The notes beneath the pieces were generated by a model. It searched no databases and was not told the DNA's origin. It saw only the letters and a program-made list of their open reading frames with translations. A stretch of 64,000 nt of DNA, from contig NC_089447.1 in assembly GCF_026210795.1 (NCBI RefSeq), positions 3,722,501 to 3,786,500 of the forward strand, given 5' to 3'. A program made the translations under genes and the position numbers. Shown here piece by piece: positions 1 to 64,000 of the stretch. This DNA is from Rhizophagus irregularis. Lineage: Eukaryota; Glomeromycota; Glomeromycetes; Glomerales; Glomeraceae. Positions within the stretch are counted from its first letter, which is position 1. Every line of letters starts with the position of its first letter.

Positions 1-600
1 CACAATAAATAAATAATCTTTTTTTTTGTGTACATGTTTCACGTTTTTTTGCATATCTCAAATTTCAAGAAAATTAATTCAAATGCAAATTATTATTTAA
101 TTACAAAGAACCCTAATCAGTTGTCATAATTTTTTAAAAATTGTAACGAAAACAAAAGTAATGTAAAATTAAAAAATCACTTTTTTTTAAAAAAAAAAAA
201 TCTAACAATATCACGCGACGCAGATTTACATGCTGCGACTGCTGCGTCAAATCGATCAACTTCCATCCTTCTCTTGTAAATGCATTATGTACTATAAAAA
301 TAATTAGTAAAGTCGTTAATCAAATTCATATAAATAAACTTTATATTAATTAAAACAATAAAAAGATATTATTGGGCGTTTTTTATAAAACTAGTAACGA
401 TTTTGTTGATCATTTGTTGATCATTTATTTTAAATTTATTATAAATTTTGTCACGAGATTTTCTATGGAAATTATTTCTCAATTTGTTATTAAAACACCT
501 GCTGAATTGCCTCGAAATTGAAAATCATTTCCCTTTTTATAAAAAAATTTCCTTTTTGGTAAAAAACTCTCAGATTAATCTTATATAACTTTATGTAAAT

Positions 601-667
601 GTCAATGACAATGTCAATGTCAGTGACAATGTCAATGTCAATGTCAATGTCAATGTCAATGACAATG
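601..667. repeat. Hexanucleotide microsatellite (GTCAAT)n
   Basis: About eleven copies of GTCAAT with a few substitutions. On the minus strand it opens a meaningless Asp-Ile repeat ORF, which is not annotated as a gene. Flanks are AT-rich with no coding signal. Confidence 0.9.
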
Positions 668-989
668 AAAAAAACTTTTAATGCCAACTTTTCGCAAAAA
701 CTCTTCCTGTGCCACTAAAAGTCCCTGTTAAATTGTTGCATCATTCAATATTTGCATAATTTCATTTTTTTGTTGATCATTAAAATTTCATAAAATATTG
801 CAAAAAAATAAAAAAATTGTAAAAAAAACGTTTCAGCATTTTTTCATATAATATTATTAAAAAATTGCCAAAAACTTTTTTTTTTGCATTACTATTAAGA
901 AAAAAACGTTTTGGCATTTTTCCATATAAAATTATAAAAAAATAACACAAAAACGTTTTTTCTTCATTTTTTATTTTTTTAACAAGAAA

Positions 990-2400
990 TGTCAAGACTG
1001 ACGTTTTTAATTAAAAAAAACCAATATTTTTTTGATTTTTAATCACAAAAATGTCAAGTCTGACGTTTTTAATTAAAAAAATCATTTTTTTTGATTTTTT
1101 AATTACAAAAACGTCAAGTCTGACGTTTTTAATTAAAAAAAAACCAATATTTTTTTAATTTTTATTTTTTAATCACAAAAATGTCAAGTCTGACGTTTTT
1201 TAATCACAAAAATGTCAAGTCTGACGTTTTTTAATTAAAAAAATCATTTTTTTGATTTTTTAATAACAAAAACGTCAAGTCTGATGTTTTTAATCAAAAA
1301 AATCATTTTTTTTGATTTTTTAATTACAATAACGTCAAGTCTAACGTTTTTAATCAAAAAAATCATTTTTTTTTGATTTTTTAATTACAAAAACATCAAG
1401 TCTGACATTTTTAATCAAAAAAATCATTTTTTTGATTTTTTAATTACAAAAACATCAAGTCTGACGTTTTTAATTAAAAAAAACAATATTTTTTTGATTT
1501 TTAATTACAAAATGCCAACTGCCAAGTCTGACATTTTTAATTAAAAAATCAATATTTTTTTGATTTTTAATCACAAAAACATCAAGTCTGACATTTTTAA
1601 TTAAAAAAAACCAATATTTTTTTTGATTTTTAATCACAAAAACGTCAAGTCTGACGTTTTTAATAAAAAAATCATTTTTTTGATTTTTTAATTACAAAAA
1701 CGTCAAGTCTGACGTTTTTAACTAAAAAAATCAATTTTTTTGATTTTTAATTACAAAATTGTCAAATCTAACGTAAAAAATAATTTTTTGAATCATAAAA
1801 ATGTCAAATCTGACGTTTTTAATTAAAAAATCATTTTTTTTTATTTTTAATCACAAAAATGTCATGTCTGACGTTTTTAACTAAAAAAATCATTTTTTTT
1901 TAATTTTTTAATTAAAAAACGTCAAGTCTGACGTTTTTTAACTAAAAAAGTCATTTTTTTGATTTTTTAATTACAAAAACGTCAAGTCTGACGTTTTTTA
2001 ACTAAAAAAGTCATTTTTTTGATTTTTTAATTACAAAAACGTCAAATCTGATGTTTTTAATTAAAAAAATCATTTTTTTTATTTTAAATCACAAAAATGT
2101 CATGTCTGACGTTTTTTAACTAAAAAAGTCATTTTTTTTTTATTTTTTAATTACAAAAACGTCAAGTCTGACGTTTTTTAACTGAAAAAGTCATTTTTTT
2201 TTGATTTTTTAATTACAAAAACGTCAAGCCTGACGTTTTTTAACTAAAAAAGTCATTTTTTTGTTTTTTTAATTACAAAAACGTCAAGCCTGACGTTTTT
2301 TAACTAAAAAAGTCATTTTTTTGTTTTTTTTAATTACAAAAACGTCAAGTCTGACGTTTTTAATAAAAAAATCAATTTTTTTTATATTTAATTATAAAAA
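990..2400. repeat. Palindromic AT-rich satellite, about 24 copies of a ~60 bp unit
   Basis: Each unit has two dyads. One is AACGTCA, a four-base spacer (usually AGTC) and TGACGTT. The other is an A-run/TCA, a T-run and TGA/T-run, closed by TTAATTA. I count about 24 copies of the first dyad between 995 and 2360, spaced mostly 57-70 bp, with drift such as GACGT to GACAT or GATGT. The dyad arms contain TGACGT, the half-site bound by ATF/CREB-type bZIP proteins, but that does not show binding here. No ORF spans the array. Confidence 0.9.
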
Positions 2401-3000
2401 CGTTTGATGACCCGACCCAAAATTTTCGAGTCAATCTGACAGTATAATGATTATAACTCACTAATAATTACCTAGTTACTCTAGTTATTATTCAAAACTT
2501 TACCTATATTGTGATTCTAGAGTTCCGAGAGACCAGACACCACATCCTATAAAGAAAAAATATATTTATATAAAGGACAGTTTTTTTAAAAAAATTAAAT
2601 TATGAAAAAAATAATATACCTTTATTATATTGCCTTCTCTTCTTGTCTATTATTTTGATGATGCAAAAATATTTCCAAATCATATAAGGCAGATTGGTAT
2701 CGATTGTGAAAAAAAAACAATTCTGGATTCTCACGAGCTATTTTCTACCATAAAAAAAAGGGGGAAATAATAAAATTGCACGATTTCATTTACTCATGTT
2801 ACTTGCCCAAATAATATATCAGTTAATGTATGAACATACAAATTATCAAGCGTAGAAGTATATAGTCCTTTGTTACACTTTGGACTAATAACATTATTGT
2901 TACTAATTATTTACCATTTATACCACAATACAGCCAACTCTATAAATGCACACCCTTTGTCCCAAGGGGTGGATTTATAGAGAGTTTCTTTTTTCAATTA
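2400..3000. other. Intergenic, no gene recognised
   Basis: Single-copy AT-rich sequence after the satellite. A short motif 'GATGACCCGACCC' at about 2405 resembles the subterminal motif of the TIR element at 4512. Nothing else can be supported. Confidence 0.5.
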
Positions 3001-3360
3001 TTAGAGAATTGACTCCACTTTTATAATTGACTCATCTATCCATATAGCTGGATATACTTTTGCAAGCCCTCTTTTACCAATGAATTCAATATTTGTAAAT
3101 TTATCATATGGAATCCATTCTAATAATCCGTATTTTCTGACTATATTTTGATTTTCTTGTATCAAGTATCAACTTATCAATAATCTCATTCATACTGGTC
3201 CACTTATCAAAATCTCTTATAAACAACCATCCATATTCTTATGTATCTTAAGACATTCTTTACATTTTCCAAATTCCATACGCTTTTTTTCAATAATATC
3301 ACTTTCCCTATCATAACAATTACAATAAGAACAGTTCACGCTAACAATTATTTACTACAT
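3001..3360 (-). pseudogene. Decayed kinase N-terminal fragment with zinc-ribbon
   Basis: Reading the minus strand from 3360 down gives a cysteine-rich stretch (CSYCNCYDRE, then KCKECLKIH), then in another frame 'DFDKWTSMNEIIDKLI', then in a third frame 'WIPYDKFTNIEFIGKRG' followed by KVYPAIWIDES. This is the order seen at the N-terminus of the expanded Rhizophagus-type protein kinases: CxxC ribbon, a 'WTSGN..ID.FI' linker, then the glycine-rich loop. The three parts lie in three frames with stops between them. The glycine loop is altered (GKRGLAKVY) and the sequence stops before the catalytic lysine region. The fragment is a relic. Family assignment is from recalled motif order, not a search. 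Confidence 0.6.
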
Positions 3361-3459
3361 TATATCTTATATTATTTATTAGAATTTTCTTATTATCTAC
3401 ATAATATTTTGCGTTTTCAAATTGTTGTATAATTTGTTTAAATACTCCTAAATTGCCAT

Positions 3460-3783
3460 TTAATTTAAAATAAACATATTAAAATAGATTTTAATTCTTT
3501 TAATTCTCTTCATTCTTTCGTTTCTTTTTTCTTTGAAATAAAAATTTTCATAATCTTGTAATTTAGAGAATAATTCTTTTAATTCTCTTATTTCTTTATC
3601 AAAACACTTATCATAATAATTATAATGATACTTTTTATTACATTTCTCACATAAAATATAATCGAAGTTCTTGTATTTTACTCGTATATCATCTTCGTCT
3701 AAATCATAATCTGAAATTCCAACTTTTGGTTCTATGAATACATTATTTTCATTAATCAATTTAAAATGAACAACAATCATCAT
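3460..3783 (-). CDS. Small cysteine-containing hypothetical ORF, probably relic
   Basis: The ORF encodes 107 residues. The central part 'DYILCEKCNKKYHYNYYDKC' has a CxxC pair and resembles half of the zinc-ribbon seen in the kinase relic just downstream. A second decayed copy of the same motif (DHIVCEKYNNEINKQYY) and further Cys pairs lie at about 3790-3960 on the same strand. It may be a degenerated tandem copy of the ribbon rather than a functional gene. No promoter or splice structure supports it. Confidence 0.3.
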   Translation of the reverse strand: MMIVVHFKLINENNVFIEPKVGISDYDLDEDDIRVKYKNFDYILCEKCNKKYHYNYYDKCFDKEIRELKELFSKLQDYENFYFKEKRNERMKRIKRIKIYFNMFILN

Positions 3784-4511
3784 TAGTATTTCCTATAAAA
3801 CATACTTTACATCTATTAATTATCATTTGATTATTACAATAATTACAATTTATAATATTGCTTATTGATTTCATTATTATATTTTTCACATACAATATGA
3901 TCATACTTTTTATATTTTGCTTTTCTTTCTTCTAAATTTAAAGTTATAATCAAATGTATTAAAAGTTTTAGGGTTTAATCCAAATTTCATGTGACCTTTT
4001 TTAGAACATCAATTTCTTTATAATAACAATTGACCTTTGTGTACAAAGATGAGAATTGGCAAGATAAGATGTAAAAGGTTCTTGGTCATATCAGTTGTAT
4101 GGTTATTGGAGAAGGCAAAAAAGCTAAAAGATGCTGAGGAAGAATCAAGGTAAATAAAAAGAGCAAAATTATCAAGTAATCTTGCGGGAAATCAGATACT
4201 GTAGTTAAGTCTTAGCATAAAAAAATCGTCATGTATCAGCTGACCATTGGCCACCGTATCTTTTATATTTATTTTTTGCATGTATTAGGCTAGGTCCCGA
4301 ACTTTGTATTTATCTTACTTACCTGTATAATGGGTCACTCGTATTTATTTTATCTGTTTTAATAAAAAATTTTCAGTGAACATGTTCGCAAAAATTCAAG
4401 TGATCATTTTTTATTTCTGTATTAATAAAATTTCAAATACTTGTTATAGTAATTATGAAATTTCGCATGTATCATATTAATAAAATTTTGAGCAATTTTT
4501 TTTTCCCGAAT

Positions 4512-5285
4512 TAGTGCTCCGAATGATACGAGTCGACCTGGGTTAATTTGACCCGACTCGACTTTTAAATCGGGTCGGTACTAACGATTTTTAATGACCC
4601 GTGACCCGCATGACCCGCATGACCCGACCCGCTGGGTCGGGTTATAAATTTCCTTGACTCAGGTTTGACCCGGGTTTGACCCGGATCGACCCGGATGTTT
4701 TTAATTCTGGCAAAATTATAATTTTTGCCAAAATTAAGCCAATAATTAGTTTTAACAAATATTAACATAGCTTAATCAGAAAAATAAAAAAAATTAACCT
4801 TTGGCTTTTGAGAATAATATTTTTCTGATAGCTTTAGAATTCCAATTTATCTTTGATTTGAATATCTGCTAATTATTTTGCCTAATTCTTTGACTTTTAT
4901 TATATTAAACCAGGTTCAAAATTCGTATTTTTAATTTTATTTTATTTAATTAGTCTAGGAAAAAATAAGAGCTAGTGTTACATGTTTTGTATAACCATTC
5001 ATGATACAAATTTTAGGTGGCTACTAGTGGTTAATCACTAAGTTGCCTTTTTTTCAAATAAAAAAAAATTAATTTTGTTATTATTATAAGAAAATCTCAC
5101 ATAATATAAGTTACTTAAATGTTCGGGTCTAACCTGGGTTACACGAGTTAAATTATACTTGGTCGAGTTAAGGTCGGGTTACGAAAATATGAGACCCGAA
5201 TAAATACGAGTCTTATATTTTTTTATTCAGATCGGGTTGAATATTTCCTCAAAACCTGACCTGACTTGACCCAGTAGGAGCACTA
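4512..5285. mobile_element. Non-autonomous hAT-like TIR element (774 bp)
   Basis: The ends are 9-bp perfect inverted repeats (TAGTGCTCC and GGAGCACTA). They are flanked by an 8-bp target duplication with one mismatch: TCCCGAAT at 4504-4511 and TCCTGAAT at 5286-5293. Both subterminal regions (4535-4700 and 5120-5275) are packed with GACCCG/CGGGTC motifs, the kind of short repeats hAT transposases bind. The middle is AT-rich and has no transposase. The 8-bp duplication and subterminal repeats fit hAT; the assignment is by structure only. Confidence 0.85.
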
Positions 5286-5299
5286 TCCTGAATATTCCA

Positions 5300-6740
5300 A
5301 TTATCTAATATGTATGCCATATCATCAAGAAATAAGCTGTATATTTTTTCTTGTAGTAACTTAAACTAATGAACCTATTTTTGTTTTTGGTAATTCTGAA
5401 AAAATGTATCAGCGATCCGTTACTGTTTAATTAAGGAATGATATACGTTCAGTTGTTTGGAGGTTTATGGAGCTTTGTACTTAACGAATATATAGTAAAT
5501 AGTACTGTACGGTAATACAAATTTGGACAGACATTCAAAAAAATTTTTTTTAATTTTAATTTTTCCATACTCAGATGGACTATTAAAAATAAATTTTGAT
5601 TTTTCGTATTAATAACATTATATGATAGAACTTTCGAGAATGAAAATGTTACAATTACATAATATTTGAGTAACATAATTGGTCTGATTAATTTATATAT
5701 TTGTAATGTAATGATTTTAATGCATAAATATCTCTTATTAATCTTTTCTGCTTTGAAGAAGAAAATAATTGTAAATATGGTCTGGTGCAAAAGATTTGTA
5801 CATCAAAAAAAATGTCAATAAAAATTTTTTATAAATTAAATTTCATGTTTTTTTATATAAATCTTATTAGTATATATTCAGAAATATTATAATTTCATTA
5901 TTACACCAAATTGTGCATCATCATCTAAAATATGCCTTGGTATTTTAAGCACTTTTTTCTAAAATTCATTATAATCTTTAAGCAGTTGTAAAAGGTGAAA
6001 TTGTAAGATCCTAAATTATTGCCTATTTGAAATACACTTTTAAATGTATTAAAAAATGAAGTAACTTAAACACCTTCAATTGGCTGTAGTTCATAGTAAT
6101 AGGTGACATATAAAAACTTCATGATCATATTTTTTTGCTATTTTAATGCAAGAAAATGGTACTATTTTCTTGTGCATTTAAACCAGCTCCAATAATTCTA
6201 GTTTTTATAATTCATTTGAAAAACAATATTGACTTCCAGTTTTTTATGCTTGAAGTTGGATTAAGCCATCCAAAGTGTTTTATGTGGTGTAAATATGCAA
6301 TCACTGTACTTATTCCAGTCTAATGCAATGCTCTCAACTGTACTCTTGGTATAATTAGTGTTTCAGCAACTTACTTGCGTAATTTAAGCTCCAGATGACT
6401 TTCTTTTGTAAAATTAGTCTTTGAAAGATAATTATGCATACTTTATTATCATTAGTTTTTTGTTGTCTGTTAGTGGTATGCTACTTCATTTTAAGGAAGA
6501 AGAAAGTATCATATAATAAAAAAATTTTTAGCAGCAAATTTGGGCAATTATTTTGACACCACTATATAATGTTTAAAAACAAAAATAAATTTAGAATTCA
6601 ATTTGCTGATCAGATTAGATTTGGTATGAAAATTTGTTGATCCTATTTTTGGTATTAGCAATTTGATTGGTTAGTTTGTCATTATCAAAATATGGGCATG
6701 ATCTGCACAATTTTTCCGGAAGTATTATAGTACTTATTTA
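5300..6740. other. Intergenic with a dispersed-repeat fragment at 5771-5806
   Basis: No convincing gene. The stretch around 5771-5806 (containing GTGCAAAAGATTTGTACATC) recurs, nearly identical, in inverse orientation at about 28693-28727, so both are fragments of a dispersed repeat. The long minus-strand ORF at 5449-5790 has no recognisable domain and AT-rich composition typical of chance. Confidence 0.5.
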
Positions 6741-6750
6741 TATAGTACTA

Positions 6751-6810
6751 GACAGGACAAGACAGAACAGAGCAGAACAGGACAGAACAGGACAGAACAT
6801 GGACAGAACT
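6751..6810. repeat. (GACAGAACAG)n microsatellite
   Basis: About six 10-bp units of GACAGAACAG with minor variants. Confidence 0.85.
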
Positions 6811-7130
6811 CTTAAACCACAATTTTGTGATTTAGAGCTTCCTGTGGTACTTTTATGTCATATTAAGTTTAATTAAAAAAAAAAAACAAATCACTTTAAT
6901 TGACAAAATTCACAATTCATTATAACACAAAAAAAAAATTTTTTTATTTTTTCAAGAATGTAGTATTAACATGTAATAAGTGATTAATAAAAAAAATATT
7001 TTGAAACATTTTTTAATTATTTTAACAAAAAAAATGTTACGAAAACATTTTTTATTATTAATATAATTAGAAATTTCATAATATTTTATCATTATTATCA
7101 ACATTTGTAAAATATAAAAATTTATCAATA

Positions 7131-7345
7131 TTATAATTTCCACTTGATTTCAATAATAAAAATTCTTTTACATTTACTACATTTAGATTGGTTTGTATAT
7201 CCAAAAATAATGTTTGTTGTCAAACAATATCTACATCCAGTATAAAATATAAAGCAGCTTGAGCACAATTTCTGACAATCACTTTCGAATTCAAGGAGTT
7301 TATTACAAACTATACATTGATTATAAGCATTCCACCATGGTAAAT
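7131..7345 (-). pseudogene. Decayed zinc-ribbon fragment (CxxC-rich)
   Basis: The minus strand encodes 'WWNAYNQCIVCNKLLEFES', then DCQKLCSSCFIFYTGCRYCLT, then SKCSKCKRIF before a stop at 7131. Four CxxC pairs in this order match the zinc-ribbon that precedes many Rhizophagus-type kinase domains; the family link is recalled, not searched. Immediately upstream (7346-7470) a related piece (FECVKSTLIEKTHSKFF) sits in another frame, and no kinase domain follows. This is a relic of a dispersed family also seen at 3001-3360. Confidence 0.6.
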
Positions 7346-7559
7346 AAAGAATTTAGAATGGGTTTTTTCAATCAAAGTTGATTTAACACATTCAAAAGAA
7401 ATTTTATAGTAATTTGAACATAGCTTATACTCAGAAAAATTTGCACTGCAATTTTGTTTTTGATAAAATAGTTACAAATAATACAAATAATAATAATAAC
7501 TAATAATAATAGATTTGTGATTATGAAAAAGATTATTAAAAGTAAATAAGATTGTAAAT

Positions 7560-10500
7560 TATGTGGAAAATTAATTTATGAACAAATTATTTAAATTTCT
7601 TTCTTTGCAATAATTTTCATTTTTACGAATAAGTTTCAAAAATATTATTATTATTGCTATAACTTATAATGAAGTCAAATCTGTATCATGAAACAAAACT
7701 TATTTTCGATCAATTATAATTTTTAAATAAAAATTTGATAAGAATAATAAAAAAATTTTTTTTTTTTGTAATATTATTAAGTTAGATTATCACCGTTATC
7801 AAGATGGTGTATTCAGTTATATTTGAATAAAAAGAAAAGAAGACGAATGCTGGATGATGAAAACTGGACGAATATTGATGTTCGAATATACAATCACAAA
7901 TAAACTGTCCACATCATTTTGAAAATGGCGATAATGATAATGTATAATAACAAATATGCTGTGTTTATTCATTACACAATGATTCAAATAAAATAGTAAC
8001 CAGCGCGTATTTAGCCATGTCATGTGAGCGATAATTTCCTTTTAAATAAACTTGTAATGTGAAACTTTACGATAACGCAAGAAACAATAAAAAGAATTTA
8101 AAATTAATCTTTTAAAAAAATGAATTAATGAAATATGTTCAAAAGGTTTAATTCCAGTTAAATAATGAAAGCAAGATATGTACAAAGTTTGTTAATCGTG
8201 CATTTTGATAAGAGAATAAGATCGGGGAGGGGAAAAAAAAAACATTTTAATATATAAAATAAATTATTAAAAGAAATTTCTTTGTTCATGATTATTATTT
8301 AGTTATCTATTATTCCTTAGTAATAAAGATTTGAATGTTTATATTATGTTTCATTTGAAAAAAATTTTATAAAAAAAATTTATAATTAATCAAACATAAT
8401 TAAACCAAACTCATAATTACCTCATGCTTTTTCATTCACCGATTTCTCCCTAAATTCACAAGTTATTTAATTCAATAAGAACAATATAAAATTAGTTGCA
8501 TTACATTCAATTGAGAGTAATTCTGTCACATTTTACTTAGAAATTTAAAAAGTATTACGAATTCTGAAATTTTTTTTTATTCAATAAAAATTTTCAATTA
8601 TGTATATATATATTATTTTTATTATAATTAACAATTTTAGTAAGTAGATATTAAAACTTTATTTTGATTATAAACTGTATATTCGTTGGGTATTTACAGT
8701 ATATTAAAAAAACAATTATTTGCTAAAAAAAAAGAAAGTTATTGTCATGATGATTTTTTGAATAAATGAAATAATACAATTAGATAAATTCATTTAATAA
8801 TGATATTTTTTTTTTCATAACCAATTTTTTACTTGACTGCGAGAGATTACACAACTCACTTTAAGAGATTATCGTAGAACGAAACTAGATGAGTCTATTA
8901 CTTTGTTAATTCTTTTATAGCCGTTAAGCCGATAACTAAATGATCAATGATAAAAAAATAAAAAAAATATAAACAAGTTCAATTTTACAGACAATTATTT
9001 TATGTTATCAAGTCACAATTAATGCTTTCATTACATATTAGATGACAAATAATTGACAACTCGGCAAATTGCTAAACACCTTGATTCTTTCATTCTATTT
9101 AGTTTCGACTAATGATTTCTTATATACCAATCTTGAATTAAGCTTTGCATTCAATCAGCAAGAAACTCTAAAATAATGATTAATACAGATTAAGTCACTA
9201 TTTGAACCACTAGAAAATAAAGATTATCTCTTTTTAAATTTAACGATTAAAAATGATCATTCCAAAATTATATATCAGCAGCTTTTGTTTGATTTACCAA
9301 GGACCCCAAAATACTGTATATAAAGGCTGGAATTATGATAATTTTAGTCAGTATCCAAAAGATAAAAGTAATAGATTTCACCAGAAATATCTAAAAAAGA
9401 ATTATTTACACAAATTTTGCAATTTGGTAATTTCAGTATTTACCAATCAAATAATAATAAATATCTTTCTTAGTTGAGAATATTGTATAAAAAAAATAAT
9501 TATTTTTAATTTTTCTTTTTGGGAATTAATATTTAAAATACGTTATTTCAGTTGTATTAAAAACAATTATAACTTATTAGAAACATCAACTGATATTTTT
9601 ACCCATCCAATAACTATAATACATTAAAACTTGATGTTTTGCTTTGAAAAAACTGGATCATGGTTTTTTCAGCAATAACTCTCATATTCTATATGAACTT
9701 CGGAAGCCTCTCTAGTACGTGATCAGTAAAATTTGTCAAATTTCTCTTTTTGTAATTCCATTTAAGGTTTTAGAAAGTGCGGCAGAAATAAAGGTGGATA
9801 CATCAGTTTATATTTGTTTAATTTATCTGTCATTAAAAATTTCTTAAAGTGACTGATGTGTTAAGGAAGAAAAATTTTATGATAGAAGAGTTTACATAGC
9901 AGAACCTCAAAATTTATAAAGATTACTTACTATGGTTTAACTTGAACTTAAACTTCTTGATCAGAAATTAAATAACCATACAAATTTTACTTCTACTTTG
10001 ACAATTTGGTTATGTCACATGGAAATTTAACTTGTCAGAGCATTTTTTTTTCTTTTATAAAAAAAAAAGTCTATGTAGTTTTCACTTAACTATATTTCCA
10101 CCTTAGTAGATATCATTTAATTTGTAAGGTTTTGACTTTTGAGTTCACTAATTCATTAACTATTATTCTGAGATTATGTTTCATTAATTATTGAAATGGG
10201 AATTATGTAACAGCCCTCCTTTAGAAATACTATATATAATATAATAATAATTTTATGATTATGAAGATCATTGAGAATACTTATTTATCTTTCTTCATTA
10301 CTTGTTATAGTTAGTATGCATTAATAAGAATATGATGTGTTACACATCAAATGTAACGCCCATGACTAAAAAGATCCTGTAGGATTGTTTTTCATTGTCT
10401 CAATAAAGTTTTTGTTTCTCATTCTTTCCGAATGAATGATACAATTTTTTTTTCTTACTTGCATTAACTTCTTTATGATTAATAGAGTTTGTTGCGATAG

Positions 10501-12430
10501 TTAAATATTAATGAGTTTAGTACAAATAATTTATTTTGTTTTCCTTTCACTTTGACTTGCCGAATAATTGTTTCATTTGGTTTCCTAAATCCGTTTCCTA
10601 AATCCATAACATTATAAACTTTGATAATTTATCACGTGTTACACATACGAATTTAACTGAATTCATAATAATTTTGACGACGACAAATTATAAATAGATC
10701 ACAAAAGTATATTAACAAAAATATTTAAATAAAAATCAAATAAAAAAATATGACTTATAAAAGTTTATATAAAAATTCATCAAGTTTGTTTTTGTATATT
10801 TTGCAAAAATAATTCCCTTTTGTTTTAATGCATCTTTCATAAGCAGTAGTATTACATAACCAAAAAAAATTCTTAACGAGACAATATTATTTTATTTTAT
10901 TTTAACCTCAATGTCTTTATTGATTATAAACCAGTTGAGGTGATTATAATCTAGAAAATAACACTATATATTTTATGAGTAAAACGGTTTGTATCAAATG
11001 GAATGAACATTTTTTCTTATTAAAAATTGCGATACTAAGAAATTAAATTAGTCTTGGTTTACTATATTTAAGTTTAAAAAATGTGGGTGTAAAGTTATAG
11101 CTATTGGTATGGTATATTGTGTAATTAATAAAGAAAATAATTATGTACTTTGCTTTGATAAAGAATAACTTTTATGAAAATGTTTATTTTTTTAAATAGT
11201 GTTTCTTTATTTTAAAGATCTGTACAATAAATTTAAAATATCTTTTTTTTTAAAAAAAAAAGATATTATTAATGTTAAGAATCCTAACTTTCGAAATAAA
11301 AAAAGAAAATATGCACAATACATAATTTATAACCTTTAAGAAACTGGAAAATTATACATTAGCTAAACTTGTTTCTAAAATTCATTTACTTAGTACATTA
11401 AACATAGTAACAAGATTTAAAATACTGTCATAATATAAAAGATATTAAATTTGAACTATCCATGTATTTGTCACCCTATTAAAATTTATTGAAGCTTCTC
11501 TCATTTATTTTTTTAGCCAATTTGTATAAAAATATCGTAACCTTTTTATGCAGAATATAATAAAGTGTTTGGATAAATTTTTTTATAGGATTAAATATTA
11601 GGATTTCATTTTATTAAATTATAAAACCAAGTAAATATAATAACAACAACAATAATAATAATAACATTTAATTATAAATTTTAATAATCATATGCAGTCT
11701 ATCAAAAAATTGACTGTTTGTGTCAAATGTATTTTATGTATATTAAAATTATTAACCCAATTTCAAATTTCAATAATATTATTTCTTTTTTTTTCAGGTT
11801 AAAATCACAAATTTAAAAAGAATATTATCCTGAATAAAATTTCACTTTTTATTCAAACTAAATAGTAATTATTGGAAAAAATCCAAAAAAAAATTATTTA
11901 TCTGTTATAGTCATACAATTATTTCTTTATTTGTTAATGCAATCCTATTAGAAAAATTTTTATTTTCTAATTTATTTTAAAAAATCAGTAGTATTATTGA
12001 TAACTTAAGTTATACAGTAGATATTTAGATACTTTCTAATCACATACAGAGTACAATTAATAAATTACATTTGCTTACCAATAAAATTAATTTCAAAAGT
12101 GATGCTCATAAGATCAATCTTATATAGTTCTTAAATTTTTAATATTCATCATAAAATTAAATTGCAAATTCTTCCAAAGTAAGAGAATACAATAAAAGTA
12201 CAAATTTTATTAATACCAATACAATTCAATAAAATAATATCAAAGAATTTTTTGTTTGCAACGAATTTACTATTAAGGAAATGGCTTTTTCTTAGCAAGT
12301 AAACATTTCAGTAATTTCTTAAAAACTCATCTCTTTCGCCCCTATAATTGATTATTCTAAACTAAATTGACTAGTCTGTTAGTACTCATGACCAAATTAA
12401 GTACAACTATGTACACAGAAAAACTCTTAT
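7560..12430. other. Long AT-rich intergenic region, no genes recognised
   Basis: About 4.9 kb of AT-rich single-copy sequence with short simple repeats (for example ATA/ACA runs near 11638-11670). The ORFs here (7817-8023, 9253-9477) are short, lack domains and look like chance. The stretch at 9300-9335 (GGACCCC...TATATAAAGG) has a close counterpart at 51733-51757, possibly a small dispersed repeat. Confidence 0.6.
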
Positions 12431-12769
12431 TATTACTCCCTATAAGAAATATGTATACGGAAAGGATACATTTTGTATACATTTTTTGTACGTTTCTATA
12501 GATTCCGCATACAAATTCCGTATATTTAATAAGCAATTCATTTTTGAACATTTTTTAAAAAAACTAATGTATAAGAAATGTATACGGAAAAAATTAATCA
12601 TGCGGAATGTATACGGAATTTTTAAACTTAATATTTTTAGAAGATAATTTTACAAAAATCCGTATCATAACACGAGATCATATGATTGTTTATTGTTTTG
12701 TTATGATACGTTTTTTGTTTTTTATATAAACCCTTACTTTGATGAGTTTGATCTACCGATCTTCTTTTC

Positions 12770-13110
12770 TGTCTTTCCTTTCCTTTCTCTTTCTCTTATC
12801 TTATTTTTGTTATTTTTTCTAAATTTTTCTTCTTTCTTCGTCACCCCCTTTTAAAAATAATTTTTTGTTTCGTACCTCACTTTAAAAAAAATTTTTTTTC
12901 GTCCCTTAAAAAAAAATATTTTCTTTTATTCCCACTCTTTTTTTTTAAAAAAAAAAATTTCTTCTTTCTATTTCTATTTCCTCTTTATAAAAAATTTTTT
13001 ATTTTTCTAACTTTGACGTCCTCCCTTTAAAAAAAATTTTTTTTTAACTTTCCTAACTTCGTTACCCCTCTTTTTAAAAAAATATTTTTTTTTGTTTATT
13101 CTTTATTCCC
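12770..13110. repeat. Degenerate tandem repeat: CCCTTTTAAAA-type hairpins
   Basis: Roughly 45-60 bp units each have a C-run, TTTAAAAA, an A/T hairpin and TTTCGT or a similar ending (12840, 12875, 12900, 12935, 13018, 13062). Non-coding, inside the TIR element. Confidence 0.6.
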
Positions 13111-13179
13111 ATTTCTTTTTTATTTATATTTAATTTCATAGGCCAGCAGATTTTTTTTTGTGAGAATATTCAGTTTCTT

Positions 13180-13525
13180 TTTTCTTTTTTGTAGATCAGT
13201 TTGGGAGTCATTTTTTTGTAGGATGATTTGGGATTTTTTTCTTTTTTTAGTTTTGTAAGTTGGGTTCAGATTCTTTTCTTTTTGTAGGTTGTTTCAGTTT
13301 TGTTGCTTCAGAGTCTTCTTTTTTTGTAGGTCAGTTTTGGATTTATTTTGTTGTTTTGGTTTCTTTTTCATTAGACGCCTCATAATTCTTTTCTTTTATG
13401 TAGGTCAGACATTCTGGAGTTCTCTTTCTTTTTTTGTAGGAATGCTGACCTTTGGTGACTTGGACGATTGCAGATACTATATGGGGGTTTTGTTTCCAAT
13501 CTTTTTTTTTTGTTCTTTTAGGTTG
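13180..13525 (+). repeat. Degenerate tandem repeat of polypyrimidine-TAGG motifs
   Basis: Seven to eight copies of a T-rich tract ending in GTAGG, GTAGAT or TTTAGG, each followed by a G/T-rich TCAGTTTTGG-like stretch, at about 13190, 13216, 13285, 13325, 13400, 13436 and 13520. Each looks like a strong plus-strand 3' splice site. Overlapping ORFs on both strands are low-complexity and not called. Confidence 0.55.
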
Positions 13526-13909
13526 TTTGACTCCAAATGAACCTGAACTTATAGATAATTTTGGTTGCAATAGGTGGTTTTAATAAGGAGGGAATTTTCA
13601 TAATGTATTTGTACTTTTATTAAATTAAATAAAAAATAAAAAATAAACAAAGTACAATTAGATTTATGTAAATACAATTATAGTAAACTGTAAATAAATT
13701 CAGGATCACGTGCCCAGCTAAAAATACCGAAATCAGCAAATCATGTAAATTCCATATAAATCCCGTGCAAATTCCGTATCCAAACCATATTTTTAGTGAT
13801 ACGGAATTGTGCATTTTTCCGTATCCTATTATGATACGTTATTTCTAAGGAAAAAAAATCGTATAAAAACTTTATAAAAAACGTATCCAATTTTTTTATA
13901 GGGACTCAG

Positions 13910-14760
13910 TACTCACAAAATCAAATACCTTAAGATAACCTCAACCAAATAATCTTGAATTCTACACTGACTCAATTTGCTCTAGCTCTAGTTGACAAGT
14001 TCATGAAGAAAAACGAAAATATATAACAACATTCCATCATATTGCATATAGTATAGTTAGGATATGTGTGCTAAAGTACGCCAGGTCAAGTTAGGGTACG
14101 TTAAGAATTTGGATATGCATTAGAGTAAGTTACTTATTATTTAAGGCTGATTTTTGGTTTGATATATACAATTTCAATAGAAATAATCTTGCTTAACAAA
14201 GATTACAATCAGGTACTTATTTTTAGGAAAAAAAATCTCAATGAACAAGCATAAGAATTTGAGCAAAATGTAAGGAAGGCTTTTATGGAAAATCAATTTT
14301 AATTATTGTTAATGAGACTCAACAAGAAAACTATTTTATCAAAAAAATGATATAGCAATACATACAGTATAACTTTTTTTTATCAAGTACATCTATGTAA
14401 TAATTCTTTTAAATAAAACATATTGGCTTTTAAATGGTGAATTGATATTGAAAATAAAACAGTCCTTATATTATATACTAATATGTTTTATTTATTTTAA
14501 ATTTAAATATAAGTATAAACTTTTACAATATAAATGGTTATTTAAATGACTTATACAAAGAACTTTCAAAAATTTAATGGTTCTTTATTGATAAAAAAAC
14601 AAAAATATATATATATAAATATAGTTATAATTTAATAAAAAAATCAAAATTCCTAGAACTATTAATGTTCAATAAATTCTAGAATATATATATACTTAAT
14701 TCCATTTCAATGAATCAATAGCTATTTTATGAACCGTACTATAATCCATCAATATGGTTA
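13910..14760. other. Intergenic, downstream of the pseudokinase gene
   Basis: AT-rich 3' flank of the minus-strand gene that ends at 14764. No gene recognised. Confidence 0.6.
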
Positions 14761-14763
14761 AAT

Positions 14764-17700
14764 CTAAACTGTTGCTAAATTTTTTAATTCTTTTTTTTCT
14801 TGGTTTAATTCTAATTTCAATTCATTCAAATTATTTCTTAATGAATTTATATCTTCTTCCATCATATTAGAATTTAATTGAATTCTGGTTCCTTCCTGAG
14901 AATTAGTAGCAAGTTTAAAAATTTTGTATTTATCAAGATTAAAAGAATTCAACTTAAGAATATTTTCAATCATGAGGCTAACTTCCAACTCTTTATTTTC
15001 CTGAATAACATTCTTTAAGGAATAATAATTTTTGTTCAACTCTAATAATCCATCATTATATTTTACAAGAATACTTTGAAATTCTTTAGTATACTTATCA
15101 GTCAATTTAGAGATTTTCATATCTGTAATAGAGCCAATGGTAATTCTTTCCTTATTAATAGAACTTACTAGATGATTACAGACACTATGTAATTTTTTAA
15201 TAGCTTCTTCTCGTAAAGTTAAGAATTCACCCTTAACTTTCAGAAAATTATTGACTTGTTTGAAAACTTGAGTTTTTCTATTGACATTATAAGAAGTTGA
15301 AGTTCTTAATAATTCTTGTTGGAGTTCATTCATCTCTATTTGTTTAGCTTCTTTTTCTTTATGAATTTCTTTAGTATTTTTTCCACCAGTTAATTCATTT
15401 AATAATTCCTTATTAATTTCACCCAATTCTTTTCTTTTATCTTGTAACTTATTAATACGCTCTTGATCAAGGTTAATCAGCCTTTGTTCTAATTTATTTA
15501 TTCTATCTTCTTTAATCTGTAAGGCTTGGGTTAATTGCATTTTGATTTGTTCTTCAATGATTAATTTTTGTTCCAATTGAGCAATTTCTTTTTCCAACTT
15601 AGTTTTCAATTTAGTTGTAAGCTTTTGTTCTTGTGAAAGTCCTTCAACTATATTGTATAACCTGATCTTTTCTTGTTTTATCTGTTCATAATTAACTCGA
15701 AACTGACTTAATTTACTTTCTAATTGCTCCTTTTGTTCAATTAAGCTTTCTTTATAAGATTTTAATTCTTGAATATTAGCTTCTGTTTGAGCTAATTTTT
15801 CTTGCAATTTAGTTTCTTCTTGCTTTAACTGGCTGACCTGATCTTGAACTTGCTGGTTAGTTATTTTATTTTGTTCTAACTGTTCAGTTAAATTGGTGCA
15901 ATTGCCAGCTAAGTTTTGATTTTCATTTTGCAGGTCAATAATTTGGCTTTGTAAAATATCTTCTTTTTCTTCAAATTCTTTAGACTGTTTAGCTAAATTG
16001 AGTCTCAGATTTTGATTGTTTTGATCAAATTTAAAATTACTTTGTTGTAAATCAAATAATTCATTTTCTAACTCAAGATTTTCTTCTTCTGTTTGAATTA
16101 ATTGATTTTTAAATTGAGAATTTCTTTGTTGTAAATTAATAAACTCATTTAGAGAACTTTGATAATAAGTTTCAGCAATCTTTTCTAACTTAAGAATTTC
16201 TTCTTCTGTTTGAAAATTTCTTTGTTGTAATTTAATTAACTCATTTTGAGAACTTTGATAATAAGTTTCAGCAATCTTTTCTAACTTAAGAATTTCTTCT
16301 TCTGTTTGAGAATTTCTTTGTTGTAATTTAATTAACTCATTTTGAGAACTTTGATAATAAGTTTCAGCAATCTTTTCTAACTTAAAATTTTCTTCCTCTA
16401 CTTGCTTATGACCAATTTGATATCGATTTAGTTGATTTTTAAATTGATCTTGCTGAGATTTTAATTCTTGAATAATGGTTTCTGTTTGGACTAATTTATT
16501 TTGCAGATTATTTTTTTCTTGATTTAACTGACTGTTTTGTTTTAACTGTTCAGTCAGCTTACTATCTAAAGCTTGTTTTTCACTTTGAAGGTTTGTTACT
16601 TTTTTTGCAAATTCTTCATTTTGTAAAGTTGAGTTTTGTTGTAAATTAACTAATTCCATTTGAATATTTTGTAATTCATTTTGAGAACTTTGATATTTTT
16701 GTTTTAATTCAAGAAATTCTTGAGAACCTTCTAGAATTTTATTTAATTCTTTACTAGTAAAATCAAGTAAATGACTTGTATAGCATGCTTTTGGATGAGA
16801 TTTTACAATAAGATTATTATGCTCAATTGGTGCATTTATAATTTCCATAATATTGCTTTTTAATTCTTCATTAATTTCATTATTATCATCAGGACGGAAA
16901 ATCCAATTTTTAATAATATTTAAAATTTCTTTAGAAGATGGCCTTTTTAATGGATCTTCATCCCAGCATTTTTTCATTAAATCTATATAACATTGTGGAG
17001 TATTTTCAATAATTTCAGGACGTTCACCTTTACAAATACTTAAAGCAAGTTGAAGATCATGTGCTTTATCATTAAATGGTAGAATTTTAGATGTAAATTC
17101 CCACATAATTATAGAAAAACTATATATATCACTAGCTTGAGTATAAGGTTGACCTTTTAAAATTTCAGGTGCTATAAATGGTAAAACTCCAAAGATATTA
17201 TTTTCTTTTAAAAAAGATTTTGTAAGTTGATATAATCCTAAATAATTACTAATAAAAATTCCATATATGTCTTCTTCATATTTGTTACATAAAATATTAC
17301 CATTATGAAAGTTATAATGAATAAGATCTTCTTCATGAATATTATTAAGACCTTTAATAATTTGATATAAACAAAATAATTTTTGTTCCCAATTTTTTGC
17401 TATTTCTGTTAAACATCTGTTTAAACTATTCTTATTTGTATACTCCATTATTAATACATAATTCAAAGTATCTGGATCTTTTGTAAATCCATACATTCTA
17501 ATAATTTCATATGAATCATATGAATCAATAATTTTCCACTATAAAAAACAATATTTATTAATAAAATAGTATAAATAAATTATAATATTAAAAAAAAAGA
17601 TATTTAATCATACTTCATTTAAAAATTCATTTAAACTTTCATCTGAATTATTAAGATAATCAAAATATTTAAGAATAACTTTAACTTCATTATATTTTGC

Positions 17701-17802
17701 TTTATATATAGTACCAAATCCTCCTTTATCAAGATATTCAATATTTTTAAATTTATTATAAGGAATCCATTTTAATATATTTTCAGAAATAAATTGATCC
17801 AT
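14764..17802 (-). CDS. Pseudokinase with long C-terminal coiled coil
   Basis: Exon 17614-17802, a 75-nt GT-AG intron (GTATGA donor) and exon 14764-17538 join in frame to 987 residues from the ATG at 17802. The N-lobe has the glycine loop GGFGTIY (residues 27-33) and the lysine in VILK (K45). The catalytic HRD is HYN (about 137-139) and the DFG position reads NYL (about 161-163), so both key aspartates are gone while APE and the C-lobe (SDIYSFSIIMWEF) remain. A phosphotransfer-dead scaffold or sensor is likely. From about residue 320 to the end the protein is Gln/Glu/Lys/Leu-rich coiled coil with three near-identical 32-residue repeats. The coding frame stays open upstream of this ATG (FGTSGSEI, to 17827, just after an AG), so translation probably begins further 5', in the microexon chain at 17828-21514; the predicted full CDS is 3108 nt, 1035 residues. 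The kinase fold is certain, the inactivity inferred. Confidence 0.85.
16090..16400 (-). repeat. Three 96-bp in-frame coding repeats in the coiled coil
   Basis: A 96-bp unit (32 residues, core LEKIAETYYQSSQNEL) is repeated three times at exact 96-bp spacing, anchored at 16161, 16257 and 16353. Copies differ by only a few bases, so the expansion is recent and preserves frame and heptad register. Confidence 0.9.
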
Positions 17803-18053
17803 AATTTCACTTCCACTAGTACCAAATCTTTAAAATATAAAAATGAAATTATATTAAAAATTAAAATTTAAATAAATTTTACAAAATATTAAATAATGTT
17901 AATTATACTTACTCTAATAAAATTGTAAGATTTTAATATAATAAATAATTTATTAATTTAAATTTTAAATAAATAAAATATAATAACTTATAACTTACCA
18001 ACTAAAATAAATTAATTATTATGAGTAAATATTATATAATTATAATAAATTAA

Positions 18054-18451
18054 AGGGTTTTGTTTTTTATCGCCATGGCGATGCATCGCCAGTGTCACGT
18101 GATTTTATAATTCCGGCCGGAATTAAAAGATCGTCAAATAAATATCCTTTTTTGGAAGTTTTGTGTAACAAAAACTTGAATTTTGCTGAAAATTAAAATT
18201 GCCTTTTTTGGATTGTGTAACGTTACCTAAAGCTCCAAAAAAAGATATTTTGGCCAGCGTTACTGAAATTAAGCATGTGATGTATAGGGAGTGACAAATA
18301 GTATTTTTTGCACTGAAAAAATTTTAAGTTCCCAGAATAAATAATAAAAATGGAAAACTAGAGGATGTGACGCGGGATGACAAATTATTCACATATGTAA
18401 AGTCACGTGACACTTGCGACACATCGCTATGGCGATTTTTTATAAAATCCT
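18054..18451. mobile_element. TIR MITE (about 398 bp) inside one microintron
   Basis: Ends are inverted repeats of about 48 bp with mismatches, from AGGGTTTT at the left to AAAATCCT at the right, sharing TCGCCAT.GCGATG and AGTGTCACGTGA. A duplication AAATTAA (8 bp TAAATTAA if the flanking T is counted) lies at 18047-18053 and 18452-18458. The interior has a perfect palindrome AATTCCGGCCGGAATT. No coding capacity. It lies between the predicted microexons at 17999 and 18510. Confidence 0.8.
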
Positions 18452-18479
18452 AAATTAAATATAAAAAAATATAGGATTA

Positions 18480-20915
18480 TTGTAATTAAAAAAAAAATGC
18501 AATACTTACAAGCTAAAATATTTGAATAATTTTTTAAATAAAGAATTTAGTTAGTTTAAATTATATATATTATATAAATATAATAGAATTACTTACGATC
18601 TAAAATATTTGAATAATTTTTTAAATCAAGAATTTAGTTAGTTTAAATTATATGTAAATATTATATAAATATAATAGAATTACTTACAATCTAAAATATT
18701 TGAATAATTTTTTAAATAAAGAATTTAGTTAGTTTAAATTATATGTAAATATTATATAAATATAATAGAATTAAATAAATAACATACTCCCTATATTATT
18801 AAATGAATAATTTTTTAAATAAAGAATTTAGTTAGTTTAAATTATATGTAAATATTATATAAATATAATAGAATTACTTACGATCTAAAATATTTGAATA
18901 ATTTTTTAAATAAAGAATTTAGTTAGTTTAAATTATATGTAAATATTATATAAATATAATAGAATTAAATAAATAACTTAAAACTTACCAACTAAAAGAA
19001 ATTCAAAATAATTTTTTAAATAAAGAATTTAGTTAGTTTAAATTATATGTAAATATTATATAAATATAATAGAATTAAATAAATAACATACTCCCTATAT
19101 TATTAAATGAATAATTTTTTAAATAAAGAATTTAGTTAGTTTAAATTATATGTAAATATTATATAAATATAATAGAATTACTTACAATCTAAAATACTTG
19201 AATAATTTTTTAAATAAAGAATTTAGTTAGTTTAAATTATATGTAAATATTATATAAATATAATAGAATTACTTATAATCTAAAATATTTGAATAATTTT
19301 TTAAATAAAGAATTTAGTTAGTTTAAATTATATGTAAATATTATATAAATATAATAGAATTACTTACAATCTAAAATATTTGAATAATTTTTTAAATAAA
19401 GAATTTAGTTAGTTTAAATTATATGTAAATATTATATAAATATAATAGAATTACTTACGATCTAAAATATTTGAATAATTTTTTAAATAAAGAATTTAGT
19501 TAGTTTAAATTATATGTAAATATTATATAAATATAATAGAATTAAATAAATAACTTAAAACTTACCAACTAAAAGAAATTCAAAATAATTTTTTAAATAA
19601 AGAATTTAGTTAGTTTAAATTATATGTAAATATTATATAAATATAATAGAATTACTTACGATCTAAAATATTTGAATAATTTTTTAAATAAAGAATTTAG
19701 TTAGTTTAAATTATATGTAAATATTATATAAATATAATAGAATTAAATAAATAACTTAAAACTTACCAACTAAAAGAAATTCAAAATAATTTTTTAAATA
19801 AAGAATTTAGTTAGTTTAAATTATATGTAAATATTATATAAATATAATAGAATTAAATAAATAACATACTCCCTATATTATTAAATGAATAATTTTTTAA
19901 ATAAAGAATTTAGTTAGTTTAAATTATATGTAAATATTATATAAATATAATAGAATTACTTACGATCTAAAATATTTGAATAATTTTTTAAATAAAGAAT
20001 TTAGTTAGTTTAAATTATATGTAAATATTATATAAATATAATAGAATTACTTACGATCTAAAATATTTGAATAATTTTTTAAATAAAGAATTTAGTTAGT
20101 TTAAATTATATGTAAATATTATATAAATATAATAGAATTACTTACAATCTAAAATATTTGAATAATTTTTTAAATAAAGAATTTAGTTAGTTTAAATTAT
20201 ATGTAAATATTATATAAATATAATAGAATTAAATAAATAACATACTCCCTATATTATTAAATGAATAATTTTTTAAATAAAGAATTTAGTTAGTTTAAAT
20301 TATATGTAAATATTATATAAATATAATAGAATTACTTACAATCTAAAATATTTGAATAATTTTTTAAATAAAGAATTTAGTTAGTTTAAATTATATGTAA
20401 ATATTATATAAATATAATAGAATTAAATAAATAACATACTCCCTATATTATTAAATGAATAATTTTTTAAATAAAGAATTTAGTTAGTTTAAATTATATG
20501 TAAATATTATATAAATATAATAGAATTACTTACAATCTAAAATATTTGAATAATTTTTTAAATAAAGAATTTAGTTAGTTTAAATTATATGTAAATATTA
20601 TATAAATATAATAGAATTAAATAAATAACATACTCCCTATATTATTAAATGAATAATTTTTTAAATAAAGAATTTAGTTAGTTTAAATTATATGTAAATA
20701 TTATATAAATATAATAGAATTACTTACAATCTAAAATATTTGAATAATTTTTTAAATAAAGAATTTAGTTAGTTTAAATTATATGTAAATATTATATAAA
20801 TATAATAGAATTACTTACGATCTAAAATATTTGAATAATTTTTTAAATAAAGAATTTAGTTAGTTTAAATTATATGTAAATATTATATAAATATAATAGA
20901 ATTAAATAAATAACT
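18480..20915. repeat. Tandem array of 91/103/110-bp intron-like units
   Basis: Nearly identical units with the core AAATAAAGAATTTAGTTAG and ATATAATAGAATT repeat at spacings of exactly 91, 103 or 110 bp, depending on three different junction segments. Read on the minus strand the three junctions are TTTTAG-ATC/ATT-GTAAGT (91), ATATAG-GGA-GTATGT (103) and TTTTAG-TTG-GTAAGT (110). The 91 and 103 types alternate for several copies (20246-20728), giving a 194-bp dimer. The array is homogenised, indicating unequal exchange or slippage. Confidence 0.95.
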
Positions 20916-21665
20916 TACACCCTGTAGCATTATTAATTAATAATAATTATAAAGTAAAGTAATTATAATCAATTAGATAAAATATTATAATTGTATATAA
21001 AAATTAAATATATACAGTAACTTACAATCTAATTATTTAAATAAATATTATTATTAGTTTAATTATATATAAATACTTTTAAATTAATATAAAATTAATT
21101 ACTTACTTTCTATAATATTAGTACCATAATTATTAAACAATTATATTAATAGAAAAATTAGTTATTTAAAATATCATGTAAAATACAATAAAAAAATTGC
21201 TATTAACTTACCAACTATAATATTATTCATTAAATAATAAAATAAGTTATTTAGTTATATAAAATAATAGAAGTAATTTAATTATAAGATAATCTATTAC
21301 TTACGAGCTAATATAGTTAATATAGTAAAAATAATTTTAGAAATAGTTAGTTATACGTTTATAATTTTTTTTAATAGCAAGCTATTAAGCAATTTTCTTA
21401 CCTTTATCTTCATTATGTTGCAAATTGGTTTGAAAAAAATTTTAGAATAATTTCAACTTGTATTAGATATCTATATTCATATTATATACTTTTACCTTTA
21501 TTATTTTGAGCCATTACTAAATAATTTTATTGGAATTCTTCCTAAAAAATAGGGTAAAAAAATTAAACTCCTTTATTCGAGCATATATAGTTGTTTGTGT
21601 AATATTATCTATGCAAAATGCAGATACCAATTTTTCAGGTTTTAGTTCCAAATATATTCAATTAG

Positions 21666-22114
21666 GCACATCTGAAATGTGTGTCAGGTTGACGGCGCAG
21701 TGTAGCGCAGCGATTTTTCCAAAAAAAATTAAATTGCAATTTTGTTATTTAAAATAAAACCTTTAAATTTCTGCACTAGATGTATTTTCGTCTTCTCTGC
21801 AAATTTATTTAGAGTATATACGGGCGGTTTAGAAGGCCATTTTCGAGTTATTTAACAAAAACCGTTTTTTTGACAAATCCAATTTCCATTTGGAAATAAT
21901 CGGCAAAGACGATAAAATCAGTTGTTATATACTAAAGTCAAAATCTACTTCCAAAACCTCCTTCCATTTATAAGTGAATTTTGTAAAACAGATGAAAATA
22001 CATCTATTGTGTAAATTTGAAAGCATTATATTAAAAAGAAAATCTTTAACTTAGATTTTTTTGAAATTACTGCGCCACACTGCGCCGTCAACCTGACACA
22101 CATTTCAGACGTGC
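21666..22114. mobile_element. TIR MITE (449 bp) with ~45-bp ends
   Basis: Inverted ends share TCTGAAATGTGTGTCAGG followed by TTGACGGCGCAGTGT and GCGCAG, with one or two mismatches, framed by GCAC/GTGC. Flanks TCAATTAG (left) and TTAATTAG (right, one base offset) suggest an imperfect 8-bp target duplication. No ORF of note; the plus ORF at 21530-21757 crosses the element border and is not a gene. Confidence 0.75.
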
Positions 22115-22119
22115 TTTAA

Positions 22120-23445
22120 TTAGACGTTATAACGTTACGATGACGTTACGTCAATGGTATCACTAAATTATAAAAATACAACTTTCTTGTCGATCATTAT
22201 TAGCTAAAAGTTAAATTAAAGTTAAATTAATATTTGTTTTTTTCATTTTCACATTTCTTTTGAGAGTATCAAGCGCCAGTACAATAGTGCTCATTGCAAA
22301 TTTTGTTATGAAGTAAGAAGGTGGACATAGTAATTTTCGATCTTTGAAGACGGATGCGGGTGGGCTGGTGGCATAATGCAAGTAATGCAAGAAATGCCAC
22401 TATATAGATACGTTTATGGTGACACATATACACTCAATGGGCGGGTGTGACAAATAGAGATCAGACAACTTAAAAAATGTCCCGATATAAATATAAACAT
22501 GTAAGTTGTAACTACAAGACTTTTCTGGAAGGACAGGCTATAGTTATGATCTGTTAAAAAAAATAGAAGGAATAAAGGGTTTAAAGCAGTTAGGTTTAGA
22601 TTTTATTTTATTTTTTTTTTCGAAACAATTTTTTTTAAAAAAAATTATAATTGTCTAGCGAAGAGTGGAGAGTTGTCCAGAGCAAAGCGAAGGAGTGAAA
22701 GGACTATATATGTTTATGAGCATATTGGATCACATGGTAAAATCTTTTATCCGCACGCGTTACGTCATTCGCCTCAAAATTAATCTGGAATAGGTTTTAC
22801 TTATGTAAAAAAATTATTATAAAATGATAATTACTAATGAAAGAAAATAATACTACAATATAAATAAATCAATTTTAATTTTATAAAATTGCGTATTAAA
22901 AAACTATAAAACCATTATAAAAGAGACACAAAACATAAAATTTTTATATACAGTACATAAGCCTCTTCTATTTGTAATTGAGTAAAAAGACTAAAAAACA
23001 TGAAAAAAGTTTAAGTTCTAACGAAAAAAAACACTTGAAAAAATTTTTTTACACAAAAAATCCCAGTACAGCTTAATTTTAAGGTCAAGTAAACTATTTT
23101 TATCTCCAAAAATGAAATTTTGTGCTACATCTTGCTACAAAAAAAAATATAAACAAGATAAAATATAATAAAATTTGTGATATATAGATTTTCGTAATTC
23201 TTGAATGTTTTGTGTGTAAATACCTGGTTCAGGGGATGATGATATTTGGCATTTCGCAAAATATCACATAAGTCACAAGGAAGGAACTCTTTCCGCTGAT
23301 CTTTCGGTTAAAAATTTCTGGAGACAGAAAAGTGTTATTAAAGAAAAATTTTATTATACAAATACACAAAAATAACCACAAAAATGGAATCAGCATACAA
23401 TTTTACAGAATATAAATGTAGGTTTATTAAAGAGAGTAAAAACCT
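22120..23445. other. Intergenic, no gene recognised
   Basis: AT-rich with some GC-richer patches (22330-22470, with GGGTGGGCTGGTGG). No coding or structural signal that I can support. Confidence 0.5.
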
Positions 23446-23451
23446 TTTCTT

Positions 23452-24870
23452 TTACGACTCTCGAGGTTCAATATCACATACAGGAAGAGAAACAGTTTCC
23501 TGATCTTCATTTTCTTGATCACTATTATTTTCAATAACATCAACTCTACTTTTTTTAGTTTTTATATTTCTGCTTGTTGCTGCCTTTTATTTTACTCCCC
23601 TTTTTTCTGGCTTTTCTTGATTGCTTACTATATCTTGTATTGGAACTTTTTCTAGTACAATACAAAAATTGTGTAAATTAATAGATTTATGAAATAAAAC
23701 CTTAAGTATTAGATCCTAGAAAATAAAGACTTACTTTTTATTGATTCTTTGAATATTTCTTTTTGTTTTCTGCCTATGAATGAAGTAAATTTTAAATTAA
23801 TAAATAAATCACTACTTATTACTCATCAGTCATTACTTTTTCGCGTCATAGCTCTTGTTTGTTTTTAATTTCACTTTTATCTCTTCTAGTATAAGGTATG
23901 CCATACCTATCATGAGTTTCTGCTATCTTAAAAATTCTTTCATCCAAACGCCTACTCTAAATAAAAAGTAAAGATTTAAAAAATCAAAAATTTAAAAAAA
24001 AAATTATAATTTAAAAATAAAAAAAATTGCCGCATAATTGCTGTAAGAAGTTTTTAACTGTTTTCCTTTCCGAGTATGTGCTGCTTCAGCAATATTTGTA
24101 TTATTTGCATGGCGTTCCCAAATTCCGTTTTCCAATTTTGAAACATGTTTATTTAATGATGCTAAGACATAGGGACATAGGGTTGACAATAATATTTGGC
24201 CCAATCTATCAAATTAATAATCAAGCTTTTTTATTAAATTATAAAAATTAAAACAAAACTAATAACAATAAAAAATTACTCATGATACAATCATCATTAC
24301 TAAGTTTCTATTTTTTAATACAATAATAAACTTCTTAAATAGATGGGATTAATGATGCTAACTGGTAAATCTCTAGCTAGAAGTGAGTACTTACCAATAC
24401 AACGCACATAATTATGTATATCAAATTTTTTGTATTGAACGCTATGTATATTTTCGCAACTAGAGATTGAAGCTTATCTATATTGTTTGAAGATGCATGT
24501 ACTATCTCTGCTAACGCATCTTTATCAAAAGTTGCTTTAATAGTATTTCCTATAAAATAAATATAATAAATTGATTATATGGTTGCTGTTATATTAATAA
24601 ATATTTAAAAACTTACCTGTTATAATTGATCTGACGAGATAATATTTTGAATCATGGATTGTAATTCATCTTTAGCAGTGTGTTCAGGCGGTGTCACAGC
24701 GGTGATGGGTGATTATGCGTACCTATGCATACTAATGCAATATAGAGACATGCAACCAAATCGTATGGAATAAATTTAATGAATTTAACATTGCATTTTT
24801 GTTCAATTATAGTTCCACGCATGACTTTCCCATTGTGAGTATGTGGATAACCTTAATAAAATAAATTAAT
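23452..24870 (-). pseudogene. Decayed multi-exon transposon-related gene (HNH-type zinc finger region)
   Basis: Reading down from 24870, the minus strand gives YPHTHNGKVMRGTIIEQKC, then NVKFIKFIPYDLVAC, then GTHNHPSP and a frameshift to PPEHTAKDELQSMIQNII, followed by an in-frame stop. Further blocks are KATFDKDALAEIVHASSNN (about 24500), LASLNKHVSKLENGIWERH with NTNIAEAAHTRKGKQLK (about 24080-24180) and a basic, acidic-tailed C-terminus (SRVDVIENNSDQENEDQE, about 23560-23460), with a stop before it. A C...HNH arrangement followed by such blocks recalls the WRKY/GCM1-type zinc fingers of MULE-derived genes that are abundant in Rhizophagus; that link is from memory. At least one frameshift and two stops mark it as dead. 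Confidence 0.55.
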
Positions 24871-24999
24871 TAAAAACTTTGTTATGACAATTATAATATA
24901 CAATAATTATATTAATTACTAGTTATATTTACCACATTATTTTATTTTTGAAGAATATAGAATTAAAGTATAACATTAATTTTCATCACTATTATTTTC

Positions 25000-25430
25000 G
25001 TTCGTTTCATTTTCCCATCATTCCTCTTCATCTTCTCATCACTCCTTTTCATCTTCCCACCACTTCTTTTCGTCTCCCATCACTCCTCTTCATCTTCCCA
25101 TCACTCCTTTTCGTCTCCCATCACGCCTCTTCATCTTCACTCCTTTTCGTATTCCATTACTCCCCTTCATCTTTCCATCACTCCTCTTCATCTTTTCATC
25201 ACTCCTCTTTATCTTTCCATCACTCCTCTTCATTTTCCCATCATTCCTCTTCATCTTCCCATCATTCCTCTTCATTTTCCCATCATTCCTCTTCATCTTC
25301 TCATCACTACTTTTCATCTCCCATCACTTCTTTTCGTCTCCTATCACTCATTTTCGTCTCCCATCACTCCTTTTCATCTACTCCTTTTCATCCTTTTCAT
25401 CTACCATCATGCCATATTTCTCCTTTTCGT
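25000..25430. repeat. 21-bp minisatellite (CATCACTCCTCTTCATCTTCC-like)
   Basis: About 20 imperfect 21-bp units. Because 21 is a multiple of three, both strands show long repetitive ORFs: Ser/His/Phe-rich on plus (24948-25580) and KMKRNDG-type on minus (25090-25317). Both are artefacts of the repeat. Confidence 0.85.
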
Positions 25431-26084
25431 TTCCTATCACTTTCTCACTACTCTACTCCATTACTTTCCATTACTTTATTGTTATTTCATTTTATTATTA
25501 GCATCTTTCTTCTTGATCATTGTAATTTACTTATCTTTTTATTTATTGCTATTGTTTCTTTATTTGTATCACTTCATTAAAAATACGGTGATTTTTTTCT
25601 TTTAAAATCGTAAATGTGTAACTTAAATTTTAATATTTGCAAATAAAATTTCATTAGATAAGATTATTTTTTTTTGAATTTTAAATAAATATGCTTGCAA
25701 AATTTTTTTAAAATATCTTTTGCAATAAAATTTTAAGTTTAGCCGATCAAAAATTAGCTTATTTATTTATTTATTTTATGTAAAGTCGGAAGGAACTATC
25801 TAAGAGAGCATTAATCCATGAGAATAGGCCCAACATTAGTTCCATCATCCATTCCATAGAACGGACCCTACCTAATTGTTATATATAGACTGGTCCAACA
25901 ACACGACCGATGAAGGAACAGGTACCATGAAATCGAAGACGAACAAAACTAAAAAAAAGAGTTCTAATCTATCATGCGTATTTTTCTTTTAACTATTACT
26001 AGCTATTGTATGTAAATACTGTCATATACAAAATGATATACTATAAAAAGGTCCGTAAATGTTTTTTTGTGGGTGTAAATAAAT

Positions 26085-26205
26085 TTTGGGTGTCTATATA
26101 AAATTTGGGTGTCAATAAAATTTTGATTATCTATATAAAATTTGGGTATCTTTTACAATTTGAGTGTCATTTACAATTTGGGTGTCTATTCTAATTTGAG
26201 TGTAC
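26085..26205. repeat. Short repeats TTTGGGTGTC / TATATAAAATTTGGGTGTC
   Basis: About six degenerate copies of AATTTGGGTGTC, spaced 20-30 bp, lie just 3' of the 621-residue ORF. A single similar copy (TATATAAAAATTTGGGTGTA) lies 5' of the ORF at about 28205-28224, so the motif brackets the gene within the inserted block. Confidence 0.75.
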
Positions 26206-26207
26206 TA

Positions 26208-28073
26208 TTATTTAAAAGAGTGAATAACCGAATCAGGCGTAGGTGGTAAATCATTATTCCTTCTCCGAGGTCGCGCAATAGGTCTCGGAGGTGAATCAGT
26301 AGTATATCGACTAGGATCAGGTGGAGGTGTATTACAAATGTCTACGGTATCCGTAGAAGGGGTTTTCTTTCTAGATTTAGGTCGTGCTATTTGTCTCGGA
26401 AGTAAATTGTTAGTATATAGATTAGAATTAGGTGAAGGTGTGTCATCATTAGTCAAAGCGTTTAAACGAGCTTTTTCTTTCGCACTAGGATAAGCCATTC
26501 CCAACAATGTAGGTTTAACAAGTAACGGAGCAAGTGACTCCGAAGTGGTAGAATTGTGAGAAGATTTTGAACGGAATCGTGCATCTTCATATTGAGCGAC
26601 CCTTGAAGCAAAATCCGCCAAAGAATCAATTTGGGGTTGTCTTAGTGGATTGATGATTTGGGAAAGAGATGTTCTTCTAATAACAGGAGGAGATGGTTGT
26701 CTAATAGTAGGAGGATGTAAAATTTTCCGATCCATATAATTATTATAAAGCCTCTTGGCTTTTAAATATCCATATCGACATTGAGGTATGTTGGACAAAT
26801 CATATCGCCTTCTAACTTTATAAGCGAATAAATTGATGTTATATGTTTGGAAATAATAGTTCCGAGCATCACCACTAAAATCAGCAGGTAGTGTAGGCAA
26901 CTTTTTCTTGAGTTTATTACGATTATTAACGCGCCGTCGCCAATTTTTGGCACATTTCCGGGTAAGTTGGTTCGATAATTTATCCTCCTCAGATTTCTCA
27001 TATGAGGGACCCCATTCCACAAGATGAGATACTTTTTTATATACCGTAGAATCCTCTTTTAATAAAAAAGGTTTGTTATGATATAAGTATTCTTCATGTT
27101 TGATGGTTAACTTCTTTAAACGATTCCATCTTTTGACTTGTTGTGGTGTTCTATTATCGTAAAACTCAATATTTTTGTATTCTTTATAAAAGGGTCTACT
27201 TGTAGATGTACCTTTTCTATTAGTTGTGATAGGTTTCATCACTTCTTTTAAATCGGAATTACTCTTTCCTTTCCATTCATTATAACGTTTAACAATTACG
27301 TGATATTTTAAACCTAAACGTGTTGAGTGAACTTCTTTCCAAGGATTAAAATTAACAGTTTGATAGTCTTTATCTTTCCGTTGAGTGTTTTTCCCTTTTA
27401 ACCCTAGTACAGGAGTAAAATGTTTATTACATTGCCATTGATTGTTCGGAAGTACGAAGGCCGCTGGTTGAGTACAAGAATTACTACAGCGAAAATAAAA
27501 TCCAAGATAGATCACGTGGGTTCCAGAACTGAACCGGATATAAGTTTTGGTTTGTCTATTTTTAGCCAAATGGGAAAGTCTATTTTTAATCGCTACTAAT
27601 TTATCTATTAATAGTTGGCGTAAACGTTTAAAATACTTTTTCACAGTATCAGGTGAAAATTGTCTATTGATAGAAAATACAAATGCGAGATATGTCCCTA
27701 TTAAGTAATTAAGATTGATTTTTTTACTAGTTGAGTTGAAGATCCTCTGATGATCATTAGGCATGTCAATATCATTGGTGTAGACGTTGAAAGAATTTTT
27801 CTTTGTTAAACAAAGATCAGCATTTGGGTGTAACTCCATAAGGAAGTATCTGCTTTTTCTGATGTTATACAAGGTACCACTACCTCGTGTGTCGCTAACA
27901 ATATATGGATTAAGCTTGTGAGTTTGAAACGAATAAGCATAAATATTACGTATTTTGTGTAAAAGTTTCTTGTTATAACCATCCTTAATAAGAACAGTCA
28001 CGTGCGATGTGAAGACAGAAGCGTCAGAGGGTGTTATTTTCCCAAGGGAAGGTAAAATTTTCAAAGGTGTCAT
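26208..28073 (-). CDS. Unknown 621-residue basic protein, intronless
   Basis: One uninterrupted reading frame from an ATG at 28073. I do not recognise the family. The N-terminal half is folded-looking, with a Cys/His cluster around residues 195-220 (FRCSNSCTQPAAF, then WQCNKHF) that could bind a metal. The middle is strongly basic (KNWRRRVNNRNKLKKKL), suggesting nucleic-acid binding. The last about 170 residues are Pro/Ser/Arg-rich with a repeated 'PRQIARPKSR / PRPIARPRRR' motif. Codon use is less AT-biased than in neighbouring genes. It lies alone inside a block with 15-bp direct repeats and a simple 3' tail, so it may belong to a mobile element (for example an ORF1-like or accessory protein) or be a retrocopied gene. 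No catalytic motif of a polymerase, integrase or transposase is visible. Confidence 0.8.
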   Translation of the reverse strand: MTPLKILPSLGKITPSDASVFTSHVTVLIKDGYNKKLLHKIRNIYAYSFQTHKLNPYIVSDTRGSGTLYNIRKSRYFLMELHPNADLCLTKKNSFNVYTNDIDMPNDHQRIFNSTSKKINLNYLIGTYLAFVFSINRQFSPDTVKKYFKRLRQLLIDKLVAIKNRLSHLAKNRQTKTYIRFSSGTHVIYLGFYFRCSNSCTQPAAFVLPNNQWQCNKHFTPVLGLKGKNTQRKDKDYQTVNFNPWKEVHSTRLGLKYHVIVKRYNEWKGKSNSDLKEVMKPITTNRKGTSTSRPFYKEYKNIEFYDNRTPQQVKRWNRLKKLTIKHEEYLYHNKPFLLKEDSTVYKKVSHLVEWGPSYEKSEEDKLSNQLTRKCAKNWRRRVNNRNKLKKKLPTLPADFSGDARNYYFQTYNINLFAYKVRRRYDLSNIPQCRYGYLKAKRLYNNYMDRKILHPPTIRQPSPPVIRRTSLSQIINPLRQPQIDSLADFASRVAQYEDARFRSKSSHNSTTSESLAPLLVKPTLLGMAYPSAKEKARLNALTNDDTPSPNSNLYTNNLLPRQIARPKSRKKTPSTDTVDICNTPPPDPSRYTTDSPPRPIARPRRRNNDLPPTPDSVIHSFK

Positions 28074-28289
28074 AATAATAAAAGTATTTGGTAACTATTA
28101 TATAGTACTCTCTAAAAGCAACGGGGTATGTTAAGGAGAACTTTCCGTCGAGGCCACCAAGTGGTCCTCTCTCCTTTTTGCCAACAAGAAAGGTATAAAA
28201 ATTTATTTATATAAAAATTTGGGTGTACTGCGGAATTGTATGAAATCTGACGGAAAGGAGAGAGAGTTTTTTTTGATCAAAAATTAGCT

Positions 28290-29295
28290 ATTAAAAAATC
28301 AGTCGGCCGTTTAATATATATTGTACATCATGTGACATACTGTATTTGGAAAAAAACCCCCAAGCGACAATTGCCCAGATCACGTTTTAGTAAACTTATA
28401 ATAAACCAAAATCTGCCATTTCTCTATACTTAATTTACTCATTATAAATAGAAAAAATCATTTGTTTATTCATTTTATTTTAAGAAAAAGCTAGATTAAA
28501 AAATTTATTTATTTTAACGAAGCTTATTTATAAAGGAGATTTATAAATTGGTCATTTTTTTTTACAATAACTTTCACTTAAAAGATCTTTTAAAAGCATG
28601 TCAAGCTTCCCTACTAATAAATATGTAAATCTCAGCCTGTTATGTTTAGTTTTACAAAATTTTTCTTTGGCGTAAATCTTGTCCTTTTTTAGTGATGTAC
28701 AAATCTTTTTGCACTGGACCATATACCTGTCTATTTTACCCTAGTAATGCCGAGATTTGCAAAGATGATCAGGGGAATACCAATTTACTATGATATCATA
28801 TTCTTTGATTGTTATGTCATTAATAAAAATAAACTTTTTAATAATCTATTGTCTTGATCGTCTTTATTGTCTTCTCTTCAACGTACATTTGCCCTTTGGG
28901 CAGTCTCCGGCTGATATCATCTTTTTAAACTCGGTTAGCTTGTTCTACGTAAAAAAGAAATATAAATGTGGGCTTTGCCCAGTTTCACTGAAATAAATTG
29001 TTGCTTGATCACTTAAAAATTGCTCCGAACAAAACTGTTGATAAACTTTAACGCATTTCAAATATTGATATTGATCTGTTTCACATAAAAAATAACTTTG
29101 TTATCTGCTACTTATTTGATTCAAGTTTGTTCGGGTTTTGACTAGGAATCATTTACGGGAAATATATTGATCGATTTTTCATTACAGATGTCTTTAATCA
29201 ATTTTAATGAAAATATCCCATTTATGGTGATTACCTCGTCTTTTTTTATCGAGAAATCAGTGCACTTATTGGGATCGCCATTATTATGTATACTC
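28290..29295. other. Intergenic with dispersed-repeat remnants
   Basis: 28693-28727 is the inverse partner of the fragment at 5771-5806. Around 28885-28990 the motifs TTTGCCCTTTGGGCA and GGGCTTTGCCCA form short dyads. The plus ORF at 28790-28996 has no domain and is not called. Confidence 0.5.
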
Positions 29296-29299
29296 GGTA

Positions 29300-30241
29300 G
29301 GTAGTAAGTAAGTAACGGAAATTGGCTAAGTGAGTAACGTAAAGTTACTAATTTAGGTTAATTTACGTTACTCCCCTTAATTAAGGCACGGAACGTAAGA
29401 TAAAATTTTTTTACCTTACGTTACTCACCATATCTAGCACCACGTGATTTATATTATCAATTTTTGCATATTTATCTTAGTAAAAAATTTATTTTAAAAA
29501 AGAATTTTTCATACTATTAGAGTTGATTTTCTTATGCCTTTAAATACAAAAGAAAATTTGATTTTATACTTTTAAAATTATAAAAATTATTTATTTTAAT
29601 AATTTATTAATAAACATAAAATAAATAAAAACATAACAGATAAGCTTTAATTAATGTCTTTATTATTTATAAATTAAAATACAGTAAATAAACGCGTTAC
29701 GTGTAACGCGTCCTAATATTATTAACAACTCCACAAATATGAAAGCCAAACCCAGTAAAAATAGATCCTTGAGTAATGCATACCTATTAAACGGCTTTAC
29801 TTATCTCCAAAAGACAATGAACTTTGACAAAGATATCAAAACTATAAATTTATTGTATACAAAATAACCAAAAAATAAAACAGTTATTAGTTAATAATAT
29901 GACAGGCGGTTTAATAAACAAATTTTATACCTAAATAAATGTTCAAACCTAATGCCCTTGACTTTTCTATCTTTTTATAAGATTTTGTTTGACATTAAAA
30001 GAAGGAAAAAAGAAAAAATGAGGGAGAGTTGCGAAATTATTGTTGAAAAATGTAAACAAACAAATAGGCTGATCGTGATGTGCCACAAAAAATCCTTACG
30101 TCATCACGTGAACCATATAAGATACGTAACGTAAGATAAAATAAATTTCACTTTACGTTACGTGCCTTATATAAGGGGAGTAACGTAAATAAATCATGTG
30201 ACTTTACGTTACTTACTTAGCCAATTTCCGTTACTTACTTT
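29300..30241. mobile_element. Long-TIR element (about 940 bp) with GTAACGTAA repeats
   Basis: The ends match in inverse orientation over about 150 bp with gaps. The outer part is AAGTAAGTAACGGAAATTGG, then CTAAGTRAGTAACGTAAAG, and inner parts include GGGGAGTAACGTAA-like blocks and CACGTGA. GTAACGTAA or its complement recurs many times within each arm. At the centre an ACGCGTTAC-GT-GTAACGCGT dyad occurs (29691-29712). No transposase; the target duplication is unclear. Confidence 0.75.
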
Positions 30242-30249
30242 CTATATAT

Positions 30250-30800
30250 TCGAAGTAGAAGTAGAGGCAATCACGTTTAATTGATCACGTGAATCGTATT
30301 TTATTGGCTAAATATCACGCACTTGTCAAAAGTGATTAATTTAATCGATCAATGCTACTCAAATTGAATTTTGATCCAGCCCAAACATACCGCAGTGCAA
30401 TAATTCAATCAATGATCAAGTATAATTGGTTCGACAATGCCCTATTTCTTTAAAACTCAACAATTCATTGTTATTAGTAATTTTCGTGGAATTGAGCTAA
30501 CTAAATAAGTATTAGTATTCTTTAAACCCAATTATATTGTTTTGTTGAAAAACAATTGCATCCGCAGTACGCAGTTTAATTCATTTTTTTACAAGTTTGC
30601 AAATTATGGCGTAATGGCGTAGTGGAAATAGAAAACTATGCCGACTGCGCATGTACTGCGAGATTATCAAATAAGTTATAAAAAGACGCAAAAAAAAAAA
30701 AAATAAACGAAAAAAAAAAATAATAATTCCTTTAACTCTTTTTTTTATATACAAATTTTTTTTAAAAGAAGGATTTTCTCTTTAAATTTAATAGGAAAAT
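30250..30800. other. Intergenic, probable 5' region of the ORF at 30809
   Basis: Contains TCACGTG motifs (30270-30310), a GC-richer patch (TGGCGTAATGGCGTAG, about 30608) and long A-runs just before the ORF. No gene seen. Confidence 0.5.
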
Positions 30801-30808
30801 TTTTCAAA

Positions 30809-31057
30809 ATGATAATTCATATTGAAAATTTGAAACATATTTGTTATAAATGTCGAGAAAATGTGAACTTATTCTATATTGAAGATATGATATGGCATAA
30901 TAAATGTAAATGTTGTAAACAATATACGATTATATTCAAAGATACCAAAATTCCAAATTCACAAGATGAAAGGGCTTGGAAAAAATTTTACTTAAATTAT
31001 GAGAAGAGTAATGAAAAAGAGGCAGCTTCATTATTTCTGATTTATATAAAGTTATGA
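30809..31057 (+). CDS. Small zinc-ribbon-like hypothetical protein (82 aa)
   Basis: The N-terminal half is 'HICYKCRENVNLFYIEDMIW' followed by HNKCKCCKQYTIIF. The CxxC...CxCC spacing would fit a zinc ribbon. The Cys pattern and AT-rich codon use resemble the lineage-specific small proteins elsewhere in the window. The stop codon overlaps the start of the next ORF by four bases (ATGA), so the two ORFs may be one gene broken by a frameshift or read from a spliced transcript. Function unknown. Confidence 0.5.
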   Translation: MIIHIENLKHICYKCRENVNLFYIEDMIWHNKCKCCKQYTIIFKDTKIPNSQDERAWKKFYLNYEKSNEKEAASLFLIYIKL

Positions 31058-31791
31058 CATATCGATATCGTAATTTTGATTTTATTATTACTAATGAAGA
31101 TGAATTACAATCAGAAGAAAAATTAAAAATAATTCTTAATAGATTAAAACAAGAATGTCATAAAAAAGATGCATTTAAATATTTAAAAGATTGGTATAAT
31201 TATTCGGAAACAAAATTAATCTTTCTCAATTATCTTGAATATCATCCAAGATTATGTATTTTATTAATTGAAGCTGGATATGTTATCACAGGAGAAATGT
31301 TTTTATTAACTTTAAAAGCTGATATATATGATGATAGACATATTGATGATTATTTTGAAGTTATAAATGCTATATTAAAGAAACTTAATTTAGAGAGTAA
31401 TAATAGAAAGAAAAAGGATAAATTTGGTTTTGTTGGTGGAGAAAAATCGTTAAGATCAGAATCATTATCACAATGCATTACAAATTTAACTCTTATCGAC
31501 CATTATAAACAAACATATCTTCATTATTTTATATATGAAATGAGTAATCGGGTAAATTACTATAGTAATACTTTTTTTACTGGTCCTCTTTTAAATTGTA
31601 AGCGTTATTATGATGAAAATATATCATCAGTACGTTCTAGAATAGCAAAATATACGGAAACTTGCAAAATTATTAATGAGTACATTTTCTCATATTTTAA
31701 TTCCCATATTATTGCAAGATTAGTAACTATAAAAAATACAATAAATGAAACAACAATTACGTTGGTTAATATTTTTAAAAACAAAATTTGA
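31054..31791 (+). CDS. Hypothetical helical protein (245 aa)
   Basis: Starts on the ATG that overlaps the preceding stop. The sequence is mostly helical, with 'YLEYHPRLCILLIEAGYVI' and 'QTYLHYFIYEM' recalling degenerate ankyrin-type helices, but no convincing repeat array is visible. A Lys/Arg-rich loop (NRKKKDKFGFVGGEK) lies mid-protein. I do not recognise the family. Together with the zinc-ribbon ORF it may form one product of about 330 residues if a frameshift is repaired or a small intron exists. Confidence 0.5.
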   Translation: MTYRYRNFDFIITNEDELQSEEKLKIILNRLKQECHKKDAFKYLKDWYNYSETKLIFLNYLEYHPRLCILLIEAGYVITGEMFLLTLKADIYDDRHIDDYFEVINAILKKLNLESNNRKKKDKFGFVGGEKSLRSESLSQCITNLTLIDHYKQTYLHYFIYEMSNRVNYYSNTFFTGPLLNCKRYYDENISSVRSRIAKYTETCKIINEYIFSYFNSHIIARLVTIKNTINETTITLVNIFKNKI

Positions 31792-31799
31792 AAGATATT

Positions 31800-32890
31800 G
31801 AAATGAACCTAATAAAATTTGAGAGATTTGAATTATTGTCTATAATTGTTGATTTTCAAAATGTAGTTGTGGAAATGATAGAATTATTTGAGAAAAAGTA
31901 TCAAGCAACAAAAAAAAGTTAGCAATAGAAAAATCAAAAGAAATATTGAAGTGAAATCGATTAATCCAGAAGAATCTGTAGAAGATTTGAAAGAATGTTC
32001 TAATATTTAAGGTTAATATATATATATATAGGTGCAATAAACAAAATGAATAAATGTAATGTAGCTTTGTAGCATAAATAACCTATTGTGATTAAAAAAA
32101 AATATATTATATTGTACAAAGGAGGCTTATAGCTCATTAGCTCCCATATAGTCATAATCCCAAATTTTTCATTAATAAAATATTTCTAAAGTAATAAATT
32201 TTTTTGAATTTTTCACCAATTGATCGGAGATGGTACTACTAGGTTCTCAGAGTCAAACGGCATAAACATTTGACTGTAAACTCTACATAAAAATGTTCAT
32301 TAACTATACCTATCATTTCAAATACCGCATAGATTAAAAATAGATGTTCTACGAGCGAACTCTTCTATCAATGTATCGTCCATTTTTTTCTTTAAGTTTT
32401 CCGCCATTACCAAGCGTACAAATGAATTACCATGAGTTTACAGAGTTATGTTAGAAAGACACGGAAAGTATGGGAGTAATGAGTGAATATGCAAATTGAT
32501 ATCATGATATCAATTTAATATTACAATGGTATTATCATAATAATTAATTTTTTAGGGTCAATATATTAACATTAATTTTATTAATTTGACAGTAAAATCA
32601 TTATTAGTTTAAAAAGGTATTAAACAGAACCGTGATATATATGCAATAGTCATTTCACGAGGAACTGTGGATATCGTTGATTTTCTAAGCTCAGCCGTGA
32701 AAATCAAATCAATTACGAAACCGAAGAATAATTTCAGGTTATTTATTTAGCGGTCGTTACAGAAACGCCTACTAAGCGGTATTGAATGTATATGATGCAT
32801 TTGGTAAGGTATAGTAGTTCAGCCAAATATCGTGATTTGTATCATATGCAATTACTCACCCGACGTCCTAACGCGTTAAACTTGTTAAAT
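31800..32890. other. Intergenic with a 24-bp perfect palindrome
   Basis: 32493-32516 is a perfect palindrome (AAATTGATATCA and its reverse complement). 31800-32010 continues in AT-rich coding-like text (KKYQATKKS, VKSINPEESVEDLKECS) that may be a decayed 3' extension of the preceding ORF. Nothing else supportable. Confidence 0.5.
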
Positions 32891-32897
32891 ATATATT

Positions 32898-33154
32898 AGT
32901 TATTTGATAGAGGGGTTAGAATATCACCGAACTGCGAAGCAGTTCGGATGATATTTTAACACCCCTATCAAATAACTGTGTTATTCTGCAGCCGCCAATG
33001 ATCATCTTATAAATACTATAAATACAATAAACCATTGATTAAACAACGTCAAAAATATCAATAATAATTATGCAATGGTAGTTTATTTATAGCTTAAAAA
33101 AAAAATATCAGCATGATAAAAAAAGCATGATCCTATTTGGCTGTAGAATAACAC
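32898..33154. mobile_element. Foldback/MITE composite with 39-bp hairpin
   Basis: 32898-32980 is an almost perfect hairpin: AGTTATTTGATAG through CGAACTGC, a GAA loop and its inverse copy, ending AAATAACT. It abuts a second inverted-repeat unit, GTGTTATTCTGCAGCC at 32978-32993 and GGCTGTAGAATAACAC at 33139-33154. No ORF. The two units overlap by a few bases and may be one composite foldback element. Confidence 0.75.
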
Positions 33155-34629
33155 TACATATGAACGTGATGAACGTGATATGATCTTTATTAAAAAACCT
33201 TTTTAACGTTATTTTAACTGGTCTTTTAAATAAAAAGGCAAAAAAATATTATATTTTATTATATTAATAATTAAAAAATTATATAAGATAAACCGTAATA
33301 CGTTACATAATTAATTTTAAGATTCTTCTAAAATATTCTCAATATTAACCATTCTTTCTAAATTAATATTTTTCTTTCCAGAAAAAAATCCAAATTTAAT
33401 CTTAATTTTAATTTTATGATGTACATTAATATTATATCTATCAGTAGTCCAATTAACCTTATCATTCAATACTTCAATTCTAAAATTATGTGACCATTCA
33501 TTATGTGTATTCAAAATATTTGGAAATTGATCACCAGATACACTTCTTTCTTCTGCATATTTTTTGATAGATTTTACATTTCCAGAAGCTCTAAATATAT
33601 GATACTCTTTTAAACCAACAAATATTTCTTTTATTTTTAAATCATATTTAAAAAATTTAAGAGCCAATTTTACAATAAATAGGATTTCCAGGTCCAAAGG
33701 TATTATAATTCATTGAAACATCATAACCTAAACCACGTTTCCAAGCTTTCTGATCATCCCATTCAACCCATCGAAAAGGGTCTGTCATTGGCATTGGACT
33801 ATAACGTGTAATATTACAAATACATTTAATCTTCTTCTTTGAACCTTGACATTTCCAAAAATTCATTTTCCTTTTAATTTTTGCGTTCACATTATAATAA
33901 ATATTTCCAGTATCCAAACTCATTGATGGTGGTAAATCATTAGGTAATGAAATTTGAAATGGAATATGCATATTTGTAATTTTTTCATATAATTCTTTTT
34001 TCGATCTTACATTATTTTTCAAATTACTACTTTGCCATAATATTAATGATCTATTCAGAATTTGCTTTTCATGAATATAATGAATTGTTTCTACATAGGT
34101 ATGAGTATAAAATGAATTGGTACTAGCATTATATACTTGACAAGTTCTGATTACTTGTTCAGTCCAATGAACATACTCTGTACCCGTGATGGAAACTTCA
34201 ATTTGTTTGGCATTCAAGGGTTCTTCCTCAGGAAATTGAAGGTGTAAGTTCCCAGCTATATATGAGTTTGTAATGCCTAACAAATCATGTTGGAATTTAT
34301 TGGAACCTTCCACATAAGAGAACCATACTTTTTTACTAGCTTTAGTGTAAGAAGATCTTGGAGGTTGAAGTAATGCCATTTTACAAAATTACTAAACCAA
34401 ATTATATTCCAATTAATTTTTTCGTCCTATTTAAACCCGATACTTACTATTTTTACTCCGAAAAAAAAATTGACGTATGACAAAATTTCTTCAAATGAAT
34501 GATCAGTAAATTTTAAATTCGGAATTTCTCGTTTATAATACATACATATTTACGGTTACTTCTTAAAAGTTAAAAGGTATCACATAATTACATTATTATT
34601 AATTACCGTTCAGCCAAATAGGATCATGC
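33125..34629. repeat. 19-bp perfect inverted repeats flanking the arrestin-like pseudogene
   Basis: GCATGATCCTATTTGGCTG at 33125-33143 recurs as its exact reverse complement at 34611-34629, bracketing the gene at 33317-34379. The left copy lies within the right arm of the adjacent MITE, so the right copy is probably another fragment of the same MITE family. Confidence 0.8.
33317..34379 (-). pseudogene. Arrestin-like (alpha-arrestin family) gene with a frameshift
   Basis: Frame 1 (34379-33657) starts MALLQPPRSSYTK and carries arrestin-N features: 'NLHLQFPEEEPLNAKQIEVS' then ITGTEYVHWTE, and 'MHIPFQISLPNDLPPSM'. The C-terminal arrestin part continues in a second frame to 33317 (KFFKYDLKIKEIFVGLKEYHIF, DQFPNILNTHNEWSHNF). 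The frames meet at 33668-33671, a run of four T on plus (AAAA on minus); a one-base length change there accounts for the break. No GT-AG intron fixes the junction. Full length would be about 350 residues, a usual size for compact alpha-arrestins, which act as adaptors for ubiquitin-dependent endocytosis. It lacks an obvious PPxY motif. It could be a recent pseudogene or a sequencing indel. Confidence 0.7.
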
Positions 34630-34870
34630 AAATTTTCATAGACCGATATTTTTATTAGCCATAGCAATAACACATGATTGATATAATAAAATGGAGTAAA
34701 AAAAATGGCGTAAATGAATATTTTGTAGGAAAAGTTTAAATAAAGCTTATAAAGTGGATTAAAATGAAATTTATAGAAAGTTTATTTATGATATTATTAA
34801 TTAATGCATGATCAAAAATGTCAGAACGATAACACTTTTATTGGATGTGGGGCACAGGGACCTTCATTGA

Positions 34871-34911
34871 TTGGTGAAAATGGCCACTACGTGGCCCATT
34901 TTCATCCAATA
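34871..34911. repeat. Hairpin, 17-bp stem
   Basis: ATTGGTGAAAATGGCCAC / CGTGGCCCATTTTCATCCAAT is a stem with one or two mismatches and a TA loop in the intergenic region between the arrestin-like gene and the F-box gene. Possibly a short MITE. Confidence 0.6.
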
Positions 34912-34929
34912 GTTCAGTCCTATGACTGA

Positions 34930-36015
34930 TATATCCAATAATATGTACTTATAAGAATAGATTCTTTTCATTTTTTTGGTGTGATTAATGTTTGTTTAGA
35001 TGTATTGTTATTTTGTTATTTTAGTCAAAAATCATTGTTTGCTCAAATATGGTTATATAATATTTCTATAATAGGATTACAACGATTTATAAGGATCGGA
35101 GGATCACCAATTAGATTTTGTGTTTCCAAACATTTCCAAAAAGTATTTCCAAGTACATAATGCAAATTTCAATTGGTAATACTTTACGGTAAAAATATTC
35201 GAATTATTTTACCATTATGTAACAATATGAATATGCGATGAACAATGACAATGAAATCTCGTTACAAATCAAGAACTAATAATTTAATCAATTTGCTATT
35301 AAGGAAACTTATATATTATATAATATGTAAAATTGTAAATTATATCATTATTATATTTACAGAATTACAGTAAACTCGTTTATTAGTAATTTCTTGATTA
35401 TTCACTAAATTTATCATATAATTTTTCCTATTCTAAATTAAATAATATCTAATGATAAAGATTGATTGATTTAAATTGAAAAATTAAAACGATTCAATAT
35501 TCGAATCTGTACACTGTACAGTAGGATTACATTATTGCTAGTATATATCCCGGTACAGTATACAATATCACTAAAAAATAATTTATAACTATCCATAATA
35601 ACGCCCCTTAAGGTAAATAAAATAATTAAAGTTTGCCACATTTTTTTGAAATTGTTCTCCATTTCAAAACGAGCGTCGGTCGATAATGTGTAGATCCTTG
35701 CTTTTGGGATAATTCCTGGATAATGCCAGTCGGAATTACAAAATTCCGGCCCTGACGCGTTCCTTATTAATTTATTATAACAAATTGCACTTTTGCACTT
35801 TCATAACTTTTTTAGGAAATTGACGTTATAAACTATTGACGCTATATCTTTATTTTACTGTAACCGCTGTTAAGTGTTAAAAATAAAATTAAAATAAAAT
35901 TAAAATTTACATATAAATTTTACATACTGTATAGTATGAAGAAATTATAATAATATTACGAACGAAAACAAACATACTGTAGAACATTTTCTCTTTAATA
36001 CAAAGAAATTAATAT
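34930..36015. other. Intergenic, no gene recognised
   Basis: AT-rich 3' flank of the F-box gene. ORF 35471-35662 has no domain. A GC-richer patch with CCGGTACAG and AATTCCGGCCCTGACGCG (35550-35760) is unexplained. Confidence 0.5.
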
Positions 36016-36021
36016 TATTCC

Positions 36022-37464
36022 TTAACTTTTTTCCATATTCTTAAATAATTTGATAATTCCTTTTTCTTTATATGTATCAAGAATTTTTAAATGTTCATCA
36101 GTGATACTAGGAACATGTCGAATTCTAAATTCTAATGGATTTTCTCTATGTGCCCAATTTTTTAAGAATTTTTCCAAATCATTCACAGTAATTTCCCAAT
36201 TAGATACTAATTCAATTTCTTCTAAATTAATTGGTGCATATCTAACTAATAAATCTAATAAAATACTACCATTTGACATTAATTTACCACGTTTATGAGA
36301 TTGTAATATAATCTCAAATAAATTTTTACATTTCATTAATAATTGTTGTAATTCTTCAAAATCTTGATCATCTATTACAAGATAAATATTACAAAGATCT
36401 GGACAATATTGATAAATTGTTCGAATCAGCTCTTTTGATTGATTCTCATCATATGTATATCCTGCTCTTATATACCAAAGTGATCCTTCAGTTTTGGAAA
36501 TTATATTTGATAAAACGAATTGTGAAACTCGACCAATTTGAAGTATTTCTAATTTAGGACAGTTTAAAAATAAAAATCTTGAATCAAAACAATTTCTTAT
36601 ACGTCCATTATTATATAAAGATAAAGTTTTTAAATTTATAAATTTTTGATAAAATTCAATAGGTGGGAAATCAATTTCATAATCTAAAGTAACTTTAAAA
36701 TGAATAATATTATTTGAATGTTTCATAATTGAATTTCCTAAACCTTTACAAGTATCTTTCCTTTTATAATTTTTTTCTTTAAATCTATCAATTTCAAATC
36801 TGAAATAATTCAAATTTTCTTGAACATCAATTAATCGATTCAATCCAAGATTTTCATTTAAAAATGATATTATACTAATTTTTTCTATTTTTTTACAAAT
36901 TAAAGATAATCCAAAAAAAATTTCAGAATCAACATTTGTAGTACATTGTAAATGAACAAGTTCCGGAAGACATGTATTAGCCCCAGGAAAATGATGTAAT
37001 TGATGATTAAAACATTGATTCTCTAATTTCAAATATCTTAAATTTAAACATTTACTCATAAAAAGTTTGTAAATTTCTTGTTCAATGAAATAACGTTGAT
37101 AATCAAATTCTTCACTAGAGCCAGTTAATAATTGAATATATATGTTAACAAAATTTAGATCAAGTTTATTACAATAACTGATATAATTAATCAAAGGTTT
37201 TTGTTGTAAAGATGATAAATTTAGAATTCCTTGACTTGCTAAAAGTTTTTTTGAATCTTCAGATAAATGTAATATAATAGTATTGAACAAAAGAAATACA
37301 CGTTCCTGACTTTCGTTCAGAAATTTCCAAGGTTCTTTCCAAAGGATCGATACAAAAGTTTCAAACCAAAGTTTATTTATTAAAAGACATGAGAATAAAG
37401 GATTACTATTATTTCCAAATTCTTGAGAAATATATAAAAGAATATCTTTATTAAGGGTTGCCAT
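36022..37464 (-). CDS. F-box/LRR-like protein (480 aa), single exon
   Basis: Starts MATLNKDILLYISQEFGNNS, then NPLFSCLLINKLWFETFVSI, LWKEPWKFL, an F-box-like motif with the usual L..I..L..C..V...W pattern in residues 1-45. The remainder has irregular leucine-rich stretches (LRYLKLENQCF, LVHLQCTT, LKTLSLYNNGRI, LEILQIGRVSQF, LEEIELVSNWEI) as in FBXL substrate receptors. F-box proteins of this form are greatly expanded in arbuscular mycorrhizal fungi. Expected role: substrate receptor of an SCF ubiquitin ligase; substrate unknown. The start is the first ATG and no intron is needed. Confidence 0.85.
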   Translation of the reverse strand: MATLNKDILLYISQEFGNNSNPLFSCLLINKLWFETFVSILWKEPWKFLNESQERVFLLFNTIILHLSEDSKKLLASQGILNLSSLQQKPLINYISYCNKLDLNFVNIYIQLLTGSSEEFDYQRYFIEQEIYKLFMSKCLNLRYLKLENQCFNHQLHHFPGANTCLPELVHLQCTTNVDSEIFFGLSLICKKIEKISIISFLNENLGLNRLIDVQENLNYFRFEIDRFKEKNYKRKDTCKGLGNSIMKHSNNIIHFKVTLDYEIDFPPIEFYQKFINLKTLSLYNNGRIRNCFDSRFLFLNCPKLEILQIGRVSQFVLSNIISKTEGSLWYIRAGYTYDENQSKELIRTIYQYCPDLCNIYLVIDDQDFEELQQLLMKCKNLFEIILQSHKRGKLMSNGSILLDLLVRYAPINLEEIELVSNWEITVNDLEKFLKNWAHRENPLEFRIRHVPSITDEHLKILDTYKEKGIIKLFKNMEKS

Positions 37465-37479
37465 TTTTGTGAAGGAAAA

Positions 37480-39705
37480 ATTTGAGAGTAAAAAATAAGA
37501 AAAAAATTTTTTTCAATCTAATCTTGATATTAAATATAATATAATGATGATGACATAATACATGTTTATAATCACGAATTCGCGCCTGATTTATAATCAT
37601 ATCGTTAATTAGTATAAATTGTAAACATTGTTACCTTTGCAAATTACACTCTTATTTTCAACCTTTTGCTAAAAATATAGAAATTTCTTTAAATTCAAAG
37701 GACGTTAAGCTTCTAAGCAAATTAACTATTTATAAATTTTTCATTGTGGTAAGTTTCTTATTTAAATAATACATACAATATTACTATTTATAATTCATTT
37801 TACGATTTTTGATAAACATTATATTATAGCAAAAGAAGACTCTCATCAACCGCTGTTTGAGTGATTTCAAAAAGGATCTAATTCCAATGAAAAATAATCA
37901 GAAAAAGTAGTCAATATCAATACCTCTTGTGCTACATTTACACAGAAGTATTACCTATAAAGAGATTAAAACGAAGAAACTCCAGTTCTGATTTGATCAA
38001 TATCTGCGGCTACGGGTTGATCAAAATTTACGATTGCGGTTTGTGCCTATTGCAAAATAAATTTCTTTGATCGTATCTAGTTCCTCTGATAGCATCTACT
38101 TCTTCAACTAACGTAAATTAGTTCCACCTACATTCCATACGACGATGAACGTTTCACCCGCCAGTCCCATTCCCACAACATTTATCACATTTGAAGGTGG
38201 CCAACCTAACTTTTAAATAGTAAATAATTATTCCTTGTTACTATAACTGATAACATACCATACAAAATATTTACCGAGTGAAATTTTTTTTTAATATAAC
38301 GTTATTAAAAAATCTAACTAGGTTATTAATATTAAGCGAGTTATTAAAAGATGCCGTATTTACAGAAAAAGCCGTGTTACTGTCAAAAAAAAATTTTCTT
38401 GAAGTATATGAGTTTAACATCCTTGCGCATCTAGACATATCTTTCTAATGGCAATAGAAGGAATGATAACGAGAATTTTCTAAAAATTGAGTTTCTAGAG
38501 AGTATTTATATAATTTTAGTTTGCCAGTAGAAACAATGTTACTATGTTATTCGTAAATAATTCTTCAGTAAACAATTTTCTTTAACGTAAACTTCATTAC
38601 GTTCTTGCGTATCTAAATGACGATATAATTAGGCAAAAGAAAGAATAGAAGGAAATAAATGAGACATAATTTTTTTGAATACATAATGACTAATAATAAG
38701 ACGGACAGAATGAAATCCAATCATATAGTAGTGGAATATTATTGTGATAATTAATATTTAAAGTAATATAAAAATATTAATAGAAATTTTTGTTATTACA
38801 TGATTAATTCATCAGTTGAATTTCTTGATACTTTATGTGACACAATTTATTAATCCAGTGAAAATAATCGCGATGCATAACGATATTTCCATTCAAGCCG
38901 TTGTATGATTGCACATTTGACTACGTGATATAAAATTTATGCTCGCTGTACAAGAAAATAGTTTTAAAGTTTATAAACTAATGACTATTTTTTTCGTACA
39001 GATTTCTGAGATTACTGTAATTATATCAGTTATTGTAATCAACTTTACCTGAAATTTATTCACACATATATTAACCTGCTAACCCTGCTAACTTACAGCG
39101 GCATAGAAATTTACAATCTTCTCATAAATAAATAAAGCACTTGAAATTAGGGGATCAATTTTATAACAATAAATTACATCATTTTTCTAATATTTGTCTC
39201 CAGAGATTATTCAGTTACAATGTACGGTAACTTGGAGATACTTTAATCGAGCGACACTTCCCAAGTTGTATTATCAAACATAATTTCTAAATAATCAATA
39301 TCTTGATGTTATATTAATCGCATAAAAATGTCATATGGCGATATTTTATTAGATTTATTGGTTAGTATGCACTAGTTAACATGAAAGAACTTAAAAGATC
39401 CAATGATTCCATTGAAGTTTAGATTTTCATATGTCCCTATTTAATTCAGTATAAAAAAATAAATAAATAACCAATCAACTCATTGCACTCATTGCGCACA
39501 ATTTTTAGATAATCTGAGGCTTAACAAATATTTCAATGACTGAATAAGTGCATGATATCATTATTTAACTATAATATTAAAATGACATATTCCATTTATA
39601 AAGTTTAATACAAAAATCTTTAGAAAAAAAGTCTTTTTTTTTTTTTATACTTTTTCTGTACTTTTTAATCTTTTCATTCTTACAATATTAAATTTGTTTT
39701 TCATC
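37480..39705. other. Intergenic with a possible coding relic at 38098-38215 (minus)
   Basis: Mostly AT-rich. A GC-richer piece reads on minus as GWPPSNVINVVGMGLAGETF then IVVWNVGGTNLR and a stop, then VEEVDAIRGTRYDQRNLF in another frame. It looks like a broken exon, family not recognised. Confidence 0.45.
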
Positions 39706-39709
39706 AATT

Positions 39710-40695
39710 ATGAGTATTTCTAAAATATCAATTCATGAACTAAATGAAGATAATGTTAAATATTATGCATCTATCATTTATGATACTGGTAATTTTATAA
39801 TTAAAAATATTTAGTTTTATAACAAATTGGGTTAAAAATTTTTTTTTTCTTTCTTTCTTTAAAAATAGATCAAGTGCCAGATAATTCCCAACATATTAAC
39901 ATTGAAGTTACAGATGATTCAAAGTTTGAAGAAATTACAATGGAAGATATTAGGGGAATGCGGTACCGAAAGGTATAAAATGGTAACGTACACATATATA
40001 AAATTAATAAATGTTTACGTTAAAATTCTTTAGGGTAAAGTTCAATATCTCGTAAAATGGAAAACAATCGATGAAGCAGAATGGATAGAAGCAGATAAAT
40101 GGTAAAATCTCGCGTTCTTGTAAATCAATTTATATATTATCAAACCACTTTTAGCTACTAATAATTAATTTATTAGTGATAAGCAATTAATCAAAAAATT
40201 TCTTGACAAGAATGAAGGATCAGCAATGAAAGAAACTAAATCAAATTTTGTTAAAAAAGAAAATAACAAAAAAAGCTTTCACGAATTTAGAAAGGCTGGT
40301 TATAAAGATGTTCAATGTAACCCTAATACAAAAATTGCAAAATTACGTAAAGGTGATTGGGAAGATCAAGTTGAAGAAGTAGAAAGTATGTTCAGACATG
40401 TACCTACTGGAGAATGGTTCAGTTTATTGAAATGGTAAATATAAAATTACTTTGGAATTTTACCAAAATTTATTTTTACAATTTGCTAAAATTTTTAATA
40501 TTAATTTATTTAGGAAGAATGGTTCTTTTTCTACGCATCCAAATAAAGAAGTTAACATTAAATGTCCTCAAAAGGTAATGCATTAAATTAAAATCGTTGT
40601 ATATTTTGACATTTAATTAAAGAAAAAATTTCTTTTCGTAGATAATCTCTTATTATGAAAGTCGAATCGTGTTCGGAAAAGTAACCAAAAAGTAA
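39710..40695 (+). CDS. HP1-like protein: chromodomain plus chromo shadow domain
   Basis: Six exons: 39710-39788, 39869-39972, 40034-40101, 40177-40434, 40514-40574 and 40642-40695, all GT-AG and phase-consistent, 207 residues. The chromodomain (about 50-90) has EDIRGMRYRKGKVQYLVKWK then EAEWIEADKW and IKKFLDKNE. The C-terminus is a chromo shadow domain: DQVEEVESMF, GEWFSLLKWKN, HPNKEVNIKCPQKIISYYES. The shadow domain, the HP1 dimerisation and PxVxL-binding module, makes this an HP1-family heterochromatin protein rather than a generic chromodomain protein. In my alignment only the tryptophan of the three-residue aromatic cage that reads H3K9me is clearly kept; the first aromatic and the one after KWK are not. 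Acidic N-terminal part, no AT-hook. Role in silencing inferred. Confidence 0.8.
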
Positions 40696-40699
40696 ATTC

Positions 40700-41187
40700 T
40701 TGTTTGAATGTCCGAATTTCGATTCAAGTATTAGTTATGCTGAGAATATTATAAAGTATATATAACTATATAACTAAATATTTCACATTAGATTGTTCTG
40801 CGATTTGTTAATGTAAAAAAAAAAAATCATATATAACAAATAAATATATAAAAATTTATTGATATTTTATGTGATAAATACGAAATGTTTGAATCATGAT
40901 GTTATAATGAAAATCGCGACGCAATTATTCATGATCATTTCATGCAAAAAAAATCCTTTAGTCATTATAGTCATTATGGAGATTTTGGTTTGGAAATGAA
41001 TAAGGGATAAGGGATAAGTCCATAAAAAGCCTTTATAAGAATTCAATGGACGATTGAGATCATAATTAGATAAATTTCCTTCTCCACATTTTCTTCTTTA
41101 TCTCCCTCATATCCTCTCAACGAAAAAAAAAAAAATCACTAATCATTATAATCAACGAATATTTTTCTAAAATTACAAATAAATTCG
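40700..41187. other. Intergenic between the HP1-like and coiled-coil genes
   Basis: Contains the 3' end of the HP1-like gene and, at 41080-41140, a pyrimidine-rich (TCTTCTTTATCTCCCTCATA) then A-rich stretch directly before the next ATG, typical of a fungal core promoter and leader. Confidence 0.5.
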
Positions 41188-42226
41188 ATGTCTGAAGAAG
41201 CAGGTGAAATCAGTCCTACAGCTTGGGATAAGGTATATTTTTTATAAACCTTTTTTTTAAAAAAAAATTCGAGTTAGAAATATTTTATTATTTTTTTAGT
41301 TAATGGAAGAAGTTAGTTGGTTACGAGAAGCTTATACTCATAAATGTTCTGAAGTCGGATATCTTAGTGGAGAAACTGATCGTATGAAATGGCTATACGA
41401 CCAAAGTTGTGAACAAATTATATCATTAAAAGCCCAAAACGAACATCTAAGGAAAGAATTAGATGAGGTAAAGAAATTAAACGAGTAAATTCTTTTTTTA
41501 AAGTGGATTACGATCTTAAAAATAAAAAATAAAAAATAAAAATAAAAAATTTATTAAGAGTGAATTTCTTCGTAAGAAGTTAACTGAACAAGTTGATGAA
41601 CCAAAAATTGAACAATGTAAAAAGGTTTGTTTCTCTATTAAACTTTCTTTTCTTTATAAAGAAAAAATTTTTGTAAAGTTGGGTACTTAAAATTCGTCAT
41701 TTATTATAAAATCGTAAAATCAAAGAAGACTCGAGGAGAGAATAAGGTAAATTATTGACGTCTTGAAATAACTAAAAATAGCTGACGAAATTAATATATA
41801 TATATTTTTTTTTTATTTATATATAACAATGAACCAGCTTTTTAGGCCATATCCTTTAGTATCTACCAATCCAGTTTAGTTTTGCATTTTTATTTCTTTC
41901 ATAACTTAAATGAAAAGAACTCATTTTAATTATTTGATATTATATTATAATTAATAGCGACACCATAATAGGGGTGGAAGATTTCAAAATTATCGAAATC
42001 TTTCTTTGAATCTCAAGAAAAATAATAATAACGGAAATGGAGATAGTAATGATAATGATAAAAGAAACAAGGACGCTAAAAATTCTCAGTGGGACAGCGC
42101 TGATGAAAGAGAAAAATCTAGGTTTGTACGATATTCAATTGAATTGTGCTCGAATATCAGCAAGTTAAATCTCTTTTTTTTCTTTTCTTTGGTTGCAGCG
42201 AGGACGAAGTCGTGATAGATAAATAA
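41188..42226 (+). CDS. Small coiled-coil protein with acidic/Asn-rich tail
   Basis: Proposed exons: 41188-41232, 41300-41467, 41559-41624, about 41726-41746, 41958-42121 and 42199-42226. The N-terminus is MSEEAGEISPTAWDK; the second exon encodes a helix (EVSWLREAYTHKCSEVGYLS, MKWLYDQSCEQIISLKAQNE, HLRKELDE). The tail has an RGGRFQNYRN segment, an Asn/Asp/Lys low-complexity tract and ends EDEVVIDK. The fourth exon's acceptor is uncertain (AAG or AAGAAG), and the second donor (GTAAAG) competes with read-through to a stop at 41488. Family not recognised; the RGG-like part could bind RNA. Confidence 0.6.
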
Positions 42227-42229
42227 TGC

Positions 42230-42710
42230 CATACTTAAAAGTTCTCATTACGGATACAATTTATCACATGCTTTTAATTTGAAATAATAGTAATATTAGA
42301 ATCGTCTTTTCTTTTCTGATATTATAATAATTAACTTAGCAAAATATAACTATTTTAGATGAAAAATGGTAGAATTTAGTTTAAATTACAAGGATAGTTG
42401 TTTTTTCAATAAAAACACATAACTATAAAAATGGTTCTTTGTTTAATTTTTTATAAAATATTTATATTAGAATACAGAAAATTTAAATAGAATTTCAAAA
42501 TATATACAATAGAACTAAGAGAGAATTAGTACTAGGATAGTTTTTTACAATTGATTTTAAAATCGTGGATTTATTAGTCCGAAATGTAAAAGGACTATAT
42601 AATTATATACACTATACAATATTGTAAGCATATGATCAATTTATTATAGTATAAAGCAAAATAAAAAAAAAAAATGATTTATAGATTATACAAGCTAAAG
42701 TACTATTATT
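42230..42710. other. Intergenic, no gene recognised
   Basis: AT-rich 3' flank of the coiled-coil gene; nothing else seen. Confidence 0.5.
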
Positions 42711-42715
42711 CTAAA

Positions 42716-43560
42716 TAAAATTCAGTACGCTATTAGAAGTAGAAAAATGACGTTCTTCTGTGTAGTCACTAAAAGTGGCTCCAATTTTTGATACAATCCA
42801 TGCTTCAGCAACTTGTATCTGTTGTATATTTAGAGGGTTTTGAGCAATTGGTGGAACTTGATGGTAAGTGCATCATACACATTATCAGTTGATTCATTTA
42901 TTGTTGGTTCATTTATCAAAATATCACACAATTTTTTCCCTTGTTAAGCAATAACAATTAAGTAAAAGTTAATGAAGTAGCATTTGAGTAGAATATTACT
43001 AGTTATATCAAAATCCTCTTATCATCTTCAGAAAAATATCAACTTCGTTAATATGATTTTTTTTGGACATTTGTTCCTTATTAATTATTTTCACCCTTGT
43101 GTTTACATGATAAATTTGGTTTCTGGAACCAATGGCGAAACAGCTGCAGAAGTTGAAGAAATTGATGGTTGATGTAGATTTCCGTGATGTGATGCTGTCA
43201 CAAGTTGTTTTTGTGATTTTAGTGATGATGAAGAAGTTGTCACAAGAGGTTTTTGCTGCGATGATAATGATGTCATTATTATAAAAGGTTTTTGCCGTGA
43301 TGATGACAATGATGAAGATGTTGTTGTCGCAAGAGGTCTTTGTTGCAATAATGATGCCAAGAGGTTTTTGCCACGATGATGAAGACGATGATGTTGTCCC
43401 AGCGTTGATTTTGTAGAAGGCCATTGGTAGCAAATATATCCACAATAGCGGCATATGCAGGAACTCCATGTAGATTAACCCATGACACGTTTGGAATTTT
43501 CTCTAGAATGAAGTCTTGTTCATTATTTGCAATTTTACTTTCAGATTCATATCCTTGTAG
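42716..43560 (-). pseudogene. Broken gene with Ser/Thr/Gln-rich low-complexity centre
   Basis: Minus-strand blocks in order: QGYESESKIANNEQDFILEK, then IPNVSWVNLHGVPAYAAIVD and IFATNGLLQNQRWDN (43560-43430); a tandemly repeated CATCATCATT/AAAACCTCTTG stretch (43150-43420) that can be read in two frames, one giving ATTTSSSLSSSRQKPFIIM; then GKKLCDILINEPTINESTDN (about 42940) and, in a shifted frame, NIQQIQVAEAWIVSKIGATF with DYTEERHFSTSNSVLNFI and a stop at 42716. The frames do not join by an obvious intron. Family not recognised. Confidence 0.45.
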
Positions 43561-43619
43561 GGCTGATGAAAGTTATTCCAAAAACTTTACATAATATTCA
43601 ATATTTTAGATAATTAACA

Positions 43620-45890
43620 AATCTTACCACCTTTTCTAATTTTCTGAGAAATCTGTATATGAAACAACAATATTAATATAAGTGTTTTAAACTGATCATT
43701 TTTTCATAAAAAATTGTATCTAATAAGTGGAATTCAGATGTGAGAATGCAAAAAAATCAATCATAACGAAGGGAAATACAAAATGAAGCAGATAATCATT
43801 TTATATTTAAAGATATTAATCGCGCAATAAAAATAAAAAAACCAGAAACTAGGTGGCTTTAATGCAAATCATGATGACTATCAGATTGTACTACATATTT
43901 AACAGACATATTTTTTTTCTTGATACGAAAGCTCCTGACCGTAATAAATATAACATTTCAACAAAAAAATTCATGAAAAAAATATTAGAAACGACAAAAA
44001 ATGAATAAAAATGTACAGTATGTTCAGGTTTTGATCCGTACTGGTAAAATAGAAAAGATATTAGACATGCGAAAAAGAATAAAACAACAAGTTGGCAGCA
44101 GAATTGAGGGCTCTTAACACTAAAGTAGTATCAAGAATATTGCCCTAATAGTGAAAAATTTAATAAGATGCAATCATCCTTTGAGAAACTATGCCGAATC
44201 AGTATCTTTTATGGATCAAATATAATAGTTTTAGTATAAAGTAGTATAATAAAGGATCTGTAAAACTTCTATTATTTAAATTTATAAAACAAGTTACAAA
44301 GTCAATATGAGGTACAAAACAAACTGCAAACTTTTTTATATTAAATATATAAAATAATTTAATGCTAATACTAGATTTTTATTTATTAGATATTATTGAT
44401 CTTTTACATTTTTTTTTTCTTAAGAAACCTAATTATAAAGAAACAAAAAAATAAAAAATAAAAAATAAAAGTAAATTCAAAGAAATTGGTAGGCTTTCAA
44501 TTCACTTTTATCAACTAAAATTTTAGTAATATTATTAATAGAATTAGTAATAATAGAACTTTTGATATTTATTTATTAAAGAATCTAAAAAAAGAAAAAA
44601 ATCAGAAAGATAAAGAAAATAATGAAGGGTAGATTCTTAAATCATAATTGTTTTATAACTTTTTAGTTTCTTATTAACTTTTTTTTCTTTACAAGACAGA
44701 TAGTTGAAATTAAAACTGCACAAAAAATCAAATAGTCTGTTTGAAGTTTAATAATATAAATACAAGTTGTACAAATTAATTATTTTTTTGAATTTTTCAC
44801 TAATATGCATTTAAATTATAATTTACTATATTTCAATTCTTAAAAAACTCAATAAGAAGAGTGCTTAAGAAATTAAAATTACTTAATATAAATACCAGCA
44901 ATATGAAGATATATGACAAATTGAAGAATATATAGATTCTTAAAAGTTTTTAATTATAATTTTATAATTATTATAGTCATAATTAGGTATATATATATAA
45001 TAGTACAACTAATAGAAAATGAACTGTTAATATACAGTTAAATATTATAAGAAACTGTATTTCTTATTAATTTTATTCTACTAAGATAATTGACAATTTT
45101 TTATAGTAAAAAAAGTCCTAAATAAATTTTATTTTGATTGGAATTTAGTACAAATATATTGGATAAATTGGCTGATAGTAAATCTGTAAAGAAATAGTAA
45201 TAAATTAGTATTGACGAAAATATTAATTCTACTTATAAAAATTATCATAAAAAAAGTATTACTGATTAAATATTATAAATATTATTTAATTACAATTATA
45301 TATTAGTTTTTAAATAAAATGCATAAAAGAAAATGAGTACAATTCACTCCTTTTAAATATTAAGAATACATTAAAGTTTGTATTGATTCCTTTTTTTTAA
45401 ATAATCAAAATAAAAATCTGGTTTTATATTTTAATACAAATCAATAGTGATTTAGAAATAGTTTCATAAAACTTATTAAAAAATATATAGAGAGAATATT
45501 TAAAGTAAAAATAAATTATATAATAATAAAAAAAAATTTTTTAAATAAAACCTTTCACTATATATATATGCTAAATGTATTTTGATCTGTTTTGCAAGTT
45601 TAATTAAAGTATAAAATAAGATTTTGATACCATTTTCAATTTATTTGACTTTTTATTTTTTGTCTATTTATTTTTAAATATGATTAGCAAAAATCTTTTG
45701 CTTATGTAAAGTCAAAAACAGTATTTAAAATCTACTTTTTTTCTTTAAGTAAACTTGTAAAATAAGCTAAAATATATTTGTTTTATAATTTTTTAGTTTA
45801 TTAATTTTAATTTATAAAAAATTAGTCTACTTATAGTGTGCAAAAAAATAATTATAATAAAAATTATATGTTGAAATTCTTTAATAATTC
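43620..45890. other. Long AT-rich intergenic region, no genes
   Basis: About 2.3 kb with A/T homopolymer runs, short ATATAT tracts and AAATAAAAAATAAA repeats (44445-44470). No ORF with a domain on either strand. Confidence 0.6.
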
Positions 45891-45897
45891 CTGCAAT

Positions 45898-46152
45898 TAA
45901 GGTTGCTTGTCTAAACCTCTTCAAAATCCTACGATTAGTTTCGTCAAAAATTTACTATAAATTTATTATAATGTTGGCAGAGTTTCAGCAGAATTTTGGC
46001 AGTTTCGGCATTTATAATAAGTTTCAGCAGTTTCGCCTTTCTCCAAAGTTTTGCCAGTTTTTTAATATAACTTTAATATAGTTTCGGCAGAATTTCGCTT
46101 TTCGGCGAAACGCCATCTTACCTAAACCCCTAAGTTTCGGCAAGCAACCTTA
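45898..46152. mobile_element. hAT-like MITE, 255 bp, perfect 8-bp target duplication
   Basis: Ends TAAGGTTGCTTG / CAAGCAACCTTA. Flanked by perfect CCTGCAAT duplications at 45890-45897 and 46153-46160. The inside repeats GTTTCGGCAG/GTTTCAGCAG in both orientations. Confidence 0.9.
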
Positions 46153-46359
46153 CCTGCAATATACATCTGTTCGGCAAATAATTTTACCTGATTACATAGT
46201 AAACATATTATATGATAATTATTTTTTGTTTACATGTCTATTTACGATTAGTTATGTTTTACTTATAATAATATAACTTATAGTATTTTGCGTAATATCA
46301 TACAAAGGTAGCTTATGGAAAAATGGTCTCTATCTTATAAAGAATTTGTGGAACATATA

Positions 46360-46512
46360 GGGTTTTTGCAATAGAAAAGTACAAAACTCAAAAAAAAGTT
46401 TAATTTTACTTTATATGCTAATTATATTTTTTTTACTGAAATAAATGCAAATTTAATATTAATTCAATTTTTGATATTTTTTGAGTTTCATACCTTTCTA
46501 TTGCAAAGACCC
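46360..46512. mobile_element. Short foldback MITE (about 153 bp)
   Basis: Left end GGGTTTTTGCAATAGAAAAG and right end (reverse complement GGGTCTTTGCAATAGAAAGG) match over about 36 bp through AAACTCAAAAAA. CATAT flanks both ends, a possible short target duplication. Confidence 0.75.
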
Positions 46513-46699
46513 CATATTAAAGAGATGTATAGAGAGACAGGTTAATAATAAGCTGGTAGTAAAAAAAAATTAATTACCATAAATATTTTTCAGGATATAA
46601 TTTGAAAAGAGTGAAAAAGAATTAAATCAGAAATTTTTATTAATTTAATTAAAGTATGTTATTAAAATTAGAGCAAATAATTAAGGGTAATGGCAATAA

Positions 46700-46924
46700 A
46701 AGGACTCCGCTTACTTATAATAAAGGTTACTGTAGAAAATTAACCTTTACTAATAGTTTTTACCTTACTTTTTTCTTAAATTCTATTGGTTAATTAGCTA
46801 AAAAGGAAAAAAATCATAACAATGTAACATAAAATTTCCTTTTATAGTAGGATCTGCAAAGAATTTTATATATGATTTTTACTTTAGACTTGGGGGTGAC
46901 TTATCTTATAAGTAAGCGAGATCC
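46700..46924. mobile_element. Short MITE (about 225 bp)
   Basis: Inverted ends GGACTCCGCTTACTTATAA and (reverse complement) GGATCTCGCTTACTTATAA. GCAATAA is present at both junctions (46693-46699 and 46926-46932), an apparent 7-8 bp target duplication. Confidence 0.7.
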
Positions 46925-46929
46925 TGCAA

Positions 46930-47960
46930 TAAGATAACTTATTAATTAAACTTAGTTAAATTTTTTTGCAGTATAATAAAGTATATATGTTTAAATTTTT
47001 ATAAATGTTTAATAAATATTCATTACATAATGAACAAAAATATTATTATAATTATTTTTTTCTTGCATTGTATATTCAGTTATATTAAATTATATAATTT
47101 ACTCCTACTTTAAATAATTCCCATATATGCTAATATTTATATAAAACAGCTAATTATTTATTCATCTATTTATATAAAGGGCTAAATTTTGACTTTATTA
47201 ATAAAATATAAGTTTAAAAAAAAAATATTTTATTATTATAACAGTTTTATATAATAAATTTTTAATTCATTAAGTAAATAATTTTTTCTTTAACTGCTTT
47301 TTAATTGATTTTTCTCTTTATTTTTAACTGAAATATTTTGCAACATTTTTTAAATTAAATAGCTGATCTAAGCTAAATAGCTATTTAATAAACATTTACA
47401 AGTTTTCAAAAAAAAATATAAAGAATATACAAATTGTTCATATTAATAAATAAATTTGTCAAATTAATAAATCTTATAGTGGTTTTAAAAGCAAAAAAAT
47501 TTTAATATATTTTTTATTTTTTTGAATCTTTTATATTTAACTATCTATAATTTTTTTTCTTGCAGTGAAAAATAAGAAAAACATTTAAAATTACTTATAT
47601 AATATGACTATAATATTGAATAATATATAAAATTGCATTATAATATATTATATATAAATAAATACATATTAAAATAATAAAACAGAAAGTTATTTGCACA
47701 TTTAATGTTTGTTAATAAAAAAAATTTCTTTGTTTTACTTGCCAAAATTCACATTCAAGTACCCAAAAAAAAAGATATCTAAAAAAAAGAAAATGAAATG
47801 AAATGTTTGTTAACATTTCGTTAAAATAAACAAAAAAATAGTATGATAAATTATATGATTGTACAAGGTTACAAAATTTTATTATAATTATTTGTTATTT
47901 ACAAATTGTAATTGTTAAATAATTTATTTGAACATCATCTCACTTTTCTCACTTTCATCA
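46930..47960. other. AT-rich intergenic, no genes
   Basis: No ORF or repeat that can be supported beyond A/T runs. Confidence 0.6.
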
Positions 47961-47964
47961 ATTT

Positions 47965-48649
47965 AATAAATTATTAAAAGATAATGGGTTGATAAAGGCA
48001 GGATTAGGTTATTTTCATCATTATCGTCATATTTATCTTCTTTAAATTCAAATACTTCATATCCATCATTTTCTAACACTGTTTCTTCACTTAAAGTTAC
48101 TAAGCATTTGGTCAATATTTATCTATTTTCAATTTCCACACTTTGAATTCTAAAATAAAATTATATTTAATAAAATATTCATTACATTTAATCCTTTTTT
48201 TTTTGTATTTACCTAACATTATGTAATTTATCTACAACATGTTCTCCGAGTGGTTTATAACTGAAAATTTCTATAATTTTTGCATTTATTCAACCTTTAA
48301 TGTTGAAAAGAGATGTTATTAACATACAAGTTAATCTGAGTTCTGATATAATTTAAACTCGCTTACACATTCTTTAATTTCACAGCATCATTTGGTAAAT
48401 TCGTAAGATAATGCGATATCTTATTTAATAGACTAAAAAAAAAAAACTTTTTACTTATTATATATTGTAAAATAAAAATGAATTATTAACATTATACCTC
48501 AATATGTTTACCCAAATATGTTTTGGTGTTGGTAAATCTACATTATATCCAGTGACATAACTTTTTGGTAATGGTGGTGGGTTTACTGATGTTGATAGTT
48601 CTGATAATAAATTCTTTCCATTTTCTGATTTATATATAGTGAAATACAT
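47965..48649 (-). pseudogene. Hypothetical multi-exon gene, probably broken
   Basis: First exon from an ATG at 48649: MYFTIYKSENGKNLLSELST, then PPPLPKSYVTGYNVDLPTPK and HIWVNILR before a GTATAA donor. Further blocks: YKPLGEHVVDKLHNVR with a GTAAAT donor (about 48220-48260) and FRIQSVEIENR, a stop, then CLVTLSEETVLENDGYEVFE and FKEDKYDDNDENNLILPL (48150-47980). At least one in-frame stop (TAA after ENR) interrupts the last exon. Family not recognised. Confidence 0.4.
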
Positions 48650-48764
48650 AACTAAAGAAAATTGAAATTTTTAAGAAAAAATATATATATATATTTTTTC
48701 CCGTTGAGATCCCCCAATTCCCTCTGTCATCAATTTACAGAGTTGCCACATCGAACGGGCATTC

Positions 48765-48862
48765 TCATGGTCGAACGAATGAATAATCGAATGAACGAAC
48801 AAATAAACGAACAACATAATTATCAAACAACATAATCAACGAACAACATACAACAACATTCT
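48765..48862. repeat. Degenerate GAACGAACAA-type simple repeat
   Basis: Short imperfect repeats of GAACGAA, ATCAAC and AACAACATA. Confidence 0.6.
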
Positions 48863-49237
48863 TGGTTCATAACATAAATAGCGTTAGTAATATAAAACAT
48901 CAAACGATATAAAATAAATTTAACTCCTCTGAATTTTCCCCGAATTATATCCACTTTTACCTTTAATTTCAAACTTCGATAGCTCTCGCTACGAATTATT
49001 ACTTTTCAAAAGTGTATATTTAATTCATCTTAAAATTTCCATTTTTATTCAATTAATTAAGCAAACATTAATTAAAGTTTAGGGCGAACCTATTACCTTT
49101 AATTAATATTAAACTTTACTAACAAATAATTAAATGAAACTTATATTTTTATTGAGTTCTGTGGATGAGAACTGTGGAATTACTTTGAATTCCGCTCTCT
49201 ATTTATACAAATCTTATGCTACTTTCTATTCTATCTA

Positions 49238-49515
49238 CACTGGTAAAAAAATGATTTATCCTACACATATCTTACACATATTGGGTACTCAAAATGTAGA
49301 AAATCATACACAAATAATACACATATCATACACATATCGGATACTAATATATATATCATACATATATCGCATGCTGATAGGTATATTATATATATAAGTA
49401 CCCGATATGTATATGATATGTGTATTATTTGTGTATGATTTTCTACATTTTGAGTACCCGATATATGTAAGATATGTGTAGGATATGTGTAGGATAGACC
49501 ATTTTTTTACCAGTG
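49238..49515. mobile_element. Foldback element with ~135-bp arms (278 bp)
   Basis: Ends CACTGGTAAAAAAATG / CATTTTTTTACCAGTG. The two halves are inverse copies almost to the centre (ATCCTACACATATC, CTCAAAATGTAGAAAATC, ACAAATAATACACATATC). Flanks CTATCTA and CTATATA suggest a 7-8 bp target duplication with one mismatch, and CACTGGT ends fit hAT. The plus ORF 49134-49397 runs into this repeat and is not a gene. Confidence 0.85.
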
Positions 49516-49685
49516 CTATATACTATCTTTTATGTTTTTTTTACATATTATCTTTGAACTATCTTTCTAATATGCTATCTATATTTTAAATACGCTATCT
49601 TTTAATATGCTATCTTTTTATATATGTTCTTTCTAATATGTTATCTTTTATGTTCCATCTTTATACTATCTTTTTATATTATTAT
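49516..49685. repeat. Degenerate TATGCTATCTTTTAA-type repeats
   Basis: About ten loose copies of TATCTTT with 12-20 bp spacing, immediately right of the foldback element. Confidence 0.55.
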
Positions 49686-49687
49686 TT

Positions 49688-49915
49688 ATGGAAGTAAAAT
49701 TTAAGATATATTGTAAATTTTGTGAACAAAAACTTATTTGTAAAACAATATACTTTTCGAAAGAATTAAAAATCTTTGAAATAAAAGAAATATTAAATAA
49801 AGATTTTTCAAGAAAGAAAGACAAATGTCTGCAAGAAATAATAAAACATGAGAATGAATGTATGTATTTTCGTTATGCGTATTCCTTTAATCCGCTATCC
49901 CTCCATTTTATATGA
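49688..49915 (+). CDS. Small hypothetical protein with CxxC (75 aa)
   Basis: MEVKFKIYCKFCEQKLICKT, a helical Lys/Glu-rich middle, then 'LQEIIKHENECMYF'. A CxxC...H...C arrangement could form one zinc site. No intron, no neighbours in the same direction; function unknown. Confidence 0.35.
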   Translation: MEVKFKIYCKFCEQKLICKTIYFSKELKIFEIKEILNKDFSRKKDKCLQEIIKHENECMYFRYAYSFNPLSLHFI

Positions 49916-49919
49916 TCTA

Positions 49920-50485
49920 CCTTTTGTGGCTTATAATTATTCTTTCTAATTGTTCTTATTGTTAAAGATTGCTAAGCCGCAACTGATCGATTCTAATTAT
50001 TCTATTGGTTCTTTGTTAATCATCCGATAAATATTACATCATGTAAATCATTGCTCTTCTTAAATGTTTATCCTTTTCGGCTAATTATTTATCCATCTAC
50101 GCCAATTCATAATTAATTTGTTCGTTCTTAATATTTGGCAATTACATTTGGTGATTAAATTTTATCATTTTTTTCATGCTTGATATTTGACCATTTACAC
50201 CGTACAGAACGTTCTCATATAAAAACTTACATAAATCATGCTCCTTTGGATCTTCTTGATTATCTATACTTGGAGGTGATTCAATTGTATCTCCTTTCAT
50301 CCAAACAATAGCGATATGATTTTTTTTTCTGAGACATATTCAGAATTATTTCGTACTTGTTTATCCTAAATCATTCCAACTCAAACGTCTTAGAGAGTGT
50401 CAGAAAAAGATAATTTCAAGAAAAGAAAAAAGTCCCTTGTTTACCTACCTGGTCAATAGTTATTATATTCTTCATCTACGAACAT
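49920..50485. other. Intergenic, no gene recognised
   Basis: AT-rich; no coding frame that I can connect to a family. Confidence 0.45.
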
Positions 50486-50491
50486 TCATAA

Positions 50492-51550
50492 TCAAAAAAT
50501 AGAAGGTTCTCCAAGTAATTTTTCCCTTGGCTTAAATACTACAATGGACAAAGTTCTTACAACATCATGTACTTTAGAAGGATCAATAAAATATCAAAGA
50601 AATTATTATAAAAAAAAAAAAATTAAATTAATAATGTTTACTATATGCAACATCAGGAAGAATGGGATATACTTTAATCAGAAAACGTAATTGCTCACAT
50701 AAAAGTAATCCTTTATATAGTAAAACTGTTTAAAAAGAAAATAATTCGTTAAGGAGAAAAGAAAAAAAAAAAATTTTTTTCATTATTAATCTATTTTAAA
50801 TATTTTTTAAAAAAAGGATACAATATTTTTCAAAAATTATATCCATCATGCTTAAAATTGAGTCCTTAAAATAAGGATAAAGTAAATAACAAAATACATC
50901 ACTTTTTCAAGTGTATAAACACCTTTTTGATAATTTTTTGTTATACTTAAAGGAATTTGACAATTTAATAGTTTTTTATATTCTTCAAGAATTTGTGATG
51001 TTGTTTGAGAATGTTCACTTTTTATTACTATATCAGCTAAACATATTATATGTAATTTCCATGATGGATTATAAAATTATATTGATTGAGATTCTTGTTT
51101 TAATATACATTTTTAATTAGTTGTTGAAAAAATATAAATAGAAATCATAATATATATATGTATATCTATTGGATGATTTTTCTACTTTGTGGAGAACGAC
51201 CATCTGTTAACATAATTTTCAACATATTTACATGCCAGTTTCATTTCTCAATTAGAATCATTAGGTTGAAGATTCAATCTAAAAATTGAAAAATAATAGC
51301 AATCAATTTAAAAAAAAAAAATTAAAAATTTCTTTGTATATTTACTGGTTTAACTTTGTAATTAATAAATCATAATCTTCAGTAAAATCTTGTAAAATAT
51401 GACAAATAGAATCAAATGATATAATAGATAATGTATTCAATTATATCTTGATAAAAAATGTAATAATAAAGATTTTGAACTATCAAATTTTGTTTCTAAT
51501 AGATTTGAAAGAATAACATTTTCTTGAAATTGCATCATTTTGTTACTCAT
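50492..51550 (-). pseudogene. Decayed von Willebrand A-like domain protein
   Basis: Minus-strand order: MSNKMMQFQENVILSNLLET then FDSSKSLLLHFLSRYN and a stop; one base on, LSIISFDSICHILQDFTEDY with LLITKLNQ and a GTAAAT donor; then LNLQPNDSN, a stop, and MLKIMLTDGRSPQSRKIIQ; then YNPSWKLHIICLADIVIKSE and TSQILEEYKKLLNCQIP; and a C-terminal part LLYKGLLLCEQLRFLIKVYP, DPSKVHDVVRTLSIVVFKPR, EKLLGEPSIF to the stop at 50492. A strand with FDS, a 'L.P....W' loop and 'LTDGRSP' follows the order of vWA domains. The first MIDAS motif DxSxS is not seen. Two stops and a frameshift mark decay. Confidence 0.5.
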
Positions 51551-51928
51551 GTAAGAAAATAATAAACAGATAATTACAGTTTTTTTTAGAACTTTAATAA
51601 AATATTATTATTATACCATCACACCATCGGCATGATACAGTATAAAATTTTGGCACTTGATTTGGCACAGACGCCAAAGATTTTTGAATTAACGTTTTAT
51701 TTAATCAATTTAACAAACCAATGTTTCGATAGGACCCCGAACAATATATATAAAGGTAGGTTTTGAGTTTGCTTAACCAACATATAAAAATTTTTCCTAT
51801 GTGAGATTTATTATTGCTTATTTGATAACATAATTTTTAAATAGTCAGATATAATTATGCGTAGCAGAGTATTAAATTATTAATAGTCAGATATATATTT
51901 GCGTAGCAGGATAGATTTTTTTAATATA

Positions 51929-52513
51929 CACTACTTGGACAAAAGTAGCGGGAATTCATCATATTTTATTAATTACTCAAAAACATACATATTAATAATA
52001 CTTGAAATTTTAATATGTAATAACATAGATAATAAAGAATATATATTCAAAATTTCATAGTTTTAGCCTTCATACAACTATGTTAATTAAAAAAAGAAAT
52101 TTAGTAATTAGCAACAGTATTATTGTTTTTAAAATTTAATTTTCTTTCAATTTTTTATACAATCCATATAAAAACAAAAACTAGAAAAAAGTAATTTGAT
52201 GTATATATATTAATTAAGAACCTGTACTGCCACATATTAAAATTTCTGGTATCATTATTATGTATAATTCCAAATAAACTGACAGTATCAGACTATTTGT
52301 TTATTTTTATTATATAATATATAGATAATTATTAAAATTTCTTTCTGAGTTTTCTTTAATTAATGTAGTTGTATGAATGCTAGAATAATGAAATTTTGAA
52401 TATATATTCTGCATTGTCTACGTCATCACATATAAAAATTTCAGGTATTATTATTATGTACATTTTCAAGTAATTAATAAATATGAATTCCCGTTACTTT
52501 TGTCCAAGTAGTG
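51929..52513. mobile_element. Tc1/mariner-like MITE (585 bp) with >200-bp TIRs
   Basis: Ends CACTACTTGGACAAAAGTA and its inverse, each flanked by TA. The arms stay similar for about 200 bp (ATGAATTC, TTAATTACT, ATATATATTCAAAATTTCAT, CATACAACTA). The TA target and CACT...AAAAGT ends fit Tc1/mariner; there is no transposase. Confidence 0.85.
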
Positions 52514-52806
52514 TATATATATAATATAATATATATTTACATTTTTCACATTAAAAAAATTTAATAAAATATGTAAACAAAGTTATAAACATGTTTGTGT
52601 AAAAAAAATTTACTATTTTTAATACAAAGAATAAGTTAATTGTATACGTAATACAGGAATTATTTTTAGACATGATCGTATAACGTGTTTTTGATAAAAC
52701 GAATACGTGTCCGCGTAATATTAAAATTATAAATCATATACGCGTCCATGTAACAGTAAAAAAATATATATTGAAAATAAAAGGCATACTAAGAAGAAGG
52801 AGGAAA

Positions 52807-53834
52807 ATGGCCCCTGACTTTGCAATAGTTCCAAATGAACCTTACGTCCCAAAATCTACTGTTCCCTATTCAAACCCTCCTTTGAGCGATGCTAATGTAT
52901 GTATATTGACTTTAATGCATTAGCATATTTATTTTAGAATGTGATTTCCTTAATGTCATTCTTTACTAAAAATGGCCAATTTTTTGAAATGATTTTGTAA
53001 TAATTTTAAAATACTACAAAAATACATTTAATACATCAAAATGTTTTTATTATATTTTTGCTATTATTTTGTAATTGTATTATATCTAGGTCTATAAAAA
53101 TAACTTAAAATAATATCACAATAATTTTTTAATGTTTTTGTTATTATTTTACTATTATAATATAATTAACTTTGATATTATTTTAATATTTTAATCTCAA
53201 AAATACCTTAAATATATCTTGATATATTTTAAAAATTTTACAAAATAATTGCACAATTGTTTTGAAAGCCATTGTATCTAGGTCTATAAAAATATTTCAA
53301 AAAATTGGTCATTTTTAGTAAAGTTATTTCTAGAGTAATTCGCATGCAAGAATAATAGTCAAGTTAGGAAATCATCAATCAGTCCACGACTGGACAGCCA
53401 AATGTCAATTGTGGTTGCAGGTGGTTTACGTCCGCATAAACTAAATAGTGCAAAAGATGCCCAAGGTCAAAAATGTAGAGCGATGACAGCAAGACTCTGG
53501 ACGCAAGGAGCAGGATATAGAGAAGTAAGCTTATTTGTTATCTGTAATTAGTGTTAACCCTAATTCTCACCATTTCTTAAAATGTATTTCCAGTAGGATT
53601 TTGGATCAATTCCAAGAGGGGCCTGTATTCACTGAACCAGACCTATTCCCACCACTGGATGTATCAGTCCGCTTTTGTAGTAAACATTCCAGTTAACAAG
53701 ATTTCTTTAATCCGCTAACAATCCCACCTCCTGAATACATTCCTACTGCGCCAGTTGGAATTAATCCTGGTGCTAATTTTACTATTGATCTTTATTACAT
53801 CCAACAAGAGGTCTTAATGTCGCAAAAGAATTGA
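52807..53834 (+). pseudogene. Broken multi-exon gene, family not recognised
   Basis: Exon 1 MAPDFAIVPNEPYVPKSTVP then YSNPPLSDAN and a GTATGT donor (52897). A later exon (about 53350-53524) reads SQVRKSSISPRLDSQMSIVV, AGGLRPHKLNSAKDAQGQKC, RAMTARLWTQGAGYRE before a GTAAGC donor. The 3' part (53615-53834) reads GPVFTEPDLFPPLDVSVRFC, SKHSS, a stop, then DFFNPLTIPPPEYIPTAPVG and INPGANFTIDLYYIQQEVLM. The internal stop and the lack of a phase-compatible acceptor suggest decay. Base composition is richer in GC than the surroundings, so it was recently coding. Confidence 0.45.
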
Positions 53835-53858
53835 TTCTTAAACAATCCCTTAAATGTT

Positions 53859-53880
53859 TTGCAGGCAAATTTGCCTGCAA
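53859..53880. repeat. 22-bp perfect palindrome
   Basis: TTGCAGGCAAA followed by its exact reverse complement, 25 bp after the stop of the broken gene. It could form a hairpin in a transcript's 3' region. Confidence 0.8.
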
Positions 53881-53889
53881 TTTTGTTTT

Positions 53890-54555
53890 TTAATTAAAGA
53901 TACTTTTAAATGTCTTAAAATATTTTATTATATAAACCAATATTTTTGTAATAAATTCTATAGTATTTTCTAAGTCGTAAAAATCGAAAAAAAAGTTCAA
54001 TTCGATTAATGATTTTTTAAAAGTAAATGATCAGCAAATTATAACAAATAGTAGCTAAATCTTTTAAATTGAAATATCTTATTATCTATTAACCCTAGAA
54101 ATATAAAATTACCATCATTTGATGCGTCTTAATGAGAATAAAAATTGTTGTTCTACATGTACAAATATTATGTAACGGGATATCATATAAAATCTAAAAA
54201 TTTATAAATTAATATAACTTTCTATCTATTAATTTTTAGAGTTATGATTTTATTACCATTAAATGCACCTCAATAAGAGGAATCTAACAAACCTAATTTC
54301 ATCTTTCTATGATCAATAGATCTTAAGATATTTTGAAAATTCAAAATTTTTAAAATTAATATTAGCCCTTACAGTTTAAGGGATAGCTTCGTACCTAACA
54401 AAAGTATTTTATGATAGATCATAATATAATAATAAGAATTAATAAAATATCTGTTGCTAAGCAAACCCCAAAACTTTGTATTTAATAAAAAATTTTTCTT
54501 TTGCTAATTGTTACTTGATTGATTCAAACTAACTTTTCACTTGTATAAAATTATC
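53890..54555. other. Intergenic, no gene recognised
   Basis: AT-rich, with TATTAACCCTAGAAATATAA and TTAATTTTTAGAGTTATGAT repeated loosely (54090-54300); nothing supportable. Confidence 0.45.
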
Positions 54556-54559
54556 AAAT

Positions 54560-54757
54560 ATGTCATATAACTTTGAATTATTTAAACAATGCTTCAATGA
54601 GCTTGAGGCTGAGAAAGCCAAGCTCTTAAGGCAGGTTACAGAGGAGAGAACCAAGCACGAAGCTGAGAATGCCAAACTCAGGAGTAGAATCAAAGGTTGT
54701 TGCAGAATGCTAGGCGTGATGAGCTCAAATCTAAAAGTCAGAAATAGATCGGCCTGA
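54560..54757 (+). pseudogene. Coiled-coil fragment (65 aa)
   Basis: MSYNFELFKQCFNELEAEKA, then KLLRQVTEERTKHEAENAKL, RSRIKG, then a non-coil tail. The 'E..KHEAENAKLR.RI' heptads match a repeated N-terminal coil seen in many lineage-specific Rhizophagus proteins (recalled). Downstream text at 55035-55165 (SGIPPENLLVDLSTLKDMIS, DCYGRVFKWVPMEFLL) looks like another piece of a broken gene on the same strand. Confidence 0.4.
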
Positions 54758-54839
54758 AATGCCCGGAAAAATCCTTGCGAAACGCCTCTGGCTAAGACTT
54801 GCACATTATTTTTTCTAAGACTTTGATTTGCATTTATTT

Positions 54840-56270
54840 ATGCGTCATATCCCGGTCATGATAGTCCAAGAAACTGTATACGTACGATAAGACTAGAGGA
54901 TTATACGGTCATCACATATGACGTGATGGCGAATTGCATGGAAATGTCAAAATTCCGAAAAATCCGCTAATATTAGTTGAAAAGATTGAATCTGATCGCC
55001 TCAATGATGCATCTTCCGATTCTCCGTCAGCATAGAAATCAAGAGCGGAATTCCTCCAGAAAATCTTCTTGTTGATTTAAGTACATTAAAAGATATGATT
55101 TCGATCATATCGGATTGTTACGGTCGTGTATTTAAATGGGTTCCTATGGAATTTTTGTTATGACCATTCGGGAATTATCTGGCGTGACAGAGTGGTAGAT
55201 TTTTTTTCTTTAGATTACACAAAAAAGCATCGTTGATTGAGCTACAAGTGTTTTCGGCTGTAGAAGTTGAATTTTTTAAATTTGCAGTTTTAACTGAAGA
55301 ACTATTAAGCAGAAGTTTTTTCGATTTTGGTATCTTTTATTTATTATCAATATTATTTTTTTTCAACGTATTATTATAGATGCTCTTGTTTCCTGCTTAT
55401 GATAAATTTTGGTCATTATTTAATTAAATTTTCTGGCTTTAAGGCAGGACACCACAAGTCATAATCAAATATGAATCATCTGTTATGTAATTGCAATGTG
55501 ATTTACTGTATCCGAAGGATCATATATACCTTGCTCCGTTATAGAGCACTAGAGCATTGTGATGACGCCAATGTCAAATCGTTAGAAGAAAGAGAGACGG
55601 ATAATTTTTGGATGAGGAGAATGAGATAAAGGTTAGTAATGAGATTAAGCGAAAAAAGCTTTGGGAGCTTTCAACTTCGTCATTGGACGATACAAGGTGT
55701 AAAGATCCATAAGAAGAATAGAATCACATGATTGAAATTTCAGCCGGAATGGAAAAAGTTAGTTAACATTAATTTCAAGTATTAACAGAAAGGATTAGAA
55801 ATAGAAAAATAAATAAAATGAAGGAAAGTTTCAATTTTAACAAATAAATATCTATTTTAATAAAATTATCTTTAATCAATTAATTTATTGCTTAAACTGT
55901 ATTGCTAATTTTTTTATACCTCAATTTTTCATCAAATTTCAAACCTTTAATTAATTTCTTTGTTTTCATTATAAAGGCTTTTATCAATGGCCTTTTATTA
56001 ACTTGTTTTAATGAAGACATAAAACAAGTGCAAGCACGTCTAAATCTAGATTTTACAGTACAGTACATCTTTAATTTTCTCAAAACACAAATGCTTTAAA
56101 ACAAATTTTGACTAATATGAAACTCCTTTTACATTATGATTAAATATAAAGCTTATATATATGTTGAGCTATTATAACTCAATTTTTATAAAAATAAATG
56201 AAAAGTGGACCTTTGGTAAAGTTACAGGAAAGATTAAAGGATTTTGATTTTTATTTTTTAATTATAAAAA
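54840..56270. other. Intergenic with possible gene relics
   Basis: 55035-55165 holds the coding-like fragment noted above, ending in a stop. 55440-55800 is of moderate GC without a clear frame. ORFs at 55892-56099 on both strands overlap each other and show no domain. Confidence 0.45.
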
Positions 56271-56276
56271 TAATTA

Positions 56277-58193
<1,917 letters not shown>

Positions 58194-58346
58194 TTTTAAT
58201 TAAATAAATATATAGTTAACAATTAAAGAAAGAAATTTTGTTATTTTAAAATCGACTCTATTTCTGTACACAATCGAATAAATATTACTATTTAAATCCA
58301 ATTTAATATTTATATAATTATTTTATAACCATCAAGCAAGAATCAA

Positions 58347-58437
58347 GCTCCTTTAGCTCAGTTGGTTAGAGCGTCGTGCTAATAGAACCCAGTGGGTTTT
58401 CACGCGAAGGTCATAAGTTCGATCCTTATAAGGAGCA
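58347..58437 (+). tRNA. tRNA-Ile (anticodon AAT) with a 17-nt intron
   Basis: The acceptor stem GCTCCTT pairs with AAGGAGC. D-loop AGCTCAGTTGGTTAGAGC and T-arm GTTCGATCC (A and B boxes) are present. The anticodon loop is CTAATAA with the intron at 58385-58401, after position 37, the canonical site. Mature length is 74 nt, CCA not encoded. A T-run follows at 58448 as the Pol III terminator. Confidence 0.95.
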
Positions 58438-58582
58438 TAACTAAAAATTTTTTTTTCATTCCTAAAAAAAAGCAGATCATCCACGTGACTTTCGTGTGAT
58501 AGATCATATAAATAAAATTTTTCGTTTTTCAAACAATTCTTTCATTTTGTTTATTCGGCTTGGTCGTAGAAAGTTTTTCACG

Positions 58583-59185
58583 ATGGTAAGCAATCCATTA
58601 ATTTAAAATAATTTAATTTACAAAGTTTTAATAAAAGTGGATGGGATGTTGTTATAGTAAAATAATGATTCCTTATTTGATGATATAGAGATTTTTTGAA
58701 TTAAAAAAAAAATTTTTTAGTCTTCCGAGATCTATTTAAACATTTAGAAGTTAGTAATCTAATGCTTTTTTAAAATAACTTTCGTTAATTTATAATTTAT
58801 AGCCGAAACAGATTGATGATATTAAATATTTTCTCGAAATCGCCCGCAGAAAGGATGCAAAATGTAAATATTCTAAAGTTTTAACGTCTTCTTTAAAAGT
58901 TTGATTTCATAATTAATAAAATAATTTTTGATAGCTGTTCGTATTAAAAAGAAGAAGAAGAAGAATGGTCCATCAAAAGTAAAATTTAAGCTTAGATGCT
59001 CTAAGTATCTTTATACTTTTGTTATCGAAGATGCAGAAAAGGCGGAGAAACTTCAAAAATCTCTTCCTCCAGGTTAATAATTTTTTATTGATATTTTTGA
59101 ACATTTTTTTTTCTTTTTTTTTCAAAAAAAAAATTTTAATTTGATCGAACAAATTTTTTTAGGGCTTACTGTTACTGATGTATAA
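58583..59185 (+). CDS. RPL38: Ribosomal protein eL38
   Basis: Four coding exons: 58583-58585 (the ATG alone), 58803-58863, 58935-59072 and 59163-59185, giving 74 residues. The sequence has [20 protein letters not shown], a Lys-rich [19 protein letters not shown]-type core and the C-terminus SLPPGLTVTDV, as in eukaryotic eL38 of the 60S subunit. A first coding exon reduced to the start codon, followed by an intron, is common in fungal ribosomal protein genes. A pyrimidine-rich stretch (TTTCGTTTTTC, CTTTCATTTTG) precedes the ATG, as for translationally regulated ribosomal protein mRNAs. Confidence 0.95.
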
Positions 59186-59656
59186 AATTTTACAAATTGA
59201 ATTAAGAGAGCATAATTAATTATTAAGGAATATTTTTTCTTCCTTTATTCTTTCTTTATTGATGAAACGATACTGTAAATCAAGAGATATAGCTTTTTAC
59301 TAAATATTATCCTCAATAAAGTATTTTTTAGTATTTTTACAATATTGATCTTAAAAGCTATTAATTAAATGACACGCATGATCAAGTCACATTATTTGCA
59401 TTATTTATCATGTGAGAGTGAAGTTTTAAAATGCAAATGGCCTCCCCAACAGGAATGGTAAATCACATGACATAATGGTCAAGGAATAAAATGTGATGTC
59501 ATAGGTGATTGTAGTCAAAATACGCGTTTAATTTTCTCTTTAACAGAACCAAGAGAAGTTGAAATAATCTGACGTAGAAGTTGTTTTAACAAATCGTTAC
59601 TATTAACAAATTACTTTTGTGTGTGTAAATTGCAAAGTGAGGGAAAAAAGAACACT

Positions 59657-60468
<812 letters not shown>

Positions 60469-60801
60469 ATAATAATTTTCACGAACTTACGGGTAGATTA
60501 GAATATGGGCATCCTAGTTTGTACAGCAAATATTGTATGCTTAGATTTTTTTTTTTCATTTTATTTTCAAGATTATAGATTTGTCGTTAGTTAAATGTAA
60601 ATAAAATTTATTCTTGCGTTTAAGTTACATATCAAGTAATAATCGCGTAGAATAAATTATTTCTCTTTTACAATCAATTTTTGAATGTATTCATTTCAAA
60701 CTTTATCAAATATGAATAAATTCTTTAAATAGTAAATAATTATTTCTTTTTTTCAATTTGAAGTCTTTTGATTTGATATTCTAATTTATTTTTGTTCACT
60801 T

Positions 60802-62880
60802 TCATTGGCTTTTGATTATGTCCACAAACTCATTCATAACATCTGAATTGTTTACATTACTACTTATTTTTTGTTGATTAAAGTTCTTTTTTTGATTTTT
60901 AATAATTTCTTTAGCCAATCCCAGATCAAAACCTTGATCTTCCAAATCTTGATAAAATGATCGAGGAAATTTATATTCAAAATTTTCCGCTTCTTCCAAA
61001 GCTAATATTGCTCTTGAGTCGCCATGACGCACACATTTATTTATGATCCTCTCATAAACACTTCGTGGTGGCAATAAATTTTGTGCTTTCATTTCTTCAA
61101 GATAAGCAAATGCTTCTTCGTAATCATCTTGAGTACAAATGATTGCAATCATACGATTATATGCCAAGGATGATGGAACAATCTTTAATTCAAGCATTTC
61201 TTTCCACAATTGATCAGCCAAATCTTTCCGTTTTGCAGAAAGACATACTAGTAAAATGGAACTAAATGTTTCTACATTGGGTTGAACACCCAATTTCTCG
61301 GCCGCTTTATAAGTTTCCAATGCACGAATCATATCAACATTTCTCTTGTAACCAATATTTGAACAGGCTGCAATAACAACATTAAGAGCTGATACATCAA
61401 CTATCTTCCCTTCTTTATGTAACTCTTCCAAACAATAATATGCATTATCAATAGTTCTTTTATCTTTTCGGATTAATGAATATAATCCGGTACTTGACGT
61501 ATCAAAAAAGCCAACTTGAAATCCTGCTTGCCGCATTATATTTAACGATTCCATGGCATTTTTAATATCACCAGCGTTAACGTAAGCCCGTGTAAGTGGA
61601 CTAAAATGAAATTTTTCGAGTTTTAATCTTCGAACATCCATTAAATATTCAATGACTTGTACGACTAAATCAGGTTTTCCATGACTTCCGGCGAAATATA
61701 AAATGTCGATACATACTCCTTCGTCAAGATTTAATCCACGATGTTTAAGTTTATCCCAACAATACAGAATGCCATCAGCCTAAAACATTTTATTGAATCA
61801 ATTAAAAAAATTATAAACACAAAACAGAGAGTATACGAGTGTTACTCACATAATATTCATAAGCACATATTCTTAAGACATCATTATACAATGAAGTTGG
61901 AGCATAAAATAGATTTTGTTCAAGACTTTTCAAATAATTTAATGCTATCCTTGGTTCATTTATTGAAATTGCTTTCCTTATCATTGCAATATAAAGTTCC
62001 AATTGAGGATAAATATTCTTGCTTTTCAAAGAATCAAAAATCTCAAATGCACGTTCACATTCTTCCCCAGCTAATAATGAATCTATATAACATTCATAAA
62101 TTTTTAAATCAGGTTGAAGACCATCATTAACAATCATTTCGAAAATTTGTTCTCTTAAGTACGGATCTTGTTCACTAGTAGGAGCTTGTGACCATGTCTT
62201 AAAAAAAAAATGAAATAATTAATACTTTTTAAACGAAGTAAATAAAATTATTGGACCTTCTTTCGTAAAGTAATTCATTTATTAATTTACCCTCAATAAA
62301 TAATGATAAGTAGTTAAATTTGGATTGACATTAGCCAATTTCATATCTTCTAATATCTTAAAAGAATGTTTAATAGAACCCAAAGGTATATAAGCGCGAA
62401 GTATTGTATTATATATGGATATATCAGGTTTACGATCTGACTGTTTAACTTCTTCGCATAATTTAAGAATTGCTCTCCAATGTTTTCTTTCTGAAAATTT
62501 GTCCATCTCTTCTCGAAAATTACCAATAAATATCCTTTCTTCTCTAGTATCTTCAGCTCTAGTATCTTCAATTTTATTTGAATCTTTTCTCAAGAGATTT
62601 ATATTTGAAGTATCGATATCATTTGAAGATACAATTTCAGTAGTTTTAAGTTTGCTCGTTGCTGTAATTATGGCACGTGAATGAAAAAGACCATAAAAGA
62701 ATGGTTGTTATGATACGAAGGAATTACAAGACTCTACAGTTAATAAAAAAAATTTTATAACTTGCCAGTAAACAGACGTACTGGAGACCCTCTCATTTGT
62801 AATTTAATAGTATTAAAACGTGTAATGCCATGATTTTGTAGAGATAAATAAAATATATTATTTAAAGACCTTCTCAACAT
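60802..62880 (-). CDS. Pentatricopeptide repeat protein, probably mitochondrial
   Basis: Four exons: 62766-62880, 62291-62661, 61850-62197 and 60802-61779, phases consistent, 603 residues. The N-terminus MLRRSLNNIFYLSLQNHGIT then RFNTIKLQMRG is basic, hydroxylated and free of acids, as a mitochondrial presequence. PPR motifs are spread through the rest: PDISIYNTILRAYIPLGSIK, PNLTTYHYLLR, PDLKIYECYIDSLLAGEECE, PQLELYIAMIRKAI, VDVSALNVVIAACSNIG, PNVETFSSILLVCL and SSLAYNRMIAIICTQDDYE. PPR proteins bind organellar RNA; the precise target is unknown. Intron 1 starts with GC (GCAAGT). The gene converges with CENP-A and diverges from the AAGAB gene. Confidence 0.9.
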
Positions 62881-63057
62881 TATTATTTATTATTACATAA
62901 ATAAAAGAAGCCAAATAATTTTTTTTTTAAAAAAAAAAAGATAATCTATATCACCCGTTTTTGGTGATCAAAAATCAACGATGTAGTGGCTAATAGAAAT
63001 GTGGCTTGTTAAATTAACTTAAAATCGGTCACAATTAAAGTTTTGTAATTTTTAACT
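62881..63057. promoter_or_regulatory. Divergent promoter between the PPR and AAGAB genes
   Basis: Only 177 bp separate the two ATGs, which point away from each other. It contains an A/T hairpin (T9/A10, 62919-62939) and TATCACCCGTTTTTGGTGATCA (short dyad around 62949-62971). A shared bidirectional promoter is inferred. Confidence 0.6.
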
Positions 63058-64000
63058 ATGTCAACTTCTAAGCTTGTAAGAAATAAAATTCTCGTTTTAG
63101 GACGTCGTGGAGTGGGGAAATTATCCATTATAAAACGTAACTATAAAATCAAATGTTTATTTCGTTATATTTGATATTCGAGTTTCAATATTTATTTTAT
63201 TTCGGTAATAATACAGAATTATTATCAATTACAAATCAATCAATTGATAGTTTTAACATAGAAGACAAAAATCATTCAGGAATCAAAATACCATTGAACA
63301 TTAATACCAAATATTATAATGCAAAAGTAGATTTTTGGATTGATGAAACTCTACATAAAGATCATGTGAATAAAGAGGTGATACAAGGCTATGAAAATGA
63401 AGAAAACGGCATTGGGAAAGTTGTAGATGCCATTCTTTTTATATTTAAGAAAGATGAGGTACTTATATTTAATAATATTATTATATTATAAGCTATAAAA
63501 ATTTTTTTTAATTAATTTTTTATTTGAAAAGCCGACAACGTTTGACGATATAAAAGTTTTCTTGCCTTTTATACAACAATATGATCCCGCCATAACGTTG
63601 GCTATTGGAACTGGAAAAAATGTTCACAACATTAATGATGACTCGTATGAAGATTGGTGTTTAGAGAATGGGTTTGAATATGTAGATATGGATACAAAGA
63701 AAGAAAATATAGATGGTGGTTATATTTATTATGATTAAACTTAATTAAACTTTATTAATCAGCTTTTTCTTTATATCGTATTTCTTATTTGGTTGAATAG
63801 AACGCATCGGTATAGAGCGAATTCTCGAAGCACTTCAGTCTAATATGTGGGAAGGATTAACCCGTGTTTCACAAACCGCTAGCAAAAGTTCGAACATAGA
63901 TGATGATGATTGTCATAATGGGCTCATTGAAGGTATTTCACGTGTATCTATGTTGGCATTAATCACTGATCTATGAAAATTGATAGTTTTTTTTTAACGA
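63058..64000 (+). CDS. Alpha/gamma-adaptin-binding protein p34 (AAGAB/Irc6), partial
   Basis: Exons 63058-63136, 63217-63458, 63532-63715 and 63801 to about 63932; the rest lies beyond the window. The N-terminus NKILVLGRRGVGKLSIIKR is a P-loop-like GxxGxGK of a Rab-like small GTPase fold. Further blocks KVDFWIDETL, VVDAILFIFKKDE, FLPFIQQYDPAITLAIGTG, DWCLENGFEYVDMD and ERIGIERILEALQSNMWEGL match the order in AAGAB/Irc6, a chaperone for clathrin adaptor (AP-1/AP-2) assembly. After ATTGAAG a donor-like GTATTT is present at 63933, so another exon is expected outside. Identification by remembered motifs; good but not certain. Confidence 0.8.

Follow-up and report, generated by a model that had tools for sequence, protein, structure and literature searches.

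On the minus strand of the window, the 64 kb stretch of Rhizophagus irregularis DNA analysed here, there is a gene that very probably encodes the N-terminal segment of a kinase-like protein one codon per exon. As modelled, with splicing read from the sequence, the gene would have about 35 exons, including 30 to 31 of 3 nt and one of 6 nt. Exon 1 would give the ATG and end in codon phase 1; next would come a short exon 2 whose length is a multiple of three, then tens of 3-nt exons separated by introns of roughly 90 nt whose donors are strong and whose acceptors are TAG, and finally a 1-nt exon, A, and the kinase exon, which together would complete the frame. The product would carry a variable N-terminal extension starting A-[L/F]-x-[N/D]-W and ending F-E-F-G.

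A scan of the window for AG, three nucleotides, and GTAAGT or GTATGT finds 30 sites on the minus strand from 21309 to 18003; elsewhere in the 64 kb there are one such site on the minus strand and three on the plus strand. For exon sizes of 0–24 nt other than 3 there is at most one site each in the chain region, versus 30 at 3 nt. A 31st triplet, ATT at 19279-19277, has its donor mutated to ATAAGT, which agrees with the original prediction of 31 minus-strand sites, one with a mutated donor. The predicted spacing of about 80–115 nt, with one interval lengthened by a MITE, is likewise recovered: sites are 81–107 nt apart, outside two exceptions of 182 nt at the mutated donor and 511 nt at a MITE-like insert.

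Exon 1 (21496-21514; this and all other features of the gene are on the minus strand) is 19 nt long, 1 mod 3, starts with ATG, has the donor GTAAAA and was aligned with 6 paralogues. Exon 2, on the acceptor that would be used, is the 6 nt ATAAAG (21402-21407), a multiple of 3. The chain of 3-nt exons then begins with CTC (21305-21307), giving the codon GCT for Ala, and continues with TTG (21212-21214), AAA (21107-21109), ATT (21026-21028) and GGT (20919-20921), which completes the Trp codon TGG. It runs on through ATC (20819-20821), ATT (20728-20730), GGA (20634-20636), ATT (20534-20536), GGA (20440-20442), ATT (20340-20342), GGA (20246-20248), ATT (20146-20148), ATC (20055-20057), ATC (19964-19966), GGA (19870-19872), TTG (19767-19769), ATC (19660-19662), TTG (19566-19568), ATC (19459-19461) and ATT (19368-19370) to the degenerate ATT (19277-19279), which is probably skipped, the frame being unaffected either way. 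Beyond it are ATT (19186-19188), GGA (19092-19094), TTG (18989-18991), ATC (18882-18884), GGA (18788-18790), ATT (18688-18690), ATC (18597-18599), CTT (18510-18512) and TTG (17999-18001), the last before the 1-nt exon and found as TTG at that place in 12 of 16 loci. The 1-nt exon, TAG/A/GTAAGT, is at 17913-17913. The first kinase exon (17614-17827) is entered as E/FGTSGSEIMDQF..., and the second (14764-17538) carries the remaining kinase domain and a long coiled-coil-like C-terminus, ending in the stop TAG.

The sequence bears out the original prediction for exon 1 and for the 6-nt, 1-nt and kinase exons, and its joined coding length was obtained again on recomputation: 19+6+93+1+214+2775 gives 3108 nt, divisible by three, as is the 3105 nt left when the mutated-donor exon is skipped. 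The spelling of the peptide has to be corrected. The prediction had one WN too many, the 30 intact sites giving ALENWYHWNWNWNYH...; the predicted N-terminus of the window gene is MAQNNKDKALENW.

Part of the chain, 18503-20904, is a homogenised array of units, each an intron with its 3-nt exon, repeating at about 91 nt and multiples of this. The middle of the intron is common to the units; their ends and the triplets vary. The homogenisation suggests that chain length would change by duplication or unequal exchange of the 91–107 nt intron-plus-exon unit, and, since the unit is an intron plus a 3-nt exon, every such event would add or remove one codon and leave the frame intact. Further tandem arrays are also present in the window.

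The chain of the window gene belongs to a large family. Paired TAG-NNN-GTAAGT sites 60–90 nt apart occur 2,349 times genome-wide (1,121 forward, 1,228 reverse), while the controls give 0 for 4-nt exons, 8 for 6-nt exons and 2 for the reversed pattern. The pattern of the chain start, CTC then TTN, is present at 46 places and that of its 3' end, the 1-nt A and a kinase exon beginning ATTTGGNA, at 94 places, each with a control of 0. For detailed analysis 51 loci were used: the window, 10 of those found by DNA similarity to the 3' end of the window gene, 20 drawn from the 46 chain-start places, and a held-out set of 20 from the 94 3'-end places, hand-picked for spread across contigs, with a selecting pattern that is blind to the triplets. 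Among these 20 3'-end loci, 19 have at least 12 strong 3-nt sites and one, L038, has 2.

The size of 3 nt is as distinct in the family as in the window, with 822 sites in the first 31 loci, as opposed to 60 at 1 nt and no more than 9 at each of the remaining sizes up to 30 nt. The 60 AG/N/GTAAGT matches were rejected as extra 1-nt exons inside the chain, because the final A and triplets starting with AG are among them. Across all 51 loci there are 1,506 strong sites, versus 3 on the opposite strand. Strong sites number 11 to 99 per stretch in 49 loci and 2 each in L030 and L038; the stretch of L007 breaks off within the chain at 10 kb, and others may be truncated as well. The longest gap-free runs reach 60 strong sites. 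From the ratio of 1,506 sites to 575 pattern matches in the 51 loci, a rough extrapolation gives about 6,000 strong sites genome-wide, on the assumption that these loci are representative.

The evidence for translation comes from the reading frame. With in-order joining after an exon 1 of 1 mod 3 and an exon 2 of 0 mod 3, every codon takes its first base from the end of one triplet and its other two from the start of the next, and a stop is possible only where a T-ending triplet precedes one starting AA, AG or GA. No stop is formed in the exon-1 frame by any of the 1,281 adjacent triplet pairs in the 51 loci, where shuffling gives a mean of 50.1 and a minimum of 29 in 2,000 shuffles. The first 31 loci have 0 stops in 803 pairs (within-locus shuffles with a mean of 31.4 and never fewer than 16 in 2,000), and the held-out 20 loci 0 in 478 (mean 18.6, minimum 7). 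Read in the other frames, the 51 loci have 214 stops in phase 2 and 2 in phase 0. After T, the dinucleotides AA, AG and GA are found in 0 of 331 cases, with AT in 78 and GG in 100; after the other bases there are 151 AA, 64 AG and 37 GA in 950. Counted as distinct pair types, the figures are 0 of 112 for T-ending triplets vs 96 of 339 for others (Fisher p 2.8e-14).

Because of their common ancestry these loci are not independent, a point on which the distance and gap controls bear. At triplet distances of 2 to 6 the 51 loci have 40, 42, 38, 25 and 24 stops, for shuffle means of 40.8, 34.3, 28.2, 24.0 and 20.6. With weak donors included, 31 loci give 0 stops in 913 pairs at distance 1 and 30 in 832 at distance 2. 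Across gaps of 176–260 nt, in which one exon has probably been missed, 6 of 111 pairs form stops, where 7.2 are expected. The 1,281 pairs are taken from 1,455 neighbouring strong-site pairs, with the exclusion of 169 at 136–800 nt (8 of which make stops) and of 5 further pairs less than 60 or more than 800 nt apart; a TAA triplet in L011, 1,531 nt beyond the previous site, enters no pair count. That adjacent pairs are free of stops while distance-2 and cross-gap pairs are at chance indicates selection on the in-order joins. At the level of selection, the triplets thus show a predicted transcript in which every 3-nt exon is included, in order and constitutively, and translated.

Both ends of the chain recur in the paralogues. 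Of 19 assembled models, 15 have an identified exon 1, the candidates being restricted to second codons known from the family; it measures 13, 19, 22 or 31 nt, always 1 mod 3. The 12 of 31 loci that gave no model comprise 7 with no 1-nt A within reach and 5 that do not begin CTC or CTT. Among the 6 aligned paralogues, 4 have an exon 2 of 24 nt and L001 one of 33 nt, and in L003 the usual acceptor is changed; in the window gene a deletion seen in this alignment has shortened exon 2 to 6 nt, which is again a multiple of three. There is no ATG at the usual place of exon 1 in L001. The kinase exons of L001, L003, L005, L006, L008, L009 and L010 have no ATG at the position of the window's ATG, so the start of these seven should be upstream.

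Exons 4 and 5 of the chain are ATT and GGT in 12 of the 13 contiguous loci chosen by chain exons 1 and 2 only (L012 differs), and in the held-out loci that start CTC or CTT, ATT is followed by GGT or GGA in 5 of 6 contiguous cases (L046 differs). The second 3-nt exon begins TT or TC depending on the locus, a difference that is synonymous at Leu (or at Phe after CTT), and the peptide start A-[L/F]-x-[N/D]-W is accordingly recurrent. At the other end, the 1-nt A is present in 16 of the 21 loci examined and gives the predicted phase of the kinase exon in 15 of the 16, L026 being the exception. The peptide ends F-E-F-G in 10 of 19 models, and Glu precedes the FG of the kinase exon in 15 of 19. Reading from the chain into the kinase exon is open in 15 of 19 models. 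Of the four with a stop, L003 has it at the 1-nt junction and L026 has a frame slip in the kinase exon, while the stops of L021 and L027 span gaps where an exon has probably been missed; L001, L003 and L026 may be pseudogenes. A spliced retrocopy was sought for L010 only, by a method that skips very common words, and the spliced string matched the kinase exon alone (20 places), never across a junction. The original prediction of spliced and translated triplets forming the N-terminus of a pseudokinase is supported by the stop-free adjacent joins, set beside skip-one joins at chance, by the length of exon 1 (1 mod 3 in 15 of the 15 found) and by the 1-nt A.

The introns carry strong signals. Within the 60–135 nt spacing filter, the introns inside the chain are 65–130 nt long with a median of 93 nt, and their lengths are distributed nearly equally over remainders 0, 1 and 2 on division by three (445, 439 and 397). 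A branch-like CTRAY motif is found in 972 of 1,281 introns, vs 332 after shuffling of each intron, and 93% of sites have T at position -3. Almost every donor is GTAAGT, for which the search pattern itself selects; sites with weaker donors were excluded save in one 31-locus count, where they are 58 of 1,004 sites. The strength of the signals on the intron side would leave the exon bases free to vary. As the exons are so small, recognition is expected to be across introns and not across exons, with the spliceosome pairing sites over the short introns.

In the predicted protein, the product of the second kinase exon, P0002, matches PF00069 over residues 2–207 at 97 bits (curated cut-off 31.7), and its best PDB match by sequence is RIPK4. 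A long coiled-coil-like tail follows the kinase domain. Active kinases have HRD and DFG motifs with catalytic aspartates. In the window gene, the one gene for which this was assessed, both are missing from the first 280 residues of P0002 and from P0001, with HYN at the HRD position and, at the DFG position, NYL by eye or GIF in the HMMER alignment, so this gene looks like a pseudokinase.

Among the residues encoded by the chain in the first 31 loci, R, L, Q, F, E, D, N and W are abundant. In mid-chain the strongest preference is the avoidance of stops (z -6.7), beside which those for V (-3.6), E and F (+2.6), W (+2.5) and H (-2.5) are weak, and the idea that the peptide is strongly conserved there was rejected for this reason. 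Since amino-acid preference there is small beyond the open frame, the peptide may be a mere spacer; a variable interaction or linker segment is our guess for the N-terminal extension. A comparison of intron with triplet identity was discarded: its 23 loci had been picked by CTC or CTT at chain exon 1, ATT at exon 4 and GGT or GGA at exon 5, so that the triplet identities of 0.78–0.91 and the 23 of 23 ATT follow in part from the selection. The 12 of 13 given above for exons 4 and 5 is a recount free of this choice. For introns, the most diverged quarter has an identity of 0.64, vs 0.59 for shuffled introns.

The explanation that competes most seriously with a coding chain, though we consider it unlikely, is that the run of introns is itself selected, slow or staged splicing controlling expression, and that the translated peptide is incidental, its frame staying open only because a stop has to be avoided. 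The dominance of stop avoidance among the mid-chain signals would fit this, as would the variation in the number of strong sites, 11 to 99 per stretch in the 49 loci with more than 2. It does not account for the recurrence of the peptide at both its ends, that is, for the ATT and GGT of chain exons 4 and 5 and for the Glu before FG. A less probable proposal, made for the micro-exon genes (MEGs) of schistosomes, is combinatorial alternative splicing, in which the 3-nt exons would be skipped freely to give many N-terminal isoforms. Any skip would be safe for the frame, as all chain exons are 3 nt, and flatworm micro-exon genes do skip exons, according to the excerpted text of PMC7653826. Regular skipping, however, predicts that stops are avoided at non-adjacent pairs as well, and such joins have no protection, with 40 stops at distance 2 (40.8 in shuffles) and 42 at distance 3 (34.3), which argues against it.

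Recursive splicing is recognised by an AG adjoining GT within long introns, and the AG near GT inside a stretch that would otherwise be removed could be read as stepwise removal of one large 5' intron, with the three bases discarded. This is very improbable, since every site has three bases separating AG from GT, stops are avoided where neighbours are joined in frame, a constraint from which discarded bases would be free, and the whole stretch is only about 3.5 kb. At recursive splice sites the donor is regenerated directly behind the acceptor and nothing is kept, whereas the fungal sites, by the frame test, keep three bases. It is scarcely credible that the chain is a satellite of dead introns, functionless tandem copies of an old intron boundary, in spite of the homogenised core array and the other tandem arrays in the window: other loci hold 3-nt exons with many different triplets, successive 4-nt variants number 0, and selection on the frame is evident in the held-out loci. 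Neither a dead satellite nor discarded stepping stones would predict that triplets near each other are constrained just where in-order splicing joins them. The coding chain of single-codon exons accounts for these observations and is the reading preferred here.

By the structural definition of a micro-exon gene used for tapeworms, which in the excerpted text of PMC7653826 has at least 7 exons among its criteria, the window gene as modelled is a micro-exon gene, and the nearest known kind is that of the flatworms (schistosomes and tapeworms). The MEGs of S. mansoni have 10–20 micro-exons per gene, mostly of 15 bp, with a range that the source puts at 6–81 bp in its text and at 3–81 bp in its abstract, together with long introns and alternative splicing. 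The fungal chain differs in having tens of exons of exactly 3 nt, short and partly homogenised introns, a kinase-like host protein and skipping that has no sign of protection, and in the kingdom in which it is found. That a one-codon exon can be spliced is seen in Drosophila homothorax (excerpt of PMC7392893), where there is one alternatively spliced 3-nt exon and not dozens. Exons of 1 nt that complete a frame are described, in excerpts of the sources, for plant APC11 and VPS55 and for Fusarium CYP621A (PMC8831610, PMC4674806, PMC12940212), with GTRAGT donors at the 1-nt exon of VPS55 (PMC8831610, same excerpt). These are isolated, whereas the fungal 1-nt exon closes a chain, whose 3' end is repeated through the genome. 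Among the matches listed from the open-licence literature, including those on micro-exons in Rhizophagus and mycorrhiza, there is no description of such a chain of 3-nt exons.

An exon of 3 nt is too short for factors to contact one another across it, and the joining of about thirty such exons in order would show how far intron definition and splicing accuracy can be pushed. In this family the requirements of the spliceosome could be studied on many naturally occurring single-codon exons. Standard read aligners tend to miss micro-exons, according to the excerpted text of PMC7821500, and the 5' ends of many genes in this model symbiotic fungus may therefore be mis-annotated. There is about an even chance, in our estimate, that in some 100 or more genes, with the roughly 6,000 single-codon exons extrapolated above, exchange between introns swaps, adds or removes single codons in frame, an exon shuffling at the scale of one residue, and so diversifies the N-termini of kinase-like proteins. 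This suggests that a protein may evolve residue by residue through DNA recombination, and, if the exchange of units is truly the source of the variation, the architecture would be new in kind.

In L007, one of the paralogous chain loci of the R. irregularis assembly, 99 strong sites (3-nt exons with an intact strong donor) are found inside 10 kb (C22:2759000-2768999), and most of the triplets are TTG or AAC. The 3' end of this chain lies outside the stretch, at C22:2769569, and the 5' end is not seen within it. The diverged loci L013, L015, and L021 have a long exon 2, upstream of the first CTC, which encodes acidic repeats (like EEFEGS) in a phase that matches the chain.

On the minus strand of the window, a MITE-like insert at 18490-18050 extends one chain intron, giving a spacing of 511 nt, and a chain intron of paralogous locus L002 contains another, different insert with inverted ends, where the gap is 375. 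It would seem that insertions inside introns are tolerated by the chains. Directly upstream of exon 1 in the window, at 22130-21660, the stretch around TGACGGCGCAGTGTGGCGCAG is present by eye as inverted copies, which are possibly another MITE near the promoter.

There are other repeats in the window. Within the coiled-coil-like tail, a repeat unit of 96 nt, or 32 residues, occurs three times at 16114-16399. Units of about 60 nt, with cores like GTCAAGTCTGAC, form tandem arrays at 967-2403, for which no connection to the chain is visible.

Successive 6-nt exons in the same style as the chain are few, with 8 pattern matches genome-wide in this assembly; they are seen at C21:737816-741316 and at C24:920411 (chain locus L029), C24:856123, and C24:975403. 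These may represent a two-codon version of the chain.
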